Below, piece by piece: positions 1-64,000 of a DNA stretch of 64,000 bases (positions are counted from its first letter, which is position 1; each line of letters starts with the position of its first letter). Both the position numbers and the translations under genes were made by a program. The notes beneath the pieces are model-generated. The model was not told the DNA's origin, did no database searches, and saw nothing but the letters and a program-made list of their open reading frames with translations. The DNA is from Candidatus Gastranaerophilales bacterium (lineage in GTDB: Bacteria > Cyanobacteriota > Vampirovibrionia > Gastranaerophilales > Gastranaerophilaceae), in assembly GCA_944325105.1 (NCBI GenBank), contig CALUYW010000011.1, positions 1-64,000 on the forward strand, in the 5' to 3' direction.

Positions 1-1205
1 ACATCCTTAGGCAGAACATTAATTGTCTTCTCCATCACAGCACCTGAGGAGCCACCTGCGCCGCTATATCTGTTCATGCGATTTAATACTTTGTAACAAC
101 GGGTAGATACGGCTACTTGTGTGCCGCTAGATGTATTTCCTACTCCGTAACTTTTTACCCCATTAATATACAATACTCTTGTACCACTTGAATCGAGTAA
201 TGCGTACTGGCCACCCATGCATTGATTTGAACCAGCCCCAATACATTTGCTACTTAAACCACTTTGTGGAATATAATCCATGCAGGTATTATTCGCACGG
301 TCTGTTGTTGAACAATAGCTCTGAAAATCAAGTAATTTTGCATAGTATTCAAAATCTTTTTCAATTATTTTTTTAGCTATCTTTTCAGTTAGTAAAGCAT
401 ATGTTCCTTGCAATTGTATATTATTGTTTGTTCCAATCCATTGACACACCGTTTTGGCTGCTGAATAAGTACATATGGGCCTATTAGCTCCAGTTCTCAA
501 TACACCATTTACATAAACATCGGTATAGCAAGATTCTTGCGGACTTGTTGTACATTTTGGTGCACCCGAACTTGTCCAACAACATGAACCATCTGGACAT
601 TCCTCTCCAGGATTTTTAACCCTACCTTTATTATCGTATCCTAATTTAGTGCCAAATATTAGATTTTCGCCGGTTATACATATATCTTGTTCATCACCAC
701 TAGCTCTTATTAGTTCCAAAATTGGATATCCGATATTCAATTTAGTCAAATTATCTTTTGCCAGTAAACAACCGTGAGCCAGTTCCTTCCCAGTACTTCC
801 CCCTCCACCTCCACCGGCGCCGGTTATTGTTAATGTAACCTGATTAACACCAACAGGAACAGTCCAACTTGTATTATTAGTTATACTTATACTCTTATCA
901 ACATAAGTAGAACCTCCTCCACCTCCTGCTCCTCCTGAACCTTGAATAAATAATGTATTAATACCGACAGGAACATCAAATGTATAAGTACCCGGATTGG
1001 TATATATCTCTAACCCCTCTCTATTATCAGTCTGTACGGTAATATTATCTTTCATCCTCTTTGTTATAACAGGAGCTAACGCCACCATAATAACCGATAT
1101 CACAAGTACTGCAGTTAAAAGCTCTGCAAGTGTAAAAGCCTTAAATTTAGTCCCCCAAAGTGCTTTTTTTCGCAGCACAAAATAGGGCTGAATGAGTTTT
1201 TTCAT
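1..1205 (-). CDS. type IV prepilin-like surface protein (C-terminus cut by window edge)
   Basis: The frame is open from the ATG at 1203-1205 to the window edge (about 401 codons), so the C-terminus is missing. The product has a basic 23-residue leader and then AFTLAELL (residues 23-30) followed by a hydrophobic helix to about residue 44. This is the class III signal of type IV pilins and pseudopilins, cleaved before Phe24 by a prepilin peptidase. Alanine replaces the usual glycine at -1. The mature part has two similar blocks (about 76-99 and 114-137), each a VPVG-type strand followed by a run of glycines. Further on are many cysteines and repeated CxxGG-like turns, which suggests a disulfide-rich exposed domain. 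It is probably a minor pilin or pseudopilin assembled by machinery that includes the PilT ATPase at 16.4-17.5 kb. No close family is recognised for the C-terminal part. Confidence 0.85.
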   Translation of the reverse strand, partial: MKKLIQPYFVLRKKALWGTKFKAFTLAELLTAVLVISVIMVALAPVITKRMKDNITVQTDNREGLEIYTNPGTYTFDVPVGINTLFIQGSGGAGGGGGSTYVDKSISITNNTSWTVPVGVNQVTLTITGAGGGGGGSTGKELAHGCLLAKDNLTKLNIGYPILELIRASGDEQDICITGENLIFGTKLGYDNKGRVKNPGEECPDGSCCWTSSGAPKCTTSPQESCYTDVYVNGVLRTGANRPICTYSAAKTVCQWIGTNNNIQLQGTYALLTEKIAKKIIEKDFEYYAKLLDFQSYCSTTDRANNTCMDYIPQSGLSSKCIGAGSNQCMGGQYALLDSSGTRVLYINGVKSYGVGNTSSGTQVAVSTRCYKVLNRMNRYSGAGGSSGAVMEKTINVLPKD

Positions 1206-1354
1206 ACCTTATAGCTCCAGTGTAGTTAATTAATACATTAGATATTCTAACACCTAACTTTATAAATGTCTACAAAACATAAAAGAATATAATTTATAAA
1301 ACCTAAATATTAATATCTTACAACTTGTTTTATCATTACCAAAAAGGGGTAAAT

Positions 1355-1708
1355 ATGACAATATTAGCTAAAGATGTACCTTTTTATCAAATTTCGCAGG
1401 TTTCAAAATTACTCGGCATAACAAGTGACAGGCTAAGAACATATGAAGAAGAAGGGCTTGTAAAACCCTACCGCGCGCGTCATACAAAAGACGGCAAAAG
1501 ACTCTTTAGCCTTGAGGAAATTGAGTGGCTTGAGATTATAAGAGAACTAATTAAATTGGGTGTTACAATACCTGTGATACGTATTATTTTGTCTTCAAAA
1601 TTTAAAGCAGGTAAAGACCTATTAAGAGAAAGGGATGAAAATATCCTTGAGCTTATTGAAAAACTTTACTCTCATCCTGTGTATAAAAAATTATTATCCT
1701 CAAAGTAA
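1355..1708 (+). CDS. MerR-family transcriptional regulator
   Basis: This 117-residue protein begins with a winged-helix MerR DNA-binding domain: YQISQVSKLLGI, then the R-x-YE-x-GL segment (RTYEEEGLVKP) and a basic wing. A helix (LEEIEWLEIIRELIKLGV) of the MerR dimerisation type follows. No C-terminal metal-binding cysteines are visible, and length and composition are closer to HspR/GlnR-like members than to metal sensors. The start at 1355 was chosen because AAAAAGGGG lies just upstream; an in-frame start at 1325 has no ribosome-binding site. It lies 60 bp before the SulP transporter on the same strand, so it may control that gene. This is inferred from position only. Confidence 0.9.
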   Translation: MTILAKDVPFYQISQVSKLLGITSDRLRTYEEEGLVKPYRARHTKDGKRLFSLEEIEWLEIIRELIKLGVTIPVIRIILSSKFKAGKDLLRERDENILELIEKLYSHPVYKKLLSSK

Positions 1709-1768
1709 ATTTACAAGGAAGTTTTTTTAGGATATCATTTTTCTAACATTAACAACAAGGAGACAAAA

Positions 1769-3319
1769 ATGATTGACTTTGCCCCCTTTAAGCATTTAAA
1801 AAAAGACTTCCCCGCATCAGTTATTGTTTTTTTGATAGCTCTTCCGCTTGCAATAGGTATTTCAATCGCCTGTAATTTAAGCATATACTCGGGTATTGTT
1901 TCAGGCATTATAGGCGGGATTGTCGTAGGTTCACTTTCGGGTAGTTCTCTGCAGGTTTCAGGGCCTGCTGCAGGGCTTATCCTTGTTGTAATTGATATAA
2001 TTCAAACCCAAGGAGTTGAAAAACTCTTTTTGATAATATTTCTTGCGGGGCTTGTGCAGATAGTATTCGGTGTTTTATCTTTAGGTAACTGGTTTAGGGC
2101 AATTACTCCGGCTATAATTCAAGGCATGCTGGCAGGTATCGGGGTTTCGATATTTCTTTCTCAATTTCATATAATGCTTGATTCAAAGGCGTCAGGTACT
2201 TTTCTTTCAAATATATCCGATTTATGGAGTATAATTTATAACTCCGTTTTACCTTTTGATTTTTCAAGACATCACATGGCTTGTTTTGTGGGCTTTTTAA
2301 CTATTTTTATAATCATCATTTGGGATACTTTTGCTCACAAAAAACTTAAAGCAATCCCCGCTGCCCTTGTGGCTGTTGTTATTTCATCTCTTTGTGCAAA
2401 TTTAATGCACCTTGATATAAATTACATAAATATCGGTCAAAATTTTTGGTCGGATTTTTATGTTCTGAATTTTCAAACGGCTCTTGAGGGTGCAAGGTGG
2501 GCAAATGTAGCGGTTGCAGTGCTTGTTATTACTTTTATTGCAAGTGCGGAGACGCTTTTAACTTCTAATGCCATAGATAAAATGTGCGATGATTCGAGGA
2601 CAAATTATAATAAAGAAATAATAGCACAAGGGGTCGGAAACTCTTTGTGCGGCGTGTTTGGAGCGCTGCCCATAACAGGAGTAATCGTAAGGTCGGCCGC
2701 AAATATTGATGCAGGTGCAAAAACAAGGATGTCAGCCATATTGCACGGGGTGTGGATAGTTGTTTTTGTGAGCCTTTTTCCTTCGCTTTTAAACTATATA
2801 CCTATATCTGCACTTGCTTCAATACTTGTATACACAGGTTATAAACTTGTTGATATAAAAGCTGCCAAATATCTGCTCTCAGTGAGCAGGGGTGAGTTTG
2901 CAATTTATCTTATAACTTTATTTGCAATACTTTTCACAAATCTCTTTGAGGGTATCATTGTTGGTCTTAGTGCTGCTCTTATAAAAAATGTCTACAAAGT
3001 TATGAGAGTAAATCTTAAAGTTATAGAAAACAATGAACAAAACAGCGTTTTGATAATGCTTTGCGGGAATATAACTTTTTTGCAGTTACCGAAACTTATG
3101 AGCATTTTTGAAGAAATTGACGACACAAAAGAAGTCAGCGTTTGCGCTGCTAAATTGTATTTTATGGACCATGCGGGCGTAGATTTTATTCAAAGCTGGG
3201 AAAGAAACAGGCAAAAGACAGGTGCAAAAACTCATATCGACTGGTCAAGAATAAGGCGCACTTATCCGAATTTTCACTGGAGAAAATTCCACAAAAATAG
3301 CTCCGGCTCGGCTCATTAG
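1769..3319 (+). CDS. SulP-family inorganic anion permease with STAS domain
   Basis: This 516-residue inner-membrane protein has the SulP (SLC26) transporter fold. It shows many hydrophobic segments, the SGPAAGL signature (64-70), the ETLLTSNAIDKM segment (261-272) and the ALPITGVIVRSAANI segment (299-313). A soluble STAS-like domain follows from about 416 to 490. The family carries sulfate, bicarbonate or other anions, often with sodium or protons; the substrate cannot be read from the sequence. A good ribosome-binding site (AAGGAG) precedes the ATG. The C-terminus is short and basic, and no carbonic anhydrase is fused or adjacent. Confidence 0.93.
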   Translation: MIDFAPFKHLKKDFPASVIVFLIALPLAIGISIACNLSIYSGIVSGIIGGIVVGSLSGSSLQVSGPAAGLILVVIDIIQTQGVEKLFLIIFLAGLVQIVFGVLSLGNWFRAITPAIIQGMLAGIGVSIFLSQFHIMLDSKASGTFLSNISDLWSIIYNSVLPFDFSRHHMACFVGFLTIFIIIIWDTFAHKKLKAIPAALVAVVISSLCANLMHLDINYINIGQNFWSDFYVLNFQTALEGARWANVAVAVLVITFIASAETLLTSNAIDKMCDDSRTNYNKEIIAQGVGNSLCGVFGALPITGVIVRSAANIDAGAKTRMSAILHGVWIVVFVSLFPSLLNYIPISALASILVYTGYKLVDIKAAKYLLSVSRGEFAIYLITLFAILFTNLFEGIIVGLSAALIKNVYKVMRVNLKVIENNEQNSVLIMLCGNITFLQLPKLMSIFEEIDDTKEVSVCAAKLYFMDHAGVDFIQSWERNRQKTGAKTHIDWSRIRRTYPNFHWRKFHKNSSGSAH

Positions 3320-3348
3320 CCTATGTGTAACAATTATCCTTTGACTTA

Positions 3349-3377
3349 TTGACTTAAAAATATGTAGATTTGATAAT
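3349..3377 (+). promoter_or_regulatory. sigma70-type promoter of the GH13 gene
   Basis: TTGACT (3349-3354) and GATAAT (3372-3377) are separated by 17 bp and lie 33 bp upstream of the start codon at 3410. A second TTGACT sits 8 bp further upstream. Confidence 0.6.
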
Positions 3378-3409
3378 AAAAATATTGATTAAAATATGAA
3401 AGATTATTT

Positions 3410-5500
3410 ATGCTTAAGAAAATATTATCTTCCCTGCTTATAAATTTACTTATATTTCCAAGTGTTTTTGCGGCAGCTGAAACGACTGATACTAAGCAAG
3501 AAAAAACATCTATTATAAAAGAATTTAAAACAGGCTCAAAGAGTGTAAAATTTAGCGATAATATCCTAAAAAGAACGGTTGATGACGCTATTGTTCCAAA
3601 AAAGCTTGAAACATCGATGAAAAACTCAATAGCGCACATTTACGGCAGAGAAAACGTGGATATAATTTATGCTAATGTCTATGAAATTATTAAAAAATCA
3701 AAAGATAAAAGAAGCCTCGAGCTATTAAAAGAAGATTTATCGCGCCCCTCTGACTGGTATAAAGACGAAGTAATTTATATGTTCTACCCCGATCAGTTTG
3801 GCGTTAGTGAGGATGGCAAACCAAATACTTTTAAAGATTTAGTAGGCATGCTTGACTACCTTAAAGACTTAGGGGTCACAACCATATATATCATGCCTTT
3901 TGCCGATTCTCCGATGAACGATTCGGGTTTTGATGTTAAAAATCCAAAAAACGTAAGAAAAGACCTTGGCGGCATGCCCGAGTTTAAAGAGTTTGCAGAC
4001 GCCGCAAGGAAAAAAGGCTTTAAAATAAAAGCGGATTTAATCTTAAATCATTTTTCAGACCAACATGAATGGTTCCAATCCGCTCTTAAAGGCGATTTAG
4101 ACAAACTTCATTACTTTATCGTAAGAGAAGATAAGCCTGAGTATAAAGTCTACAAAGATGAAAAAGTAGGCTATATAGCAGAATACAAAGAAAAAGACGG
4201 CACGGTTACAAAAAGGAGAATTATATTCCCCGAAGTGTCCGATAATCATTGGCGAAAAGTAACTATCGAGGGCAAGGATTATTATTTGTATCACACTTTT
4301 TATCCTTTCCAGCTTGATATAAACTGGGAAAACCCCAAAGTTCTCTACTATGTACTTGAAACAGTTGCTTTCTGGGCAAATTTAGGGGTAGATATTTTTA
4401 GACTTGACGCTATTCCTTACTACACAAAAGAAGAGGGCACAACGGCAGAAAATCTGCCTAAAACCCATGAGATAATTCAACTTTTAAGTGCGTTTTTGCA
4501 AACAACCGCACCGCGCTCCATTATTCAAGCGGAAGCTTGTCAGCAGCCAAAAAAAATCCTGCCTTACTTTGGTACGGACAGAAAAGTAGAACATAAGATT
4601 TTAGGTGAAACAAAAGAAATACAAAGGACTTCAGAGGTTCAGATTTGTTATCATTTCCCCTACATGCCTGCTATTTGGGCGTCTTTGGTAACTGCTGACA
4701 ATAAGCACTTCTGGGAGGCTTACAAACAAACTCCAAAAATCCCCGAAAGTGCCGCTTGGGCTATGTTTTTAAGAGTTCATGATGAATTAACTCTTGAGAT
4801 GGTAGACCCTCAGACTCGTGAACTTTTGTATGAGAGCTTAACTCCAAAGGGCGCAACTTTTAGAAAAGGCTACGGTATTTCAGGCAGACTTGCAAATTTC
4901 CTTGATAATGACCCGGATAGAATTGCCATGGCTTTTTCAATTATGCTTTCACTTCCCGGTGTACCTATAATTTATTACGGTGATGAAATAGGCGTGCAGA
5001 ATAACTTTGCAAATGCAAGAAAAAGCGCAAAAGCCCGCGAGGCAAAGCAAAAAGCTCAAAAAGAAAAAGTAAATATGCTAAGCTACTTTGACTCTCGCGA
5101 CATTAACAGGGGCCCTATTAAAAAAAGCGTATTTTATAATGCGATTAAAGACTCCGTAAGCTTTAACCACAGAGTTTATTCAAGGGTTAAAAAACTCATC
5201 AAAGTAAGAAAACAAACCCCCGTGCTCTCTCATGGCACCTTTGTTGAATTAAAAACAGAATCCCCCGAGGTTTTTGCATATGTTAGAGAATATAACGGGG
5301 AAAGGATAGTTGTTATAAATAACCTCTCTGACAGTCGCGAAAGAGCTACGGTAAACTTTATAAATGATAATTTTGGCAAAAAGGCAAAAGACGTCTACTT
5401 TAAAGACCTTTTAAGCGATAAAATGATTAGAGCAAGAGCGCAAAACAAGCAAATAACCGTGCGCTTAAAACCCTATGACGCTCTTTGGCTTAAGCTTTAA
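3410..5500 (+). CDS. exported GH13 alpha-amylase-family glycosidase
   Basis: This 696-residue protein begins with a Sec signal peptide (basic MLKK, hydrophobic core, cleavage near FAAA, about residue 21-23), so it should act outside the cytoplasm. A helical region of about 90 residues follows. The (beta/alpha)8 catalytic domain starts near 119 (VIYMFYPDQF). GH13 motifs are present: NHF (213-215), FRLDAIPY with nucleophile Asp333, the acid/base Glu375 in QAEACQQ, and HDE with Asp458. A short beta domain ends the protein. The arrangement resembles trehalose synthase or amylosucrase-type GH13 enzymes more than plain alpha-amylase, but specificity is uncertain. It converges on nanK, and the two genes overlap by 11 bp at their 3' ends. 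Confidence 0.92.
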   Translation: MLKKILSSLLINLLIFPSVFAAAETTDTKQEKTSIIKEFKTGSKSVKFSDNILKRTVDDAIVPKKLETSMKNSIAHIYGRENVDIIYANVYEIIKKSKDKRSLELLKEDLSRPSDWYKDEVIYMFYPDQFGVSEDGKPNTFKDLVGMLDYLKDLGVTTIYIMPFADSPMNDSGFDVKNPKNVRKDLGGMPEFKEFADAARKKGFKIKADLILNHFSDQHEWFQSALKGDLDKLHYFIVREDKPEYKVYKDEKVGYIAEYKEKDGTVTKRRIIFPEVSDNHWRKVTIEGKDYYLYHTFYPFQLDINWENPKVLYYVLETVAFWANLGVDIFRLDAIPYYTKEEGTTAENLPKTHEIIQLLSAFLQTTAPRSIIQAEACQQPKKILPYFGTDRKVEHKILGETKEIQRTSEVQICYHFPYMPAIWASLVTADNKHFWEAYKQTPKIPESAAWAMFLRVHDELTLEMVDPQTRELLYESLTPKGATFRKGYGISGRLANFLDNDPDRIAMAFSIMLSLPGVPIIYYGDEIGVQNNFANARKSAKAREAKQKAQKEKVNMLSYFDSRDINRGPIKKSVFYNAIKDSVSFNHRVYSRVKKLIKVRKQTPVLSHGTFVELKTESPEVFAYVREYNGERIVVINNLSDSRERATVNFINDNFGKKAKDVYFKDLLSDKMIRARAQNKQITVRLKPYDALWLKL

Positions 5501-6368
5501 ACTTATCAAAAGCTAAAAGTGCTGCGCCTATCATGCCTGCGTAGTTGCCTGATGTCGCATGGAGGATTTTAGTGGGCAGCGTGACTATTTCATCATTTAC
5601 AACGCGCTCCATATACTCTACATCACAAAATCTTCCCATAGAGCCCGATAATACTATGCAGTCAGGGTCAAATATGTCTGCAAGTCCGATAAGTCCTGAT
5701 ATGATGTAATTTTGCCAGATGTTGTACGCGCGAAGCATTTTTTCATCTCCCTCATCAACCCCTCTTATAATGTCATAGGTTGTGATATCTTTATTTCCTG
5801 TTACATCAATGCCTGTAATTCTAAGTCCGTTACCTGAGGCGTAAATTTCAAAACAGTCGTACGCTTCGCAGCTGCAGCGGCGTTTTTTGTCCATAGACAT
5901 TTTAAAGTGCATTTCCCCCGCTACGCCTGACTTTCCTTTCAGGAGTTTGCCGTCAACTATAATGCCCCCGCCTACTCCTGTGCCCAGAGTCAGTGTGATG
6001 TTATTGTCCATGCCTCTTGCACTTCCTATTTTATACTCTGCCCAGGCAGCGCAATTTGCGTCATTTTCAACAAAAACGGGTTTTTTTGAAAGTGATTCAA
6101 AATCAGTTTTAGGATAGCCGAAAGCAAGATTTGCAGTGGAGCAGATTACCTTTGTATTTTCTCTGTTAACTCCGCCTGCGGTTGAAATCGCTACAAGTTC
6201 AATTTCATCTTCAAAACGCGAGATAATATCACTCAAAAGCGCTACAATTTCTTCAGCCGTTTTTGGCGTAGGGTGTTTTTCAATTTCTGATACTATTTCT
6301 CCGTTTGTATCAATTTGTGCGGCGTAGATTTTTGTTCCGCCAATATCTAAACTTAGCGCTTTTCTCAT
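5490..6368 (-). CDS. nanK: ROK-family sugar kinase, probable N-acetylmannosamine kinase
   Basis: This 292-residue ROK kinase has the phosphate-binding DIGGTK (8-13), the catalytic segment ENDANCAAWAE with Asp103, TLGTGVGGGI (127-136), and a zinc cluster formed by His154 and Cys165/Cys167/Cys172. The ATG at 6366-6368 overlaps the nanE stop codon in an ATGA junction, and GGAG lies upstream inside nanE, so the two are translationally coupled. That coupling is the reason for calling it ManNAc kinase (ManNAc + ATP to ManNAc-6-P), which feeds NanE. A glucokinase or another ROK specificity cannot be excluded from sequence alone. In-frame codons upstream of 6368 lie inside nanE and were not used. Confidence 0.85.
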   Translation of the reverse strand: MRKALSLDIGGTKIYAAQIDTNGEIVSEIEKHPTPKTAEEIVALLSDIISRFEDEIELVAISTAGGVNRENTKVICSTANLAFGYPKTDFESLSKKPVFVENDANCAAWAEYKIGSARGMDNNITLTLGTGVGGGIIVDGKLLKGKSGVAGEMHFKMSMDKKRRCSCEAYDCFEIYASGNGLRITGIDVTGNKDITTYDIIRGVDEGDEKMLRAYNIWQNYIISGLIGLADIFDPDCIVLSGSMGRFCDVEYMERVVNDEIVTLPTKILHATSGNYAGMIGAALLAFDKFKA

Positions 6369-7048
6369 TTTAATATCTCCGTAAATCTCTTCGTTATAAG
6401 CTGCGGACGGGTTATGGCCGAACCTATTACAACACAAAATGCTCCGCAGTTAAATGCCTCTTTTACCTGCTCGGGTGTCCATATTTTACCCTCTACAATG
6501 ACAGGTGTCCTGTAGTTTTTTGTAATTTCTCTACAAAGTTCAAAATCAGGTGTATCAGGGTTGTTTTTTGTTTCCTGAGTGTACCCGCTTAGGGTTGTTG
6601 AAACAATATCAAAGCCAAGCTCTATGGCGTTTTTTGCCTCTTTATATGTAGCAATGTCAGCCATAGCAAGTTTTCCTTTTGATTTTATAAAATCTAAAAT
6701 ATCACTTAGCCTCTCATCGTTTGGCCTTTTTCTTATTGTAGCATCAAGCGCCACAATATCGGCGCCTGCCTCAATAATTTCTTCTGCGTCTTTGATAGTC
6801 GGGGTAATGTATACAACATCCAAGAAATTATCGGGTATTTTTGAGGGTTTTGTAATTCCTATAACGGGAATTTGCGGGTACATTTCTTTTGCATTTTTTA
6901 TGTCCCGCACACCGGCGAGCCTTAATCCTGAAGCACCGCCAGCAACAACGCTTTTAACCATGGCATTAAGTGCAACTTCATTGTAGAGAGGCTCATCAGG
7001 CATTGCCTGAACGGAAACCACTATTTTATTTTTCAACTTTTGTAACAT
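6365..7048 (-). CDS. nanE: N-acetylmannosamine-6-phosphate 2-epimerase
   Basis: This 227-residue TIM-barrel protein matches the NanE family: the N-terminus KNKIVVSVQAMPDEPL, the GGASGLRLAGVRDI segment, DIVALDATIRKRPN, LAMADIATY, and the phosphate-binding C-terminal VVIGSAITRP. It converts ManNAc-6-P to GlcNAc-6-P in the cytoplasm, an entry step from sialic acid or ManNAc into amino-sugar metabolism. The start at 7048 is preceded by an AAAGG motif and fits the family N-terminus; the longer frame upstream is not NanE-like. No sialate lyase (nanA) or transporter is in the window, so the sugar source is unknown. Confidence 0.92.
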   Translation of the reverse strand: MLQKLKNKIVVSVQAMPDEPLYNEVALNAMVKSVVAGGASGLRLAGVRDIKNAKEMYPQIPVIGITKPSKIPDNFLDVVYITPTIKDAEEIIEAGADIVALDATIRKRPNDERLSDILDFIKSKGKLAMADIATYKEAKNAIELGFDIVSTTLSGYTQETKNNPDTPDFELCREITKNYRTPVIVEGKIWTPEQVKEAFNCGAFCVVIGSAITRPQLITKRFTEILK

Positions 7049-7151
7049 ATATGAACTACCTTTTGCATAAATTATACACCAAATTGACCATGATTTTTGT
7101 TTTTGATTTATACTATTATACAGACACACTTAATTTAAAATAAGAGGAATT

Positions 7152-8447
7152 ATGACTAAAAGTACAATTGAAAGACAAGAAGGAAATCTTGCAAAAATTA
7201 CCATCACCATTGACGCAAAACAGGCAGATGAGCTATATGCCAGAACGCTGAAAAGAATCGGTTCAAATATTAACATTGCAGGCTTTAGAAAAGGAAAAGC
7301 TCCCAACAATGTTATTGAAAAATATGTAGGTAAAGAAAGAATTAAAATAGAAGCAATCGAGAGTGTATTCCCTATGGAATTTTCTAAAGTTGCTCAGGAA
7401 GAAAAACTTGACCTTGCAACTCAACCTCAGATTGAAAATTTTGAATATGAAACGGGAAAAGACTTGGTAATTAACGTAAAAGCCGAATTAAAGCCCGAAT
7501 TTACCCTTGCACCTTATAAAGATGTAGAGGTTGAATACGAAGAGTTTAAAAACGACTCTGACGCTATGGATAAAGAACTTCAAGCTCTTCAGAGCAGATT
7601 TGCAACTTTAGAAAAAGTTGACAGAGCATCAAACAACACTGACGTTGTGGTTTTTGACTTTGAAGGAAGTGTTAATGGCGAGCCTATTGAACATGGCAGT
7701 GCAAAAAATCACACTCTTGACTTGGCTCATTCAAACTTTATCCCCGGCTTTGCCGAAGGTCTTGTAGGTCATAGCGCCGGAGAAGAGTTCGTTATAGATG
7801 TTACTTTCCCTGAAAACTACCACGAACCAAAGCTAAAAGGCGCACCCGCTCAGTTTAAAATTAATCTTCATGAAGTTAAAGAGCGCAAATTGCCCGAACT
7901 TAACGATGAACTTGCAAAAAAAGCAGGCAAATTTGAAACACTTGACGCTCTTAAAGAAGATATTCAAAAATATCTTGACGATGCGCAAACTTTTGAAAAC
8001 GAAAAGAGAAAATCAGACGCTATTTTCAACAAAGTTTATAACGACACAAATATAGACATTCAAGACTCTATGATTGCGCGCGAGGTTGAAGCGGTTAAAG
8101 AAGAAACAAGACAAAACGCACTTCGCCAAGGTCAAGACTGGGATAAAATCGTTGAAACAGAAGGCAAAGATTCTGTTGATGAAAAACTTCGCGAAGAAGC
8201 AATTAAGAGAATTAAAAACTCTTTGATTATAGAAAGAATCACTAAAGAAGAAAATATTAAAATAGAACAAAGCGATTTGTTAATGCAGATACAAGAAATA
8301 GCAAGAATGTACGGTGCTAACGCAACTTCAGTATTTGAAGAGATGAAAAAGAACCCCTCTTCTTTTGCTCTTTTATCTCAACAAATTGCAACAAGAAAAG
8401 TCAACGAATTGCTCTTAAGTTCAAACAAATTTAAGGCAAAAGCATAG
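7152..8447 (+). CDS. tig: trigger factor (ribosome-associated chaperone)
   Basis: This 431-residue protein has all three trigger-factor domains. The N-terminal ribosome-binding domain carries the GFRKGKAP signature (about 39-46). The FKBP-type peptidyl-prolyl isomerase domain covers about 160-245 (VVFDFEGSVNGEPIEHG, PGFAEGLVGHSAGEEF). The helical C-terminal arms follow, ending near residue 430. It binds nascent chains at the ribosome exit tunnel. It is first in a tig-clpP-clpX run with gaps of 24 and 14 bp, the usual bacterial order. A possible promoter (TTGACC at 7084, TATACT at 7109, spacer 19) lies upstream, and AGAGGAA precedes the start. Confidence 0.97.
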   Translation: MTKSTIERQEGNLAKITITIDAKQADELYARTLKRIGSNINIAGFRKGKAPNNVIEKYVGKERIKIEAIESVFPMEFSKVAQEEKLDLATQPQIENFEYETGKDLVINVKAELKPEFTLAPYKDVEVEYEEFKNDSDAMDKELQALQSRFATLEKVDRASNNTDVVVFDFEGSVNGEPIEHGSAKNHTLDLAHSNFIPGFAEGLVGHSAGEEFVIDVTFPENYHEPKLKGAPAQFKINLHEVKERKLPELNDELAKKAGKFETLDALKEDIQKYLDDAQTFENEKRKSDAIFNKVYNDTNIDIQDSMIAREVEAVKEETRQNALRQGQDWDKIVETEGKDSVDEKLREEAIKRIKNSLIIERITKEENIKIEQSDLLMQIQEIARMYGANATSVFEEMKKNPSSFALLSQQIATRKVNELLLSSNKFKAKA

Positions 8448-8471
8448 TGAATTACGAAAGGAAAATATAGT

Positions 8472-9074
8472 ATGAGTTTTGTACCTGTTGTTATTGAACA
8501 ATCATCCAGAGGCGAAAGGTCTTTTGACATATTTTCAAGACTTTTAAGAGAAAGAATTATCTTCCTCGGTACGCCTATTGATGATATGGTTGCAAATCTT
8601 ATCGTAGCGCAAATGTTGCTTTTAGACAGTGAAAACCCTGAAAAAGACATTATGCTCTACATCAACTCCCCCGGCGGCTCAGTTACCGCAGGTTTTGCAA
8701 TATATGATACAATGCAGCACATAAGAGCTGACGTTTCTACAATCTGTCTTGGTCAGGCAGCTTCAATGGGCGCATTCCTCTTATCATCAGGTGCAAAAGG
8801 CAAACGTCTTGCGCTTCCTCACTCAAGAATTTTAATCCACCAACCCTTAGGCGGTGCGCAAGGTCAGGCAACGGATATTGAAATTCAGGCAAATGAAATT
8901 TTGAGAATTAAAAAATCACTAAACAATATCCTTGCAAATAACACAGGTCAACCTCTTAAAAAGATTGAAAAAGACACTGACCGTGACTACATCATGACAC
9001 CTGAAGAGGCTGTTGAATACGGCATGATAGATAGAGTAATTACTTTAGATAATGCTGAAAATAAAGAAAATTAA
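8472..9074 (+). CDS. clpP: ATP-dependent Clp protease proteolytic subunit
   Basis: This 200-residue serine protease has the complete catalytic triad: Ser98 in GQAASMGA, His123 in ILIHQPLGG and Asp172 in DTDRDYIM. The family N-terminus ([13 protein letters not shown]) and the [10 protein letters not shown] oxyanion region are also intact. It forms the tetradecameric chamber that degrades proteins unfolded by ClpX, which is encoded 14 bp downstream. Length and motif spacing match canonical ClpP. Confidence 0.98.
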
Positions 9075-9088
9075 TTTGGAGATATTAA

Positions 9089-10396
9089 ATGTCTAAAACT
9101 GACGAACCTAATTTAAAATGTTCATTTTGCGGTAAAACGCAAGACCAGGTTAAAAAACTAATCGCAGGGCCTGATGTTTGCATTTGCGATGAGTGCATTG
9201 AGCTGTGTAATGAGATTTTAGATGAGGAATTGTTTAACCTTAAGGGTGACGAAAAAGCTCAAGAGGCAGAACTATTGTATGAAGGTATTCCAAAACCTCA
9301 AGAGATTAAGGCTTACCTTGATGAGCACATTGTAGGTCAGGATGATGCCAAAAAAGTCCTCTCGGTCGCGGTTTACAACCACTACAAAAGAATTGCTCAC
9401 AACATGGAAAATGAAAAATCCGATGTTGAAATTCAAAAGAGCAATATCCTCCTTGTAGGGCCTACAGGTTCGGGTAAAACCCTTTTAGCGCAGACATTGG
9501 CTAAACTTTTAAATGTTCCTTTTGCGGTGGCTGATGCTACAACCCTAACTGAGGCAGGCTATGTGGGTGATGACGTTGAAAATATTCTCTTAAGACTTTA
9601 TCAAAGTGCCGACTACAACGCTCAAAAGGCCGAGCGCGGTATAATTTATATCGATGAAATCGATAAAATCGCAAGAAAATCCGAAAACCCCTCTATCACA
9701 CGTGATGTTTCAGGTGAGGGTGTTCAACAGGCACTGTTAAAAATGATAGAAGGAACGGTTGCAAATGTTCCTCCGCAAGGCGGAAGAAAGCACCCTCATC
9801 AAGAGTTTATTCAAATTGATACATCGAATATCCTCTTTATTGTGGGCGGTGCGTTTGTCGGTTTGGATAAAATTGTTGAAAGACGTGCAGGTGACTCTTC
9901 AACCGTCGGTTTCGGTTCAAAATCGGTAAGTGCAGCAGAAAAAGAACTTCAAGCGGCAAAAATGCTTAAAAAACTTCAACCAGATGACTTATTGAAGTTT
10001 GGTTTGATACCTGAATTTGTCGGCAGAATACCAATTTACACCGTTCTTGACCCGCTTGATGAGCAAACTCTTAAAATGATTTTAACGAAACCCAAAAACG
10101 CTATTGTTAAGCAGTATCAATGCTTAATGCAAATGGACGGTGTTGAACTCAAGTTTGACGATGAGGCAATTGACCTCATTGCAAAAGAAGCCATAAAAAG
10201 AAAAACAGGCGCCCGTGCTCTTCGCTCAATTGTTGAAGAGATTATGCTGGATGTTATGTATGAAGTTCCCTCAAACTCAGACATAAAGACATTTACAGTC
10301 ACGGCCGATATGGTGAGCAAAAAAAAGAATGTAGCGGAGCTCATCAAGCTCCCGACAAAAAATAATTTGTCGAAAATTGAGGAAGATATCGCATAG
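9089..10396 (+). CDS. clpX: ClpX ATPase, specificity subunit of ClpXP
   Basis: This 435-residue AAA+ unfoldase begins with the ClpX zinc-binding domain (Cys11, Cys14, Cys33, Cys36). Walker A (GPTGSGKT), Walker B ([10 protein letters not shown]) and the sensor and arginine-finger regions ([11 protein letters not shown]) follow. It recognises tagged or unfolded substrates and passes them to ClpP. It is last in the tig-clpP-clpX run. The stretch to the next gene (10397-10466) contains no obvious terminator. Confidence 0.98.
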
Positions 10397-10466
10397 TTGA
10401 TGTAAATTTCTTGCAAGTCAACGAAAATAACAATAAAATGATGCTATAACCGGTTTGGAGAAAAAA

Positions 10467-11636
10467 ATGAAGAAGATTATTAAATTTTTTGCAGTTTTGA
10501 TTTGCGCCATTGCGCTTAATTTCAATATTGCTTATGCTGCTACGTTTAACGATTTGCCCTCATCACATTGGGCATATGAGGCGGTTGAGTACTTGCACAA
10601 AAACGGTGTTGTTGTAGGTTACCCCGATGGCAGCTATAAGGCTGATAACAATGTTACAAGAGCTGAATTTTGCTCTATGGTTGTAAGTGCACTTCGTTTA
10701 AGAGAAAAGAAAATAGACTCTGTAAGAGAATTTAAAGATGTTGCAGATTGGTACTGGGCGCATAATGACATCCAGTTGGCATCATTCTTTGACCTTGTAA
10801 AGGGTACGCCGGACGGGTATTTCTTCCCTACTAACACAGTTTCTCGTGTTGAAGTTTTATCTGTTGTGCTGAATTCTCTTTCAACAAATGATATGACTCA
10901 GGAAGAGGCTTTATCAATACTTGCAAAATACCCTGATGCAAACGAAGTTCCTCTATGGGGTCTTGTAAAAACTGCTAAAGCTGTTCAAAACGGATTAATG
11001 TATAATACCCCAGGTCATGAACATACGCTTGAACCAAATCGCCCTGCAACTCGCGGTGAGGTAGCAATGTTTATCTACAATATGATGGCGCAAGTTAGCA
11101 TTAGACCCTCAGAAAAGCTTGCAGACAAAAGAAGACCCGTTATAAAAGACGGTTATGTTGTAGAAAATGCATATTATGATGCTGATGAAATAGTTATCCC
11201 TGCAGGAACAATTTTACCTCTTGGTGTAATGGAGTGTATCAATGTTCAAAAAGCAAAATCGGGTGACCCGTTTGTAGCTCGTGCGTTGGTTAACTTTGTA
11301 GATAAAGACAGATTGCTTTTAATTCCTATAGGAACTCAATTCAGCGGTAAAGTTGTTAAAACCAAAAAACCTTTAAGATTCTTTAAAAACGCTTATATCG
11401 CACTTCAAACAGAATCTGTTCTTGATAAAGACGGTAATGTTGTGGGCCCTGCTGTTGCTTCGCTTGCTCAGAAAGAGCCTGAAATTCGCTTGATAAGAGG
11501 TTGTCCGCACCTAACAAAAGTTCGCTACTACGGTACAAGAACTCAAAAAATGTGGATTCACAAATCTCAAAGAGTAGATTTTGTTCTTCAAGAACCCATC
11601 AGAATAAAAATTCTTGAAAACCAATTTATTCAATAA
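10467..11636 (+). CDS. exported protein with three S-layer homology (SLH) domains
   Basis: This 389-residue protein has a Sec signal peptide (MKKIIKFFAVLI..., cleavage near IAYAA at 24-25). Three SLH domains follow at about 26-75 (HWAYEAVEYLHKNGVVVGYP), 88-137 and 155-207 (ending RGEVAMFIYNMM). SLH domains bind cell-wall polymers and are used by cyanobacterial-lineage porins and envelope proteins. The last 180 residues form a separate domain, probably beta-rich (GTILPLGVMECINV, IPIGTQFSGKVVKT), which I do not recognise. The start is the ATG at 10467, because TTTGGAG at 10455-10460 is its ribosome-binding site. A TTG inside that site could also be read in frame and was rejected. Confidence 0.9.
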   Translation: MKKIIKFFAVLICAIALNFNIAYAATFNDLPSSHWAYEAVEYLHKNGVVVGYPDGSYKADNNVTRAEFCSMVVSALRLREKKIDSVREFKDVADWYWAHNDIQLASFFDLVKGTPDGYFFPTNTVSRVEVLSVVLNSLSTNDMTQEEALSILAKYPDANEVPLWGLVKTAKAVQNGLMYNTPGHEHTLEPNRPATRGEVAMFIYNMMAQVSIRPSEKLADKRRPVIKDGYVVENAYYDADEIVIPAGTILPLGVMECINVQKAKSGDPFVARALVNFVDKDRLLLIPIGTQFSGKVVKTKKPLRFFKNAYIALQTESVLDKDGNVVGPAVASLAQKEPEIRLIRGCPHLTKVRYYGTRTQKMWIHKSQRVDFVLQEPIRIKILENQFIQ

Positions 11637-11673
11637 CGAAAATTAAAATAAGATTAATTTTTGTAAGTTTTAT

Positions 11674-11715
11674 AAAAATCCTTATTAATATGTATATATA
11701 TTGATAAGGATTTTT
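11674..11715 (+). promoter_or_regulatory. 12-bp-arm inverted repeat covering the clpB ribosome-binding site
   Basis: The arms AAAAATCCTTAT (11674-11685) and ATAAGGATTTTT (11704-11715) are perfectly complementary and separated by 18 nt. The right arm contains AAGGA (11706-11710), the only ribosome-binding site for the ATG at 11720. In RNA the hairpin would hide that site behind an AU-rich stem. The same sequence could instead be a weak terminator of the SLH gene (U run after the stem) or a DNA operator. Which applies depends on where transcription starts. Confidence 0.6.
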
Positions 11716-11719
11716 TGTT

Positions 11720-14326
11720 ATGTTAGATAATTTGACAAATTCATCACAAAGTATAGTAATTAATTCTCAAGAAATTGCAAAAGAATTCAACAGTCCCTAC
11801 ATTGAGCCGCTGCATATTTTGTATGCGCTCTCTTTGAGTTCTGAAAGCTCGGCAGTTGAGCTTTTGAGCGATTTAAAGCTCACATCTTCTCTTTTTAAGG
11901 AAGATATAAAAGCCGCACTTAACAATCTTCCAAAGGTTTCAGGCAATTCAGATTTGTATTTTTCAAAAGATACGGCAGCGGTTTTTGAGCTTGCAAACAC
12001 TGAGGCTAAGGCACTTAAGGATAAATACATTTCACCTGAGCACATACTGCTTGCCTTGGCAGATTTTTCTCAAAATGCTCAAAACTCTGCAAATTCGGAT
12101 ATAACAAGAATTTTCAACAAATTTTCAATAACAAAAGATAAAATTTTACTCTCGATGAAAAAAATAAGGGGGGATAAAAAAGTGGATACAAATAATGCCG
12201 ATGAAGATTATAAAATAATGGAAAAATTCTCTATAGACTTAACTCAACGTGCAAGAGAGGGCAAACTTGACCCTGTAATCGGTCGTGATGAAGAAGTTAG
12301 GAGAATTATTCAGGTACTTAATCGCAGAACAAAAAACAACCCTGTTTTAATAGGTGAAGCGGGTGTTGGTAAAACTGCTATTGTAGAGGGCCTTGCTCAA
12401 AGGATTATAAGAGGCGATGTGCCCGAAGGACTTAAAAACACTAAGCTTGTAGCTCTTGATATCGGTGCTCTTGTAGCAGGTGCAAAGTTTAGAGGCGAAT
12501 TTGAAGAAAGACTTAAAAAAGTAATTTCCGAGGTCGAAAAGTCTAACGGCCAGATAATTATGTTCATTGATGAACTGCACACTGTAGTAGGCGCTGGCGC
12601 CAGTGAAGGCTCAACCGATGCAGGAAACTTGCTAAAACCTATGCTTGCGCGTGGTCAGATAAGGACAATAGGCGCTACAACGGTTAATGAGTATCGAAAA
12701 TATATAGAAAAAGACCCCGCACTTGAGCGTCGTTTTCAACCCGTGCTTGTGGATGAGCCATCTGTAGAAGACACAATTTCTATCCTAAGAGGTTTAAAAG
12801 ATAAGTATGAAGTCCACCATGGTGTAAGAATCAAAGACTCTGCGCTTGTTGCGGCGGCTGAGCTTTCTAACCGTTATATTACAGACAGGTTTTTGCCTGA
12901 TAAAGCAATAGACCTTGTGGATGAAGCGGCATCAAGCGTTAGAATTGAGATAGATTCAATGCCTGAAGAGCTAGATAAGCTTGAGCGTCAAAAATTGCAG
13001 CTCCAAATTGAGCTGCAGTCGCTAAAGTCTGATAACGATAATCAGGATAATGACAAAATTGCAGCGGTTAATAAAGCACTGGATGAGGTAAGTTCAAAAG
13101 CAGACGTCCTTAAAAAACAATGGGAAGCTGAAAAAAACAGTATTAAAGGCGAAGCAGGTATTAAAGCCGAAATCGAAAAAGTGCGCCATGATATAGAAAA
13201 CGCAGAGCGCGAGGCTGACCTTGAAGTTGCTGCAAAATTAAAATACGGTAAGCTGCCTGAGCTTGAGCGTCAATTAAAAGAGGCAAAAAACTCGCAAGGT
13301 AAGAAAAATACGCTTTTAAAAGAAGAAATTGACGATGAGGACATCGCTCAAGTAGTTTCAAAATGGACAGGCGTGCCTGTTTCAAAACTCGTTGAATCTG
13401 AAAGTAAGAAACTGATTGAGATGGAAAATCTTATCCACAAGCGTGTAGTAGGTCAAAACGAAGCCGTTGAAGTCGTAAGCGACTCAATTCGCCGTGCGCG
13501 CTCGGGCTTAAAGGACCCTAAACGACCCATAGGTACGTTTTTGTTCCTTGGCCCGACAGGTGTAGGTAAGACAGAACTTGCTAAGGCTTTGGCTGAGTTT
13601 ATGTTTATGGATGAAGATGCTCTCATCCGTATTGATATGACAGAATACATGGAAAAACACTCCGTATCAAGGCTTATAGGTGCGCCTCCCGGGTATGTCG
13701 GATACGATGAGGGCGGTCAATTAACAGAAAGAGTAAGAAGAAAACCCTACTCTGTTATATTGTTTGATGAAGTTGAAAAAGCTCACCCCGATGTCTTTAA
13801 TATAATGCTTCAGATATTTGATGACGGTCGTTTGACAGATTCAAAAGGCAGAACGGTAGATTTTAAAAACACAATTATCATAATGACATCAAACATAGGC
13901 TCTGATATTATCCTTGATAACGCCGTTAAGGGGCTGCTATCAGAAACTGATAAAGAGCACACAAAAGAAGAAATAAGCGCAAAATTGCACGATTTCTTTA
14001 AGCCTGAGTTTTTAAACAGGATTGATGAAACAGTGTTCTTTGACGCTCTTCGTCTCGATGATTTAAAACACATTGTAGATATTCAGGTTCAATACCTTAA
14101 AAATCTGCTTGCTGCAAGAAAAATAGAAATAGAAATAACAGAAGACGCCAAAGAAAGACTTGCACTAAACGGATTCAACCCGATATACGGTGCTCGTCCA
14201 TTAAAACGTGAAATTCGTCAAAGTATAGAAAACCCCTTGTCTAAAGCGCTTTTAAAAGGTGAATTTAAAGACGGGGACAAAATCAAAATAGACGAAAAAG
14301 ACGAAAAAATCGTGTTTTCTAAATAA
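11720..14326 (+). CDS. clpB: ClpB disaggregase
   Basis: This 868-residue Hsp100 protein has an N-terminal Clp repeat domain (1-150), a first AAA+ module (Walker A GEAGVGKT at 212-219, Walker [11 protein letters not shown]), the long coiled-coil M domain rich in Lys/Glu (about 410-530) and a second AAA+ module (Walker A GPTGVGKT at about 611). The M domain and total length identify ClpB rather than ClpC or ClpA. With DnaK it resolubilises aggregated protein, and it is usually heat-inducible. The inverted repeat over its ribosome-binding site may be part of that control. It converges on recO across a shared terminator. Confidence 0.97.
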
Positions 14327-14330
14327 TTTA

Positions 14331-14355
14331 TAAGCCGCTCAAAATGGGCGGCTTA
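14331..14355. terminator. bidirectional terminator between clpB and recO
   Basis: TAAGCCGCTC (14331-14340) pairs with GGGCGGCTTA (14346-14355) over 10 bp with one G-U and a 5-nt loop. A/T tracts flank both sides, and the genes converge here. Confidence 0.8.
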
Positions 14356-14356
14356 T

Positions 14357-15136
14357 TTATGTCATATTCTCAAGTACTCTAAGTGCTCTTGCGGGGCGAG
14401 AAGAGTGCGAGTCTGTGTATTTTTTCAAAAGTAAAAAACACTTGTTGCAGAAGTTCTCATCTACAAGTGAGTCATACTGAGTTTTTGAGTTTATTTGGGA
14501 GTTTTGTTGTGCTATTAAAAACTCTCTTATTTTTTTGTGCAGGCCAATGTAGATATCAGAGCCGCCCTTGCAGTCTTTGCAGACTACTCCGCCTGAAGCT
14601 ACGCTGAAATACCCGCCGTCTTCAAGTTTGCAGCCGCATTTTAGACATACTTTAAGCTCTGCGCCAAGACCTATAAGGGACATAAATTTCAGTTGAAATT
14701 TAATGACATTTAAAAGTATTTCTGTTTTATTTTGTGAATTTGCTATATTTTCCAATATCCCGTAGAAAAGCTCATAAATTTTTTCGTTGTTGGTGTTCTC
14801 TTCATCTCCGTCAGTGCAGAAAGAGGAGATAATTTCCGTTAAATACATTGAATAAGTGAGTTTATCAAGGTTAGCGCGCAGCTTGTTAAAGGTATTAAGT
14901 GCTTGTGCTTCGCATATTGTGTCAAAATTTCTGCCGTTTTTTAACATGATTTTATTTGCGACAAGCATTTGCATTCTTGCGCCCAGCTTTGATTTTGGGC
15001 GTTTTACACCTTTTGCAATGCCTTTTATTAATCCGCGCTCGCGCGAGAACATAACCACAATGTTGTCATAGTCGCTCAGCGGGTATGTTTTTATATTAAT
15101 AGCGTCAGTTACAAAACTCTCTTTAATACTTTTCAT
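14357..15136 (-). CDS. recO: DNA repair protein RecO
   Basis: This 259-residue protein has the RecO OB-fold N-terminus (TDAINIKTYPLSDYDNIVVMFSRERG, then GIAKGVKRPKSKLGA) and a helical C-terminal part with four zinc-type cysteines (CLKCGCKL and VCKDC). RecO works with RecF and RecR to load RecA onto SSB-coated single-stranded DNA. The start at 15136 overlaps the end of the upstream gene by 14 bp, suggesting co-transcription in a pilT-unknown-recO run. Confidence 0.9.
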   Translation of the reverse strand: MKSIKESFVTDAINIKTYPLSDYDNIVVMFSRERGLIKGIAKGVKRPKSKLGARMQMLVANKIMLKNGRNFDTICEAQALNTFNKLRANLDKLTYSMYLTEIISSFCTDGDEENTNNEKIYELFYGILENIANSQNKTEILLNVIKFQLKFMSLIGLGAELKVCLKCGCKLEDGGYFSVASGGVVCKDCKGGSDIYIGLHKKIREFLIAQQNSQINSKTQYDSLVDENFCNKCFLLLKKYTDSHSSRPARALRVLENMT

Positions 15137-16400
15137 TAATTTTGCCGGTAATTTGAGTTCTTATGTATTCCTCACACAAATGTTCAATATTGTAGAAATT
15201 ATACCTTATATCGCAGTTTGGAAGAACTTTTAAGAACATATTTTTGTAAAACTCTCTCTTGTCATTTTCTTTTGAAAAAAGATAAATTCTTTTTGGATTA
15301 GAGCACTCCGCAGCTGTTTTTATAAAGTCAAAAATTACTTCTTTGTTTTCATCAAGCGGAGGGTTAATGAAAATCCAGATTTTTGATTTTACAAGTGCGC
15401 TAAATGCTCTGTGCCAAAAAATCGGGTTGCAGTCAGGATTGTAGGCGTTAACCGCGTATAAATCGGGAAATGCTGCACTATCGCAGTTTGGGCACTGAAC
15501 AGAAATTGTTTTTGTTGAAGAGTCTCCGTTAAGACTTCTCAGGTTGCAGTTTGAACATACAAAGATGTCAGATAAACCAAGCATTGGAATAAAGGTAAAA
15601 TCTGATGTATCAGTCCCTTTTACAAAAGGTATTTCAAATGTTATTTCTTTTTCTTTTAAAATTTTTGTTAAATCGCTGCTTTGTGATGTCGTGATAAATG
15701 TAACCTTGCCTTTTGAGGTTTTTAGCATTGATATAACTCTGTCAATGTCAAAAATTTTAGTATTGACTATGTTGTTTAATATGGCTATATCCTTTAAAAG
15801 ATTATAGTCTCCGTCACTATGGGAAGAAAAAAGAAAATTTAGCTTGTTTCTGTATTCTTTTATTTTTGAGTAGTCAATATCATTTGAGTTATCATCATAA
15901 AACAAAACCGTATCTTCAGGCATGTAAGCCTTCTGTGGTACTGTTTGCGTCTCCTGTGTCGGTTCGGGAGGCTGAACCTTTGGTGCCTCTTGTTTTACTT
16001 CATCTTCAATAAAACTTTCTTTAAACTCTTTTGGCTCCTTGCCTGCCTCCTTTTGCGCCATGTATTGTTCGTAAGCCTGTCCTTGAAGTTTTATGTCTTC
16101 TTCTTTTATTGTCGGTTGGACTTCTTTTTCAGGCTCTATATGAGGTGTATTTTGTTTTGAGCTTTCAAGAATTTCCTCAATGGTCGGACACAAAATATCT
16201 GTTATTTCAAGCGGTATGTCACTTGTTCTTGCATATTCAAGTATTTGTTCCAACTCAGGTAAAAATTCAAATTTATGTCCTGTATGAAATTTCTCATGTA
16301 ATTTGTATGCTCCGTCTTTTAGAAGGTGCATATCTTTTTTTCTGATAGCAACTTCAAGACGTCTTATTGTCATGGATTCTGATTCCGGAAATGGCGCCAT
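15123..16400 (-). CDS. uncharacterised protein with linker and C-terminal zinc ribbon domain
   Basis: This 425-residue protein is not recognised. Residues 1-90 are helical and charged. About 90-175 is a Pro/Glu/Gln-rich linker (for example QPPEPTQETQTVPQK). The C-terminal 250 residues look folded, with a four-cysteine zinc ribbon (CSNC and CPNC) followed by a hydrophobic strand (KIWIFINPP). The order zinc ribbon, aromatic HRAF helix, then strand faintly recalls the second half of sirtuin-like folds, but the GAG-S-GIPDFR motif is absent, so no enzymatic call is made. GGAG precedes the ATG. It lies 9 bp after pilT and overlaps recO, so it could relate to pili or simply share the transcript. Confidence 0.75.
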   Translation of the reverse strand: MAPFPESESMTIRRLEVAIRKKDMHLLKDGAYKLHEKFHTGHKFEFLPELEQILEYARTSDIPLEITDILCPTIEEILESSKQNTPHIEPEKEVQPTIKEEDIKLQGQAYEQYMAQKEAGKEPKEFKESFIEDEVKQEAPKVQPPEPTQETQTVPQKAYMPEDTVLFYDDNSNDIDYSKIKEYRNKLNFLFSSHSDGDYNLLKDIAILNNIVNTKIFDIDRVISMLKTSKGKVTFITTSQSSDLTKILKEKEITFEIPFVKGTDTSDFTFIPMLGLSDIFVCSNCNLRSLNGDSSTKTISVQCPNCDSAAFPDLYAVNAYNPDCNPIFWHRAFSALVKSKIWIFINPPLDENKEVIFDFIKTAAECSNPKRIYLFSKENDKREFYKNMFLKVLPNCDIRYNFYNIEHLCEEYIRTQITGKINEKY

Positions 16401-16409
16401 TTTTACTCC

Positions 16410-17516
16410 TTAAATTATGTCATCATTTGTCATATTTTTAGCACCGTGATAGATTCCTCTTATCATTTGTTCAAGCTCGTTTTTCCTATCACTGTACTCA
16501 ATGGCTGTTTCTTTTGTTATTATGCCGTGTTTTAAGAGATTGTATATTGAGGAATTCATTGTTGTAAGGTTTGGAAATTTACTCTTTTGCATGAGAGAAT
16601 AAACATCCTCAAACTCGTTTTTCAGAAGATAATCCGAGATTGCGGGAGTTACGGTTAAAATCTCTATTGCTGCAGCCAATCCGCCGTTAACTTTTGGCAA
16701 AAGTTTTTGAGAAACTGTTGCCCTTAGAGTGTTTATAACTCTCTGAATTATAAGCGAAGACGAACTGTCTTCAAAAAATCCTAAAATTCTGTTTATTGTT
16801 TGAATACAGGAATTTGTATGCATGGTAGACAGTACAAGGTGACCCGTTTCAGAAGCTTCAATTGCAGCCTCAAGAGTTTCTCTGTCCCTTATTTCTCCTA
16901 CCATTATTACGTCAGGGTCTTGTCTTAGGGCGTATTTAATGCCCGAGGCGAAAGTTTCCGTGTCTGTTCCTAAGCCTCTTTGTGTTATTAGAGATTTTCT
17001 ATCCGTATATAGAAATTCAACAGGGTCTTCTATTGTTATTATGTGTTTTTGTTGCTCTTTATTTATTAAATCCATCATAGCGGCAAGGGTAGTGGACTTA
17101 CCGGAACCTGTAGGGCCTGTGACAAGTATAATGCCGTTGTTAAACTTTGTCAGTTCGCCTAAGTACTGCGGAAGCACGAGTTCTTCAAGAGTCGGAATAT
17201 TATAAGGAATAACTCTCAGGGTCAATTTTGGCATACCTAAGTCTTTACAGTAGTTGACACGATACCTTGAGAGGTTGCGAATTTCATAAGTAAAGTCCAT
17301 ATTACTTGAGAGTCTTATACTCTCAAGAATGTCTTTTTTGGCTACCGTTGTCAGTATATTTTCAAAATCTTCTTCATCCAAAGGCGCCATGGCAGTTCTT
17401 AGAATTTTGCCGTTGACTCTAAGTGATGGTGCTTTGCCTTCTCTTATGTGAATATCCGAAGCGTGAGCTTTATGTGCTTTTAGTAAAAAATCGTTTAAAT
17501 CAAATTCGGAACTCAA
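16410..17516 (-). CDS. pilT: PilT-family type IV pilus retraction ATPase
   Basis: This 368-residue secretion-type ATPase has Walker A GPTGSGKST (134-142), the Asp box ITIEDPVEF (160-168), Walker B DVIMVGEIRD (202-211) and the His box TMHTN (231-235). The N-terminal ASDIHIREG segment is typical of PilT/PilU. The C-terminal AIRNLIRE motif of classical PilT is not clear, so a PilU-like role is possible. It probably powers retraction of pili built from prepilins like the one at the window start. Translation appears to begin at TTG (17514-17516), 4 nt after AGGAGG. Confidence 0.9.
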   Translation of the reverse strand: MSSEFDLNDFLLKAHKAHASDIHIREGKAPSLRVNGKILRTAMAPLDEEDFENILTTVAKKDILESIRLSSNMDFTYEIRNLSRYRVNYCKDLGMPKLTLRVIPYNIPTLEELVLPQYLGELTKFNNGIILVTGPTGSGKSTTLAAMMDLINKEQQKHIITIEDPVEFLYTDRKSLITQRGLGTDTETFASGIKYALRQDPDVIMVGEIRDRETLEAAIEASETGHLVLSTMHTNSCIQTINRILGFFEDSSSSLIIQRVINTLRATVSQKLLPKVNGGLAAAIEILTVTPAISDYLLKNEFEDVYSLMQKSKFPNLTTMNSSIYNLLKHGIITKETAIEYSDRKNELEQMIRGIYHGAKNMTNDDII

Positions 17517-17747
17517 AATGCCTCCTGTGGCCCCATAATATTTATATTCTATATGTTTTTAAACCATAAGACAATTATAAAACAAAATACATCTTTTTTA
17601 CAGTGAATAAGGGCAATTTAACCTATTTTAAATGCATATTATTAAGAAATGTAACACGGAAAATATTTCATGGGCAATTTTTGAAAATAAAAATTTTTTA
17701 TTAAAGAGTAGGTTAGTTAAATTAAGTTTATTGGAAGGAAGTTTACT

Positions 17748-18482
17748 ATGACAGTTGGTTTAACAGGACTGACTAATTACACGGATTATTCTGCTCTAAA
17801 TGGAATTTCAGGCAGTTATGGCGGATTAGGTACAAATTACTCAGTTCCCCTATTTAACAATTATAGCGGTATCTACGGCTACTATTACGGTATGGATGTA
17901 GATGACGCAAAAGAAAATTTACAAAACAGCTATGACCTATCTACTCTTCAACAATCATATGGAAACAAACAAAGTGTTCAAACGCTTGATTGGTCACAGT
18001 TATGTGCAAATATCTCAACCCTTTTGCAACAAGGCAGAACAGATGACGCTATAGCAGAATATAAAAAATTAACAACATCAATGTCTGCTGCATCACAATA
18101 TCAAGGTTATGATGAAAGTCAAATCAAAGCTCTTGCTCAGAGAATGTATGCTCAAACAATGGGTGTAAATTTGGTTGATGATATTGAAGCAAATGCATCA
18201 AGCTCATTTGTACAAGGTTTAAAGGCAGGAGTACCTATTATAGGCACATTCTTTGCTCAAGGCAACTCAAAAGATGATATGATTTCTGAAGTTACAGGTG
18301 TTAACCAATCAAAAGGAACAGCGGCTGCAAAAGGTCTGGGCGCGATAGTTTCAGGTATCGGTGTCGGTGCGGCAGCCGGTGCAGGAATTGGCGCCATAGG
18401 TGGTATAACTGCAATACCTGGAGCTATAGCAGGCGGCATTATAGGTGGTGTAGTATCTATAGGCAAACTTATCTTCAGCTAA
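17748..18482 (+). CDS. uncharacterised protein with glycine-zipper C-terminus
   Basis: This 244-residue protein is not recognised. The first 50 residues are rich in Tyr, Gly, Asn and Ser with no signal peptide. A helical middle follows (about 75-150, Gln/Ala-rich). The last 50 residues alternate Gly, Ala and Ile in GxxxG patterns (GLGAIVSGIGVGAAAGAGIG) and could form membrane-inserting glycine-zipper helices. A strong ribosome-binding site (GGAAGGAAG) and its own terminator indicate a well-expressed single-gene unit. A pore-forming or self-assembling surface role is conceivable, but only from composition. The 230 bp upstream is A/T-rich without a clear promoter. Confidence 0.8.
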   Translation: MTVGLTGLTNYTDYSALNGISGSYGGLGTNYSVPLFNNYSGIYGYYYGMDVDDAKENLQNSYDLSTLQQSYGNKQSVQTLDWSQLCANISTLLQQGRTDDAIAEYKKLTTSMSAASQYQGYDESQIKALAQRMYAQTMGVNLVDDIEANASSSFVQGLKAGVPIIGTFFAQGNSKDDMISEVTGVNQSKGTAAAKGLGAIVSGIGVGAAAGAGIGAIGGITAIPGAIAGGIIGGVVSIGKLIFS

Positions 18483-18547
18483 GACAAAATTTCAAACTTC
18501 CTCATTCAAGCATAATAAACAAAGCAATTAACAACAACCTAAAAAAA

Positions 18548-18577
18548 TCCCGCAAAAAACTTGCGGGACTTTTTTTA
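18548..18577. terminator. bidirectional terminator between the glycine-zipper gene and pgk
   Basis: TCCCGCAA (18548-18555) pairs with TTGCGGGA (18561-18568) around a 5-nt loop. It is preceded by seven A and followed by CTTTTTTT, so it can act in both directions. Confidence 0.9.
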
Positions 18578-18590
18578 TTTAAAAAAGATT

Positions 18591-19790
18591 TTAGTCATCC
18601 AGAGCATCAACGCCGGGGAGAACTTTTCCTTCTATAAATTCCAAAGATGCTCCGCCGCCTGTTGAAATGTGAGTGAAGTCATCTCCGTTGCAGAATTTTT
18701 TAGCAGCGCTAACCGAGTCGCCACCGCCTACAACAGATACTGCACCTGCTTTTGTTGCTTCAACAATAGCCTTTAGAACAGCTTTTGTACCTTGCGCGAA
18801 TTGAGGATTTTCAAATGCGCCTACAGGGCCGTTCATAAGAATTGTTTTTGATTTTTTAATAACATCTTCAAAAGCTTTTTGAGTTTCCGGGCCGGCATCT
18901 ACGCCTTCAAAACCGTCAGGAATTTCATTTACGGGAACAACTTTATTTGTACCGTTGCCTGAAAAATCATCGGTAACAAGTACATCTGTTGCCATAATGA
19001 GGTTAACACCTTTGTCTTTCGCTTTCTTTTCAATTGCTTTTGCAACTTCCATCTGGTCATCTTCATGGATAGAGTTACCGATTTTGCCGCCGTTAGCTTT
19101 TACAAAAGTATAAGCCATACCGCCGCCAACGATTAAGTTGTCAACTTTATCCAAAAGGTTTTCTAAAACACCGATTTTAGATGAAATTTTTGCACCGCCG
19201 ACAACTGCCGTAAACGGTCTTTGGGGATTGTTTAAAAGTCCGCCAAGAGCGTTTAGTTCTTTTTCCATTAAAAGACCTGCAACAGCGGGTTTTAGAACAT
19301 GAGCAAGTTTAGCTGTTGAAGTGTGTTTTCTGTGAGCTGCGCCAAATGCGTCATTTACATAAAAATCACCTAATTTTGCAAGTTCTTTTGCAAAAGTCAT
19401 ATCGTCGTCTTTTGCTTCTTCTTCTTTGTAGAAACGAATGTTTTCCAAAAGTGCAACCTGACCGTCTTTTAAGTCTTTAAGTTCTTCATCTGCACCTTTG
19501 CCAACGGGTTTAGATATAAATAAAACATCTTCACCAAGAACTTTTGACATATATTTTGCAACGGGAGCAAGAGAAAATTCTTCTTTCCATTCGCCTTTCG
19601 GACGGCCCAAGTGAGCCATAAGAATGATTTTAGCCCCTTTGTCTTTAAGCATTTTAACTGTAGGTAAAATCGCTTTAATTCTTGTGTCATCAGTTACATT
19701 TTTGTTTTCATCCAGAGGAACATTAACATCAACTCTGACAAGAGCGCGTTTACCTTGGACATTTTCTAAATCTTTAATTGATTTTTTCAT
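18591..19790 (-). CDS. pgk: phosphoglycerate kinase
   Basis: This 399-residue glycolytic enzyme converts 1,3-bisphosphoglycerate + ADP to 3-phosphoglycerate + ATP. It shows the PGK signature KRALVRVDVNVPLD near the start, the substrate-binding MAHLGRPKG, the hinge VGGAKISSKIGVL, and the C-terminal nucleotide site GGGDSVSAAKKF. The length is normal. It stands alone, head-to-head with the antiporter gene, and ends at the shared terminator. Confidence 0.98.
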   Translation of the reverse strand: MKKSIKDLENVQGKRALVRVDVNVPLDENKNVTDDTRIKAILPTVKMLKDKGAKIILMAHLGRPKGEWKEEFSLAPVAKYMSKVLGEDVLFISKPVGKGADEELKDLKDGQVALLENIRFYKEEEAKDDDMTFAKELAKLGDFYVNDAFGAAHRKHTSTAKLAHVLKPAVAGLLMEKELNALGGLLNNPQRPFTAVVGGAKISSKIGVLENLLDKVDNLIVGGGMAYTFVKANGGKIGNSIHEDDQMEVAKAIEKKAKDKGVNLIMATDVLVTDDFSGNGTNKVVPVNEIPDGFEGVDAGPETQKAFEDVIKKSKTILMNGPVGAFENPQFAQGTKAVLKAIVEATKAGAVSVVGGGDSVSAAKKFCNGDDFTHISTGGGASLEFIEGKVLPGVDALDD

Positions 19791-19877
19791 AAATTTGTCC
19801 CCTATAATCTTTCTAACGGCTATATTTTATGTCAAAAAAACCATATTTACAAGATTTTGTGTTAAAATTCAAAAGTT

Positions 19878-21185
19878 ATGGAATTAAATCCCGTCATAGT
19901 TTCGGTTATTTTACTTTGCGCGCTCTGCCTTTTGCGCGTAAATGTTCTGCTTGCGCTTATTATTGCTGCAATTTCAGCGGGTCTTTGTGCTCATATGAGT
20001 ATTGATAAAATAATGAATACCTTTATACAAGGCATGGGGGCAAATTCTGAAACTGCACTAAGTTACATTCTTTTGGGTGCTTTTGCCGCCGCTATGACAC
20101 ACACGGGGCTGGCGCAAATTTTGGCTCGAAGAATAGCCCTTTTTATAGGGAACAACAAATACCTTCTGCTGTTTATAATAGGTGTTATTGCCGTTATGTC
20201 GCAGAATTTAATCCCTGTGCATATTGCTTTTATTCCTATTTTAATACCGCCTCTTTTAGGTGTTATGAATAAATTAAAGTTAGACAGAAGAGCGGTAGCG
20301 ACTACCCTTGCTTTTGGTTTAAAAGCTCCATACATTGCTCTGCCTGCTGGTTTTGGGCTTATTTTTCAGGGTTTAATTGCAGATAATATGACCCAATCAG
20401 GCATGCAGGTTTTAAAAACGGATGTTTATAAAAGCACGTGGTTTTTAGGCTTGGCTATGCTAATAGGGCTCTTAATTGCAGTGTTTATAACTTATAGAAA
20501 ACCAAGAGAATACAAAGACATTGACCCGATTTTAGATGAATGTAATGTCTCAAAAAAATCCCTTCGACTTCGCCGCAAGCACTATGTTACTTTACTTGGA
20601 GCGTTTGCAACTCTTGCAGTTCAGCTTATAAGCGGGTCTTTACCTTTAGGTGCACTTGTGGGGTTAGGGATAATATTTGGTGCAAAGGCAGTCAGAAGAA
20701 GGCATATGGATAAGTTAATAAACGAAGGCATAGGGCTTATGGGCTATGTCGCTTTTGTTATGTTAATAGCAGCAGGTTTTGCTCTTGTTCTTAAAGAAAC
20801 AGGCGGGGTCGAGGCGCTTTTGAATATGATTTTGCCCTATATGCAAAATTCAAAGTTGATATCTGTTACCTTAATGCTTTTAGTTGGTTTGCTAATTACC
20901 ATGGGTATAGGTACATCTTTTGGTACAATACCGATTTTAGCGGTTTTATTTATTCCTCTGTGCTCAAAGTTAGGACTTAGCGTACCTGCTTCGGTAATTG
21001 TTCTTGCAGCGTCCGCTGCACTTGGTGACGCAGGCTCTCCAGCTTCTGATACTACTTTAGGGCCAAGTGCGGGTTTAAATGCTGACGGGCAGCACAATCA
21101 TATTCAAGATACCTGTATACCTACGTTTTTACACTTCAATATTGCATTAATTTTGGCTGCAATTTTGGCTGTTTATATTTTTTAG
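19878..21185 (+). CDS. NhaC/YuiF-like Na+/H+ antiporter family protein
   Basis: This 435-residue polytopic membrane protein resembles the COG2056 group (Bacillus YuiF). Signature-like stretches include the half-helix regions QNLIPVHIAFIPILIPPLL, GLKAPYIALPAGFGLIFQGL and ALGDAGSPASDTTLGPSAGL. The group includes proposed sodium/proton antiporters and amino-acid (histidine) exchangers, so the substrate is open. There is no ribosome-binding site. An extended -10 (TG-T-TAAAAT, -10 at 19863-19868) ends 9 nt before the ATG, so the mRNA is probably leaderless. Confidence 0.88.
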   Translation: MELNPVIVSVILLCALCLLRVNVLLALIIAAISAGLCAHMSIDKIMNTFIQGMGANSETALSYILLGAFAAAMTHTGLAQILARRIALFIGNNKYLLLFIIGVIAVMSQNLIPVHIAFIPILIPPLLGVMNKLKLDRRAVATTLAFGLKAPYIALPAGFGLIFQGLIADNMTQSGMQVLKTDVYKSTWFLGLAMLIGLLIAVFITYRKPREYKDIDPILDECNVSKKSLRLRRKHYVTLLGAFATLAVQLISGSLPLGALVGLGIIFGAKAVRRRHMDKLINEGIGLMGYVAFVMLIAAGFALVLKETGGVEALLNMILPYMQNSKLISVTLMLLVGLLITMGIGTSFGTIPILAVLFIPLCSKLGLSVPASVIVLAASAALGDAGSPASDTTLGPSAGLNADGQHNHIQDTCIPTFLHFNIALILAAILAVYIF

Positions 21186-21188
21186 AAG

Positions 21189-21938
21189 TTAATATTTTTT
21201 CCATACAGTGTAATAGTGCATGTCAGTTCCACTATGTTCGGGTGCGTATTCAATGTTTTTAAACCCTTGAGATTGCAGTGTTCTGTCAAGCATAGCGGCA
21301 TGGCGGTCGTATGTTCCTATAACAAGCAGTGAATTTTCATTCATTTTTTCTTTTAATCTTTTAATAAGTTTTATCCTGTCGTTAAATCTCAGATATGGCC
21401 AAAAATTTCTGCACAAAAAAACATTGTCTCCGTATTTTGCCTCTTCAACCGTGCTTATAGCGTCAGATATGCTGAAATTTACATCTTTTTTAATGTTTTT
21501 TTTCGGTTTTATAAAATTTGGCCCGTCATTTTCAAAATAATTATATAATCTGCCTCCGGTATTTCTTATCAAAGCACTTCTTTCACCTATGGTTACAGGA
21601 TAAACACCATTCTCTACGGTTTTTATTATCTCGCTGTCATAGTCAGATGCCATAATGGGTAGAAATTTTGCAGGGTTTGCGGATTTTAATCTGAGTATTG
21701 TTGCCAAAGAGTAAGGTTCCGAGCCGTCAGAGCAACCTATTGAATATACGTCAACTTTTTTTGAGTTTTTAAAATTCTCATCCATATAAGCCGCAAGGTC
21801 GTCCCATACTAAATCGCTCCTGAAAAACCAAGTTGTATTTCTGTGTATTACTTTGTTATCCAGACCTCTTACTTCTCTGGTGTTTGCTCCAAATGGGATT
21901 TTTGATGTATATGAAATACAGGGAATGTTTAAATTCAT
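21189..21938 (-). CDS. CheR-like SAM-dependent methyltransferase
   Basis: This 249-residue protein has the CheR core: the TTWFFRSD segment (CheR TTFFRE-type), SAM motif I SIGCSDGSEPYSLA, the acidic ASDYD, and FLCRNFWPYLRFNDR, equivalent to the CheR F-CRNV-IYF block. The N-terminal helical docking domain is missing or reduced. CheR normally methylates chemoreceptor glutamates. No chemoreceptor, CheA or CheW is in the window, so a chemotaxis role is unproven, although flagellar genes occur 3 kb away. It converges on the antiporter gene with 3 bp between them. Confidence 0.85.
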   Translation of the reverse strand: MNLNIPCISYTSKIPFGANTREVRGLDNKVIHRNTTWFFRSDLVWDDLAAYMDENFKNSKKVDVYSIGCSDGSEPYSLATILRLKSANPAKFLPIMASDYDSEIIKTVENGVYPVTIGERSALIRNTGGRLYNYFENDGPNFIKPKKNIKKDVNFSISDAISTVEEAKYGDNVFLCRNFWPYLRFNDRIKLIKRLKEKMNENSLLVIGTYDRHAAMLDRTLQSQGFKNIEYAPEHSGTDMHYYTVWKKY

Positions 21939-22020
21939 ATTTTTTTTAAAACAAAACTTTTAAAAAATTGCTATGCTTAGAGTATAATTATTGTAAATAA
22001 AATTACGGAAGGGATAAATT

Positions 22021-23256
22021 ATGTCAGAAACAACTTTTAAAAACACGACAGTTAAGCTGAGTGATTTAAACTTTGAAAAATACTCGGCTCTTGCAGCTGA
22101 TGCTGTATGCGATATTAAATCTCGTGCCGGTAAAAAGGGGCAGTTCTTAAACTGGATTGGTTTTTTACCTGAAAATCAAATCAAAAATATTGACACACTT
22201 TTTGATATGGCAAAAAAAGCCCGTGCTGACAAGTACACAGACATTGCAGTTTTAGGTATAGGCGGTTCTCGTCATACTACGGAATCTTTGGTTAAAATGC
22301 TTGGAATCGATGCGCACGCTCATTTTTATTCATCAGTAGACCCTCTAAGCTTTGAGCGTTTTTCAAAAACTTTAGATTTAGACAAAACTCAGTTCCTTGT
22401 AGTTTCTAAATCAGGCGGAACTTTAGAAACAACGGTAGCGTATGAAAGCGCTAAAAAGTTAATGCAAGATTATCTTAAAAAAGAAGATGTATCAGAAAGA
22501 TTTATTGCAATGACTGACGCTTCAAGCGAAAAAAGCGCTCTAAGACGCCTTGTTGATAAAAAAGAACTTTCAATGAGCGGCTATGTTCACGATGATGTAG
22601 GCGGAAGATTTTCCGTATTTGATGATGCAACAATCTTTACTCTTGCATTTTTAGGCGTTCAAAAACAAGATGTAATTGATATGCTAAATTCTTCTCTTGA
22701 AGCTCAAAAAGAATTTATGGGCAAAAATATAGAAGAAAATGACGCCTTAAGGCTTGCTATTTTCAATGTTGAAGCAAGAAAAAACGGTAAAACAAAACAC
22801 TTTGTTGAATACTTTGGCGATGCATTTATGGGCACAACATTGTGGGAAAAACAACTTAAAAATGAATCTCTAAAAGCAAGAATTTCAACTGATACAAACG
22901 TAGGCCCCGGATATCTTCACTACAACGCTGAGGCTGATTTGGATGAAAACAACAAAGATTCATTCTTTACTTTTGTATATGTTAAACCTGAAGATAAAGT
23001 CTTTAGTGCAGTTATCGAAGGTGTTGTTAAAGCTTATTCTTCTCAACACCCTGTATCTCAAATTGTTTTAAATGACTTATCTTTCAAGACTCTTGGAAGA
23101 TTTATCGAGCTTAAACACTTTGAAACTCTATACACGGGTAACATTTTAAGACGTATGGAAGATAATGTTACGCCGTCTGACGAGGCTATGGCTGAAGTTC
23201 TTCAACCGAATGTTGAAAAATACAAAAAAGAAGTAAAAGCCGCAATGGCAAAATAA
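22021..23256 (+). CDS. pgi: glucose-6-phosphate isomerase
   Basis: This 411-residue protein matches the shorter bacterial Pgi type: the SIS-fold substrate site LGIGGSRHTTESL, phosphate-binding VSKSGGTLETT, and the catalytic-region segments GGRFSVFDDATI and HPVSQIVLNDLSF. It interconverts glucose-6-P and fructose-6-P in the cytoplasm, linking the GH13 and GlgX sugar supply to glycolysis. Good spacing from GGAAGGG precedes the ATG, and a terminator follows. Confidence 0.93.
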   Translation: MSETTFKNTTVKLSDLNFEKYSALAADAVCDIKSRAGKKGQFLNWIGFLPENQIKNIDTLFDMAKKARADKYTDIAVLGIGGSRHTTESLVKMLGIDAHAHFYSSVDPLSFERFSKTLDLDKTQFLVVSKSGGTLETTVAYESAKKLMQDYLKKEDVSERFIAMTDASSEKSALRRLVDKKELSMSGYVHDDVGGRFSVFDDATIFTLAFLGVQKQDVIDMLNSSLEAQKEFMGKNIEENDALRLAIFNVEARKNGKTKHFVEYFGDAFMGTTLWEKQLKNESLKARISTDTNVGPGYLHYNAEADLDENNKDSFFTFVYVKPEDKVFSAVIEGVVKAYSSQHPVSQIVLNDLSFKTLGRFIELKHFETLYTGNILRRMEDNVTPSDEAMAEVLQPNVEKYKKEVKAAMAK

Positions 23257-23261
23257 ATATA

Positions 23262-23287
23262 AAGCCCGAGAGAAATTTCGGGTTTTT
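23262..23287. terminator. terminator after pgi
   Basis: AAGCCCGA (23262-23269) pairs with TCGGGTTT (23278-23285, one G-U), followed by further T. It sits between convergent pgi and gmhA. Confidence 0.7.
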
Positions 23288-23293
23288 ATTATA

Positions 23294-23869
23294 TTATCTG
23301 TATCCTCTTTCTACTTCAAGACAAATGAGATGTTCTATCATCCCATGGGCTTCTTGAATTAACGGTGTATCGTTTGATGGGACGCATATCGGGATATCCG
23401 CTTTTTGCAGATAAGCGGTACCGAGCATTTCACTTGTCAGGAAAATTACCTGCATGCGTTTTTGTTTGGCGGTGTCAATGGCGTTTAATATGTTTCTTGA
23501 GTTGCCGCTTGTAGATATTGCAATAAATACATCCTGTTCGTTGCCAAGCGCTTCGATTTGTCTTGAGAATATATGTTCAAAGTTAAAATCATTTGCAACA
23601 GCTGTTAAGACACAACTGTCCGCGCTGAGTGCTATAGCGGGAAGTGCCTTTCTTGCAATGTAGAACTTTGCACAAAATTCAGTTGCCATGTGCATAGCAT
23701 CAGCCGCTGAGCCTCCGTTGCCGGCGATTAGAATTTTGCCTTTTCTCCTTAGTGAAGATATTACAATCTGGCTTGCCTGATAAATTTTCATAAGCAATCT
23801 GTCGTTGTTTAAGATTGCAGTTTTTACATCGATTGAATGTCCGATGTAGTGCTTAATATCTTCCAGCAA
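23294..23869 (-). CDS. gmhA: phosphoheptose isomerase
   Basis: This 191-residue SIS-domain protein has the GmhA signatures AGNGGSAADAMHMATEF, ISTSGNSRNIL and the C-terminal QEAHGMIEHLICLEVE. It converts sedoheptulose-7-P to D-glycero-D-manno-heptose-7-P, the first step of LPS-core or S-layer heptose synthesis, which supports a Gram-negative-type envelope. The start appears to be TTG (23867-23869), 5 nt after GAGGTG. No other heptose gene is adjacent. Confidence 0.93.
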   Translation of the reverse strand: MLEDIKHYIGHSIDVKTAILNNDRLLMKIYQASQIVISSLRRKGKILIAGNGGSAADAMHMATEFCAKFYIARKALPAIALSADSCVLTAVANDFNFEHIFSRQIEALGNEQDVFIAISTSGNSRNILNAIDTAKQKRMQVIFLTSEMLGTAYLQKADIPICVPSNDTPLIQEAHGMIEHLICLEVERGYR

Positions 23870-23956
23870 TTTAACACCTCAAAATCTGCTACATTATTAA
23901 TAATAACATTTTTTACGGGTTTTTCAATGCAACGATTTATGTATATTTTCAAATGC

Positions 23957-23999
23957 TTGACAAAATAATAAATATGGTATAAACTGATAATTGTTATCA
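23957..23999 (+). promoter_or_regulatory. perR promoter with PerR/Fur-type operator
   Basis: TTGACA (23957-23962), a 15-bp spacer and an extended -10 (TG at 23975-23976, TATAAA at 23978-23983) form the promoter. Immediately downstream is a 15-bp palindrome, TGATAATTGTTATCA (23985-23999), of the 7-1-7 Fur/PerR type covering the expected transcription start. A bound repressor would block this promoter, which suggests autoregulation of the perR-rubrerythrin operon. Confidence 0.8.
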
Positions 24000-24028
24000 T
24001 ATTTTATAGAAACGCAAGAAAGACAGGC

Positions 24029-24412
24029 ATGAATTACTCCAGACAGAGAGAACAAATATATGAAGCCTTGGCTAATAATGTTGTACACCCATCTGCAGAG
24101 TATATTTATGACATATTAAAACAGGCAAATAGTAATATATCCCTTGCCACAGTTTATAGAAACCTTAACAAAATGGCACTAAACGGCAGGATTAAAAAAA
24201 TACGCGGGCTTGAGGATAGAGCGCACTTTGACCACAATACTTTTGAACATTACCACTTTATATGCAGAAAATGCGGTAGAATATATGACATACCTTGCGA
24301 GATTGCTCCTGAGATTATTAGTAAAACGGAAAAATCTACAGGGTTTAAAATCGAAAGTCATGATATAGTTTTTAGCGGCATATGCCGAGAATGTAGCGAA
24401 AATGAAAGGTAG
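24029..24412 (+). CDS. perR: PerR-type peroxide-sensing Fur-family repressor
   Basis: This 127-residue Fur-family regulator has a winged helix (SLATVYRNLNKM) and two CxxC pairs for structural zinc (Cys79/82 and Cys119/122). By spacing, all five regulatory metal ligands of Bacillus PerR are present: His20, Asp68, His74, His76 and Asp87. Asp87 fits PerR rather than Fur. PerR senses peroxide by metal-catalysed oxidation of its histidines. It is 6 bp upstream of a rubrerythrin gene, behind a promoter with a palindromic operator, the expected layout for a peroxide-response operon in an anaerobe. Confidence 0.9.
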   Translation: MNYSRQREQIYEALANNVVHPSAEYIYDILKQANSNISLATVYRNLNKMALNGRIKKIRGLEDRAHFDHNTFEHYHFICRKCGRIYDIPCEIAPEIISKTEKSTGFKIESHDIVFSGICRECSENER

Positions 24413-24418
24413 AAAAAG

Positions 24419-24961
24419 ATGAAAAAATTTGTATGTACCGTTTGCGGATGGTCTATTGAAGCTGATAAACAACCCGAAAAATGCCCTCTTTGCGGCGCAA
24501 CAACTTTTAATGTTGTAGGCGAAGGGTCTGATAAAGTATATGCTTGCGAACACACTATAGCATCAACTGAGGGACTTGACCCTATGGTAGTTGAAGGCTT
24601 GAAAGCTAACTTTGCAGGTGAATGTACCGAAGTTGGTATGTATCTTGCTATGAGCCGCCAAGCTGAGCGCGAAGGATATCCTGAAGTTGCTGAAGCATTC
24701 AAAAGATACGCATTTGAAGAAGCTGAACACGCTGCTAAATTTGCCGAATTATTGGGTGAAGTTGTTACTTCTTCAACTAAGAAAAACCTTGAAATGAGAG
24801 CTGACGCTGAACATGGTGCATGCCAAGGTAAACTTGATATTGCAAAAAGAGCAAAAGAACTCGGCTATGATGCAATTCATGATACAGTTCATGAAATGGC
24901 TAAAGACGAAGCTCGTCACGGCAGAGGTTTTGACGGTTTGTTGAAAAGATATTTTTCATAA
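24419..24961 (+). CDS. rubredoxin-rubrerythrin fusion peroxidase (reverse rubrerythrin)
   Basis: This 180-residue protein starts with a rubredoxin-like iron site (Cys6, Cys9, Cys22, Cys25) and continues with a rubrerythrin diiron four-helix domain ([46 protein letters not shown]). In this reverse order it belongs with NADH-dependent peroxide reductases of anaerobes. It reduces H2O2 to water and is predicted to be induced when PerR is inactivated. A strong terminator follows. Confidence 0.93.
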
Positions 24962-24978
24962 ACTATCAATAAAAAATT

Positions 24979-25005
24979 ACCGCCCTTTTAAAGGGCGGTT
25001 TTTTT
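24979..25005. terminator. bidirectional terminator between rubrerythrin and fliN
   Basis: ACCGCCC (24979-24985) pairs with GGGCGGT (24993-24999), followed by TTTTTT. An A run on the other side lets it also end the leftward fliN transcript. Confidence 0.9.
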
Positions 25006-25501
25006 ATACATTGTGCAAATTTTGTTGTGAAACATTTGTAACGCGAAGCCCGAATTTGTCCTCTATAACAATTACTTCGCCATATGCTATAAACTTTCCG
25101 TTTGCGTATAGTTCAACCTGCTCCCCTGCAACTTTGTTAAGCTCAACTATTGAGCCTTTATTCAAATCAAGAATTTTTTTAACAGAAGAGCGCGCTCTGC
25201 CAAGTTCAACCGTTATATGCATTTTTACATCCTGCATAATGTCAAGGTTTGCCTTAGGGTCGTCACTTAGGTGGTCTTCATTGTCTTCAAAAGAAACAAA
25301 CTCCACGGGAGAAACGGTAACAAGGTCAATATTGTCCTTTGACTGTTTTTGTTTACGCTCGGTTTTTACGGGTTCATAACTCAGTTCTTCTTTTTCTTCC
25401 TGAGGTTCAACGGTCTTAACCTGCTCAACATCGGTTAGTCGGACGTCTTTTAAGGGTTCAATATTGCTTTCTAATTCGCTATTTTTTATCTCTTCTTCCA
25501 T
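25004..25501 (-). CDS. fliN: flagellar motor switch protein FliN
   Basis: This 165-residue protein ends in a SpoA/FliN domain (about 90-160: DVKMHITVELGRARSSVKKIL, GSIVELNKVAGEQVELYANG, YGEVIVIEDKFGLRVTNV). The first 80 residues are acidic and probably disordered. FliN forms the lower C-ring that switches motor direction. It is last in the leftward run motA-motB-fliL-fliN, and its stop overlaps the T tract of the shared terminator. Confidence 0.9.
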   Translation of the reverse strand: MEEEIKNSELESNIEPLKDVRLTDVEQVKTVEPQEEKEELSYEPVKTERKQKQSKDNIDLVTVSPVEFVSFEDNEDHLSDDPKANLDIMQDVKMHITVELGRARSSVKKILDLNKGSIVELNKVAGEQVELYANGKFIAYGEVIVIEDKFGLRVTNVSQQNLHNV

Positions 25502-25509
25502 ACTTTTCC

Positions 25510-26130
25510 CTATTGGATAATAAATTGGCCGAAGCTTACTCTCAATACTTCTCTTTGACCGTTAAACACGGTGTTTACCATTTCTTTAATTTCTTCTTTA
25601 GCGAGTTCTTTGCCTGTTGCGCTCGAGAGCTCGTCGGATGTTTTATTTGACATAACGGAAATTATCGCATCTCTTACGGCGGGCTTGTATTGCTCCATTT
25701 CAGCAGCAATAGATTCCATAGGGTTAGCAGGAGCTGCCCCATGGCCGCCGGAGGCTTTTTGAGGAGTGCTTAGGAGTTCAATTTCTTCGGGAGTTTTTGA
25801 TAATTCCATAGCAACATTAACTTTTAAATATCTTCTTGGAGTAATGTCGGCAAGGTTCAATATAAAGTCACCTAAATCAAGCAAAATGCCTCGCTCGTCT
25901 TGCATTTGTTCGGTCTCTTCGATTTGTTCATCAGCACTGTGGAAAGCCGAGATTTTATTTGTAATCATTGTATCAAATAGAGAATACATAATAACCATAA
26001 ATATCGCAAGAATTACTATGGTGACAACAGTATTTGCAACAATCATAACATTTGTGTTTATGTTGCCAAGTTGTTTTTTTGTATTTTCCTCTTTTGGTTT
26101 TGCATCTTTTGCCTGTATTGGTTTTGACAT
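25510..26130 (-). CDS. fliL: flagellar basal-body-associated protein FliL
   Basis: This 206-residue protein has one N-terminal membrane helix (about 29-50) and a periplasmic domain with FliL features: GDFILNLADITPRRYLKVNVAMEL and a C-terminal VLRVSFGQFIIQ. The Gly/Ala/Pro-rich insert near 125-140 is longer than usual. FliL surrounds the stator units and supports motor torque. It lies between motB (12-bp gap) and fliN (8-bp gap). Confidence 0.88.
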   Translation of the reverse strand: MSKPIQAKDAKPKEENTKKQLGNINTNVMIVANTVVTIVILAIFMVIMYSLFDTMITNKISAFHSADEQIEETEQMQDERGILLDLGDFILNLADITPRRYLKVNVAMELSKTPEEIELLSTPQKASGGHGAAPANPMESIAAEMEQYKPAVRDAIISVMSNKTSDELSSATGKELAKEEIKEMVNTVFNGQREVLRVSFGQFIIQ

Positions 26131-26142
26131 ATTCTAACTCCG

Positions 26143-26856
26143 TTAATTAACAATTACTATATCTACTCTTCTGTTTTTTGCTCTGCCCTCAACTGTGTTA
26201 TTGTCGGCAACGGGTTTGTTGTCAGCATAGCCTGAGGCGCTCAGACGGTCTTTTTCAATACCTGAATTTATAAGATAGCTTACAATATTTGTGGCTCTTG
26301 CTGTTGATAATTCCCAGTTTGAAGAATACCTGCCGCCTAAAATCGGCATATTATCGCTATGACCCTCTACTATTATATTTTTATCACTTTTTTTAAGTTC
26401 ACTTGCCACAGCGTCCAGCGTTCTTCTGGAACTTGCTTTTATTATAGCAGAACCCTCATCAAAAAGCACCCCATCGCACAAACGTATTGTGGTTTTTGTA
26501 TCTTCTTTGATAATTTGTGCTTTGCTCGTATCGTTAAGACCCTTATTTATATTTTGTGCCATTTTTTCAAATTCTATAACTTTAATTTCTTTAGAATCTG
26601 ACGGATTTTGAACCCCGTCAAGCAGATGGTTTGGGCCTGTTTGGGGTGATGTTTTTTCATATTTTTGTTCGGGGTTTTTTGCAAGGGCTTCGTTTTTGAT
26701 GTCTAAATTAGAGCTAATCCATAAAACCATAAATATCGCAAGCAATACGGTTACAAAATCCGCATAAGAAACGACCCAGCGGTTCAGGTGATTTTTTTTC
26801 TCGCTTGTATTTGTTTTTTTATAGAGGTTTTTGTATTTTTCGTACAGATTGTCCAT
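26143..26856 (-). CDS. motB: flagellar stator protein MotB
   Basis: This 237-residue protein has a cytoplasmic basic N-terminus, one membrane helix with the proton-carrying aspartate Asp33 in VVSYADFVTVLLAIF, and a C-terminal OmpA-like peptidoglycan-binding domain (VEGHSDNMP, NWELSTARATNIVSYLI, RAKNRRVDIVIV). With MotA it forms the ion-driven stator. It starts 3 bp after motA. Confidence 0.95.
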   Translation of the reverse strand: MDNLYEKYKNLYKKTNTSEKKNHLNRWVVSYADFVTVLLAIFMVLWISSNLDIKNEALAKNPEQKYEKTSPQTGPNHLLDGVQNPSDSKEIKVIEFEKMAQNINKGLNDTSKAQIIKEDTKTTIRLCDGVLFDEGSAIIKASSRRTLDAVASELKKSDKNIIVEGHSDNMPILGGRYSSNWELSTARATNIVSYLINSGIEKDRLSASGYADNKPVADNNTVEGRAKNRRVDIVIVN

Positions 26857-26859
26857 AGT

Positions 26860-27663
26860 TTATGCTGCAAAGGGTATTACCTTGCCTTTTCTTGATATTT
26901 CATTTTCTCTTAAAATTCTATCCAGCTTTTCGCCTATTACAATTGAGCTTTGCATATTTGCTATGTCAATTATGCCTGATATTATTATCTCTTGCTCAAA
27001 TAACTTTTCATTAAGATTGTTTTTCAGCTTTTTTGCAATAGGCAGAAAAACTAAATTTGCAACGCCCACACCGTATATGGTTGCAATAAAAGCCGTTGCT
27101 ATGCCCGATAACAGTGCTTGAGGGTTGGTGTTTACCGTACTTATTTGGATAAGACCGATAATAGCTCCTAGCATACCAAAAGTAGGTGCATATCCGCCAA
27201 GTTCTTCAAATATTTCCACATTTTTAAAATCGTTTTTATTTTCATAAAAGCTCATCATACGAAGATTTTCTTCAAGCGCTTTTATATCTGTTTCCTCCAG
27301 TGCCGTTTTTAAAGCATTATACAAAAAAGGATTTCTTATGTACTCGCTATATTCTCTAAGTGCTAAAATGCCTTTTGCGCGGGATATTTTAGCCATTTCA
27401 ACAAGCTCGTCCGCTATATAGAGAAGTTCATGATTATTTTTTGCTATAAAAAGTGATTTTAGCGAACAAAAAGCCTTTATTATTTCTTTTGTAGAAAAAG
27501 CTATGCAACCTGCGCAAAGTGTTCCGCCAAGGACTATTAAAAGCGCATGGGGCGCAACAAGCGCGCTTATTGATTTTGTTTTTATAATAACGGGGGCAAA
27601 AATAGCAAGCATCCCTAAAATCATAACAAATATTATTTCCGGTTTAATTTTAGAGGTATTCAT
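26860..27663 (-). CDS. motA: flagellar stator protein MotA
   Basis: This 267-residue protein has four membrane segments, the large cytoplasmic loop between helices 2 and 3, and the conserved helix-3/4 region (YAPTFGMLGAIIGLIQ, ALLSGIATAFIATIYGVGVANLVFLPIAKKL). It forms the stator ring around the MotB dimer. Its start overlaps the upstream unknown gene by 14 bp, so that gene is probably co-expressed with the motor. Confidence 0.95.
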   Translation of the reverse strand: MNTSKIKPEIIFVMILGMLAIFAPVIIKTKSISALVAPHALLIVLGGTLCAGCIAFSTKEIIKAFCSLKSLFIAKNNHELLYIADELVEMAKISRAKGILALREYSEYIRNPFLYNALKTALEETDIKALEENLRMMSFYENKNDFKNVEIFEELGGYAPTFGMLGAIIGLIQISTVNTNPQALLSGIATAFIATIYGVGVANLVFLPIAKKLKNNLNEKLFEQEIIISGIIDIANMQSSIVIGEKLDRILRENEISRKGKVIPFAA

Positions 27664-28558
27664 TTTCGCCTGTTCCTTTGTTTAGGTTTTTCATCCAGTT
27701 TGTGAAGTTCTCTTTTTTAGTATTTACATTTTCTTTTGTATCATTTTTTAATTTTTCGGTGTCCCATTTTTTAGCGTCAATATCGGTAAGACGTTTTCTT
27801 GAGCCTACGTTTTTCATATCTTTAAAGTATTTGACAATATTTGCTCTGTTTATTTCAACAGGCGGTGTTTGATATGACGGGTCAATTGTTCTCATTCTTA
27901 CGTTTTTAGCTATTTCAGGGCTTATGTATTTTGAGTATTCTTTTAGTCTTAACATGCCCTCATAGTTGCTTGATATTGTTGTATCAACATTTTTGAATTT
28001 ATTATTTCTTATGTTTTTGGCGTAAATTTGCTCCCAAAGCACAATTTCATTTTCCACATCAACATAAGCCACATACACGCTTACTCTGTGCGTCGGGTTT
28101 ACTACATCTAAGCCTGATACGTTTGCAACATTCCAAAGAGTATTTTTTAGAAAATCTCTCTGAATGTCTATGGCGCTTGTCATAACGACAAGTTTTTTAA
28201 CGCCTATTGCTCTTGCAATTTTTTTTAAAAGCGCATAGTCAAGGTCATAGCCTTGTTGTAGTGAACCGAGTGCTTCTATATCATACTGATTAAAGCCAAG
28301 CTGAGAGAGCAGCCTTTGTGTTGTATCAACGCTTACAACGCTTATTCCGGATTTAACAAGGTCAGCTCTTACATCCTGCAAGAAAAATTCAGGTGTCTTA
28401 AAGTAAGCGTTGTAAGGATTTATCTGAGTTAAAATGGCGTCAGATATTATTCCTATGCGCTCATAGCAAAAGCCTCTGCAAGCAAAGCTTAACAGTACAA
28501 ATGCCAACAATAAAAACCTTATTATACCCCTTGTCATAGTAATTAAATTATCATTCAT
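27650..28558 (-). CDS. exported protein of unknown function leading the motor operon
   Basis: This 302-residue protein is not recognised. It has a signal peptide or anchor (IIRFLLLAFVLLSFACRGFCYE, shown here in part of the first 32 residues). An alpha/beta region of about 170 residues follows, including VKKLVVMTSAIDIQ and VAYVDVENEIVLWEQIYAKNI, and then a charged Lys/Asn-rich tail. The strand-helix pattern with a tryptophan after a VxxxIVLWE strand resembles small periplasmic domains of the TolB-N/FlgT kind, but this is only a resemblance. The 14-bp overlap with motA argues for a motor-related periplasmic role. No good ribosome-binding site is seen; a start at 28537 is also possible. Confidence 0.75.
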   Translation of the reverse strand: MNDNLITMTRGIIRFLLLAFVLLSFACRGFCYERIGIISDAILTQINPYNAYFKTPEFFLQDVRADLVKSGISVVSVDTTQRLLSQLGFNQYDIEALGSLQQGYDLDYALLKKIARAIGVKKLVVMTSAIDIQRDFLKNTLWNVANVSGLDVVNPTHRVSVYVAYVDVENEIVLWEQIYAKNIRNNKFKNVDTTISSNYEGMLRLKEYSKYISPEIAKNVRMRTIDPSYQTPPVEINRANIVKYFKDMKNVGSRKRLTDIDAKKWDTEKLKNDTKENVNTKKENFTNWMKNLNKGTGENEYL

Positions 28559-28675
28559 TTTTTTTGGACGAAAATCATATATACGTATGAAATTTTTGAC
28601 AATGGCTCAAAAATCATTAAATTTAATTTGAAAAATACCGAAAAATAGACTGTGTAAGTATAGTCGGACGCTAAA

Positions 28676-29170
28676 ATGCCTTTTCGCTACAGACTCCAAA
28701 AGTTCCTTGAAATAAGAATAAGAAAGAAAGAAGAGCAGCTTCAAGAGGTAATAAAAGCTCAGGCTGAAGTTGACAGGATAGAACTCCTTATAATCAAGAA
28801 TAATAAGGATATTCAAGATACAAGAGTCAACATGAGAAAATCCGACCCTATGATGTACGATGGTTTTGATAAGTTTTTAAAGCACCTCTACGAAGTGGGC
28901 GAAAAGCTTGAACAAGAAAGGCAAGAAGCACTCAAGGCTCTTGGAGTTGAAAAAGAAAAATTAAGGGAACGCGAAAAGGAAGTAAACGTACTTGAAAAAC
29001 ACAAGGAACACAAGCGTGAAGAGTATTTACAGGAACAAAAAGCATTAGAGCTCAAGCAGCTGAATGAAATAGGCGCACAAAAACACTTCGCAAAAACCCG
29101 TGAAGCAAAGGAAGAAGAAGAAATTGAAGCACTTTTGCAGGAGAAAAATGATTATCGAAAACGCAGCTAA
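28676..29170 (+). CDS. fliJ: FliJ-like flagellar export chaperone
   Basis: This 164-residue protein is almost entirely coiled coil, rich in Lys, Glu and Gln, with the FliJ-type N-terminus (FRYRLQKFLEIRIRKKEEQLQEV; only part quoted as family evidence). FliJ links the FliI ATPase to the export gate. It is first in a rightward run with a FliK-like and a rod/hook protein, which supports the call over a generic coiled coil. There is no ribosome-binding site. TATAGT (28659-28664) ends 11 nt before the ATG, which suggests a leaderless or very short leader transcript. Confidence 0.78.
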   Translation: MPFRYRLQKFLEIRIRKKEEQLQEVIKAQAEVDRIELLIIKNNKDIQDTRVNMRKSDPMMYDGFDKFLKHLYEVGEKLEQERQEALKALGVEKEKLREREKEVNVLEKHKEHKREEYLQEQKALELKQLNEIGAQKHFAKTREAKEEEEIEALLQEKNDYRKRS

Positions 29171-29783
29171 TACTCAAAATATTGAACAGATGCCACCCGT
29201 TGAAAACTTTGGCGAAGCCTATAGCAAAAAGGGCGGTTTTTCTCTTATGTTTAAAAACGAACTGGACAGAATTATGTCCAATTTCTCTCAGGATAAGGTT
29301 TTAAACAAAGACGACGAGATAAATAAACTCTTTTTGGATTTGGATTTTGACTCTCAATATGACATTGAAGCGGCCAAAGTTGGGCAGGCTGATGCTATGT
29401 TTTTCCTTAATCTTCTCAATCAAAACGGACTTATAAACTATCAGGTAAGTGATGAGGGGTTATCAGTTTCAACAAAAAACTCTAAAAACATTGAAGTCTC
29501 TAACACTCTTATGACAATGTTAAAAAGTTCCGTTGACTCTAAAAAACCTATAAGAATGGACTTTGACAATAACGTCACGGTTATTTTAAAGCTTGATGAT
29601 AAGGGCAAGGTCAATGCTCATTTTATCCCCGGTGATAAAGCGGTTGAAGAGTATTTAAAAAATAATATTCCATACCTCAGACAGCGCTTTGACGAGCAAA
29701 ATATTTCATACTCAAACATAAGCTACAGACAATACAAAGACCAAAGAGAAAACAACCAAAACCAAAAGGAGAATAAACAATGA
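29148..29783 (+). CDS. FliK-like hook-length control protein
   Basis: This 211-residue protein has an N-terminal half that is variable and acidic. The C-terminal half (about 110-195) has the strand-strand-helix pattern of the FliK C-terminal domain (VTVILKLDDKGKVNAHFIPG, then a helix ending LRQRFDEQNI). It is much shorter than usual FliK. The start at 29148, preceded by AGGAG, overlaps fliJ by 23 bp; an in-frame start further upstream lies deeper inside fliJ and has no site. Flagellar position supports the call, but the family assignment is moderate. Confidence 0.6.
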   Translation: MIIENAANTQNIEQMPPVENFGEAYSKKGGFSLMFKNELDRIMSNFSQDKVLNKDDEINKLFLDLDFDSQYDIEAAKVGQADAMFFLNLLNQNGLINYQVSDEGLSVSTKNSKNIEVSNTLMTMLKSSVDSKKPIRMDFDNNVTVILKLDDKGKVNAHFIPGDKAVEEYLKNNIPYLRQRFDEQNISYSNISYRQYKDQRENNQNQKENKQ

Positions 29784-30613
29784 AAGACGCCTACGTTAAC
29801 GCCATAAACATCCAAGCGGCAACAAGAAATTGGATGGACGCGGTAACAGAAAATATGGTTAATATGTACACTCCCGGCTACAGGGAAAATCAGGTTACTT
29901 TCAAGACCTTTTTGGATGCGGTTCAATTAGACGGGTATCTTAAAAACACGGGACAAGGTAAAGCAATTCCCGGTACTTCTACGGAAAACGTCTTTCTTGA
30001 GGGTAACGGCTATTTTGTCGTGAGAAACGATGAGGGAAGAATTGCCTACACCCGCCTCGGTGAGTTTAAATTTGACTCGGAGGGTGTTTATAAAGCATCT
30101 GACGGCTCAAAAGTTCAAGGTTATATTCTAAATGACAGGGGCGAAATTATGTCAGGTACAAAGTCGCTGACAAGTGCCGAGTTTGATGAAACAACAGCCC
30201 ATGGCGGTGCGCTCAGTGTTCCCACAACAGAAATTAAACTCTGGATTGACCCTGATAACGGCAAGTTTTTGGGCAAATATGATGAATATGAAATAAAAGG
30301 CGACGGTATTTTATACGGTAAAACAAACGGCGGCGCTGAGGCTACTCCTTTGTACAAAATTGCTGTTATGAACTTCCACAACCCGCAGGAACTTTACCAG
30401 TATAAAGACGGATATTTTGTTGAAACGGCCCAATCGGGCAGACCCGTAGTTGGCAAAGCCGAAATCACAAGCGGTATGCTCGAGTTATCTAACATCGACT
30501 TTAAAGCAAACGCAACTTACTATCAGGAAGCAAAAATGCAGATGGAGCTTTCAAATAAGCTTATCTCAAGCTATAAGCAGTTATTGCAAAATGCGCTGCA
30601 GTTGCTGGATTAA
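29780..30613 (+). CDS. flagellar rod/hook protein of the FlgF/FlgG/FlgE family
   Basis: This 277-residue protein has the paired coiled-coil termini typical of flagellar rod and hook proteins: N-terminal helix with VTENMVNMYTPGYRENQVTF and C-terminal IDFKANATYYQEAKMQMELS. The central beta region has the FlgF/G-type LEGNGYFVVRNDEGRIAYTR. It is exported by the flagellar type III system. Its ATG overlaps the FliK-like stop (ATGA). Its own stop shares a TTAA with the stop of convergent cysE. Confidence 0.88.
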   Translation: MKDAYVNAINIQAATRNWMDAVTENMVNMYTPGYRENQVTFKTFLDAVQLDGYLKNTGQGKAIPGTSTENVFLEGNGYFVVRNDEGRIAYTRLGEFKFDSEGVYKASDGSKVQGYILNDRGEIMSGTKSLTSAEFDETTAHGGALSVPTTEIKLWIDPDNGKFLGKYDEYEIKGDGILYGKTNGGAEATPLYKIAVMNFHNPQELYQYKDGYFVETAQSGRPVVGKAEITSGMLELSNIDFKANATYYQEAKMQMELSNKLISSYKQLLQNALQLLD

Positions 30614-31275
30614 TTTTCTTCAACTTTAGCGCGCAGTTCCTGAAGTTCATATTTTAACCTGTTTAGTTCGCACTTAACAGGGTCGGGTATTCTGTTGTGC
30701 AAAAGCTGCCCTTGAATAAAGACCCTCTGCTGCACAATTCTTCCGGGGATACCTACAACAGTTGAATGTTCGGGTACATTATCAATCACAACACTTCCTG
30801 CGCCTATGTTTGTATAGTCGCCTATTGTTATGTTGCCAAGGACTTTAGCGCCTGCGCCCACTGTGACGTTGTTTCCGACTGTCGGGTGGCGTTTTCCCGT
30901 GTCTTTGCCCGTACCGCCGAGAGTTACACCCTGATAAATAAGCACATCATCGCCTATTATAGCCGTTTCGCCGATTACAACACCCATGCCATGGTCAATA
31001 AAAAAGTTCTTACCTATTTTTGCCCTAGGGTGAATTTCAATGCCTGTAAAAAACCTTGCCATCTGTGAGATTAGCCTTGGAATAAAAGGAATGTGCCATT
31101 TTGTGAGCTTATGAGCCAGTCTGTAAGCTAAAAGCGCGTGAAAACCGGGGTATAGAAGAATAATCTCGAAAAGGTTTCTTGCCGCAGGGTCTTTGTCATA
31201 AATCGTTTTTATGTCGCTGCAGACGGTTTTAATCCCTCTTACTATAGACAAGCCTTTTTTCTTTTCTTCCTGCAT
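30610..31275 (-). CDS. cysE: serine O-acetyltransferase
   Basis: This 221-residue protein has the CysE helical N-terminal part and left-handed beta-helix hexapeptide repeats (HPRAKIGKNFFIDHGMGVVI, then GDDVLIYQGVTLGGTG and the VGAGAKVLGNITIGD stretch). It acetylates serine to O-acetylserine, the substrate of CysK encoded just upstream. Start and cysK stop overlap (TAATG), so they are translationally coupled. Confidence 0.96.
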   Translation of the reverse strand: MQEEKKKGLSIVRGIKTVCSDIKTIYDKDPAARNLFEIILLYPGFHALLAYRLAHKLTKWHIPFIPRLISQMARFFTGIEIHPRAKIGKNFFIDHGMGVVIGETAIIGDDVLIYQGVTLGGTGKDTGKRHPTVGNNVTVGAGAKVLGNITIGDYTNIGAGSVVIDNVPEHSTVVGIPGRIVQQRVFIQGQLLHNRIPDPVKCELNRLKYELQELRAKVEEN

Positions 31276-32213
31276 TAAAAAATGCCTCCCGAGAGGTATC
31301 TTTCGCCGTTATCAGCTAAGATACACACTATCATTTTTTCTTTGCCTTCAAAAGAGTATTTTTTATCAAGCCTGATGCCTGCCGCTACAACTGCACCTGA
31401 TGAAACGCCAAGGAGCAGACCCTCTTTTTTTGCCATATCTTTTGTTATTTTAATAGCCTTATCGCCCTCAATATCGACAACTTTATCTATAACATCAAGG
31501 TCAAGAGTTTTTGGTATAAAGTTTGAACTTATTCCCTGTATAACATGTGCTGCCGCTACACCTTTGGTTAAAAGCGGGCTTTCAGCAGCCTCAACGCCGT
31601 AGGCTTTTATTTTGGGGTTTAATTCTTTTAATCTTTTAGCGCAGCCTGAAATTGTTCCGCCTGTTCCAATACCTGCAATTATTGCTTCAACTTTGCCCTG
31701 CGTCGCTTCCCAGATTTCATCGGCGGTTTTGATGTGTGAGAGCGGGTTATTTGGGTTTTCAAACTGTTTTGTTTCAAAGACGTTTCTGCCTTCTTCGCGA
31801 AGTTTTTGGGCAATTTGTGCGGCTTTATCCACAGAGCCTTGCATACCTAAGTTCTTTGGCGTGAGGACGATTTTTGCGCCATAGGCTGAGATTAGTTTTT
31901 TCCTCTCATCTGACATATTTTCGGGCATGACTGCAATAAATTCCAGCCCTAAAATGCTTGCGCAAAGGGCTAGACCAACGCCCGTGTTACCTGAGGTCGG
32001 CTCTATTATAACGCTGTCGGGTCTTATCTCAAGGTTATCAAGAGCGGTTTTAATCATATTGTAGGCTACACGGTCTTTTACAGAGCCTCCGGGGTTAAAG
32101 TATTCAAGCTTTACGTAGAGATTTTTTGGTTTGTAGCCGTTGTATGTGCCGTTAATCTTGACTATGGGCGTGTTTCCGATTAAATCAAGAACATTAGAGT
32201 ATAATTTTGGCAT
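31275..32213 (-). CDS. cysK: cysteine synthase A (O-acetylserine sulfhydrylase)
   Basis: This 312-residue PLP enzyme has the CysK signatures: NPGGSVKDRVA with the PLP lysine Lys46, EPTSGNTGVGLA, and GIGTGGTISG. It makes cysteine from O-acetylserine and sulfide. The start at 32213 fits the family N-terminus (MPKLYSNVLDLIGNTP) and overlaps the end of tyrS by 20 bp. A start further upstream would add 13 residues encoded inside tyrS. Confidence 0.96.
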   Translation of the reverse strand: MPKLYSNVLDLIGNTPIVKINGTYNGYKPKNLYVKLEYFNPGGSVKDRVAYNMIKTALDNLEIRPDSVIIEPTSGNTGVGLALCASILGLEFIAVMPENMSDERKKLISAYGAKIVLTPKNLGMQGSVDKAAQIAQKLREEGRNVFETKQFENPNNPLSHIKTADEIWEATQGKVEAIIAGIGTGGTISGCAKRLKELNPKIKAYGVEAAESPLLTKGVAAAHVIQGISSNFIPKTLDLDVIDKVVDIEGDKAIKITKDMAKKEGLLLGVSSGAVVAAGIRLDKKYSFEGKEKMIVCILADNGERYLSGGIF

Positions 32214-33387
32214 ATTTTCTTTTGCCCCCTTGCAAAACGCCTGTTTTATCAATTATAAAGTCATTTGATGTGACTTTTTCTCCGTCAAATTTTACGCCGC
32301 CGCCTGCAATGAGCCTTTTTGCTTCACCTTTGCTTTGAGTAAAATTGAGTTTTAAAAGCACATCAATAACATTTTGCGCACCATCAAGTTCTACGCTTTC
32401 AATATCATCGGGTATGCCTTTTTTCTGTACCACGTTAATAAACTCATTTTGCGCCTCATCCGCTGCGTCTTTGCCTTTGTACATTTTTGTTATTTCATAA
32501 GCAAGGCGCATTTTTTCATCGCGCGGATTGTTGTCTTTGTTGTAATCTAAATCTGTCAAAAGCAGATAGTACTTGGGCATAAGCTCATCAGGTATGCTCA
32601 TAAGCTTACCGTACATATCTTTTGCGCTATCTGTAAATGAAATACAATGCTCAGGGTAGGTTTTTGACATTTTTACCTGACCGTCAGTACCCTCAATCAA
32701 AGGTAAGAGCATTGCAAGTTGAAAATCTTCAAAACCGTAGTGTGCCTGAACATCTCTACCCATTAAAAGGTTGAAACGCTGGTCTGTTCCGCCAAGTTCA
32801 ATGTCTGCTTTAACCGCAACAGAGTCATAAGCTTGCATAAGGGGGTAGAAAAACTCTACAACGCTTATGGGGCGGCCGTCTTCGTACCTTTTTGCAAAGT
32901 CATCACGGGTAAGCATTTTTGCTACCGTTGTTGATGTTGCAAGTTTGAGCATTTCAACAAAACTCATTGAATGCAGCCAGTCCGCGTTGTTTGTGACCTC
33001 GGCGCGCTCGATATCCACAACATTTGACATCTGTTCAAAGTAGCTTTTTGCATTTTCTGCTACTTGCTCTTTTGAAAGCGCAGGGCGGGTTTCGGATTTT
33101 CCGGAGGGGTCACCTACCATAGCAGTTGCGCCGCCTACAATTAATACTACCTGATGTCCTAAATCTTGAAACTGCTTTAGTTTGCGCATTACAACGCTAT
33201 GCCCTAAGTGCAAATCGGGACGCGTCGGGTCAAGACCCAACTTAACGCGCAAGGGGCGGTTTTCATTGTGTGCTTTTTGTAATTTATAAGCAAGACCCAT
33301 ATACCCGTCGGGTAATATTTCAGCCCCGCGGCAGAGAGTTTGCGCTTGTTCGATAAATTTCTGTTCAATTTTAATGTCTTGTGTCAT
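32194..33387 (-). CDS. tyrS: tyrosyl-tRNA synthetase
   Basis: This 397-residue class I synthetase has HLGH (60-63) for HIGH, a KMSKT loop for KMSKS, the tyrosine-site region GGTDQRFNLLMGRDVQ, and a C-terminal S4 RNA-binding domain (about 330-397). The length and sequence type are those of the TyrZ-like bacterial subgroup (HLGH, compact). It lies between a small XRE regulator (12-bp gap) and cysK. Confidence 0.96.
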   Translation of the reverse strand: MTQDIKIEQKFIEQAQTLCRGAEILPDGYMGLAYKLQKAHNENRPLRVKLGLDPTRPDLHLGHSVVMRKLKQFQDLGHQVVLIVGGATAMVGDPSGKSETRPALSKEQVAENAKSYFEQMSNVVDIERAEVTNNADWLHSMSFVEMLKLATSTTVAKMLTRDDFAKRYEDGRPISVVEFFYPLMQAYDSVAVKADIELGGTDQRFNLLMGRDVQAHYGFEDFQLAMLLPLIEGTDGQVKMSKTYPEHCISFTDSAKDMYGKLMSIPDELMPKYYLLLTDLDYNKDNNPRDEKMRLAYEITKMYKGKDAADEAQNEFINVVQKKGIPDDIESVELDGAQNVIDVLLKLNFTQSKGEAKRLIAGGGVKFDGEKVTSNDFIIDKTGVLQGGKRKYAKIIL

Positions 33388-33399
33388 ACTTTCCTCAAA

Positions 33400-33639
33400 T
33401 TAAAGTTCGATTTTTTCAATGTTGTATAAAAATTCATGAAGCGGAATTTGAAAGGCATTTGAAATGTCATTTGCCGTTTCAAGAGATGGTGTTGTTGTTC
33501 CTGCTTCAATTGCACAGATAGTTTTTTTGTTCAAATCAGCCATTTCTGCAAGTGTTTCTTGAGAAAGACGTCTTTTTGTGCGCTCAAGACGTACTTTTGT
33601 GCCGAATTTTTTTGTAAGTTCAGTCTTTTTATTTCTCAT
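33400..33639 (-). CDS. small XRE-family helix-turn-helix regulator
   Basis: This 79-residue protein is essentially one HTH_3 domain (VRLERTKRRLSQETLAEMA, then KTICAIEAGTTTPSLETAND) with a short C-terminal tail. It is the first gene of the XRE-tyrS-cysK-cysE run and may regulate that run or itself. The ligand is unknown. Confidence 0.9.
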   Translation of the reverse strand: MRNKKTELTKKFGTKVRLERTKRRLSQETLAEMADLNKKTICAIEAGTTTPSLETANDISNAFQIPLHEFLYNIEKIEL

Positions 33640-33656
33640 TGTCTAATTTTACTTGC

Positions 33657-33685
33657 TTGACAATTATATAACAATCCAATAAAAT
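33657..33685 (+). promoter_or_regulatory. promoter in the divergent XRE / 78-aa gene region
   Basis: TTGACA (33657-33662), a 17-bp spacer and TAAAAT (33680-33685) form a near-consensus rightward promoter. A separate TATAAT (33701-33706) lies 9 nt before the ATG at 33716. Confidence 0.6.
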
Positions 33686-33715
33686 CATCATGTTATTTAA
33701 TATAATGGTCTAAAA

Positions 33716-33952
33716 ATGGTATATAATAAAAATAATGATGATAATTTTACACAAAAATTAATGGACTTGGAATATTTTTTCCAAGAAAATATTTGCCTTT
33801 TGAATATAATAAAACTTGCACTTGATTACGGCGATGAAGTTCACAAGGCGGGAGTTGTAAGTATTGTTGATATAATGCTTAAAAAGTCAAAAAAGGCAGA
33901 ATACACTTGTGAAACTCTGGGTTTTGATTTTTACAATTTAATTAAGAGATAA
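33716..33952 (+). CDS. small uncharacterised protein (78 aa)
   Basis: This protein is not recognised. The 78 residues are mostly helical (LMDLEYFFQENICLLNIIKL, then HKAGVVSIVDIMLKKSKKAE) with a hydrophobic-charged pattern suggesting a small helical bundle. There is no ribosome-binding site, and a TATAAT 9 nt upstream suggests a leaderless mRNA. It is divergent from the XRE regulator and overlaps the convergent radical SAM gene by 15 bp. The near-consensus promoter supports a real gene. Confidence 0.6.
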   Translation: MVYNKNNDDNFTQKLMDLEYFFQENICLLNIIKLALDYGDEVHKAGVVSIVDIMLKKSKKAEYTCETLGFDFYNLIKR

Positions 33953-35479
33953 ATATTCTTCCTGTCTTTTTAAAAGCACATCACGGGGTGCGGCGTCTAT
34001 AAAGTCCCATGGGATTTGATTATTTGTGTTGTCATATGGCATTTGTGCGCTCTGCTCAAGGCTTTTGAATATTTTTCGTTTGTGAAACTCTCTGAATACT
34101 TGCTTAAACGCCCCTAAATTTCCGCCTTTTTCGCATACTTCGATAATATAGTCTGCAAGCGAAACATCGCAACGGGAAAGTATAGCTTGAATTGCATCCC
34201 ACTCAACACTTGAAACCCTTAGAGTGACGCCGATTTTATGCATTTGTTTTTTTAGGAAATTAATTTTTTTCTCTAACGATTTTGAATCTTCTTTTATAAC
34301 ATTCTCAAAAGGCGTGTGCGCCTTTGGAATAAGCGTTGCAAGGGAGAAAGTAAGCTCAAAGCCTTTGTTTTCGTCTTTTAATTTTTTAGCCAAATCAACA
34401 AGGGCTTTTATATCTTCATCTGTTTCTTTTGGAAAACCAATCATAGTGTATATTTTAAGCCCCTTGAGCCCCGATTTTCTTGCAGTTGAAACGGTTTTAA
34501 AAATCTGCTCGTCGCTTAGGTCCTTTTTAATTATTTTTCTCATTCTCTCGCTTCCCGCCTCAATTGCTATCGTAGCTGTTTTTTGGCCGCATTCGACAAG
34601 AGTCTTAAAGAGTTTTTCATCAGCTAAATCGGCTCTTAGAGAGGATATTGAAAGCTCAACGGGCGAGATTTGATTTTTTTCGTGAATGAAGTTGATAATC
34701 TTTTCAAAATCAGGATGACCCGCAACATATGCGCCTAAAAGGGCTATTTTATTTGTGTATTTAAGAGCGTTATCTATTGAATCAATAATTTTTTTAGTGT
34801 CTAAAAACCTTGTGGGCAGGTTCATCCAGCTTGCAAGGCAAAAGTTGCACATCTTAGGGCAGCCGCGCTCTATTTCTATTACAAAAGTGTCTTTAAAAAA
34901 GCTCTTTTCGCTCAAAATTGGTGTTGCAACAGGTTCATCAAGGTTATCTCTTACAAGTTTCACACTATATTTGCCGTATTTTGGAACCCATATGCCTTCA
35001 AAATCTTTTAATTTTTCTAAAAGTTCATTGCGGCTTAGGTGTTTATTTTTTGCTATGAAGTCAAAAACCCTCTCAAGAAGCTGTCCTTCGCCTATGCTTA
35101 TAAAATCATAAAACTCTTGATAAGGTAGCGGATTGGCGTTCACCGCAGGCCCTCCTGCAAAAATGAGAGGGTCATTTTCTCCTCTATCACTTGATTTTAG
35201 AGGGATATTATATTTTTTTAGCATTTTAACTACGGTTAAAATATCTATTTCAAAACTTGTTGAAAAGCCTATTACCGATACATCTTGAGGGTTGCATCGG
35301 GTGGTTTTGGTGTCTGCATAAACTCTTTCGACAAAGACGTTGTCCATTAAGTCGATGATTTTAAAAATCGATAAATACCCTAAAGACGCAAGCGCAAAGC
35401 TTTCTATAGCGGGAAACGCAAACCATACGTTTATTTCAGGGTTTTTATCAAGTTTTTGCGTGTATAAAAATTTCTCCAT
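33938..35479 (-). CDS. radical SAM protein with B12-binding-like N-terminal domain
   Basis: This 513-residue protein has an N-terminal Rossmann-like domain of the cobalamin-binding radical SAM kind (about 1-150, with FAGGPAVNANPLP and ISIGEGQLL). The radical SAM core carries the 4Fe-4S cysteines Cys207, Cys211 and Cys214 (ERGCPKMCNFC), EAGSERMRKIIKK, and a GFPKETDED loop. It resembles the broad TIGR03960/YgiQ-like group whose members modify tRNA or are uncharacterised. The substrate is unknown. Its ATG overlaps the stop of the upstream permease gene (TAATG). CobO, which makes adenosylcobalamin, is encoded at 49 kb. Confidence 0.85.
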   Translation of the reverse strand: MEKFLYTQKLDKNPEINVWFAFPAIESFALASLGYLSIFKIIDLMDNVFVERVYADTKTTRCNPQDVSVIGFSTSFEIDILTVVKMLKKYNIPLKSSDRGENDPLIFAGGPAVNANPLPYQEFYDFISIGEGQLLERVFDFIAKNKHLSRNELLEKLKDFEGIWVPKYGKYSVKLVRDNLDEPVATPILSEKSFFKDTFVIEIERGCPKMCNFCLASWMNLPTRFLDTKKIIDSIDNALKYTNKIALLGAYVAGHPDFEKIINFIHEKNQISPVELSISSLRADLADEKLFKTLVECGQKTATIAIEAGSERMRKIIKKDLSDEQIFKTVSTARKSGLKGLKIYTMIGFPKETDEDIKALVDLAKKLKDENKGFELTFSLATLIPKAHTPFENVIKEDSKSLEKKINFLKKQMHKIGVTLRVSSVEWDAIQAILSRCDVSLADYIIEVCEKGGNLGAFKQVFREFHKRKIFKSLEQSAQMPYDNTNNQIPWDFIDAAPRDVLLKRQEEYLSLN

Positions 35480-36507
35480 TAATCAGCCTGTTTATCTATC
35501 CTTTTTAAGTAAAGTTCATCGACTAAAACACAGATGACACTTGCAATTGCAGGCCCTAAAATTACACCCCAAAATCCCAAAAATCTTGCACCTACAAGAA
35601 GTGAAACAATAATTGTGAGCGGGTGCATATCCATCAGTTTGCCAAAGATTACAGGGCGTAGCACCTGATTTTCAAGCCATTGAACGACCATAAAAATTGC
35701 AAAAGTTAAAAGCACAAACAAAAAACCGCTGCCTGATGCACTTATAAGACCTGCTGCAACGGCAATTGTAGGCCCGATAACGGGAACTATATCAAGCACA
35801 AAAGTAATAAAACCAAGTATCAGTGCGTGTTTATGCCCTATTATCAACAGTCCTATCATTGTCAAAAAGCCGACGAAAGCCATAGATAATAATTGCCCGA
35901 AAACATAACCCCCGACACGGTTTGAGATAGTATCAACAATTTCTCCCGCGCGTGCTTTGTACTTTTGAGGGAAAAATGCTATAAAAGCATTTTTTATATG
36001 AGTTTCATCATAAGCAAGATAAAATATCATAATAGCTACCGCAAGTATTGTGGTAAAAGAGTTTGCAACCATTTTACCCGCTTCAATCGAGTGAGTGAAG
36101 AGATTTCCCACAATGGCTGATGTGTCTACTTTTAATGCCTCGGTGTTTATTATTTTCGCCAAAGAAAAGCCAAAAACATTAAAATTGAGCACATTTTGAA
36201 TGTTGTCTATATAGTTTGGAAAATTTTCAACAAAAATAATAATTTGTTTTACGGTAACTGCAAAAAGCGGTATTAAAAATCCTAAAACACCAATTAACAG
36301 CAAAAGTAGTATAAGACTTACGGCCAAGACTCGCGGCACGTATTTTTGCAACTTGGCGACAAGCGGGTTTATAGCGCAAGTCAGAACATACGCTGCAAAA
36401 AGCATAAGCAATATGTCTGCAATATTGCCTGCTAAAAATGCAAGAAGTATCAATATAAAAAACACAAGAGTGTTTTTGAGAGTTAGATATCTTTCAAGAT
36501 AAGACAT
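35479..36507 (-). CDS. AI-2E (PerM/TqsA) family transporter
   Basis: This 342-residue membrane protein has about eight helices. The family fold shows in the N-terminal pair of helices, the long extracytoplasmic segment, GGYVFGQLLSMAFVGFLTMIG, DIVPVIGPTIA, and ENQVLRPVIFGKLMDMHPL. Members export autoinducer-2 or act as Na+/H+ antiporters; the function here is undetermined. The start at 36507, preceded by GGAG, is preferred over an upstream in-frame start that would overlap the divergent lysA leader. Confidence 0.9.
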   Translation of the reverse strand: MSYLERYLTLKNTLVFFILILLAFLAGNIADILLMLFAAYVLTCAINPLVAKLQKYVPRVLAVSLILLLLLIGVLGFLIPLFAVTVKQIIIFVENFPNYIDNIQNVLNFNVFGFSLAKIINTEALKVDTSAIVGNLFTHSIEAGKMVANSFTTILAVAIMIFYLAYDETHIKNAFIAFFPQKYKARAGEIVDTISNRVGGYVFGQLLSMAFVGFLTMIGLLIIGHKHALILGFITFVLDIVPVIGPTIAVAAGLISASGSGFLFVLLTFAIFMVVQWLENQVLRPVIFGKLMDMHPLTIIVSLLVGARFLGFWGVILGPAIASVICVLVDELYLKRIDKQAD

Positions 36508-36583
36508 TATTTTTCTCCGTTTATAAACTTTTTTTATGTTACAATTATTATCACAATTTAGCAAGATAAAACAGGATAGTATT

Positions 36584-37903
36584 ATGAGCATTAATCAAAA
36601 CATTAAACCAATAACAACAAAAGTAAATGAAAAAGGCAACCTTGAAATAGGCGGTTGTGACCTTATTGAGCTGGCCGATAGGTACTCAACTCCTCTGTAT
36701 GTGGTTGATGAGGCAACTTTAAGAGGTATAGCACGCGAGTACAAAAAAGCTTTTTCAAGGCTTGAAAATGTTAAAATGACTTTTGCCTCAAAGGCTCTAA
36801 TGACAAGTGCTATTGCAAAGATATTGTCTCAAGAAGGTTTTGGTTTTGATGTTGTATCGGGCGGAGAAATTTTTACCGTTAAAAACGCAGGGGTTGATAT
36901 GAAAAATATAACCTTTAACGGCAATAACAAAACTCCCGACGAAATAAACATGGCGCTTGAGCTTGGTGTGGGCAGAATCAGTGTAGATAACTTTTTGGAG
37001 CTTGCACTTTTAAATGAAATGGCAAAGTCTAAAAATATTGTACAAAAAATTCTTTTAAGAATTACCCCCGGCATTGAATGTCACACCCATGAGTATATTC
37101 AAACAGGGCACTTGGATTCAAAATTCGGTTTTGATTTAACTCAGCTTGATGAAGCGATTGAGCTTATTTTAGATGAATATAAAAACCTTGAACTTATGGG
37201 ACTTCACGCGCATATCGGTTCTCAGATTTTTGAAACTCAAGTGTATTATGATGAAATAGGCGTTATTTTAAAAGAAATTAAAAGAATAAAAGATAAATTC
37301 AACATAGAATTACAAGAAATCAACGCAGGCGGCGGTCTTGGCGTTACATATACTGATGAAGATTGTCCCCCGTCTGTTGAAACAATTGCAAATGTGATAA
37401 TTGACTCAATTGAAAAGCACTGCAGTGAATACAACCTTAAAAAACCTGTGCTATACATTGAACCCGGTCGCTCTATTGTTGCAACGGCAGGCGTGAGCTT
37501 ATATACGGTTGGTTCATCTAAGCAAGTTCCAAACGGCAGAAAATATATAGCAGTTGACGGCGGTATGGCCGATAACCCCAGACCCTCTATGTATGGGGCA
37601 AAATACTATGCGCAAATTGCAAACAAAAAAGAAGAAAACGAGATGAAAAAAGTCACTGTTGCAGGTAGATTTTGCGAATCAGGCGATATTTTGATAAAAG
37701 ATATTGAACTAAATAATCCTCAAGAGAGCGATATTTTGTGTGTTTACAACACAGGTGCTTACGGTTATTCTATGTCTTCAAATTATAACTGTGTGCTAAA
37801 ACCTGCCATGGTACTTGTAAATTCCGCGCAATCTGATATTATAATTAAAAGACAAACTTACGACCAGCTCATTCAAAACGACGTGATACCCGATAGAATT
37901 TAA
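36584..37903 (+). CDS. lysA: diaminopimelate decarboxylase
   Basis: This 439-residue PLP enzyme of the alanine-racemase fold has the PLP lysine Lys70 in TFASKALM, the HIGSQI segment, the phosphate-binding GGGLGVTY and EPGRSIVA, and the CESGDIL active-site motif. It makes lysine from meso-diaminopimelate. The start at 36584 has AGGA upstream; the family N-terminus (TPLYVVDEATL) begins at about residue 36. cdaA follows after 12 bp, so the two probably share an mRNA. Confidence 0.96.
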   Translation: MSINQNIKPITTKVNEKGNLEIGGCDLIELADRYSTPLYVVDEATLRGIAREYKKAFSRLENVKMTFASKALMTSAIAKILSQEGFGFDVVSGGEIFTVKNAGVDMKNITFNGNNKTPDEINMALELGVGRISVDNFLELALLNEMAKSKNIVQKILLRITPGIECHTHEYIQTGHLDSKFGFDLTQLDEAIELILDEYKNLELMGLHAHIGSQIFETQVYYDEIGVILKEIKRIKDKFNIELQEINAGGGLGVTYTDEDCPPSVETIANVIIDSIEKHCSEYNLKKPVLYIEPGRSIVATAGVSLYTVGSSKQVPNGRKYIAVDGGMADNPRPSMYGAKYYAQIANKKEENEMKKVTVAGRFCESGDILIKDIELNNPQESDILCVYNTGAYGYSMSSNYNCVLKPAMVLVNSAQSDIIIKRQTYDQLIQNDVIPDRI

Positions 37904-37915
37904 GGATTTTACAGA

Positions 37916-38836
37916 GTGGATTTTAGCGATTTTTACAGCTTTATATTTTCTCAATTTCACGAACTGCTAAAATCTTTGAGCGTGGTAAAACCGAGCGTAA
38001 ATATAATTGAAATTATTGTCTTAATATTTATCCTTTGGTATTTTTACCGTAAGTACATAAAAGGCACACAGAGCGAAAACCTTGTGCGCGGTATGTTTGT
38101 GCTTATTTTTATGTGGATTTTTTCAGAACTTTTGATAAAAATCAACCTGCAAATTTTCGGTATGTTTATAAAAACGCTTGTAAGTGTTGTGATATTTGGC
38201 TTAATTGTCATATTCCAGCCTGAGTTAAGGCGTTTTTTGGGTTATATCGGACAGTCAAATTTCTTTGAAAATGTAATATTAAATAGAAAGCATTTTAACG
38301 CCCAAAAGCAAAAAATTGATGTCGTAAAAGAGCTTATTGAAACGATTAAATATCTCTCTAAGTCTAAAACTGGCGGTCTTATTGTATTGCAGAGGTGCAA
38401 TTCCCCTATAAATCACTCTGATGTTGGTACAAAGCTTGATGCTGATGTATCCCAAGAGCTTTTGCTTACGATTTTTTATCCTTCAACCCCTCTTCATGAC
38501 GGTGCCGTTATAATTGAGGGGGAAAAAATTGTCTCGGCAGGGGTTTTATTACCGCTTACCGAAGACCCGAAATTAAGCTGGAGATACGGTACACGCCACA
38601 GAGCAGCTATTGGTATAACAGAAACTTCAGACTGTGCCTGCATTGTAGTGTCTGAAGAAACAGGCGACGTTTCTATAGCAATTGACGGTTCGCTTAAAAA
38701 ATACGAAGATTTAGGACAGCTAAAAGTCGACCTGTCCCGCATTTTGGGCTATGAAGCCGAAGTTGAAGAGCAAAAGCCCGCTATTTTTAATTTAGATAAG
38801 TTTTTATCTTCAAATAAACTTTCAGATAAAAAATAG
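37916..38836 (+). CDS. cdaA: diadenylate cyclase CdaA
   Basis: This 306-residue protein has three N-terminal membrane helices and a DisA_N (DAC) domain with the catalytic DGA (195-197) and GTRHRAA (225-231) motifs. It makes the second messenger c-di-AMP from two ATP, used in potassium, osmotic and cell-wall control. It starts with GTG (37916), with AAGGA about 10 nt upstream. The usual partner gene cdaR is not adjacent; the following gene is an unknown 69-residue protein. Confidence 0.93.
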   Translation: MDFSDFYSFIFSQFHELLKSLSVVKPSVNIIEIIVLIFILWYFYRKYIKGTQSENLVRGMFVLIFMWIFSELLIKINLQIFGMFIKTLVSVVIFGLIVIFQPELRRFLGYIGQSNFFENVILNRKHFNAQKQKIDVVKELIETIKYLSKSKTGGLIVLQRCNSPINHSDVGTKLDADVSQELLLTIFYPSTPLHDGAVIIEGEKIVSAGVLLPLTEDPKLSWRYGTRHRAAIGITETSDCACIVVSEETGDVSIAIDGSLKKYEDLGQLKVDLSRILGYEAEVEEQKPAIFNLDKFLSSNKLSDKK

Positions 38837-38890
38837 ACTACTCTTTTTGTCTAATGAAGTTTTGAGGCAATTTATTTATGATTAAACTGT

Positions 38891-39100
38891 ATGGAACAGT
38901 TTATTGCGCAAAAAGATGTACAAAAAAATAAAAACCAAAAAGCCAAGGAGTATCTTATGCACTATCTTGGCGAATTGAAACTGCATTTCAACCTTGAGGA
39001 TGGGGATATTATAAAGATTTTAAGAAATTCATATTTTGAATTAAACAAAGAAAGTATTGTCCAAAGATGGATGAGTGTGATAAAATCATTTTTGCGCTAA
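38891..39100 (+). CDS. small uncharacterised helical protein (69 aa)
   Basis: This protein is not recognised. It has 69 residues with a charged N-terminus (QKDVQKNKNQKAKEYLMHYL) and an amphipathic helical remainder (ILRNSYFELNKESIVQRWMS). There is no signal peptide, membrane segment or good ribosome-binding site. It lies between cdaA and an MBL hydrolase in the same direction with short gaps. Codon use resembles its neighbours, which supports a real gene. Confidence 0.55.
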   Translation: MEQFIAQKDVQKNKNQKAKEYLMHYLGELKLHFNLEDGDIIKILRNSYFELNKESIVQRWMSVIKSFLR

Positions 39101-39116
39101 TTATGAAAGTAAAAAA

Positions 39117-39755
39117 ATGATTATAAAAAAACTCCCTTTAGGGCCGATTGAGGCAAATACTTACATAGTTTTTGATGAAGTGTCAAAAGATGCTGTTTTA
39201 ATTGAAACATCAGGTGATGCTGAGGTTATAAAAAAAGAACTTGACGCGCTCGGTGCTAATTTAAAATATATTTTATTAACCCATGGGCATTTTGACCATG
39301 TTTTTGGGGTCAATGATTTAAAAAAACTCTACCCTGAAGCTAAGTTTTTTATTCACAGGGAAGATGAAGTATTGACGCAAAATATCGCCCTGCAGTGCGC
39401 GCATTTTGGAATAGCAGGGATAGAAAAACCAAAAATTGATGAGTATATAGATGAAAATACAAATCTTTCTTTGGGAGATAAAAAAATTCAAGTTATACAT
39501 ACTCCCGGGCACTCAAAAGGCTCATTGTGCTATTTAATAGGAAAAGACCTGTTCTCAGGGGACACACTCTTTTATGAAGAAATAGGCAGATGTGACCTTT
39601 TTGGCGGGAGCTTTAGCGAGATAGAAAAGAGCATAAGAAATAAAATCTTTACTTTGGATAAAGATATTGTCATTCACCCCGGGCACGGTAATGACACTAC
39701 AGTAGAGCATGAAGTAAAGTACAATGCATATTTTGGAGAAAATTCGAGGTATTAA
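39117..39755 (+). CDS. metallo-beta-lactamase-fold hydrolase (glyoxalase II-like)
   Basis: This 212-residue protein has the metal-binding THGHFDH motif (His56, His58, Asp60, His61), PGHSKGSLCY, SGDTLF and a final HPGHGNDTT. This is the GloB/YcbL-like subset without the C-terminal substrate domain. It probably hydrolyses a thioester. The stop is directly followed by the cdd ATG, indicating co-transcription. Confidence 0.9.
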   Translation: MIIKKLPLGPIEANTYIVFDEVSKDAVLIETSGDAEVIKKELDALGANLKYILLTHGHFDHVFGVNDLKKLYPEAKFFIHREDEVLTQNIALQCAHFGIAGIEKPKIDEYIDENTNLSLGDKKIQVIHTPGHSKGSLCYLIGKDLFSGDTLFYEEIGRCDLFGGSFSEIEKSIRNKIFTLDKDIVIHPGHGNDTTVEHEVKYNAYFGENSRY

Positions 39756-40172
39756 ATGGATATAAATTACGATAAACTTTTGGACAAAGCAAAAGAAGTA
39801 AGCAAAAACTCATACTCCCCTTATTCAAAATTTAAAGTAGGTGCTGCTGTTATATATGAGAGCGGAAATATTTACTGCGGAGTAAACGTGGAAAATGTCA
39901 GCTACGGCATTACACTTTGTGCTGAAAGGTGTGCTATAGCAAGCGCTATTGCAGCTGGAGAAAAAACAAAAATAAAAGCCATAGCGGTTTATTCTCCAAA
40001 TCAGAAAAACTGCCTCCCATGCGGTGCTTGCAGACAGTGGCTTGCTGAATTTGCGCCTGAAAACTCACACGAGCTAAAAATCGTTCTTGAGGGCTGCAAG
40101 GGAGAAAGTGTCGTTTGGGGATTGGATGAAATCTTCCCTGACAGCTTTAAATTCACCTATTGCGAGCCTTAA
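39756..40172 (+). CDS. cdd: cytidine deaminase
   Basis: This 138-residue homotetrameric-type deaminase has the catalytic Cys55-Ala-Glu57 (CAERCAIASA) and Cys89/Cys92 (PCGACRQ) zinc site, plus SPYSKFKVGAAV and the NVENVSYG substrate loop. It converts cytidine or deoxycytidine to uridine forms in pyrimidine salvage. GAGGT lies upstream inside the previous gene. The stop shares TTAA with the convergent acyltransferase gene. Confidence 0.96.
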   Translation: MDINYDKLLDKAKEVSKNSYSPYSKFKVGAAVIYESGNIYCGVNVENVSYGITLCAERCAIASAIAAGEKTKIKAIAVYSPNQKNCLPCGACRQWLAEFAPENSHELKIVLEGCKGESVVWGLDEIFPDSFKFTYCEP

Positions 40173-41251
40173 AAATTAGGGAAAAATTTCTTTTTTGCCC
40201 ATTTTAGTGCAACGCCAGTGTAGGTTGAAATTACCATAGTAAGGACAAAGTAAAAATATGTTGTCTGAATTGGGTTATAAATCCAATAAATATCGTGATT
40301 TGCGCGTTCTTGAATCGGTATATTATTTATCCATAAGAAAACTACTGTTATTAAATACATAACAAGCAGGTGATTTGCCATGATGTGATAAGTAGTTTGC
40401 CCCATTTGTTTTAAGAATTTTGAGTCTTTAATGTAGGGGTAGACAAGTTTCATAATAAGCAAAGACGCCCATATTCCCGTAAGTGCCGTTATTGGCGGAA
40501 CTATAAGCTGCTGGTCAAACCTTGCCCAGACAAGTACATAACTTAAACCTATGCCGTGCTCAGGGTCATAATCGCGGTTAAATAACCAAAGAATTGACTG
40601 CAATGTTATAATCGCCCCTGCCCATTTAAGGGTAAAAATATCAATTTTATCTTCGATATAGTTTCTGTAGTAGTATCCAAGATAGACAAAAAACAGTGAA
40701 AACATTGTCCTTATTATAATTAATGTCACAGGGTCTATGGTGATTATTTTAGATAGAGGAATAGCACCAAAGCCTAAAATTGCAAAAAATATCAGATGAA
40801 AGATTTTGTTATCTTTGAATTTTTTTAAGATTCTAAAGAGGAATAAAAATACAATCATTGTTATAAAGAGTTGTGTCACAAACCAAAGGGGGCAAGACAG
40901 GTCAAACTGGTGCCCGTTCAAAAAAGGAGTTATAAAAAAGTTTTTTAAACTAAGCGGCATACCCCAAAATTTTCCCGTCAGGTGCGCTATTAAAACTGTG
41001 ATACCAAGGTAGAAAGTGTTGTATAAAAAATAAGGTACAAGAAGACTTTTGACCCTTCTTTTGATAAAAGTTGAAATGTCATTTAGGTATTTTTCGTTGA
41101 AAAGATATCCTGAAATAAAGAAAAACAGAGCCAATTGAAAAGAATAAGGGCTAAACATCCCTAAAAGCGAAAACTCTAAATGTCCCGACACTACAAGTAA
41201 GATAGCGAGTGCCTTTAGCATATCTACTCTGTTAGAAAATTCTTTATCCAA
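40169..41251 (-). CDS. acyltransferase-3 family membrane protein
   Basis: This 360-residue protein with about ten membrane helices belongs to the Acyl_transf_3 (OafA/NodX-like) family. It shows the N-terminal RVDMLKALAILLVVSGH with the catalytic-type histidine and the FFFISGYLF segment. Members O-acetylate LPS, exopolysaccharide or peptidoglycan sugars. It is a stand-alone gene starting at TTG (41249-41251), 7 nt after GGGAGG. The substrate is unknown. Confidence 0.9.
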   Translation of the reverse strand: MDKEFSNRVDMLKALAILLVVSGHLEFSLLGMFSPYSFQLALFFFISGYLFNEKYLNDISTFIKRRVKSLLVPYFLYNTFYLGITVLIAHLTGKFWGMPLSLKNFFITPFLNGHQFDLSCPLWFVTQLFITMIVFLFLFRILKKFKDNKIFHLIFFAILGFGAIPLSKIITIDPVTLIIIRTMFSLFFVYLGYYYRNYIEDKIDIFTLKWAGAIITLQSILWLFNRDYDPEHGIGLSYVLVWARFDQQLIVPPITALTGIWASLLIMKLVYPYIKDSKFLKQMGQTTYHIMANHLLVMYLITVVFLWINNIPIQERANHDIYWIYNPIQTTYFYFVLTMVISTYTGVALKWAKKKFFPNF

Positions 41252-41334
41252 AATCTTTCCTCCCTGAGAAGTTATTTTTACATGATTTTTTCTATTTTAC
41301 AATATTGCATGTAGAAAAAAAATTTTATTTATGC

Positions 41335-41367
41335 TAAAATTTGGCGCAAAAAAAAATTTTTTTGCGC
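41335..41367 (+). promoter_or_regulatory. extended -10 promoter followed by a perfect A/T-tract inverted repeat
   Basis: TG-C-TAAAAT (-10 at 41335-41340) is followed by GCGCAAAAAAA (41344-41354) and TTTTTTTGCGC (41357-41367), an 11-bp-arm palindrome with a 2-nt centre. It overlaps the predicted transcription start of the 41406 gene. It could be an operator or a 5' mRNA hairpin. Confidence 0.5.
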
Positions 41368-41405
41368 GTTAAGTTTATATAAGTTTAAAAAAGGTAAGGT
41401 TGTTA

Positions 41406-41714
41406 ATGATAGTTAAACGTGTGGACGCTTACAGTACACAAAACACTCAGCGTCGCGAAAAAAGTTTTAAAACGGGCGCTATGATTGGCGCTGCCCTTAG
41501 TGTTACCAATGATGTTTTTCAGCATAAGAATATAAAATCAAAATACAAAGAGCTTGCAGGTCATATTGGTAAAAATAAAGCATTTGCAAAAATTGCAGGA
41601 ACGCTTGCCTTTGATTTGGGTGCTGCCATGTTATTTTACGGCGCACTTAATGTGTTTTTCGGGTATCTTGTAGACAAGGTTATGAATCTTGGGCACAAAA
41701 GAGTAGACTCTTAA
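41406..41714 (+). CDS. small uncharacterised membrane-associated protein (102 aa)
   Basis: This protein is not recognised. Two glycine/alanine-containing hydrophobic segments (TGAMIGAALSVTNDVF and FDLGAAMLFYGALNVFFGYL) flank a basic middle. The short N-terminus (VKRVDAYSTQNTQ, then KSFKTGA) resembles the flexible N-termini of other small proteins here. The ATG at 41406 was chosen because AAGGTAAGG lies 6 nt upstream; an in-frame TTG at 41400 is closer to that site. It ends 1 bp before the stop of the convergent debranching-enzyme gene. Confidence 0.7.
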   Translation: MIVKRVDAYSTQNTQRREKSFKTGAMIGAALSVTNDVFQHKNIKSKYKELAGHIGKNKAFAKIAGTLAFDLGAAMLFYGALNVFFGYLVDKVMNLGHKRVDS

Positions 41715-41715
41715 A

Positions 41716-43989
41716 TTATCTCTCCTCAAAAATCAAAAGCGAGTGTGGAGCTTGTATGTAGTTGTTTGATGGGATTTTTTCCTCATGTTCCACAAATGAC
41801 TTTTCTCTTGATGTATCGCATACAAGGTGCCAAGTTTTACCTTGTTTTGGGTTGGGCAATTTAACGTCAATATAGTGCTCGTCTGATGAAGTTGATATGA
41901 ATATATCGCTGCCATCGCTTATTTTGAAGCACATAATGTTAGAATTTACGTTATCCCAGTAGCTGTTATCCCAATTTTGAGCGTATGAACCGTCAGGTTT
42001 AAAGTATTGTATATCTTTGTTGAACACTCCATAGCGAAGCTCAGGGTGTTCTTTTCTAAATTCAATCATCTTCCTTGAAAAGTCATATATGCGACCTTTT
42101 CTGGTATCAAGATTTCTTATTTTTGAAAAATCAAGGTAATTTGTGTCATTGTCTTTGTTATAGCTGTTGTCATCTCCGCCCTTTGAGTGCGCTATAATAT
42201 CTCCCACCTGAAGCATGGGTGTGCCCTTTGAAAGCAGCGTCAAGGCTATTTGTTTTTTCATAGCGCTTTCTTGGCGTTGAGTATTCCCGCTATAATTTGT
42301 TGCAAAATGCCAACAATCAGGCGGTGATTGGTAAGAATTGCCGTCATTCAGGTTAAAGCCGTCATGAGAGTAGGCGTAGTTAATGGATTTATCTCCTCCT
42401 CCAAGTACGTCGTATGACCCTTCAAGCACATTTCTTAGCGCCCTTGGAGTAAGAGTGAACGGAAATGTTGAGTCGCGCTTTATTGATTCTCTTGCAATGT
42501 CATTCCACTGTGCCCATTCTTTAGGAAATCTGCCAAGCTGGTAAGAGTTGTCGCCGCCACAAGTCCATGGTTCTGCTATAAGATAAATTCCATCCCCTTT
42601 TTGATTGGGTTCAAGGACTTTTATTCCTCTTTCTTTTAAAAGAGTGCTCATTTTGCCCACTAAGCTTCTGTTTGCGTCATAGTATACTTTATCTGTCGGG
42701 TCGATGTCCATAAGCCCTGCTGCAAGGTCAAAACGAAAAGCATCAACGCCCTGATGCGCCCAGTAGGCAACAGAATCAGCCACAAACTGCATAACTTCGT
42801 CTTGCGCCACGTTCATATCATTGCCGCAGCCTGAGTTTGAGTTGTATTTGCCTGCTTTTTGTTTGTAGTACATTTGATTGTCTATAAGAGAGAACCCTGA
42901 TTGTTTGGCGTTGTTTATATCGTTGTTCTTAAGACCCGCTTCTCCCGTGTGGTTAAAAACTATATCCATACACACTTTGAGGTCTTCTTTGTGAAATGCT
43001 TTTACCATTTCTCTAAATTCTTTTAGTGCTCCGCCTGCGCTTTTATCGTTTGAGTATTTTTTTGCGGGAGCAAAATATCCAAGAGGCATATAACCCCAGT
43101 AGTTTCCCCCTCCTTCTTTGTCATCGAACTCTGTTAAGGGTAAAAATTCAATCATGGTAAAGCCCATGTTTTTAAGCTTTGCTGCCATGTTTTTTGCACC
43201 CAGATAAGTGCCTGCGCCGTCCACATCCTCGTTTATACTGAGGTCTTTTATGTGAACTTCGCCTATAATTTCATCGCTCAGCGCCCTTGATTTTGCTTTT
43301 GGAATAACGGTATCTTTATTTATGACAAAAACGCTTTTTGGTGCGTATTTGGCGTTGTCTTCAAGGTAGTTATTCTCATTTGTAAAAAATGCCTCTTCAC
43401 CTTGCGGGTTGTCTGAAGGCAAGTGGCTTAATTCTCTTGTATATGGGTCAAAGGCAAGTTTATTAGGGTTGTAGCGGTTGCCGTTTTCATCCACAAGAGA
43501 GCAAAAACCGCTTGAGGGGTCGTTTATTTTCCCTTCTTCATCAAAAAAGTTTCCACTATACTGCCAGTTTGGGCCAAAAACTCTATAGCCGTAATAGACA
43601 GGCTTTTTTCCGTCGTTTAATTTATCAAGAGGAACCGAAGTTTCCCAGATATTTGAGCCTTCTTGCTTTGCCATAGGAATGTTTAAAATTGCCTCTTTCC
43701 CTTTGGGCTCGTCAAAAATGCTCAAAAAAACCCTTTGAGCATTTACTGAAGCAAGTTTAAAATCTATCGTATTTGTTTCTTTATTAAAATTTGCGCCAAG
43801 TCTTGTTTTGTCGGTAGAGATTAGGTTTTTTCTAACACCTGATAATGCCTGAGCCTCAATAGCGCTTGCAGCCTCCAGTGAACCGAAACTTATCTCATTT
43901 TTGTATATTGGATTAGTTGAATGGTTTTTCTTTACATCTGTTTTTGGCAAAGAAAAACTGTAAGTCACGGGTCTTATGGCAATTGGCAT
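41716..43989 (-). CDS. glgX: GlgX/isoamylase-type glycogen debranching enzyme (GH13)
   Basis: This 757-residue protein has an N-terminal extension of about 65 residues, a CBM48-like beta domain (about 65-160), and a GH13 barrel with VFNHTGE (344-350), nucleophile Asp421 in DAFRFDLAAG, acid/base Glu473 in LIAEPWTCGG and Asp543 in YSHDGF. The arrangement matches isoamylase, GlgX and TreX enzymes that cut alpha-1,6 branches of glycogen. There is no signal peptide, so it is cytoplasmic, unlike the GH13 enzyme at 3.4 kb. The N-terminal extension carries ISFGSL (33-38), also present near the start of the next leftward gene. AAAGGAG precedes the ATG. Confidence 0.9.
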   Translation of the reverse strand: MPIAIRPVTYSFSLPKTDVKKNHSTNPIYKNEISFGSLEAASAIEAQALSGVRKNLISTDKTRLGANFNKETNTIDFKLASVNAQRVFLSIFDEPKGKEAILNIPMAKQEGSNIWETSVPLDKLNDGKKPVYYGYRVFGPNWQYSGNFFDEEGKINDPSSGFCSLVDENGNRYNPNKLAFDPYTRELSHLPSDNPQGEEAFFTNENNYLEDNAKYAPKSVFVINKDTVIPKAKSRALSDEIIGEVHIKDLSINEDVDGAGTYLGAKNMAAKLKNMGFTMIEFLPLTEFDDKEGGGNYWGYMPLGYFAPAKKYSNDKSAGGALKEFREMVKAFHKEDLKVCMDIVFNHTGEAGLKNNDINNAKQSGFSLIDNQMYYKQKAGKYNSNSGCGNDMNVAQDEVMQFVADSVAYWAHQGVDAFRFDLAAGLMDIDPTDKVYYDANRSLVGKMSTLLKERGIKVLEPNQKGDGIYLIAEPWTCGGDNSYQLGRFPKEWAQWNDIARESIKRDSTFPFTLTPRALRNVLEGSYDVLGGGDKSINYAYSHDGFNLNDGNSYQSPPDCWHFATNYSGNTQRQESAMKKQIALTLLSKGTPMLQVGDIIAHSKGGDDNSYNKDNDTNYLDFSKIRNLDTRKGRIYDFSRKMIEFRKEHPELRYGVFNKDIQYFKPDGSYAQNWDNSYWDNVNSNIMCFKISDGSDIFISTSSDEHYIDVKLPNPKQGKTWHLVCDTSREKSFVEHEEKIPSNNYIQAPHSLLIFEER

Positions 43990-44004
43990 AATTCTCCTTT
44001 TGTA

Positions 44005-44033
44005 TTGCTAATATTGTATTTTTGGTTTACAAT
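44005..44033 (+). promoter_or_regulatory. promoter of tRNA-Ala
   Basis: TTGCTA (44005-44010) and TACAAT (44028-44033) with a 17-bp spacer lie 11 bp before the tRNA. Confidence 0.7.
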
Positions 44034-44044
44034 ACTTTTGTTTT

Positions 44045-44117
44045 GGGGCGTTAGCGCAGTTGGTAGCGCGCAACACTGGCAGTGTTGAGGTCACGGGTTC
44101 GACTCCCGTACGCTCCA
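44045..44117 (+). tRNA. tRNA-Ala (GGC)
   Basis: A complete 73-nt cloverleaf. The acceptor stem GGGGCGT/ACGCTCC includes the G3-U70 pair that identifies alanine tRNA. D arm, anticodon stem CAACA/TGTTG, T arm ACGGG/CCCGT and discriminator A are intact. The anticodon GGC is at 44078-44080. CCA is not encoded. Confidence 0.97.
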
Positions 44118-44177
44118 TTTTTATAAACCTAACAGTACAACAATAATGCAAGTTCTGGCTTATGTCAAAATGTAAAG

Positions 44178-44555
44178 TTAGCGGCTCATAAAGGTTTTAA
44201 TTTTTGTGATAATTTCATCAGCAAATTTTTCAAAAAGATTTGCTCTTGAAGTTTGAAAATCACCTTTTTTTACTGCAATCTTGCTAAGTGCTTCTTGTGA
44301 ATTTTCATTGTTGAATGCGCTTAATAAAATCGAGAAATTTTTACCTGTAGTATTGCTTAAGTCGGGTATTATGTCGCCTTTTATTAATACGGGAATATTA
44401 CCTGTCTCATCTTCCAGTTTATTAATGGCGTTTCCCATTATTCTTGCGGTTTCCATACTATCAACATATTGGACTATTGCCTTTTTTGTTACTTTATCCG
44501 GAGAAATCCTAAGTGAGCCAAAGTTTGGATTTGTATTTTGTATATTTCCAATCAT
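44178..44555 (-). CDS. uncharacterised protein (125 aa) with N-terminal NFGSL motif
   Basis: This protein is not recognised. It has 125 residues, no signal peptide or membrane segment, and a probable alpha/beta fold (KAIVQYVDSMETARIMGNAI, NIPVLIKGDIIPDL). Its start NTNPNFGSLRI (residues 7-17) contains the same FGSL as the N-terminal extension of the neighbouring debranching enzyme. The ribosome-binding site AAAGG is rather far upstream (about 13 nt). It lies between tRNA-Ala and tRNA-Val on the opposite strand. Confidence 0.7.
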   Translation of the reverse strand: MIGNIQNTNPNFGSLRISPDKVTKKAIVQYVDSMETARIMGNAINKLEDETGNIPVLIKGDIIPDLSNTTGKNFSILLSAFNNENSQEALSKIAVKKGDFQTSRANLFEKFADEIITKIKTFMSR

Positions 44556-44656
44556 TTTTCAACAACCTTTCTTTAAGTATGCTTTTCTATAAGTAGTGTG
44601 AAAATATTTTTTTGCATGGTTGTGTTTATGTTTATTTTATTGTTAAATAATATAGA

Positions 44657-44748
44657 TAGTTTGGGCGGTGACGCACTGAGTGAGCGTAGCTTGCGATATT
44701 TCATATTTAGCGCGGCGCTGCCAACGGTTGAAAATTGAATAGGTTTGT
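44657..44748 (+). repeat. 92-bp unit upstream of tRNA-Val that copies the tRNA 5' edge
   Basis: TAGTTTGGGCGGT occurs at 44657-44669 and again at 44749-44761, where it holds the first seven bases of tRNA-Val plus 6 bp of flank. The 92 bp between the two copies includes GCACTGAGTGAGCGTAGC and GC-rich inverted segments unlike the A/T-rich surroundings. It could be a degenerate duplicate of the tRNA unit or an inserted small element. Confidence 0.6.
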
Positions 44749-44754
44749 TAGTTT

Positions 44755-44827
44755 GGGCGGTTAGCGCAGTTGGTAGCGCATCACATTGACATTGTGGGGG
44801 TCGCTGGTTCGAGTCCAGTACTGCCCA
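44755..44827 (+). tRNA. tRNA-Val (GAC)
   Basis: A complete 73-nt cloverleaf: acceptor GGGCGGT/ACTGCCC, anticodon stem TCACA/TGTGG, anticodon GAC at 44788-44790, T arm GCTGG/CCAGT and discriminator A. CCA is not encoded. The acceptor could be extended by flanking GTTT/AAAC. No clear promoter lies directly upstream; transcription may start before the 92-bp upstream unit. Confidence 0.95.
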
Positions 44828-44830
44828 AAC

Positions 44831-45009
44831 TAAAATATACCCTCCCCGCGACCAAATTGCAGACAAGCTGCATAACCTCACTAAGGTTCGGTTAGGGTCA
44901 ACTCCAGTGACTTGCCAAACTAAAATATATTCCCCCGCGACCAAATTGCAGACAAGCTGCATAACCTCACCAAGGTTCGTTTAGGGTTAACTCCAGTGAC
45001 TTGCCAAAC
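44831..45009 (+). repeat. two tandem ~90-bp repeats downstream of tRNA-Val
   Basis: The units at 44831-44920 and 44921-45009 differ by a few substitutions and one missing base. Each starts TAAAATATA, contains small hairpins (TGCAG/CTGCA and AACCT/AAGGTT) and ends CCAGTGACTTGCCAAAC. That end resembles the tRNA-Val 3' end CCAGTACTGCCCAAAC, which is also followed by TAAAATATA. No protein-coding signal was seen. Confidence 0.85.
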
Positions 45010-45070
45010 TAAAATATACTCTCCCCATCCGGGCAATTTCATTATTTTTTCATCAAGTAAAATTAATTTT

Positions 45071-45433
45071 ATGAAAAAACTTCTTGCCTTATTTTTAATT
45101 GCCCTGCCAACCTACGCGCTTGAGCCCTTTAGTGTTGTTAATCCTGATGAAAATACAAAGGTAGAGGTGGTTTTAAACACTCCTGCCAAAGACTTTGCAC
45201 TCAATCTTGATGTAGTTAAGGGCAGTGGCGATTTTGAGCTTATTTTGTGCGATAAAGACGGCAAGGAGCTAAAAAGAGCGCAAGTTATGCAAAACGGTGA
45301 GTGTACTTTTGGTGAAGTTGATAAAGGCAAGTATTTTATAAAATTTAAAAACCGCGCGCCAATTATTGAGAAAAAGCCTCAAGACAAAGCAGCCCCATAT
45401 ATTATGGAGCTGCCTTATGTGAGAAAAAAGTAA
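45071..45433 (+). CDS. small exported protein of unknown function (120 aa)
   Basis: This protein is not recognised. It has a signal peptide (MKKLLALFLIALPTYALEPF, cleavage after residue 16-17) and a compact beta-rich remainder (TKVEVVLNTPAKDFALNLDV, FELILCDKDGKEL, YFIKFKNRAP). The pattern suggests a periplasmic beta-sandwich like those that bind polymers, without family evidence. The ATG at 45071 was chosen for the signal peptide; no good ribosome-binding site is seen. Confidence 0.7.
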   Translation: MKKLLALFLIALPTYALEPFSVVNPDENTKVEVVLNTPAKDFALNLDVVKGSGDFELILCDKDGKELKRAQVMQNGECTFGEVDKGKYFIKFKNRAPIIEKKPQDKAAPYIMELPYVRKK

Positions 45434-45437
45434 TATT

Positions 45438-46406
45438 TTAAAACTTAAGCAAAATTTTCAATATATCTCTTTGTTTATTTTTCTCAAAAGCTTCAAGTGC
45501 TTTATCTATAGGATAAATTTCACTTATAAGGGGTTTAATATCGAGTTTTTTTGCGCCCATAAGCCTTAGGGCAGGTTCAAACTGACCGCAGCGAGAGCCA
45601 AGGACGGTTATTTCATCAATAACTACAGGAGCAAGGTTTAACCCTTCTTTAGCGGCGATTGTGCTTTTTAATACCAATACCCCTCTTGGCTTAGTTAATG
45701 CTAAAGATGTCTCAAAGCCGCCTGTAGAGCCCGTTGCCTCAATTACTATATCAAAAGATTTATTATCAGAATCTTTTAAATCTTTAAGCAATTTTGTCTT
45801 AACGCCTGCCTTGCGCGAGATTTCAAGCTTGTTTTCGTGCTTGCCGATGTGAATTAAATCAACATTCAGCGCATTTAGCACAAGTGCTATGCAAAGCCCC
45901 AGTTTGCCATCGCCAAGCAGTGCCACCTTATCTTTTGGTTTGATATGAAGCTGCTCTGTTATCTCCATTGCAGCGGCAACAGGTTCAACAAAAGTCGCCT
46001 CCTCATCACTTAGGCTTTGAGGCACTTCGAGAATATTTTCTACAGGGAGTGTAAAATACTCACTAAAACAGCCGTCTTTTTGCCAAATACCGAGCGTTTG
46101 GCGGTTAGGACAGTGGCGCGCAAGACCTTTAGCGCACCATGAGTCACTGTTGCAGCCGCAGTTTATCTCGCCTACGACTCTTTTTCCTATCCAGTTTTTA
46201 TTGCAATCATCATAAACTTCAACAACGTCGCCCACAAATTCATGACCCAAGACGCCTTTATAGCCCATATAGCCTTTGGTAATTTCTAAATCTGTATTAC
46301 AAATGCCCGACATTCTTGTTTTTATAAGTACTTCGCCTTTTTTTAGTTCGGGTTTTTTATAATCTTCAACAAGTTTTAACTCTTCATCAAATACTACTGC
46401 TTTCAT
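45438..46406 (-). CDS. zinc-dependent alcohol dehydrogenase-family protein (MDR)
   Basis: This 322-residue medium-chain dehydrogenase has the catalytic-zinc region SGICNTDLEITKGY, GHEFVGDV, and several cysteines for structural zinc (CGCNSDSWCAKGLARHCPNR, spacing not exactly canonical). The Rossmann motif is LLGDGKLGLCIALVL. It is of the threonine/sorbitol dehydrogenase-like type; the substrate is unknown. It is 18 bp downstream of trxB. Confidence 0.88.
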   Translation of the reverse strand: MKAVVFDEELKLVEDYKKPELKKGEVLIKTRMSGICNTDLEITKGYMGYKGVLGHEFVGDVVEVYDDCNKNWIGKRVVGEINCGCNSDSWCAKGLARHCPNRQTLGIWQKDGCFSEYFTLPVENILEVPQSLSDEEATFVEPVAAAMEITEQLHIKPKDKVALLGDGKLGLCIALVLNALNVDLIHIGKHENKLEISRKAGVKTKLLKDLKDSDNKSFDIVIEATGSTGGFETSLALTKPRGVLVLKSTIAAKEGLNLAPVVIDEITVLGSRCGQFEPALRLMGAKKLDIKPLISEIYPIDKALEAFEKNKQRDILKILLKF

Positions 46407-46424
46407 CTGCCGTTTAATTCCTTA

Positions 46425-47363
46425 CTATACTCTTACTTCCTCTTTTACTTTTTCTAAATATTTTACCGCGCTCACGCCTGCAACCGCACCGTCTGCAACT
46501 GCTGTAATCACCTGCCTTAGAGGTGTTACTCTGACATCTCCTATCGCAAATACTCCTGGAATTGATGTTTGCATGTATTCATCAGTTACAATAAAGCCTT
46601 TCTCATCCTGCTTTAGCTGACCGTTGAAGTTATCGCAGTTAGGTGTAAAACCGATGTAGGGGAATACTCCGTCAGTTTTCATTTCTGTTGTTTTATTTGT
46701 TTTTACATTCTTTAAAACAACGCTTTCTACCTTGCTGTCTCCTTTTATTTCTTCAACTATACTATCCCATACAAACTCGATTTTTTCGTTCTTAAATGCT
46801 CGTTCTTGAACGATTTTATCGGCTCTTAGCGAATCACGGCGGTGAACAATATAAACCTTTGAGGCAAATTTAGTCAGATAAATGCCCTCTTCAACTGCGG
46901 CGTTTCCTCCGCCTACTACCACAACGGTTTTATCTTTATAAAAAGCTCCGTCACAAACCGCGCAGTAGCTTACACCTTTGCCTGTGTACTCTTTTTCACC
47001 CGATACACCAAGCTTAGTTGACTTTGCGCCTGTTGCAATAATCACGCTGTGCGCTTTGTACTCGCCTTTTAGGGTTTTTATTACCTTTGGATTAGAAATC
47101 AAATCAATATTTTGGATTTCTTCCATGGTAAATTTTTCTACGTTAAATTTATCCAAATGTTGTTCAAACTTTTCACTCAATTCCCAGCCTTCGATAGATG
47201 AAAAACCAAGATAGTTTTCAATTTCAAGATAATTTGTTGGTTGTCCGCCAAGAAGGGATGTATCAATTATGGCACAGTCGATGTTTCCTCTTGCGCAGTA
47301 CACGCCTGCACTTATACCTGCAGGGCCGCCGCCAAGGATTATTGTGTCATAAATCTTTTCCAT
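46425..47363 (-). CDS. trxB: thioredoxin reductase
   Basis: This 312-residue flavoprotein has FAD-binding GGGPAGISAG near the N-terminus, the redox pair Cys134/Cys137 (CAVCDGAF), NADPH-binding VVGGGNAAVEE and the C-terminal GVFAIGDVR. It reduces thioredoxin with NADPH. The start overlaps the stop of the upstream gene by 1 bp, and GAGAGGTAGG precedes it. A thioredoxin-like membrane protein is encoded at 52.5 kb. Confidence 0.96.
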   Translation of the reverse strand: MEKIYDTIILGGGPAGISAGVYCARGNIDCAIIDTSLLGGQPTNYLEIENYLGFSSIEGWELSEKFEQHLDKFNVEKFTMEEIQNIDLISNPKVIKTLKGEYKAHSVIIATGAKSTKLGVSGEKEYTGKGVSYCAVCDGAFYKDKTVVVVGGGNAAVEEGIYLTKFASKVYIVHRRDSLRADKIVQERAFKNEKIEFVWDSIVEEIKGDSKVESVVLKNVKTNKTTEMKTDGVFPYIGFTPNCDNFNGQLKQDEKGFIVTDEYMQTSIPGVFAIGDVRVTPLRQVITAVADGAVAGVSAVKYLEKVKEEVRV

Positions 47364-47854
47364 TATCCTACCTCTCCTGATATTTTTTGTCCTACTACTT
47401 TATATTTTACTACATCTTTTTTAATTAGTTGATTATTTACATATCTTTCAATAATGTATGTATCATAGCCCGTAAAAATATTACCGTTGAGCTTAAACTC
47501 GGGGCTTTCTCTTTGCACGATTTTCATATTTCCGCGCGTGTCTGTTTTGACCCTTTGAAATTTAAGGGTCTTACCGTCAAGATTTTTTTGTGACTCAACC
47601 TGAATGGAGGAACTTGCTCCCGATTGCACATTTTCTAATATTAATGTGTTACCGTAACCTCCCAGTGTCCATATATCGACGCTTACGGGATTAAAAAGTT
47701 CCCTGTTGTTAGTTTCTGCGATTTTGGATGTAACATGCCATGTGCCAAAAAACCCCTGAGGGATTTCATCTTTGGTAATTGTGCCGCGAAGAACCTCCGC
47801 CTGAGCGCAATTAATCGTAAACAATAAAATTAGTGCAATAAAAATTTTTCTCAT
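47363..47854 (-). CDS. small exported protein of unknown function (163 aa)
   Basis: This protein is not recognised. A signal peptide (IFIALILLFTINCAQAEV, cleavage near residue 20) is followed by a beta-rich domain with evenly spaced strands (GFFGTWHVTSKIAE, NTLILENVQSGASSSIQVE, GKTLKFQRVKTDTRGNMKIV). It may be a small periplasmic beta-barrel or lipocalin-like protein. It is coupled to trxB by a stop-start overlap, which hints at shared expression rather than function. Confidence 0.75.
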   Translation of the reverse strand: MRKIFIALILLFTINCAQAEVLRGTITKDEIPQGFFGTWHVTSKIAETNNRELFNPVSVDIWTLGGYGNTLILENVQSGASSSIQVESQKNLDGKTLKFQRVKTDTRGNMKIVQRESPEFKLNGNIFTGYDTYIIERYVNNQLIKKDVVKYKVVGQKISGEVG

Positions 47855-47948
47855 ATATCAAAATATAATAATTTTTTTACAAATATCATACTTTGGATTG
47901 AGGCGAATTTTATCCGTTATTGTACTATATAAGAGAGGAGTTTTAATT

Positions 47949-48443
47949 TTGAGAAAAATAATAACACTGATTTGTCTTGTAATGTTTTCGGTTTTGTGTG
48001 TGATTAACTACGCAATGCCTGCCGATGCTGCAAGAAAAAACGTAAAAGACAAAAAAGAAGCTCCCAAGGTTGATGAAGAACAACTCAACCAGATGACACA
48101 AAAAATAGACCTTTTAACAAGAAAATACTACACTCGCGAGCTTTATTCTCCCGAGGATTCAGATAATCTTATAAATTTAAAATTACAACTCGATGAGATT
48201 ATGAATACAACGCCTGAGCCTGTGTATGCTCCGCTTTACTACAAATTAGGCAACCTTTTTAAATTAAGAGGCATGAAAGCCGAGTGTATAGATTGTCTAA
48301 AAACTGTTGTAGAGAACTTCTCAGACACTGCATACGGCCCAAAATCTCGTGAAGTGCTCAGCGAAATGGGTATTGTAATTAAAGAACCCGAGCGTCTTAT
48401 CAATACTGATGAAGACGAGGAAGAGGACGAAGAGTTTTACTAA
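47949..48443 (+). CDS. small exported TPR-like protein (164 aa)
   Basis: The protein has a signal peptide (IITLICLVMFSVLCVINYAM, cleavage near DAA), then helical repeats of TPR type (APLYYKLGNLFKLRGMKAEC, DCLKTVVENFSDTAYGPKS) and an acidic Asp/Glu tail. The start is probably TTG at 47949-47951, 8 nt after GAGGAG; an in-frame ATG at 47898 has no site. It would be periplasmic, perhaps a scaffold. Its stop overlaps the convergent gene stop in CTAA. Confidence 0.7.
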   Translation: MRKIITLICLVMFSVLCVINYAMPADAARKNVKDKKEAPKVDEEQLNQMTQKIDLLTRKYYTRELYSPEDSDNLINLKLQLDEIMNTTPEPVYAPLYYKLGNLFKLRGMKAECIDCLKTVVENFSDTAYGPKSREVLSEMGIVIKEPERLINTDEDEEEDEEFY

Positions 48444-48952
48444 GCAAAGTTTATATCTACAAGATTCATTGTAGCAAGCATGGATAGTCCTATCATGGAT
48501 GATGACAGTGAATTATCAAAGCTTATTGATGTTCCTTGAGCGTATTCGTCAAAATATTCTTGAGCACGGACTCTCATATCGTCATATTTTTCAAATTCTT
48601 CTTCATTTTCAGCACTCATAATTCTTCTGTCAAGCTCATCCATGATATCATCATAGTCCTCTTGAACAGAGTCATTTTGATGCAGGCCAAGCTCCCACAT
48701 AATCTCATACCATGGGCGCTCTTCAAAGCCTTCCGTTTCGTTTATTTGCTGCTGTTCCTGTCTTTCAAGCTGCTCTTCAATGATTGCCTGTCTTAAGCGC
48801 TCTACGTCTTTGTCGTAGTCATCTGTGGGTATTAAATTATACTGACGCAGCAAAAGATTAAGCTCGTCTTTTTGCTTTACTTTGTCTTCTTCGGAGCTCA
48901 TGTTGTATATATATGCAAATGATGATATTGAACTTATTGGGGATATGCTCAC
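48440..48952 (-). CDS. uncharacterised acidic coiled-coil protein (170 aa)
   Basis: This protein is not recognised. It has 170 residues, a Ser/Ile-rich N-terminus (SISPISSISSFAYIY), a long acidic helical middle rich in Glu, Asp and Gln, and a C-terminal hydrophobic stretch (SMIGLSMLATMNLVDI). It starts with GTG (48950-48952) after an AAGG motif. The flexible N-terminus is reminiscent of other small proteins here, but the FGSL motif is absent. Confidence 0.65.
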   Translation of the reverse strand: MSISPISSISSFAYIYNMSSEEDKVKQKDELNLLLRQYNLIPTDDYDKDVERLRQAIIEEQLERQEQQQINETEGFEERPWYEIMWELGLHQNDSVQEDYDDIMDELDRRIMSAENEEEFEKYDDMRVRAQEYFDEYAQGTSISFDNSLSSSMIGLSMLATMNLVDINFA

Positions 48953-49049
48953 AGTTCTTGCCTTTGCCTTATATTTTTTTAATTCCCCGCTTAAGCTAAT
49001 AAATAACGGGTTTTGTGAAAATCTTGTATAGTGTATAATATTTTTTGTT

Positions 49050-49616
49050 ATGGAAAATAACCTGCATAATCCAAAATTTAATAAACACGGCTATATTCAA
49101 GTCTATACGGGAAACGGCAAAGGTAAGACCACAGCCTCTTTAGGGCTTGCACTAAGAGCTCTTGGGCGCGGCTGGTGCGTGCTTATAGTTATGTTTACAA
49201 AAGGCGGCTCAGACTACGGCGAGCTTTATTCTTTTGCAAATTTAAGCGATGAGATTAAAAAATGCTTTAAAATAGTTAATGCAGGCGCAGACAGGATTGT
49301 CTACAGAGATAATATTGATGAAATTGACAAAAAAGAAATAAAAAAAGGCTGGGATATAGCGCTTGATGCGATTAAAAACAACAAATACCAGCTTGTTATA
49401 CTGGATGAGATTAACATAGCCGTTGACTTAGGGCTTATAGATTTGAATGAACTTTTGGACGCTTTAAAAAATAAACCTGAGGATATGGAGATTGTTTTAA
49501 CCGGCAGAAATGCAAAAAAAGAAGTCATAGACATGGCTCATCTGGTATCTGAAATAGTCCCCGTTAAGCACTATTGGGACATTGGCGTAAGTGCAAGAGA
49601 GGGCATGGAATATTGA
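49050..49616 (+). CDS. cobO: cob(I)yrinic acid a,c-diamide adenosyltransferase
   Basis: This 188-residue protein has the P-loop GNGKGKTT (21-28) and the CobO/BtuR signatures LGLALRALGRGW, VILDEINIAVDLGL and VLTGRNAKKEVIDMA. It adenosylates corrinoids to adenosylcobalamin, the cofactor of B12-dependent enzymes. No ribosome-binding site is present; TATAAT (49034-49039) ends 10 nt before the ATG, so the mRNA is probably leaderless. The stop overlaps the next gene's TTG start (TTGA). Confidence 0.95.
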   Translation: MENNLHNPKFNKHGYIQVYTGNGKGKTTASLGLALRALGRGWCVLIVMFTKGGSDYGELYSFANLSDEIKKCFKIVNAGADRIVYRDNIDEIDKKEIKKGWDIALDAIKNNKYQLVILDEINIAVDLGLIDLNELLDALKNKPEDMEIVLTGRNAKKEVIDMAHLVSEIVPVKHYWDIGVSAREGMEY

Positions 49617-50317
49617 GCAGAGAAAAAAGATGGCTGGATTTAAAAAACAAACTCAAGAACGCTGTTTTTTTAGAAATTGTGTTCTGGATAGTTGTTATTT
49701 TCTCTGTCGTTACGGTAGGTTACGGGATTTTTTATTATAAATTTATAAAACCAAACCTCTATACGATAGTTTTTAGCGACATTGACGGCATTATTGAGGG
49801 CTCTCCCGTGCGCTTTATGGGACTTGTAAGCGGACATGTGAGAAAACTCACCTATCATAAAGACTATATTGAAGTTCAAATAATAGTTACAAAAAAGAAC
49901 ATGAAAATACCAAAGGGTTCAATTGCCGCAGTTGAGTTTTCAGGTATTGCCGGGTCAAAATCCATTGAAATTATGCCGCCAAAGGATAATTTATCAGATA
50001 TTGGTATTATTTCAAAAGATACTTTAAGACTTACGGATTTATTTGACGGATATGCCTATATTGGCAAGGTTTTTGCCTCTCTTAAAGATTTTGTCGATAC
50101 GATTAATCAAGATACCGTGCTTAAAGTCTTTAGTGCGGTTTCAAGTGCCTCTACAAGCGTAGATAAGGCAGATAAGCAGCTTGATGATAGCAAAGTTAAG
50201 TATGAAGAATTTACACAAAATATGCAAAATGTCATAGAAAGCGAAAAAAAACTCGAAAATACTCTGGATAGGGTCAACAGAAACGCTAAAAAAATAGGCT
50301 CTTATTTAAAAAACTGA
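49613..50317 (+). CDS. MCE/MlaD-domain lipid-transport protein
   Basis: This 234-residue protein has one N-terminal membrane helix (about 18-40), a single MCE domain (about 45-130: YTIVFSDIDGIIEGSPVRFM, GSIAAVEFSGIAGSKSIEI) and a C-terminal coiled coil. MCE proteins form rings that carry lipids between membranes of diderm bacteria. The ABC partners (MlaE, MlaF) are not adjacent. The start is TTG (49613-49615), overlapping the cobO stop; GAGAGGG lies about 9 nt upstream. Confidence 0.88.
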   Translation: MSREKRWLDLKNKLKNAVFLEIVFWIVVIFSVVTVGYGIFYYKFIKPNLYTIVFSDIDGIIEGSPVRFMGLVSGHVRKLTYHKDYIEVQIIVTKKNMKIPKGSIAAVEFSGIAGSKSIEIMPPKDNLSDIGIISKDTLRLTDLFDGYAYIGKVFASLKDFVDTINQDTVLKVFSAVSSASTSVDKADKQLDDSKVKYEEFTQNMQNVIESEKKLENTLDRVNRNAKKIGSYLKN

Positions 50318-50360
50318 GTTTTTATGGTATTATTTTGCCCAAATGGAGAAATAAAAACTG

Positions 50361-51284
50361 ATGCCGGAAAATTTAATTGAAGTTGTTGTAGACGTTGAAA
50401 CGACAGGACTTGACTATACAAGAGAAAAAATTATAGAATTTGCAGGTGTAAAATTAGTCAACGGTGAGATTACAGAGCGTTTTGAAACTCTTGTAAACCC
50501 TCATCAGCACATAAGAAAGTCATCTCAGGCAATCCATGGGATATCTGAAGAAAATCTTGAAGGCGCACCTGAAGAAGAAGAAATTTTCCCTAAAATTTTT
50601 GAATTTATAGGTGATGCGCCTATTGTTGCGCATAATGCTATTTTTGACTTTAGTTTTTTAAACCGTACATCAAAAAGACTTTATTCAAAGCCTCTTGAAA
50701 ATCGCTACATAGATACTCAGCAGATGTTTAAAGAGGTTTATCCTCAAATGGAATCTTGCGGTCTAGAGTGCCTTATGAACACATTTAATGTCGATTTTTC
50801 AACCCGTCACAGGGCAATGGCGGATGCTGAGGGGCTTGCACTTTGCTATCCCGCTCTAAAGAAAATGTATTTTCAAAAGTACGACTGGCAGCTTTCGCAA
50901 ATTCAAAATGTTGATTACCTTTTTGAAAGGTATTTAAGGCTGCAAAATGCCATAAGTGTTATGCAGTCTGAAATTCAAGACCTAAGGTCTATTTTTAAAA
51001 TTTATTTTGAAAAAGGCGGAGAAGATATAGTTGCAAATTCAGGCGAGATATTATCTTACAATTCAAAGAAAACTTTTTCATACGATTTTGTACAAATTAA
51101 AGATATATTGGATGAAATAGGCGCGCTTCCAAAGGCAGTAAGGCTGAATAACGCTTTTGTAGACAGGCTTGTTATGGGCAATGCTCTTGATGAAGAAACA
51201 AAAGACAAAATAAAATCAGCCCGAATTGCAATTAGCGAAAATCGCACCCTGCAAGTTAAAAAACCTGATAACTCAGCTCAGTAG
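50361..51284 (+). CDS. DnaQ-like 3'-5' exonuclease
   Basis: This 307-residue protein has an N-terminal DEDDh exonuclease domain (about 5-175) with VDVETTGL (Asp11, Glu13), VAHNAIFDFSFLN and HRAMADAEG. It is like the DNA polymerase III epsilon/PolC proofreading family. The C-terminal 130 residues are helical and not recognised. It could be a repair or RNA-processing exonuclease rather than the replicative proofreader. GGAG precedes the ATG. Confidence 0.9.
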   Translation: MPENLIEVVVDVETTGLDYTREKIIEFAGVKLVNGEITERFETLVNPHQHIRKSSQAIHGISEENLEGAPEEEEIFPKIFEFIGDAPIVAHNAIFDFSFLNRTSKRLYSKPLENRYIDTQQMFKEVYPQMESCGLECLMNTFNVDFSTRHRAMADAEGLALCYPALKKMYFQKYDWQLSQIQNVDYLFERYLRLQNAISVMQSEIQDLRSIFKIYFEKGGEDIVANSGEILSYNSKKTFSYDFVQIKDILDEIGALPKAVRLNNAFVDRLVMGNALDEETKDKIKSARIAISENRTLQVKKPDNSAQ

Positions 51285-51364
51285 AGTTTTTGTAAAGAAA
51301 TGTAAATAAATATTGTCTATTTAGTATATAAAAAGGCAATATTTTTTGCATGCAATTTTTTATA

Positions 51365-51479
51365 TAAGTACGAGAGAGAAAACACTACCACCACACGAGA
51401 GATATAGAGAGAAACACCACACAAGAACTTGAGGATTAAAGACCAAGTTTCCCCTTCCCAAAAAAAGGAAGGGTTTTTT
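51365..51479 (+). ncRNA. possible small RNA with terminator in a 281-bp intergenic region
   Basis: Between the exonuclease and the radical SAM gene, about 85 nt of A/G/C-rich, nearly unstructured sequence contains two similar blocks (CGAGAGAGAAAACACTACCA near 51371 and CGAGAGATATAGAGAGAAAC near 51395). It ends in a strong terminator: CCCTTCC (51452-51458) pairs with GGAAGGG (51467-51473), followed by TTTTTT. No open reading frame fits. The promoter is not clear. It could be a small RNA or a terminated leader of the next gene. Confidence 0.4.
51452..51479 (+). terminator. rho-independent terminator
   Basis: A 7-bp stem (CCCTTCC with GGAAGGG), 8-nt loop and T run. It lies 168 bp after the exonuclease stop and 87 bp before the next start. 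Confidence 0.9.
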
Positions 51480-51565
51480 ATTTTTTAAACAAATATACCC
51501 GAATGTCTAATTTTCATTTTGCCATTAAATTCTAAAATTTTATTAAAGTTAAGAAGGAGAAAAAA

Positions 51566-52456
51566 GTGCAAAATACGCAAAATGAGGCATCGCAAAAACT
51601 ATTGGCGTCTAAATTTATGTCTGCTCCGCAGGTGGAGTTAAAAGAGTTAAATAATTTGTTTTTTGAATTGTGCTACAAGGCTTGTAACCTTAAGTGTAAG
51701 CACTGTTATATAGAGAAAAATCCCTACAGACAAGAAAAAGACTTTATACCTCTTGATAAAATCAAAAATGCGCTTTTGCAAACAAGGGGTGAAAATCTAA
51801 GCTCTATCTACCTTACAGGAGGTGAGCCTCTTATGCACCCTGATTTTAATACAATTTTGAGAATGTGTTTAAAATTCTCAAATGTCACGGTTATGACAAA
51901 CGGGGTAATGATAAATGACAAAAAAGCCCGTTTTTTAAGAAAAATTGACGATGAAAACACTAACGAAACAATATACAGAGTTAGCCTTGACCACTTTGAC
52001 GAGTTAAAAAATGATGAAATAAGAGGCCGCGGCAGCTTTAGAAAAGCTATGAGCGCAATTTTAAACCTTGCAAAATATGAATTTAACCCGATAATATCAG
52101 TGTGCAATTATTTTTGCGAATCAAGAGAGGAACTTTTTAAGGGTTTTTATGAGTTATTTAAAAAGCATGGCTTTGAAATTGAAGATATAAACCTAAAAGT
52201 TATGCCCTATTTTGAAAAGGATGACAGAGAAGAGTTTATTGAGGATTTTGATTTTGATAAAACAAAACTTGACTGTTCAAACTCAAGAATATTGAGCATA
52301 AACGGGGTATACTCATGCCCTGCCTTATCTAACGATTTTCGTGCAAGATGCGGCTCTGACATGAGTAATTATTCAAAAAGGACATTTTTAGACACAAGGA
52401 AATGTGCAAGGTGCATTAAACACTTTAGCAAAAACCAAGCCAATGACTTTTGTTAG
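51566..52456 (+). CDS. radical SAM enzyme with C-terminal auxiliary-cluster cysteines
   Basis: This 296-residue protein has the radical SAM cluster Cys40, Cys44 and Cys47 (CNLKCKHC), the SAM-binding TGGEPLMH and a barrel. A C-terminal segment has several cysteines (SCPALSNDFRARCGSD, then RKCARCIKHF), like a shortened SPASM/twitch domain. Such enzymes modify peptides or proteins, or act as sugar dehydrogenases. No precursor peptide or maturation partner is visible nearby. It starts with GTG (51566), preceded by AAGGAG. Confidence 0.88.
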   Translation: MQNTQNEASQKLLASKFMSAPQVELKELNNLFFELCYKACNLKCKHCYIEKNPYRQEKDFIPLDKIKNALLQTRGENLSSIYLTGGEPLMHPDFNTILRMCLKFSNVTVMTNGVMINDKKARFLRKIDDENTNETIYRVSLDHFDELKNDEIRGRGSFRKAMSAILNLAKYEFNPIISVCNYFCESREELFKGFYELFKKHGFEIEDINLKVMPYFEKDDREEFIEDFDFDKTKLDCSNSRILSINGVYSCPALSNDFRARCGSDMSNYSKRTFLDTRKCARCIKHFSKNQANDFC

Positions 52457-52457
52457 A

Positions 52458-52982
52458 CTATTTTTTAGGTCTTAGAAATTCTTTAAAATCTCTTACCAAG
52501 TCTTCTTTAGCAGTTGGTGTAAAGAATTTGTAGTTATCTGCGACAACTTTTTCCCCTGTTTTGGGGTCAAGTAAATATACCGTTGGAAAACCATGGATTT
52601 GGTACTCTTGAACAAGTGCCTGATTCTTTTGGTCATCACAATTAACAAAAGCAATTGCAAATTTTTTCTTTATGTCTTTGTTTTTTGTAACTTCATCAAA
52701 TATCGGCGCAAATCTTTGGCAGTATCCGCACCAGTCAACATAAAACCAAACTATAACGGGTTTATTTTTCTTTAGTGCTTTTTGAAGAGAACGGCCCCTG
52801 TCATATTTTTTTGAAATAGGTAAATCTTGTCCTGCAGCTAAAGACGGAATATGTCCGTTTATGGCAAGCAGTGTTACAGCTGACATTGCAGTAGATGTAA
52901 TCGAAAGCACAAGGGATAAAATAACGCCTGCTATAAGCAGTTTTTTATAACATTTTTTTTCTGTTTTATTTTCTTCACTCAT
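52458..52982 (-). CDS. membrane-anchored thioredoxin-like protein
   Basis: This 174-residue protein has one N-terminal membrane helix (about 13-42) and a periplasmic thioredoxin fold with the redox motif WCGYC (Cys85, Cys88) and cis-proline region GFPTVYLLD. It is like TlpA/DsbD-C-type thiol reductases. It could keep periplasmic thiols reduced or help cytochrome or pilus protein folding. The many cysteines of the prepilin at the window start make such chemistry relevant, but no direct link is shown. GGAG precedes the ATG. Confidence 0.88.
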   Translation of the reverse strand: MSEENKTEKKCYKKLLIAGVILSLVLSITSTAMSAVTLLAINGHIPSLAAGQDLPISKKYDRGRSLQKALKKNKPVIVWFYVDWCGYCQRFAPIFDEVTKNKDIKKKFAIAFVNCDDQKNQALVQEYQIHGFPTVYLLDPKTGEKVVADNYKFFTPTAKEDLVRDFKEFLRPKK

Positions 52983-53040
52983 TTTCTCTCTCCGTAACTG
53001 TAATTTTATTTTACTACATAAAATTATTTTGAGGCAAATA

Positions 53041-54309
53041 CTAGTTCGCTCCGCAGCATTTTTTGTATTTTTTACCGCTGCCGCAGGGGCATGGGTCGTT
53101 TCTTCCTATGTTTTCATATGTTTTTTGAGGCGTTGTTTCTTCTTCTTTTATACCTAAAATTTCAGAAAATATTTTTGAATTGTATAATGTGTGTACAGGG
53201 CTGAACTTTTTGGTGTCAGGGTTTTTAAATTTTTCAAAAATTTCAACCGTTGATTGAAAATCCGTATCAAGCGCGACATTAATAACTTCAAGGAAGTTTG
53301 TGTATTTTTTGGCGCAGTAGGCAATTATACCTAAAGGCACTTTGTCGTTTTTAAGAAAATCTCTTATGCACTCTTTTGCGCCCTCAATTTTAAATTCTTT
53401 ATCGCTATAGGTTTCAAAAATTTTATAAAATGTGCCAAGAAACGGGATTATATAGAGCCCCTCTTTTTCATCAAAGTATAAACCTACATCGTATAGGCAA
53501 TTATGACGCGAAAAACCTCCTATGGCGTTTTGAATAAAGTCATCGTTAGCACTAAATTCTTTTACATTAAAAAATTTATACTCATCAGGCTCTGTAATGA
53601 ATTTTTTGACGTCTTCATTTGCATTAAACGCCTCAATTAAATCATCAACCTGTTTGTTTGTGGTTATTATCCCTGATTTTTTATAATCGCAAAAAGCTTG
53701 GTCAAATGAAGCCTTAAAGCTTTCAAGAGAAGAGTTTAGCAGGGCGTTTTTTTCTTCATTTTTAAATACTGCACATCTTGAATCTGAAATAAGACACTTA
53801 ATAGCCTCAGAAGCTGCGCGGTAGAAGTTAAGAGAGGATATAACATCATAAATTTCAAGCAGGTAAAACTCATTTTCCGATTCAATCACTCTTGCGCGGA
53901 TAAAGTCCCCTTTTGCAATTCCTCTTAAATTAACCATTTTTACAAGAGGAATGAGGCAAAAATCTCTCTCAGCGGTGAGTGAATAAGTATCATAGGCGTT
54001 TTTTAGTACTTTTTTTATCTCAAAAACCGATGTGGTGCTGTTTTTAAGTGAGTTTACTATGTCTTTGTTTTTATAGGCATTTTTATTTACATAATAATCT
54101 AAAACCTTTGTGCCATCTTGCATTTTGCCGTCAAGCAAGTACTCAATAAGCGCTATATTAAGCTGGGATTGTTTTTCTATTGTGATATTGTTTTCGCTTA
54201 CGCAAGTTTGAAAATCCTCTCCAAGCTCGCTATCTGTGGCTATAAAATCAAGCAGAGATTCCATCTCGTTTGACAGTGCGTTAAGTTTATCCACAACATT
54301 AAGCGGCAT
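53041..54309 (-). CDS. uncharacterised protein with C-terminal SEC-C zinc motif
   Basis: This 422-residue protein ends in [17 protein letters not shown], the SecA-C-type zinc motif that binds SecB-like partners or nucleic-acid-associated proteins. The first 400 residues are helical and not recognised. It is immediately downstream of tlyA (no gap, GGAGG upstream) and last in the tatD-83aa-tlyA run. Confidence 0.85.
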
Positions 54310-55086
54310 TTATTTTTCCTCCCGTTTTAAATAAATTAAATACTCTACATTCCCGTGTTTTGCACCTGTTATAGGGCTTTCAATGACCCCTTGGGGTATA
54401 AGGTTAAGGTTTGTAGAAAATTCTTTAATGTCATCAATTATTTTTTGGTGAATTTTTTTGTCTTTGACTACTCCCCCTTTTGAAATATCGCATCTTTGCG
54501 CTTCAAACTGGGGTTTAATGAGTATTACAAGTTCACTGTTGTTTGAAATAAAATTTTTGCAGTTTTCAAGAACTTTTTTAATTGAGATAAAAGATAAGTC
54601 CATACACAAAAACTCGGGCAAATCCCCTTTGAAATTTTCTTCGAAAATGTCTTCAAACACGCAGGATTTCACATTTACATTTTCTTTTGATACAACTCTT
54701 TCATCTTGCCTTAGTTTCCAAGCAAGCTGGTTTGTTCCGCAGTCAACAGAGTAGACTTTCTTTGCTCCCTCTTTTAGCATACAGTCGGTAAAACCGCCTG
54801 TAGATGCGCCAATGTCTATACAGATTTTGTCTTTTAAATCGATTTTAAATGCGTCAATTGCCCCTTTTAGCTTTAAGCCGCCTCGAGAAACATAAGGGAG
54901 AGTTTTTACCTCGATTTTTGCGGGTTTTTCTTCATTAAAAAGCACACTCTCATCAAACATCTGTCCTGCTTTTGTCACGGGGGTGTCGTTTATTTTGACA
55001 TTTCCCGCTAAAATAGCAGCGCTTGCGGAGTTTTTGGTTTCAAAAAAACCATGTTCAAAAAGTATTAAATCAAGGCGCTTTTTCAT
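54310..55086 (-). CDS. tlyA: TlyA-family rRNA 2'-O-methyltransferase
   Basis: This 258-residue protein has an N-terminal S4 RNA-binding domain (KKRLDLILFEHGFFETKNSA, continuing to NVKINDTPVTKAG) and an FtsJ/RrmJ-type methyltransferase domain (CIDIGASTGGFTDCML, CMDLSFISIKKVL, LIKPQFEAQ). TlyA methylates 16S and 23S rRNA. It follows the 83-residue gene by 3 bp without its own site and is probably coupled. Confidence 0.93.
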   Translation of the reverse strand: MKKRLDLILFEHGFFETKNSASAAILAGNVKINDTPVTKAGQMFDESVLFNEEKPAKIEVKTLPYVSRGGLKLKGAIDAFKIDLKDKICIDIGASTGGFTDCMLKEGAKKVYSVDCGTNQLAWKLRQDERVVSKENVNVKSCVFEDIFEENFKGDLPEFLCMDLSFISIKKVLENCKNFISNNSELVILIKPQFEAQRCDISKGGVVKDKKIHQKIIDDIKEFSTNLNLIPQGVIESPITGAKHGNVEYLIYLKREEK

Positions 55087-55089
55087 AGT

Positions 55090-55341
55090 TTATGCAAAGT
55101 ATTGTTCTTCCTGAAGTGCAACTCCTGAGATTTGGGAGGCTTGAATACACACTTTTTTAATAGGGCCGTTTGGCTCAAATTCATATACTTTATTTATCGG
55201 AGTATTTACAACTTCTTTGAGTTCGTTGTATATTTCTTGCGGGTTATCAAAGTATAAAACCAAAGGTGCGCTTAGGTTTTTTAAGAAAACAAGCACGGCA
55301 GTTTTTATTTTGATATTTGACGCATTATACTGTTGTGTCAT
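55090..55341 (-). CDS. small uncharacterised protein (83 aa)
   Basis: This protein is not recognised. It has 83 residues, with strand-like segments (KTAVLVFLKNLSAPLVLYFD, KKVCIQASQISGVALQE) and a helix (NPQEIYNELKEVV). AGGAG and AAGG precede the ATG. It is sandwiched between tatD (12-bp gap) and tlyA (3-bp gap), so it is clearly part of the operon. It may be a small PH-like or Lsm-like beta domain, judged only by strand pattern. Confidence 0.75.
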   Translation of the reverse strand: MTQQYNASNIKIKTAVLVFLKNLSAPLVLYFDNPQEIYNELKEVVNTPINKVYEFEPNGPIKKVCIQASQISGVALQEEQYFA

Positions 55342-55353
55342 CCTTTTTCTCCT

Positions 55354-56103
55354 TTATATATTGAAAAATTCCTGTGCGTTTTTTGTTGTAATACTCTCAA
55401 CTTCACTCAGTGCAGTGTCTTTAAGGGTTGCTATTTCTTTTGCGCTAAAGACAATGTACTTAGGCTCATTTTGCTGCCCCCTGTAAGGGTGCGGAGCAAG
55501 GTAGGGGGTGTCTGTTTCAAGCATTATATAATCAAGGGGTATTTCTTTTGCCACTTGGCGCACTTTTTTAGCGTTTTTAAAGGTTACAACTCCGCCAAGA
55601 GCAATGTAGTAGCCTTTATCAATACATCTTTTTGCAAATTCAACAGAGCCTGAAAAACAGTGCATAAGGACTTTTTTGGCACCCATTTGCTCAAGTATTT
55701 CGTAAGTATCGCCGTGCGCTTCTCTATCGTGCACAACAACGGGCAGATTTAGAATGTTTGCAATTTCAATTTGTGTTTTAAATACTTTCTTTTGAACATC
55801 GACAAAAGTCTTGTCCCAGTAGTAATCAAGCCCTATTTCGCCCACTGCGACAACTTTTTTATTTTTTGCAAGTTCCATCATCTCTTTTGCAACGTCATCG
55901 TTGAACTTCTGAGCGTCGCTTGGGTGTACGCCGATTTGAGCATAGACATTTTCATATGTGTTTGCAAGGTCAATAACCTTGCTAAAAGTTTCAGGCTCAA
56001 CCGATGGGATGATTATTTTTTTAACATTAGCCTCAAGCGCTTCTTCAATTGCGCGCTTTGGGTCATCTAACATATCAAGGTGTGCGTGAGTGTCGATTAT
56101 CAT
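55354..56103 (-). CDS. TatD-family metal-dependent hydrolase
   Basis: This 249-residue TIM-barrel hydrolase has the metal ligands of the family: THAHLD (His6, His8), GEIGLDYY, VVVHDREAH, LMHCFSGS and ETDTPYLAP. TatD/YcfH proteins act as 3'-5' exonucleases or tRNA/DNA phosphodiesterases. It is the first gene of the tatD-83aa-tlyA-SEC-C operon. It is divergent from rnpB, whose -10 lies 32 bp away. No ribosome-binding site is seen. Confidence 0.93.
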   Translation of the reverse strand: MIIDTHAHLDMLDDPKRAIEEALEANVKKIIIPSVEPETFSKVIDLANTYENVYAQIGVHPSDAQKFNDDVAKEMMELAKNKKVVAVGEIGLDYYWDKTFVDVQKKVFKTQIEIANILNLPVVVHDREAHGDTYEILEQMGAKKVLMHCFSGSVEFAKRCIDKGYYIALGGVVTFKNAKKVRQVAKEIPLDYIMLETDTPYLAPHPYRGQQNEPKYIVFSAKEIATLKDTALSEVESITTKNAQEFFNI

Positions 56104-56134
56104 AGGTATATAATATCAGAAATTGGATTTGGTG

Positions 56135-56140
56135 TATAAT
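56135..56140 (+). promoter_or_regulatory. -10 element of rnpB
   Basis: TATAAT ends 7 nt before the P1 helix of RNase P RNA. No clear -35 is present. Confidence 0.6.
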
Positions 56141-56146
56141 ATTTTA

Positions 56147-56496
56147 TGGAAAGCAGGCTGATAATCGCGCAAGGTCTTTTGACTTTGTGAGGAAAGTCCG
56201 GACATCCAAAAAGGCAGGTTGCTTGGGAAAGCCAAGTGCGCGTGAGCGTGAGGACAGTGCCACAGAAAAGTAGAATGCTCGACCTTAAGTGGTATAGAGC
56301 GATTGTGCAACGGCGGGGTAAGAGCCTACCGCTGAGGCCGTGAGGTTTCAGGCATGGTAAACCCCAATCGGATGCAAGTTTGAATTTGCAAGAAGAGTGC
56401 CTTTTCTCGTTTTGTTTTTGACAAAAATTGCATAAAAAAACGCATTAGACAGATGATTATCTTAAAGACAGAATCCGGCTTATTGCAGGCTTTCCA
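56147..56496 (+). ncRNA. rnpB: RNase P RNA, bacterial class A
   Basis: The catalytic RNA of RNase P, about 350 nt, which removes tRNA 5' leaders. The universally conserved segments are present: GAGGAAAGTCCGGAC (56189-56203) and ACAGAATCCGGCTTA (56468-56482), which pair to form P4, plus CAGAAAA and the GTAAACCCC region. P1 is closed by TGGAAAGC (56147-56154) with GCTTTCCA (56489-56496). The region 56400-56460 is A/T-rich and variable. A hairpin that can terminate it follows at once. Confidence 0.95.
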
Positions 56497-56552
56497 CCAA
56501 AACCCCAAAATACTTACACTATTTGTTTAGTGTTGTATTTTGGGGTTTTGGC
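56497..56552 (+). terminator. long hairpin directly after RNase P RNA
   Basis: CCAAAACCCCAAAATAC (56497-56513) pairs perfectly with GTATTTTGGGGTTTTGG (56535-56551). An inner ACACTA/TAGTGT stem extends it. It lacks a long terminal T run but is very stable. It may end rnpB transcription or protect the 3' end. Confidence 0.65.
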
Positions 56553-56772
56553 AAAAGGATCGCTTCAGTTGTAGGCGAAGAATAAGCCGTACAAATGAAG
56601 TGTGCGCAGACGGCGTAGTAAAATCAAGTCTTTTAAAGACTTTGATTTTCAAGCCGACCAGAATGGCGTACGGGAAGGCGAGGAGCCTTGCCGTTAGCCC
56701 GTAACTGGACTGGTATCCAAAATACTTACACTATTTGTTTAGTGTTGTATTTTGGGGTTTTGGCAAAAGGAT
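56505..56772 (+). repeat. 212-bp unit after rnpB flanked by 56-bp exact direct repeats
   Basis: The 56 bp at 56505-56560 recur exactly at 56717-56772. Between them, 156 bp contain nested inverted segments: AAAATCAAGTC.../GATTTT, ACGGG/CCCGT, AAGGC/GCCTT and CCAG/CTGG. No open reading frame is present. The unit begins and ends in the rnpB 3' hairpin, so it looks inserted into, or duplicated from, the rnpB end. Confidence 0.85.
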
Positions 56773-56780
56773 AAAAGCTA

Positions 56781-56990
56781 TTATATTCCAAGTTTGTCAA
56801 TCAATTTTGACAGGTTATTGTGTAAACTTTCAATTTGTGCTTGCTGGATAAAAATAAGGTCACTAAATTCTTTTTCGTTCAAATCGGGAAAACAGCCGCC
56901 GTTTAGTTCGGTCATTACTTTTGACAGTGTTCTTATCAAAGAAAAATCATTGTTTATTTTATTTATTTCTTCTGCTGAATTTATTTGCAT
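56781..56990 (-). CDS. small uncharacterised protein (69 aa)
   Basis: This protein is not recognised. It has 69 residues, mostly helical and acidic (SAEEINKINNDFSLIRTLSK, EKEFSDLIFIQQAQIESLHN), and no signal peptide. AAAGGGG precedes the ATG at good distance, which supports a real gene. It may be a small coiled-coil regulator or partner protein. It is divergent from the tandem putative DNA-binding genes. Confidence 0.65.
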   Translation of the reverse strand: MQINSAEEINKINNDFSLIRTLSKVMTELNGGCFPDLNEKEFSDLIFIQQAQIESLHNNLSKLIDKLGI

Positions 56991-57088
56991 AGCTGCCCCT
57001 TTATCTTAAATGATATATATTCATAAACAATAATAAATATCCTTTAAAATAACATATTTAGATATTATCGTCAAATTGTGTACAAGAT

Positions 57089-57097
57089 TGCTATAAT
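57089..57097 (+). promoter_or_regulatory. extended -10 promoter of the first tandem putative HTH gene
   Basis: TG-C-TATAAT ends 6 nt before the ATG at 57104, placing the transcription start at or next to the start codon. Confidence 0.65.
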
Positions 57098-57103
57098 TAC
57101 ATA

Positions 57104-57310
57104 ATGGATATAAGAAACGAAGTTAAGTCTTTAATTTTTAGAGAGGGTTATTCTATAAAAAGAATAGCTTTTGAAATTTCGCAGCTTCTTGGCAGAAATA
57201 TAAGCGCAGATACGCTTTCTCATAAACTTATAAATAATACCTTACGCTACCAAGAAGCTAAAGCTATAGCTGAGATTCTCGGTTATGAGTTAGAGTTTAA
57301 GAAAAAATAG
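57104..57310 (+). CDS. small HTH-like protein, first of a tandem paralogous pair
   Basis: A 68-residue basic protein. Predicted helices (RNEVKSLIFREGYSIKRIAF, ISADTLSHKLINNTLRYQEA) fit a compact helix-turn-helix of lambda-repressor-like type. It shares about half its residues with the next gene, including KSLIF-EG, TLRY-EAKAIAEILGY-LEF. Function is unknown; it could be a regulator or a nucleoid-associated protein. The mRNA is probably leaderless because an extended -10 ends 6 nt upstream and no ribosome-binding site is present. Confidence 0.75.
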   Translation: MDIRNEVKSLIFREGYSIKRIAFEISQLLGRNISADTLSHKLINNTLRYQEAKAIAEILGYELEFKKK

Positions 57311-57339
57311 GACAGTTTTTTAAAATACGATATGAAGTT

Positions 57340-57546
57340 ATGAACACAAGAGAAGAAATTAAAAGTTTGATATTTAAAGAGGGTAGAACGATAAATTTTA
57401 TAGCAAGAGAACTCTCGAATAAATTTGGTAAGGAAATTACACCTAATAATTTATCGCTTAAGCTTGCACGTGACACCCTTCGCTACAAAGAAGCAAAAGC
57501 CATAGCAGAGATTCTTGGTTATAAATTGGAATTTAGAAAATACTAA
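57340..57546 (+). CDS. small HTH-like protein, second of a tandem paralogous pair
   Basis: A 68-residue paralogue of the preceding protein with the same length and helix pattern (REEIKSLIFKEGRTINFIAR, LKLARDTLRYKEAKAIAEIL). The pair arose by local duplication. Differences concentrate in the middle (GRNISADTLSH versus GKEITPNNLSL), the probable recognition region, so the two may bind different sites. The ribosome-binding site is weak; a terminator follows. Confidence 0.75.
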   Translation: MNTREEIKSLIFKEGRTINFIARELSNKFGKEITPNNLSLKLARDTLRYKEAKAIAEILGYKLEFRKY

Positions 57547-57547
57547 A

Positions 57548-57568
57548 AACCGCCCTTTTGGGGCGGTT
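57548..57568. terminator. bidirectional terminator between the HTH-like pair and the lytic transglycosylase
   Basis: AACCGCCC (57548-57555) pairs with GGGCGGTT (57561-57568), with A and T tracts outside. The genes converge here. Confidence 0.85.
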
Positions 57569-57573
57569 AAATT

Positions 57574-58074
57574 TTATAGAGTTCCTGAAACTACGCTTTT
57601 TATCTCGGGGTCAGCTTTAAGAGTGTTATACTCTTGCTTAATTCTTGAGATGAAAGCTTTTGTTTCTTTAAAAGGCGGTACGCCTTTGTATCTTGCTACG
57701 TTTCCGGGGCCTGCATTATATGCTGCAAGAGCCAAGTCCATAGAACCGTATTTTTTGTACATCATTTGATAGTACATAATTCCGCCTTTGATGTTTTCAT
57801 TTTGTACGTGCGGATTTACGCCCAATCTGCGTGCTGTATCGGGCATTAGCTGAAATAAACCTATAGCGCCCGAAGGGTTTTTCTTATTAGGGTTGAAATT
57901 AGATTCAAGTTTTGCAATGCTTAGTGCTACAAAGGGGTCAACGCCCATTTTCAGTGCTGTTTGGGCTATTGCTTTTTGAACTTCTTGTGGCGATTGGGCT
58001 GCGTGAGCTTTGTCTGTGGTGCCGATTGCTAAGCAAAAGCACAGCAGCAAAGTTGCCATTAGCTTTTTCGTCAT
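57574..58074 (-). CDS. lytic transglycosylase (SLT domain)
   Basis: This 166-residue protein has a signal peptide (MATLLLCFCLAIGTTDKAHA, cleavage near AHAA at 25) and a single SLT/LT domain with catalytic Glu57 in KLESNFNP, GLFQLMPDTARRLG and ALAAYNAGPGNV. It cleaves peptidoglycan with formation of 1,6-anhydro-MurNAc. The small size resembles LtgA/MltC-type accessory enzymes used with envelope-spanning machines such as pili or flagella. AGAGGATG precedes the start. Confidence 0.93.
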   Translation of the reverse strand: MTKKLMATLLLCFCLAIGTTDKAHAAQSPQEVQKAIAQTALKMGVDPFVALSIAKLESNFNPNKKNPSGAIGLFQLMPDTARRLGVNPHVQNENIKGGIMYYQMMYKKYGSMDLALAAYNAGPGNVARYKGVPPFKETKAFISRIKQEYNTLKADPEIKSVVSGTL

Positions 58075-58368
58075 GGTTTCATCCTCTTATTCTCTTTTTT
58101 TTAAACAGGGTAAAAATCGAGTTTTGCTTACTTACTACACATTATCTTTCGCGAAACCGACATAACCCTAGTTTCAACACTACTATACACTAAAAATTAA
58201 ATTTTGCAACCCCCCGCAAACAGGCGTAATGCTAGAAACCCTTGCTACAGGCTGAATAGCGCTATTGCTACGGGTGTAGAACATTGTTATATTTTAGACT
58301 AAAATTTTAAAATTCTTGATTGTTTTAAGACTTTTTGATACGATTTTATTGTTGAAAATTTAATATTT
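58075..58368. other. intergenic region upstream of the lytic transglycosylase and tRNA-Ser
   Basis: No gene is seen in these 294 bp. A GC-richer patch (58205-58285) contains the 12-bp palindrome AATAGCGCTATT (58255-58266), flanked by TTGCTACAGG (58242-58251) and TTGCTACGGG (58265-58274). The tRNA-Ser promoter is likely TTGATT (58316-58321), 17 bp, TACGAT (58339-58344). Confidence 0.6.
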
Positions 58369-58457
58369 GGAGAAATGGCCGAGTGGCTGAAGGCGGCACC
58401 CTGCTAAGGTGTTATGTGGAGAATTCTGCATCGAGGGTTCGAATCCCTCTTTCTCCG
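58369..58457 (+). tRNA. tRNA-Ser (GCT)
   Basis: A complete 89-nt class II tRNA: acceptor GGAGAAA/TTTCTCC, long variable arm, anticodon GCT at 58403-58405 in CTGCTAA, T arm GAGGG/CCCTC and discriminator G. CCA is not encoded. A short terminator hairpin follows. Confidence 0.97.
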
Positions 58458-58829
58458 ATTTTTAAACTCCCTTTTCGGGAGTTTTGTTTTAGGGATGAGA
58501 ACCCGAGAAGAGGGTGAGAATCCTACGACAAATCCAAAATCTTTGATTTTGTGATTTGACGAATGCAATAAGCGTAAAATTTCAAGGACGAAGTCCTATG
58601 AAATTGAGAGTTTGCCTCTTTCTCCGATTTTTAAACTCCCTTTTCGGGAGTTTTGTTTTAGGGATGAGAACCCGAGAAGAGGGTGAGAATCCTACGACAA
58701 ATCCAAAATCTTTGATTTTGTGATTTGACGAATGCAATAAGCGTAAAATTTCAAGGACGAAGTCCTATGAAATTGAGAGTTTGCCTCTTTCTCCGATTTT
58801 TAAACTCCCTTTTCGGGAGTTTTGTTTTA
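58458..58829 (+). repeat. 169-bp tandem repeat (two full copies plus partial) after tRNA-Ser
   Basis: Two copies (58458-58626 and 58627-58795) appear identical, and the first 34 bp recur at 58796-58829. Each copy starts with the tRNA-Ser terminator (AAACTCCC/GGGAGTTT hairpin) and ends with CCTCTTTCTCCG, exactly the tRNA 3' end. Inside are hairpins AAAATC/GATTTT and AATTTCA-AGGAC/GTCCT-TGAAATT, and CGAGAAGAGG (58504-58513) that can pair with the CCTCTTTCTC end. No protein-coding gene is present. Confidence 0.92.
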
Positions 58830-60392
58830 GTCCTGTACTCCCTTTGTCTTCTTAACAAGCACAAGCATGGGTATCAATAAAAACGTAGCAAAAGCAAACC
58901 ACCTGAATGTATCAACATAGCCCCACAGTCTTGCCTGTTGCAAAAGTTCCTGATAAATGCTCGCCATAGCCATTGACTGCGCGGTCACGGTATCTGCAGT
59001 CGCTTGCATAAAGCCTTGCGTCATAGACGCCAGTTTTGCCACATAAACATCATTTGAAAAGTTCAGATGTCCTGACATCATATGCTGGTGAGCTTGTGCA
59101 AAGCGAGAAACCATAGTAGTACCTATTGATGTACCAATCGCACCGCCTATGTTTTTTACAAGGTTTTGTAAACACGACGCATTTGCCATATCTTTGTTGC
59201 TTACAGTTGAGCAAGAAAGCGGTACAAGAGGCGTTAGTGCCAAGAATATCCCAAGCCCGTATAATATATTTGGTACGGCTATGATATTTAGGTTTATCTG
59301 CAAATTAATCATGCCAAAGAATAAACTTCCAAAACCAAGCAGTGTAAGCCCTATCATGGTTATTCTTCTATCGCCTATATGTTTTGACAGTATAAGATAG
59401 GCTATAACCCCTGATATACTACCTATGCCTCTTGAACCCATAGAAAGACCGCTTAAATATGCACTATAGCCCAAAAGTGTTTGCAGCATTGAGGGTAAAA
59501 GCGCGGCTGATGCTAAAAAGACAGCCATTAATATTACTTGAATTAGTGTGCCGAAGAAATAAGTTCTGTTTTTTAAGACACTTAAATCAAGCAGCGGGTA
59601 TTCTTTGTTTTTAAATTGAGATACAAAGAAAAGAATGGCGCAAATTGCAGAAAATGCGCTCAGCCAGCATATCCACGCTGCACCGAACCAGTCTGCGTCA
59701 TTACCTTTATCAAGTACGATTTGCAGGCTTATAAGCCATAGGGATAAGAAAGTAAGTCCTTTTACGTCTATTTTTATGCCGACTTGTTTTTTTGCATACG
59801 GCGGGTCTTCAAGGAGTTTTTTTGCAAGAATAACGCAAAGTATACCTATAGGTATGTTGATTAAATATATCCAAGGCCACGACCAGTTTTCGGTAATCCA
59901 GCCCCCAAGTACAGGCCCTAAAAGCGGCGCAAAAACGATTACCATACCAAACATAGCCATGGATTTTGGTCTGTCTTTGCCCGAGAAATTTTCAAGCATA
60001 ATTGATTGACCTAAAGGCAGAAGTCCTCCGCCTCCAAGACCTTGAATAAACCTGAATATTACAATCTCAGGCATACTTCGAGCCACTGCGCACAAAAATG
60101 ATGAAACAGTAAAGACAATAATTGAAACAATAAAATAATTCTTTCTGCCAAGAACTTTTGCCATCATACCGGCAAGCGGGATTGCAATACCTGAGGCTAT
60201 AAGATAACTTGTTAAAACCCAAGTGGATTCGTTGTGACTTACGGACATTGAGCCTGCAATGTATATAAGAGCTACGTTTGAGATGGTTTCATCCAAAACA
60301 AACATAAAAATTGCAAGCATAACGGGAATTACCCCAATCCAAGGGTTTATAGAGGGTTTCCACTCTTGCTCTTCAATTACTGCTTCACTCAC
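58827..60392 (-). CDS. DHA2-family (EmrB/QacA) MFS multidrug exporter
   Basis: This 521-residue protein has 14 predicted membrane helices and the DHA2 signatures GGWITENWSWPWIYLINIPI (motif C region), FRFIQGLGGGGLLPLGQ and SRGIGSISG. It exports drugs or lipophilic compounds with proton exchange. No EmrA-type adaptor is adjacent. It starts with GTG (60390-60392), overlapping the galE stop by 4 bp, so the two are coupled. Confidence 0.93.
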   Translation of the reverse strand: MSEAVIEEQEWKPSINPWIGVIPVMLAIFMFVLDETISNVALIYIAGSMSVSHNESTWVLTSYLIASGIAIPLAGMMAKVLGRKNYFIVSIIVFTVSSFLCAVARSMPEIVIFRFIQGLGGGGLLPLGQSIMLENFSGKDRPKSMAMFGMVIVFAPLLGPVLGGWITENWSWPWIYLINIPIGILCVILAKKLLEDPPYAKKQVGIKIDVKGLTFLSLWLISLQIVLDKGNDADWFGAAWICWLSAFSAICAILFFVSQFKNKEYPLLDLSVLKNRTYFFGTLIQVILMAVFLASAALLPSMLQTLLGYSAYLSGLSMGSRGIGSISGVIAYLILSKHIGDRRITMIGLTLLGFGSLFFGMINLQINLNIIAVPNILYGLGIFLALTPLVPLSCSTVSNKDMANASCLQNLVKNIGGAIGTSIGTTMVSRFAQAHQHMMSGHLNFSNDVYVAKLASMTQGFMQATADTVTAQSMAMASIYQELLQQARLWGYVDTFRWFAFATFLLIPMLVLVKKTKGVQD

Positions 60393-61378
60393 GATTTATA
60401 TCCCTCCGGATGATTTTTGTGCCACATCCAAGCTGTTTGTATTATTTCTTTTAAATCCGTATACTTTGGCTGCCAGCCTAAAATATTTCTTGCCTTATCA
60501 GATGATGCGATAAGTGTTTTAGGGTCGCCCTCTCTTCTTTTGGATACAATAGCAGGGATTTTATCTCCCGTTACTTCTCTTGAAGCTTCTATTACTTCTT
60601 TAACCGAAAAACCTAAACCGTTGCCAAGGTTAAAGATATCACTTTTGCCGCCTTTATTTAGATATTCAAGCGCTAAATAATGAGCATTAGCTAAGTCACT
60701 TACGTGAATATAGTCTCTAATGCAAGTACCGTCAGGAGTTTGATAGTCATCACCAAAGATATTTACACTTTGTCTTTTTTTATTTGCAACCTGCAAAATT
60801 ATAGGTATAAGGTGAGTTTCAGGGCTGTGGTCTTCGCCTATTTTGCCGTTTTTGTGCGCCCCGCAAGCGTTAAAGTAGCGAAGTGAAACAAAATTAACCC
60901 CGTGCGCTAAAGAAACCCATTTAAACATTTTTTCCATAGAGAGTTTAGTTTCTCCGTATGTGTTTGTAGGGTTTGTGTTATCTGTTTCTAAAATCGGTAT
61001 ATTCTCAGGCTCTCCGTAAGTTGCCGCGGTGGATGAGAAAACTATTTTTTTTACGTTGTTTTCAACCATGGATTTTAGGAGCACCATAGTGCCATAGAGG
61101 TTGTTATCGTAGTATTTAAGCGGGTCTTGCATACTCTCGCCCACAAGAGAATTTGCGGCAAAATGGATAACAGAGTCTATATTTTCTTTTTTAAAAAGAT
61201 TATCCAGAAAATCTTTATCTCTAATATCGCCCTGATAAAATCTTGCATTAGGGTGAAGTGCCTCTATATGACCGCTTTGCAGGTTATCTGCCACAACAAC
61301 GTCTAAATTTCTGTCTAGAAACTCATAAACCGTGTGCGAGCCTATGTATCCTGCGCCTCCAAGTATTAAAACAGCCAT
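60389..61378 (-). CDS. galE: UDP-glucose 4-epimerase
   Basis: This 329-residue short-chain dehydrogenase has the NAD motif GGAGYIGSH (7-15), the SSTAATYGEP segment, the catalytic YGETK (Tyr and Lys) and SLRYFNACGA. It interconverts UDP-glucose and UDP-galactose for envelope polysaccharide. GGAGT precedes the ATG. Confidence 0.97.
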   Translation of the reverse strand: MAVLILGGAGYIGSHTVYEFLDRNLDVVVADNLQSGHIEALHPNARFYQGDIRDKDFLDNLFKKENIDSVIHFAANSLVGESMQDPLKYYDNNLYGTMVLLKSMVENNVKKIVFSSTAATYGEPENIPILETDNTNPTNTYGETKLSMEKMFKWVSLAHGVNFVSLRYFNACGAHKNGKIGEDHSPETHLIPIILQVANKKRQSVNIFGDDYQTPDGTCIRDYIHVSDLANAHYLALEYLNKGGKSDIFNLGNGLGFSVKEVIEASREVTGDKIPAIVSKRREGDPKTLIASSDKARNILGWQPKYTDLKEIIQTAWMWHKNHPEGYKS

Positions 61379-61419
61379 TTTTACTCCTTATTTTTCAATG
61401 AGTATTGTAGCACAAAATT

Positions 61420-62259
61420 TTAGATGTAAATTACAATCAGCCCTACTAAAATGCCTATTATAACAAAGAATGCGGGCAGTTTGCTCCTATACATCAAAAT
61501 CGACTGCGGAAGAATTTCTCCAAATGTTACATATAACATAGCTCCTGAGGCAAAGCTTAAACTCAAAGCAAGACCTAAAGCGCCAATGTCGCCGATTAGA
61601 TAGCCTATAATAGCACCTACAATAGTGGGAGCACCCGTAAGAGCCGTTAAAAGTACAGCGCGGCGTTTGCTTATGCCGCCGTTTATAAGAGGCACGGAAA
61701 TTGCCATACCCTCGGGGATGTTGTGTAAGCCGATTAATATTGCAAGTACAAGAGCAGAGCCTTTTAATACTCCATCCATATTGGCAAAAGAAGCTCCTAT
61801 TGTCATGCCCTCAGGCACATTGTGCAGGGCAATAGCGCAAGCCATAATAAGCCCCGCTACAAAGAGTGAAAAAGCGGTGTCTTTCTTTTCTATGTGAGCG
61901 CTTAAGTGGTTTGAGTGAATGATTTCATCTAAGTCATCTGCGGTTTGAGGGTGTGATTGGTTGATGTGACCTACCTCATGGTTTGTCGCTCTGTCTATAA
62001 AGAAGTTTAAAAGATAGACAATAAGCACTCCAAAGCATATTCCTGCAGATACTATAAAAATATTTGTTTTTGTTTCAAGCGCGCTTACAATGAGGTCAAA
62101 ACAAACAATCGCCGTCATTACTCCGCCTGCAAAGCTCAGCAACAGACTGACGGTTTTTTTTGAATCTTTTTTGAATAACGCTCCAATAACTCCGCCAAGG
62201 CCTGTTCCGCCAATGCCCGCAAGTGCTGTTGCTTCAATTAGTGTCCAGATTTCATTCAT
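61420..62259 (-). CDS. ZIP-family divalent metal transporter
   Basis: This 279-residue protein has eight membrane helices and the ZIP metal-binding motifs HNVPEGMTIG and HNIPEGMAIS in consecutive helices, plus a His-containing cytoplasmic loop (EVGHINQSHPQ, IHSNHLSAH). It probably imports zinc, iron or manganese. It has the glycine-rich N-terminal helix typical of the GufA/ZupT subgroup. GGAGG precedes the ATG. Confidence 0.93.
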   Translation of the reverse strand: MNEIWTLIEATALAGIGGTGLGGVIGALFKKDSKKTVSLLLSFAGGVMTAIVCFDLIVSALETKTNIFIVSAGICFGVLIVYLLNFFIDRATNHEVGHINQSHPQTADDLDEIIHSNHLSAHIEKKDTAFSLFVAGLIMACAIALHNVPEGMTIGASFANMDGVLKGSALVLAILIGLHNIPEGMAISVPLINGGISKRRAVLLTALTGAPTIVGAIIGYLIGDIGALGLALSLSFASGAMLYVTFGEILPQSILMYRSKLPAFFVIIGILVGLIVIYI

Positions 62260-62465
62260 TTTGCCTCCAAGAGTGGTTGTATAAGGCTCTATTACATGGG
62301 CAATTATACATCTTAAAAAATGTTTTTCAAATGAGGTTTCTACCTTGACAGTTTAATGATGTCATGTATTTTATGCCATGTGTCTAACTGGCAAGAAAAA
62401 TATTTCAAGTGTTTTTAGATATTAGCAGTTAGTGTTAATATTAATGTTAACAGAGGATAATTAAA

Positions 62466-62774
62466 ATGAAAGTAAATGTTATCAGCAGTAGGATTCATCA
62501 ACAAGGGTTTAAAGCCCAAAGCCAAAAAAATCATATGGATTTGAAATTTCACGAAAGCGATATGGAAAATGGTTCTATCGTAGGTGCATTAGCGGGGATG
62601 GCAATAGCAGGGCTGTACCTAACAAAAACTAACTTAAAAAATACTTCAAAAAATTATTTATTAAAAGGCGGATTGGTAGCTTTTGCATGTATTACACTAG
62701 GCGAATTGGCTACTTTGGGTGCTATTACAATTGTAAAAATAATAAAGGAAAATAAAAAAAACAAGGTTATATAG
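62466..62774 (+). CDS. small uncharacterised membrane protein (102 aa)
   Basis: This protein is not recognised. An N-terminal flexible part (NVISSRIHQQGFKAQSQ) precedes two membrane segments (GSIVGALAGMAIAGLYLT and LVAFACITLGELATLGAITI) and a basic end. It resembles the 41406 protein in layout. AGAGGA precedes the ATG, and TTGACA (62345-62350) lies upstream. It overlaps the convergent gene remnant by 8 bp. Confidence 0.7.
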   Translation: MKVNVISSRIHQQGFKAQSQKNHMDLKFHESDMENGSIVGALAGMAIAGLYLTKTNLKNTSKNYLLKGGLVAFACITLGELATLGAITIVKIIKENKKNKVI

Positions 62775-63277
62775 CTATTATGACAATATAACCATTGCGA
62801 AAAAAACATCTGTTAAAAAATGCTTTTATTATATTTTCAATTTTAAATAGTATAAAAGTAAAGGAATAAATCAAAAATAACGGCCCAAAGAGCGTATATT
62901 CCAATAACGAATCTTTATTAAAACCATTTGGAGATGTAAAAGAAATAAAAGTGATAAATAAAATGTCAAAAACAAAAGCATATAAAAGTATTTTTAATTT
63001 TAAAGAAAAAGAGTTTTTCAGGTTTTGTAGAATATTTTTAAACTTTTGCGCCCCCTTGTTCTCAATTTTTTTAAAGAGAATATAGATTGAAAAGTATTTT
63101 GTCATTAAAAATAAAGCAAGAAAAACCTTTTGTATCGTAAACGCTATATTTTATGGCAAGTGATGCTATAAAGATTGCAAAGATGAATATAAATGCCACA
63201 AAATAATAGCTAGCTATTAAAAACAGGTTAATTAAAATAAAAGATATAATTTCCCATTGCAGTGGTTTAATTTTCAT
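62767..63277 (-). pseudogene. frameshifted paralogue of the neighbouring small membrane protein
   Basis: The reading frame from 63277 (IKPLQWEIISFILINLF...) and the frame ending at 62767 (KYFSIYILFKKIENKG, KNILQNLKNSF, ILLYAFVFDILF) together match the whole neighbouring protein encoded at 63281-63763. The switch lies between about 63075 and 63155 and needs one extra base (or two missing) in an A/T-rich run. The downstream frame is open only after a stop near 63160. It could be a decayed duplicate, a sequencing error or, less likely, programmed frameshifting. Three to four membrane segments are predicted. Confidence 0.7.
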
Positions 63278-63280
63278 AAC

Positions 63281-63763
63281 TTACCTAATACTTTCAAGTT
63301 TCCATAGTATAAATGTAACAAGGCAAGGCATAAAAGTTGAAAATACAAACATTAGAAAAATAAAAGTTGCTAAATCTATTAGATTTTCATGCATTAAGAC
63401 AAAAAATGTATCAAAGCAAAGTGCAGCGAGCAAAATAGCAATTTGAATTTTATAGTTATTTTTAAGTCTTTTTATTATCTCTTTTGACTTGTCAGAGCCT
63501 TTATGCTCTAAGATTTTTAAGAAAAAATAAAGAAAAAAATATCTTGAGATTGAGTATATCGGCACAATAGTAAATAATGACAAAAAAGCTGCTATACTAA
63601 TTAATTTTGCGATTGAATCAGGGAATAAACCATGTGCGTCATTGCATAGCATAAAAAAACCAAGCCCTAAAAATGCGCTGGAGTAGAATATAAATGCAAT
63701 TATAAAAACTAAAAATATAATTTCAAAAACAAATTTTATTGTGCTTATATTATCCTTAAACAA
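63281..63763 (-). CDS. small polytopic membrane protein of unknown function
   Basis: This protein is not recognised. It has about 160 residues and four membrane segments with a basic loop (LKILEHKGSDKSKEIIKRLK) between the second and third. The start is uncertain: TTG at 63763, near ACAAGG, gives the most plausible N-terminus (LFKDNISTIKFVFEIIF); an earlier in-frame TTG at 63796 lies inside the upstream gene. It is homologous to the frameshifted neighbour downstream. Confidence 0.65.
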   Translation of the reverse strand: MFKDNISTIKFVFEIIFLVFIIAFIFYSSAFLGLGFFMLCNDAHGLFPDSIAKLISIAAFLSLFTIVPIYSISRYFFLYFFLKILEHKGSDKSKEIIKRLKNNYKIQIAILLAALCFDTFFVLMHENLIDLATFIFLMFVFSTFMPCLVTFILWKLESIR

Positions 63764-63965
63764 AATCCTTGTCCCATTTATGTCTAAACACAACAAAGCT
63801 TACAAAATAAGCTACAAATAGCGAGCTTGTTATAAAGTAGAATATTGATAATGCAAAAAGAAAATGAGAATCAAATGAAAATCCGTTTTTATACGAGCAC
63901 AGCAAATAATAAAATAATATCATTGCAATGTCACAAATAAATGTAATAGAAAAATTTTTCTTCAT
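63756..63965 (-). CDS. small two-helix membrane protein (69 aa)
   Basis: This protein is not recognised. It has two membrane helices (TFICDIAMILFYYLLC and LSIFYFITSSLFVAYFVSFV), a basic N-terminus (MKKN) and a short tail. It overlaps the downstream gene start by 8 bp, suggesting coupling. It sits close to the window edge; the 35 bp beyond it hold nothing recognisable. Confidence 0.55.
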   Translation of the reverse strand: MKKNFSITFICDIAMILFYYLLCSYKNGFSFDSHFLFALSIFYFITSSLFVAYFVSFVVFRHKWDKDFV

Positions 63966-64000
63966 AATAATTGGTGAGTTTTTGATTTTTAAAAAAATAT

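Follow-up and report, generated by a model that had tools for sequence, protein, structure and literature searches.

Hairpin-folding cassettes between duplicated RNA-gene ends in gut Gastranaerophilales

Just downstream of the RNase P RNA gene in a draft genome of Candidatus Gastranaerophilales (G000, in a genus that takes in Ca. Galligastranaerophilus), a 56-bp sequence is followed by a second copy of itself. What do the two copies delimit? A sequence-only reading of the 64,000-nt stretch analyzed here (the window) had proposed a unit bounded by exact repeats of the rnpB 3' hairpin region and enclosing a 156-nt middle, probably one folded RNA, and had seen in a shared word a hint of common origin with a unit beside tRNA-Ser. 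The repeat itself was borne out: 56505-56560 and 56717-56772 (both plus strand) are 100% identical over 56 nt at a spacing of 212 (CCAAAATACTTACACTATTTGTTTAGTGTTGTATTTTGGGGTTTTGGCAAAAGGAT), and when 64-kb sequences were simulated 20 times with a first-order Markov model, the longest nearby repeat was 15 nt. Across the whole window, exact direct repeats of at least 20 nt within 600 bp are found only beside RNA genes, namely, tRNA-Val (44844-45018), rnpB, and tRNA-Ser.

The rnpB site, empty and filled

The host gene encodes a class A RNase P RNA (56149-56498, plus strand; Rfam RF00010, 200 bits). What is repeated is indeed a hairpin at the 3' end of rnpB; however, it does not belong to the RNase P RNA, which ends at 56498, but is the terminator just after it, a long hairpin with an inverted repeat at 56497-56551. 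The first copy comprises most of this hairpin plus GGCAAAAGGAT; in the second, the left arm is truncated, its outer portion being absent. When the 156-nt middle was checked against Rfam with gathering and relaxed thresholds, no known RNA family scored above the gathering level, and only chance-level matches were returned beside rnpB and the tRNA.

The same site differs among relatives. G004 has a single terminator and no cassette. In G003 (L034), one component of the middle, module B (GGATGT..GGGCGTACGGGAAGGCGAGGAGCCTTGCCGTTAGCCCGTAACTGGACT), stands alone between two terminators, the other component, module A, being absent. G007 carries a diverged B between two copies of its own terminator version, in which GC takes the place of AC/GT in both arms of both copies, and G011 has a terminator and a diverged B, after which the contig ends. 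Modules A and B occur together at rnpB in G000, G013, and G001; a plain downstream terminator follows in G013, and a further insertion lies past the second terminator copy in G000 and G001. The single terminator without a cassette in G004, B alone in G003, and the diverged B in G007 together indicate an insertion flanked by a long target duplication. On this comparative evidence, the rnpB unit is best read as a DNA cassette, non-coding and folding into hairpins, that inserted at the hairpin-rich 3' end of the gene and is flanked by its duplicated target. The 56-bp repeats that bound the unit are that target, which is present once at the empty site of G004.

Since all of the genomes are metagenome assembly drafts, and several contigs end at tRNA repeats, an assembly or chance artefact has to be considered. 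Independently assembled genomes of several species, however, contain the same units, with differences particular to each species, and the repeats are far longer than chance allows, chance having already been excluded; we regard an artefact as negligibly probable.

The further insertion of G000 adjoins the second target copy at 56773-57546 (no strand assigned) and holds three small ORFs, making it a possible gene-bearing cassette. Its start, AAGGATAAAGC (AAGGAT(A)AAAGC), is common to G000 and G001, and the segment is missing in G003 and G013. Two of its 68-aa proteins are paralogues, and a Pfam search of its small ORFs gave no match. Separately, within rnpB itself, the P12 region has a hairpin-rich insertion of ~130 nt in G007 (L044, ~700-870, plus strand), G004, and G011, and a short form in G000.

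Two modules, a conserved fold, and the tRNA-Ser unit

In a DNA search of relatives, each half of the 156-nt middle turned up without the other. Module A (56561-56661, plus strand) consists of two hairpins (GCTTCAGTTGTAGGC../..GCCGTACAAATGAAG and AAAATCAAGTC../..GACTTTGATTTT). The right part of module B (56662-56716, plus strand) forms a nested stem (GGC/GCC, GG/CC, AAGGC/GCCTT) and ends in AACTGGACTGGTAT, and its left end, AAGGAT, coincides with 56555-56560 within the first target copy. In G001, and in an unrelated B array of G013 (C5), module A (CGCTTCAGTTGTAGGC...) sits in B right after GGATGT; in G000, where A follows GGAT(GT), two bases are lost at the junction. Module A is also found beside tRNA-Val in G005, G008, and G012, where its orientation relative to host transcription is opposite to that at rnpB. 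Module B is dispersed in the genus, occurring behind tmRNA and in three-unit arrays of 108 bp near tpiA, where it is flanked by duplicated hairpins. The middle is therefore not one RNA but a composite, a mobile-looking cassette B with module A nested inside.

That the middle folds was correctly anticipated, and the fold is conserved in relatives, even though it belongs to two modules and not to a single RNA. Folded as RNA, 56561-56710 is more stable than its shuffles (z -6.7), as is the unit with both terminators folded as DNA (z -11.6). In an alignment of 17 B modules (A2), 92% of cells are paired, compared with 28-46% when the partners are slid, and 9 of 11 pairs have changed on both sides across the genus (e.g., GGGC/GCCC, GCCC/GGGC, GAGC/GCTC, and GTCC/GGAC), so that folding among relatives is maintained through compensatory changes. 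The nested pairings listed in the sequence-only reading fared unevenly: CCAG/CTGG and AAGGC/GCCTT are present in the predicted fold, whereas ACGGG/CCCGT pairs as ACGG with CCGT; relatives conserve GGGC/GCCC and AAGGC/GCCTT; CCAG/CTGG is present only where module A is inserted.

The companion unit lies behind tRNA-Ser(GCT) (58369-58458, plus strand). Its target, comprising the 3' strand of the T-stem, the acceptor, and the terminator, is present in three copies (58446-58492 on the plus strand, 58615-58661, and 58784-58830), between which lie two identical copies of a cassette, S (58493-58614, matching model R1 with 134.8 bits, and 58662-58783, both plus strand). S begins with an inverted T-arm-like sequence, GGATGAGAACCC, followed by a T-arm-like one, GGGTGAGAATCC, and then by two covarying hairpins; 96% of its cells are paired, and 11 pairs show changes on both sides. 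The invariance of its 27-nt central hairpin in alignment A1 is partly by construction, as the sequences were chosen by that pattern; covariance-model matches found without it have the same architecture in other letters.

Beyond tRNA-Ser, S is found behind tmRNA, tRNA-His, and tRNA-Asn; in further genera and in a second family of the order (f6), the model places it after tRNA-Ser isoacceptors and tRNA-Gly. In G003 and G013, the 47-bp end of tRNA-Ser is single copy and S is lacking; as S is present at this gene in G001, G004, G006, and G010, which are more distant, its absence may be a secondary loss. The strong conservation of some cassettes, such as that of S in two families of the order, might reflect selection for a function and not mobility.

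Kinship between the rnpB and tRNA-Ser units is real, but it resides in their architecture. The word CGAA..AATAAGC(C)GTA, offered as the hint of shared origin, is conserved in the relatives of neither element and occupies non-equivalent positions, and the best local alignment of A with S was reached by 25-140 of 500 shuffles; an origin shared via this word is thus unsupported.

Similar hairpins were seen elsewhere. The 27-nt bulged hairpin of S, AATCCAAAATCTTTGATTTTGTGATTT, recurs in intergenic regions of Firmicutes (Emergencia and Eubacterium sp. S30_Bin6; L177, L185, L195), in another, multi-hairpin context. In G005 and G014 (L198-L209), several of the abundant palindromic repeats GTCACCCTGAACTTGTTTCAGGGTCT hold an inserted hairpin, TTTTGCCAAAATCTTTGATTTTGTGCAAAA, with a core and bulge as in the S hairpin but inside another palindromic repeat.

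Cassettes at the ends of tRNA and tmRNA genes

Units of this kind are widespread in the genus. We counted the tRNA and tmRNA genes whose end is overlapped by an exact repeat of 15 nt or more: 19 of 37 in G000 and 16 of 26 in G003 qualified, compared with none of 221 control positions; unit frequencies were drawn from tRNA neighbourhoods. Outside the genus, the counts were 0/33 (G020), 2/33 (G045), and 0/29 (G057). Our literature search on Gastranaerophilales and on tRNA-end repeats found nothing relevant. In the window, two degenerate units with a period of 89 (44844-45026, plus strand) lie behind tRNA-Val(GAC) (44754-44828) and are apparently decaying members of the same class.

The geometry, host end, cassette, host end, is common to rnpB and the tRNA/tmRNA units. 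On both sides of the RNA gene, the duplicated stretch begins 4-20 nt inside it, usually at the 3' strand of the T-stem (3' side) or the 5' strand of the D-stem (5' side). The target duplication, ~40-56 bp long at rnpB, reaches 20-60 bp beyond the RNA gene, into the locus-specific terminator; the cassettes are ~50-150 nt long, folded, and recurring. An inverted copy of the arm at which the duplication begins, in many cassettes the host's own T- or D-arm, lies within the first 40 nt of the middle in 27 of 52 units (P < 0.05; ~2.6 expected; e.g., ACAGGATTTGAAC behind tRNA-Pro and TACCAACTGAGC before tRNA-Val); the other half have no significant inverted arm. At rnpB, the palindromic terminator itself supplies it. 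Some terminator-like hairpins that follow protein-coding genes carry cassettes as well.

At 5' ends, the units mirror those at 3' ends and point outward, an arrangement that argues for a cause at the DNA level and against one at the RNA level. The units might instead be transcribed and kept as functional small RNAs for a folded RNA with a tRNA-like or terminator end, a role also proposed for the RtT RNA of E. coli. Compensatory changes, the retention of S at tRNA-Ser across genus boundaries and in family f6, and the annotation of E. coli RtT as a small RNA (RttR) all speak for such RNAs, but the mirrored units lie on the other strand, at both rnpB and tRNA-Ser a terminator separates host from cassette, closely related genomes differ by gain and loss of cassettes, and module A faces opposite ways relative to transcription at rnpB and tRNA-Val. 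Our analysis makes this explanation rather unlikely.

tRNA and tmRNA genes, at their 3' ends, are classic attB sites, and repeated 3' ends would be expected if the units were attachment-site remnants of phages or islands. Against such an origin, the duplication extends past the RNA gene into a terminator specific to the locus and is single copy at empty sites, which does not fit attachment by a tyrosine integrase, whose repeat would be limited to the portion of the RNA gene mirrored in attP; the cassettes are short (~50-150 nt), folded, and recurrent, and their 5' counterparts are mirrored. In addition, a search of viral contigs for the exact S hairpin pattern found none, and several carriers have only two Xer-like recombinases. 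We consider phage or island remnants very improbable.

The same cassette families are reused at different host genes, and they are arranged modularly. Behind tmRNA (L088, L091), S and another cassette, Q, stand in opposite order in G007 and G013. Behind a tRNA-His (L191, 1150-2900), there are four cassettes, two of which are S and one of which has a 55-aa ORF; the array includes cassettes of ~490 and 640 bp, and each cassette closes with a degenerate repeat of the tRNA end. This modularity, the larger cassettes with small ORFs in the same arrays, the conserved bulged hairpins, and a burst limited to one lineage would suit non-autonomous cassettes moved, integron-like, by a recombinase or transposase that recognizes folded T-arms, D-arms, or terminator hairpins. 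Yet none of the enzyme families tested is shared by every carrier. A Y1 transposase (PF01797) was detected in 1 of 15 genus genomes and not in G000; reverse transcriptase (PF00078) was absent from G001, G003, G007, G008, G011, and G013, three of which are 97-99% complete; and tyrosine recombinases number six in G000 but two each, Xer-like by length, in G001, G002, and G003. None of the three fits all carriers as a common driver. The cassette ends vary at every host gene, and the units share no constant core of the kind that integrons have in the R box. A dedicated structure-recognizing enzyme is the main alternative to the copying process described below, and we see it as possible but doubtful.

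The reading that we prefer, to which we assign a probability of about 0.65, is that the rnpB unit belongs to a genome-wide set of hairpin cassettes that border tRNA, tmRNA, and rnpB genes, spread by a DNA process. The cassettes would spread and multiply through events on folded single strands at the arms, most likely through template switching at hairpins while DNA is copied in replication or repair. Copying would pass from the arm to the anti-arm, through the cassette core, and back to the arm, with the end copied again; once identical units stand in tandem, they could grow or shrink in number via ordinary recombination between the duplicated ends.

Should spread at the DNA level be correct, tRNA-type genes would attract insertions via folded arms on either side, without the usual integrases; if an enzyme were found, it would represent a new way of targeting RNA genes.

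Comparison with known repeats

BOX, RUP, Correia, and RPE elements are short, non-coding, structured, dispersed, and modular repeats. The cassettes share their small size, lack of coding capacity, and structure, but target duplications in those elements are short or lacking, and the elements are not known to be fitted to the ends of RNA genes, whereas the cassettes show both a long duplication and such tailoring. REP/BIME elements with their RAYT (Y1) transposases are likewise short intergenic bulged hairpins in modular arrays. Here, by contrast, 14 of 15 genomes have no Y1 transposase, target duplications are long, and ends are fitted to the host. Integrons (attC, IntI) likewise have cassettes in arrays that can be reordered, and their folded sites bulge on one side, whereas the present units are anchored at RNA genes and, by our reading of them, their junctions are host-arm sequences that differ per gene in place of the integron core GTTRRRY. 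Judged by length, no dedicated integrase stood out among the tyrosine recombinases of several carriers. A group II or retron-like element is at odds with the six genus genomes in which reverse transcriptase is missing.

The closest parallel is in E. coli. Its tyrT repeats were described in the 1970s and were for decades an isolated oddity. The 178-bp repeats of tyrT-tyrV (RtT, RF00391, RttR) are tandem units that start with the tRNA 3' end (AATCCTTCCCCCACCACCATCACTTTCAAAAG); a folded middle is closed by an inverted T-stem (GGGGAAGGAT...ATCCTTCCCC), and a direct T-arm-like AAGGTTCGACTC follows. The plan is the one seen here: tRNA end, inverted T-stem, T-arm-like piece, hairpins, tRNA end. Even the change of TCGAA to GAGAA (GGATGAGAA) in the inverted arm is shared with the tRNA-Ser cassette; in E. 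coli K-12 (L276, 1110-1650), the inverted T-arm reads GGATGAGAAG. The tRNA-Ser unit has this arrangement, with an RNA-gene 3' end, a middle closed by an inverted arm, and head-to-tail copies, and at rnpB it takes the form T-X-T, in which the palindromic terminator supplies the inverted arm. RF00391 had no match above the cut-off in the 15 genus genomes, nor in the window, with a positive E. coli control; because the arrangement is the same but the family model does not match, the cassettes resemble the E. coli repeat in arrangement and are not members of the RtT family.

One study notes that RtT-like elements are dispersed in Enterobacteria (PMC2965389). The region upstream of E. coli gatY contains naRNA4 and not RtT.

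We tentatively propose, at somewhat less than even odds, a class of mobile DNA that reads hairpin arms at the ends of structured RNA genes, inserts outward at either end, duplicates its target over tens of base pairs, and rebuilds its own end as an inverted host arm; on this view, the same process left a lone relic in E. coli tyrTV. The two systems differ in sequence family and in extent: here, a whole genus of gut Gastranaerophilales has a tyrT-like arrangement at about half of its tRNA-type genes, at both ends and with several cassette families. These families, together with empty sites and nested insertions, make it possible to test by comparison how such repeats arise.
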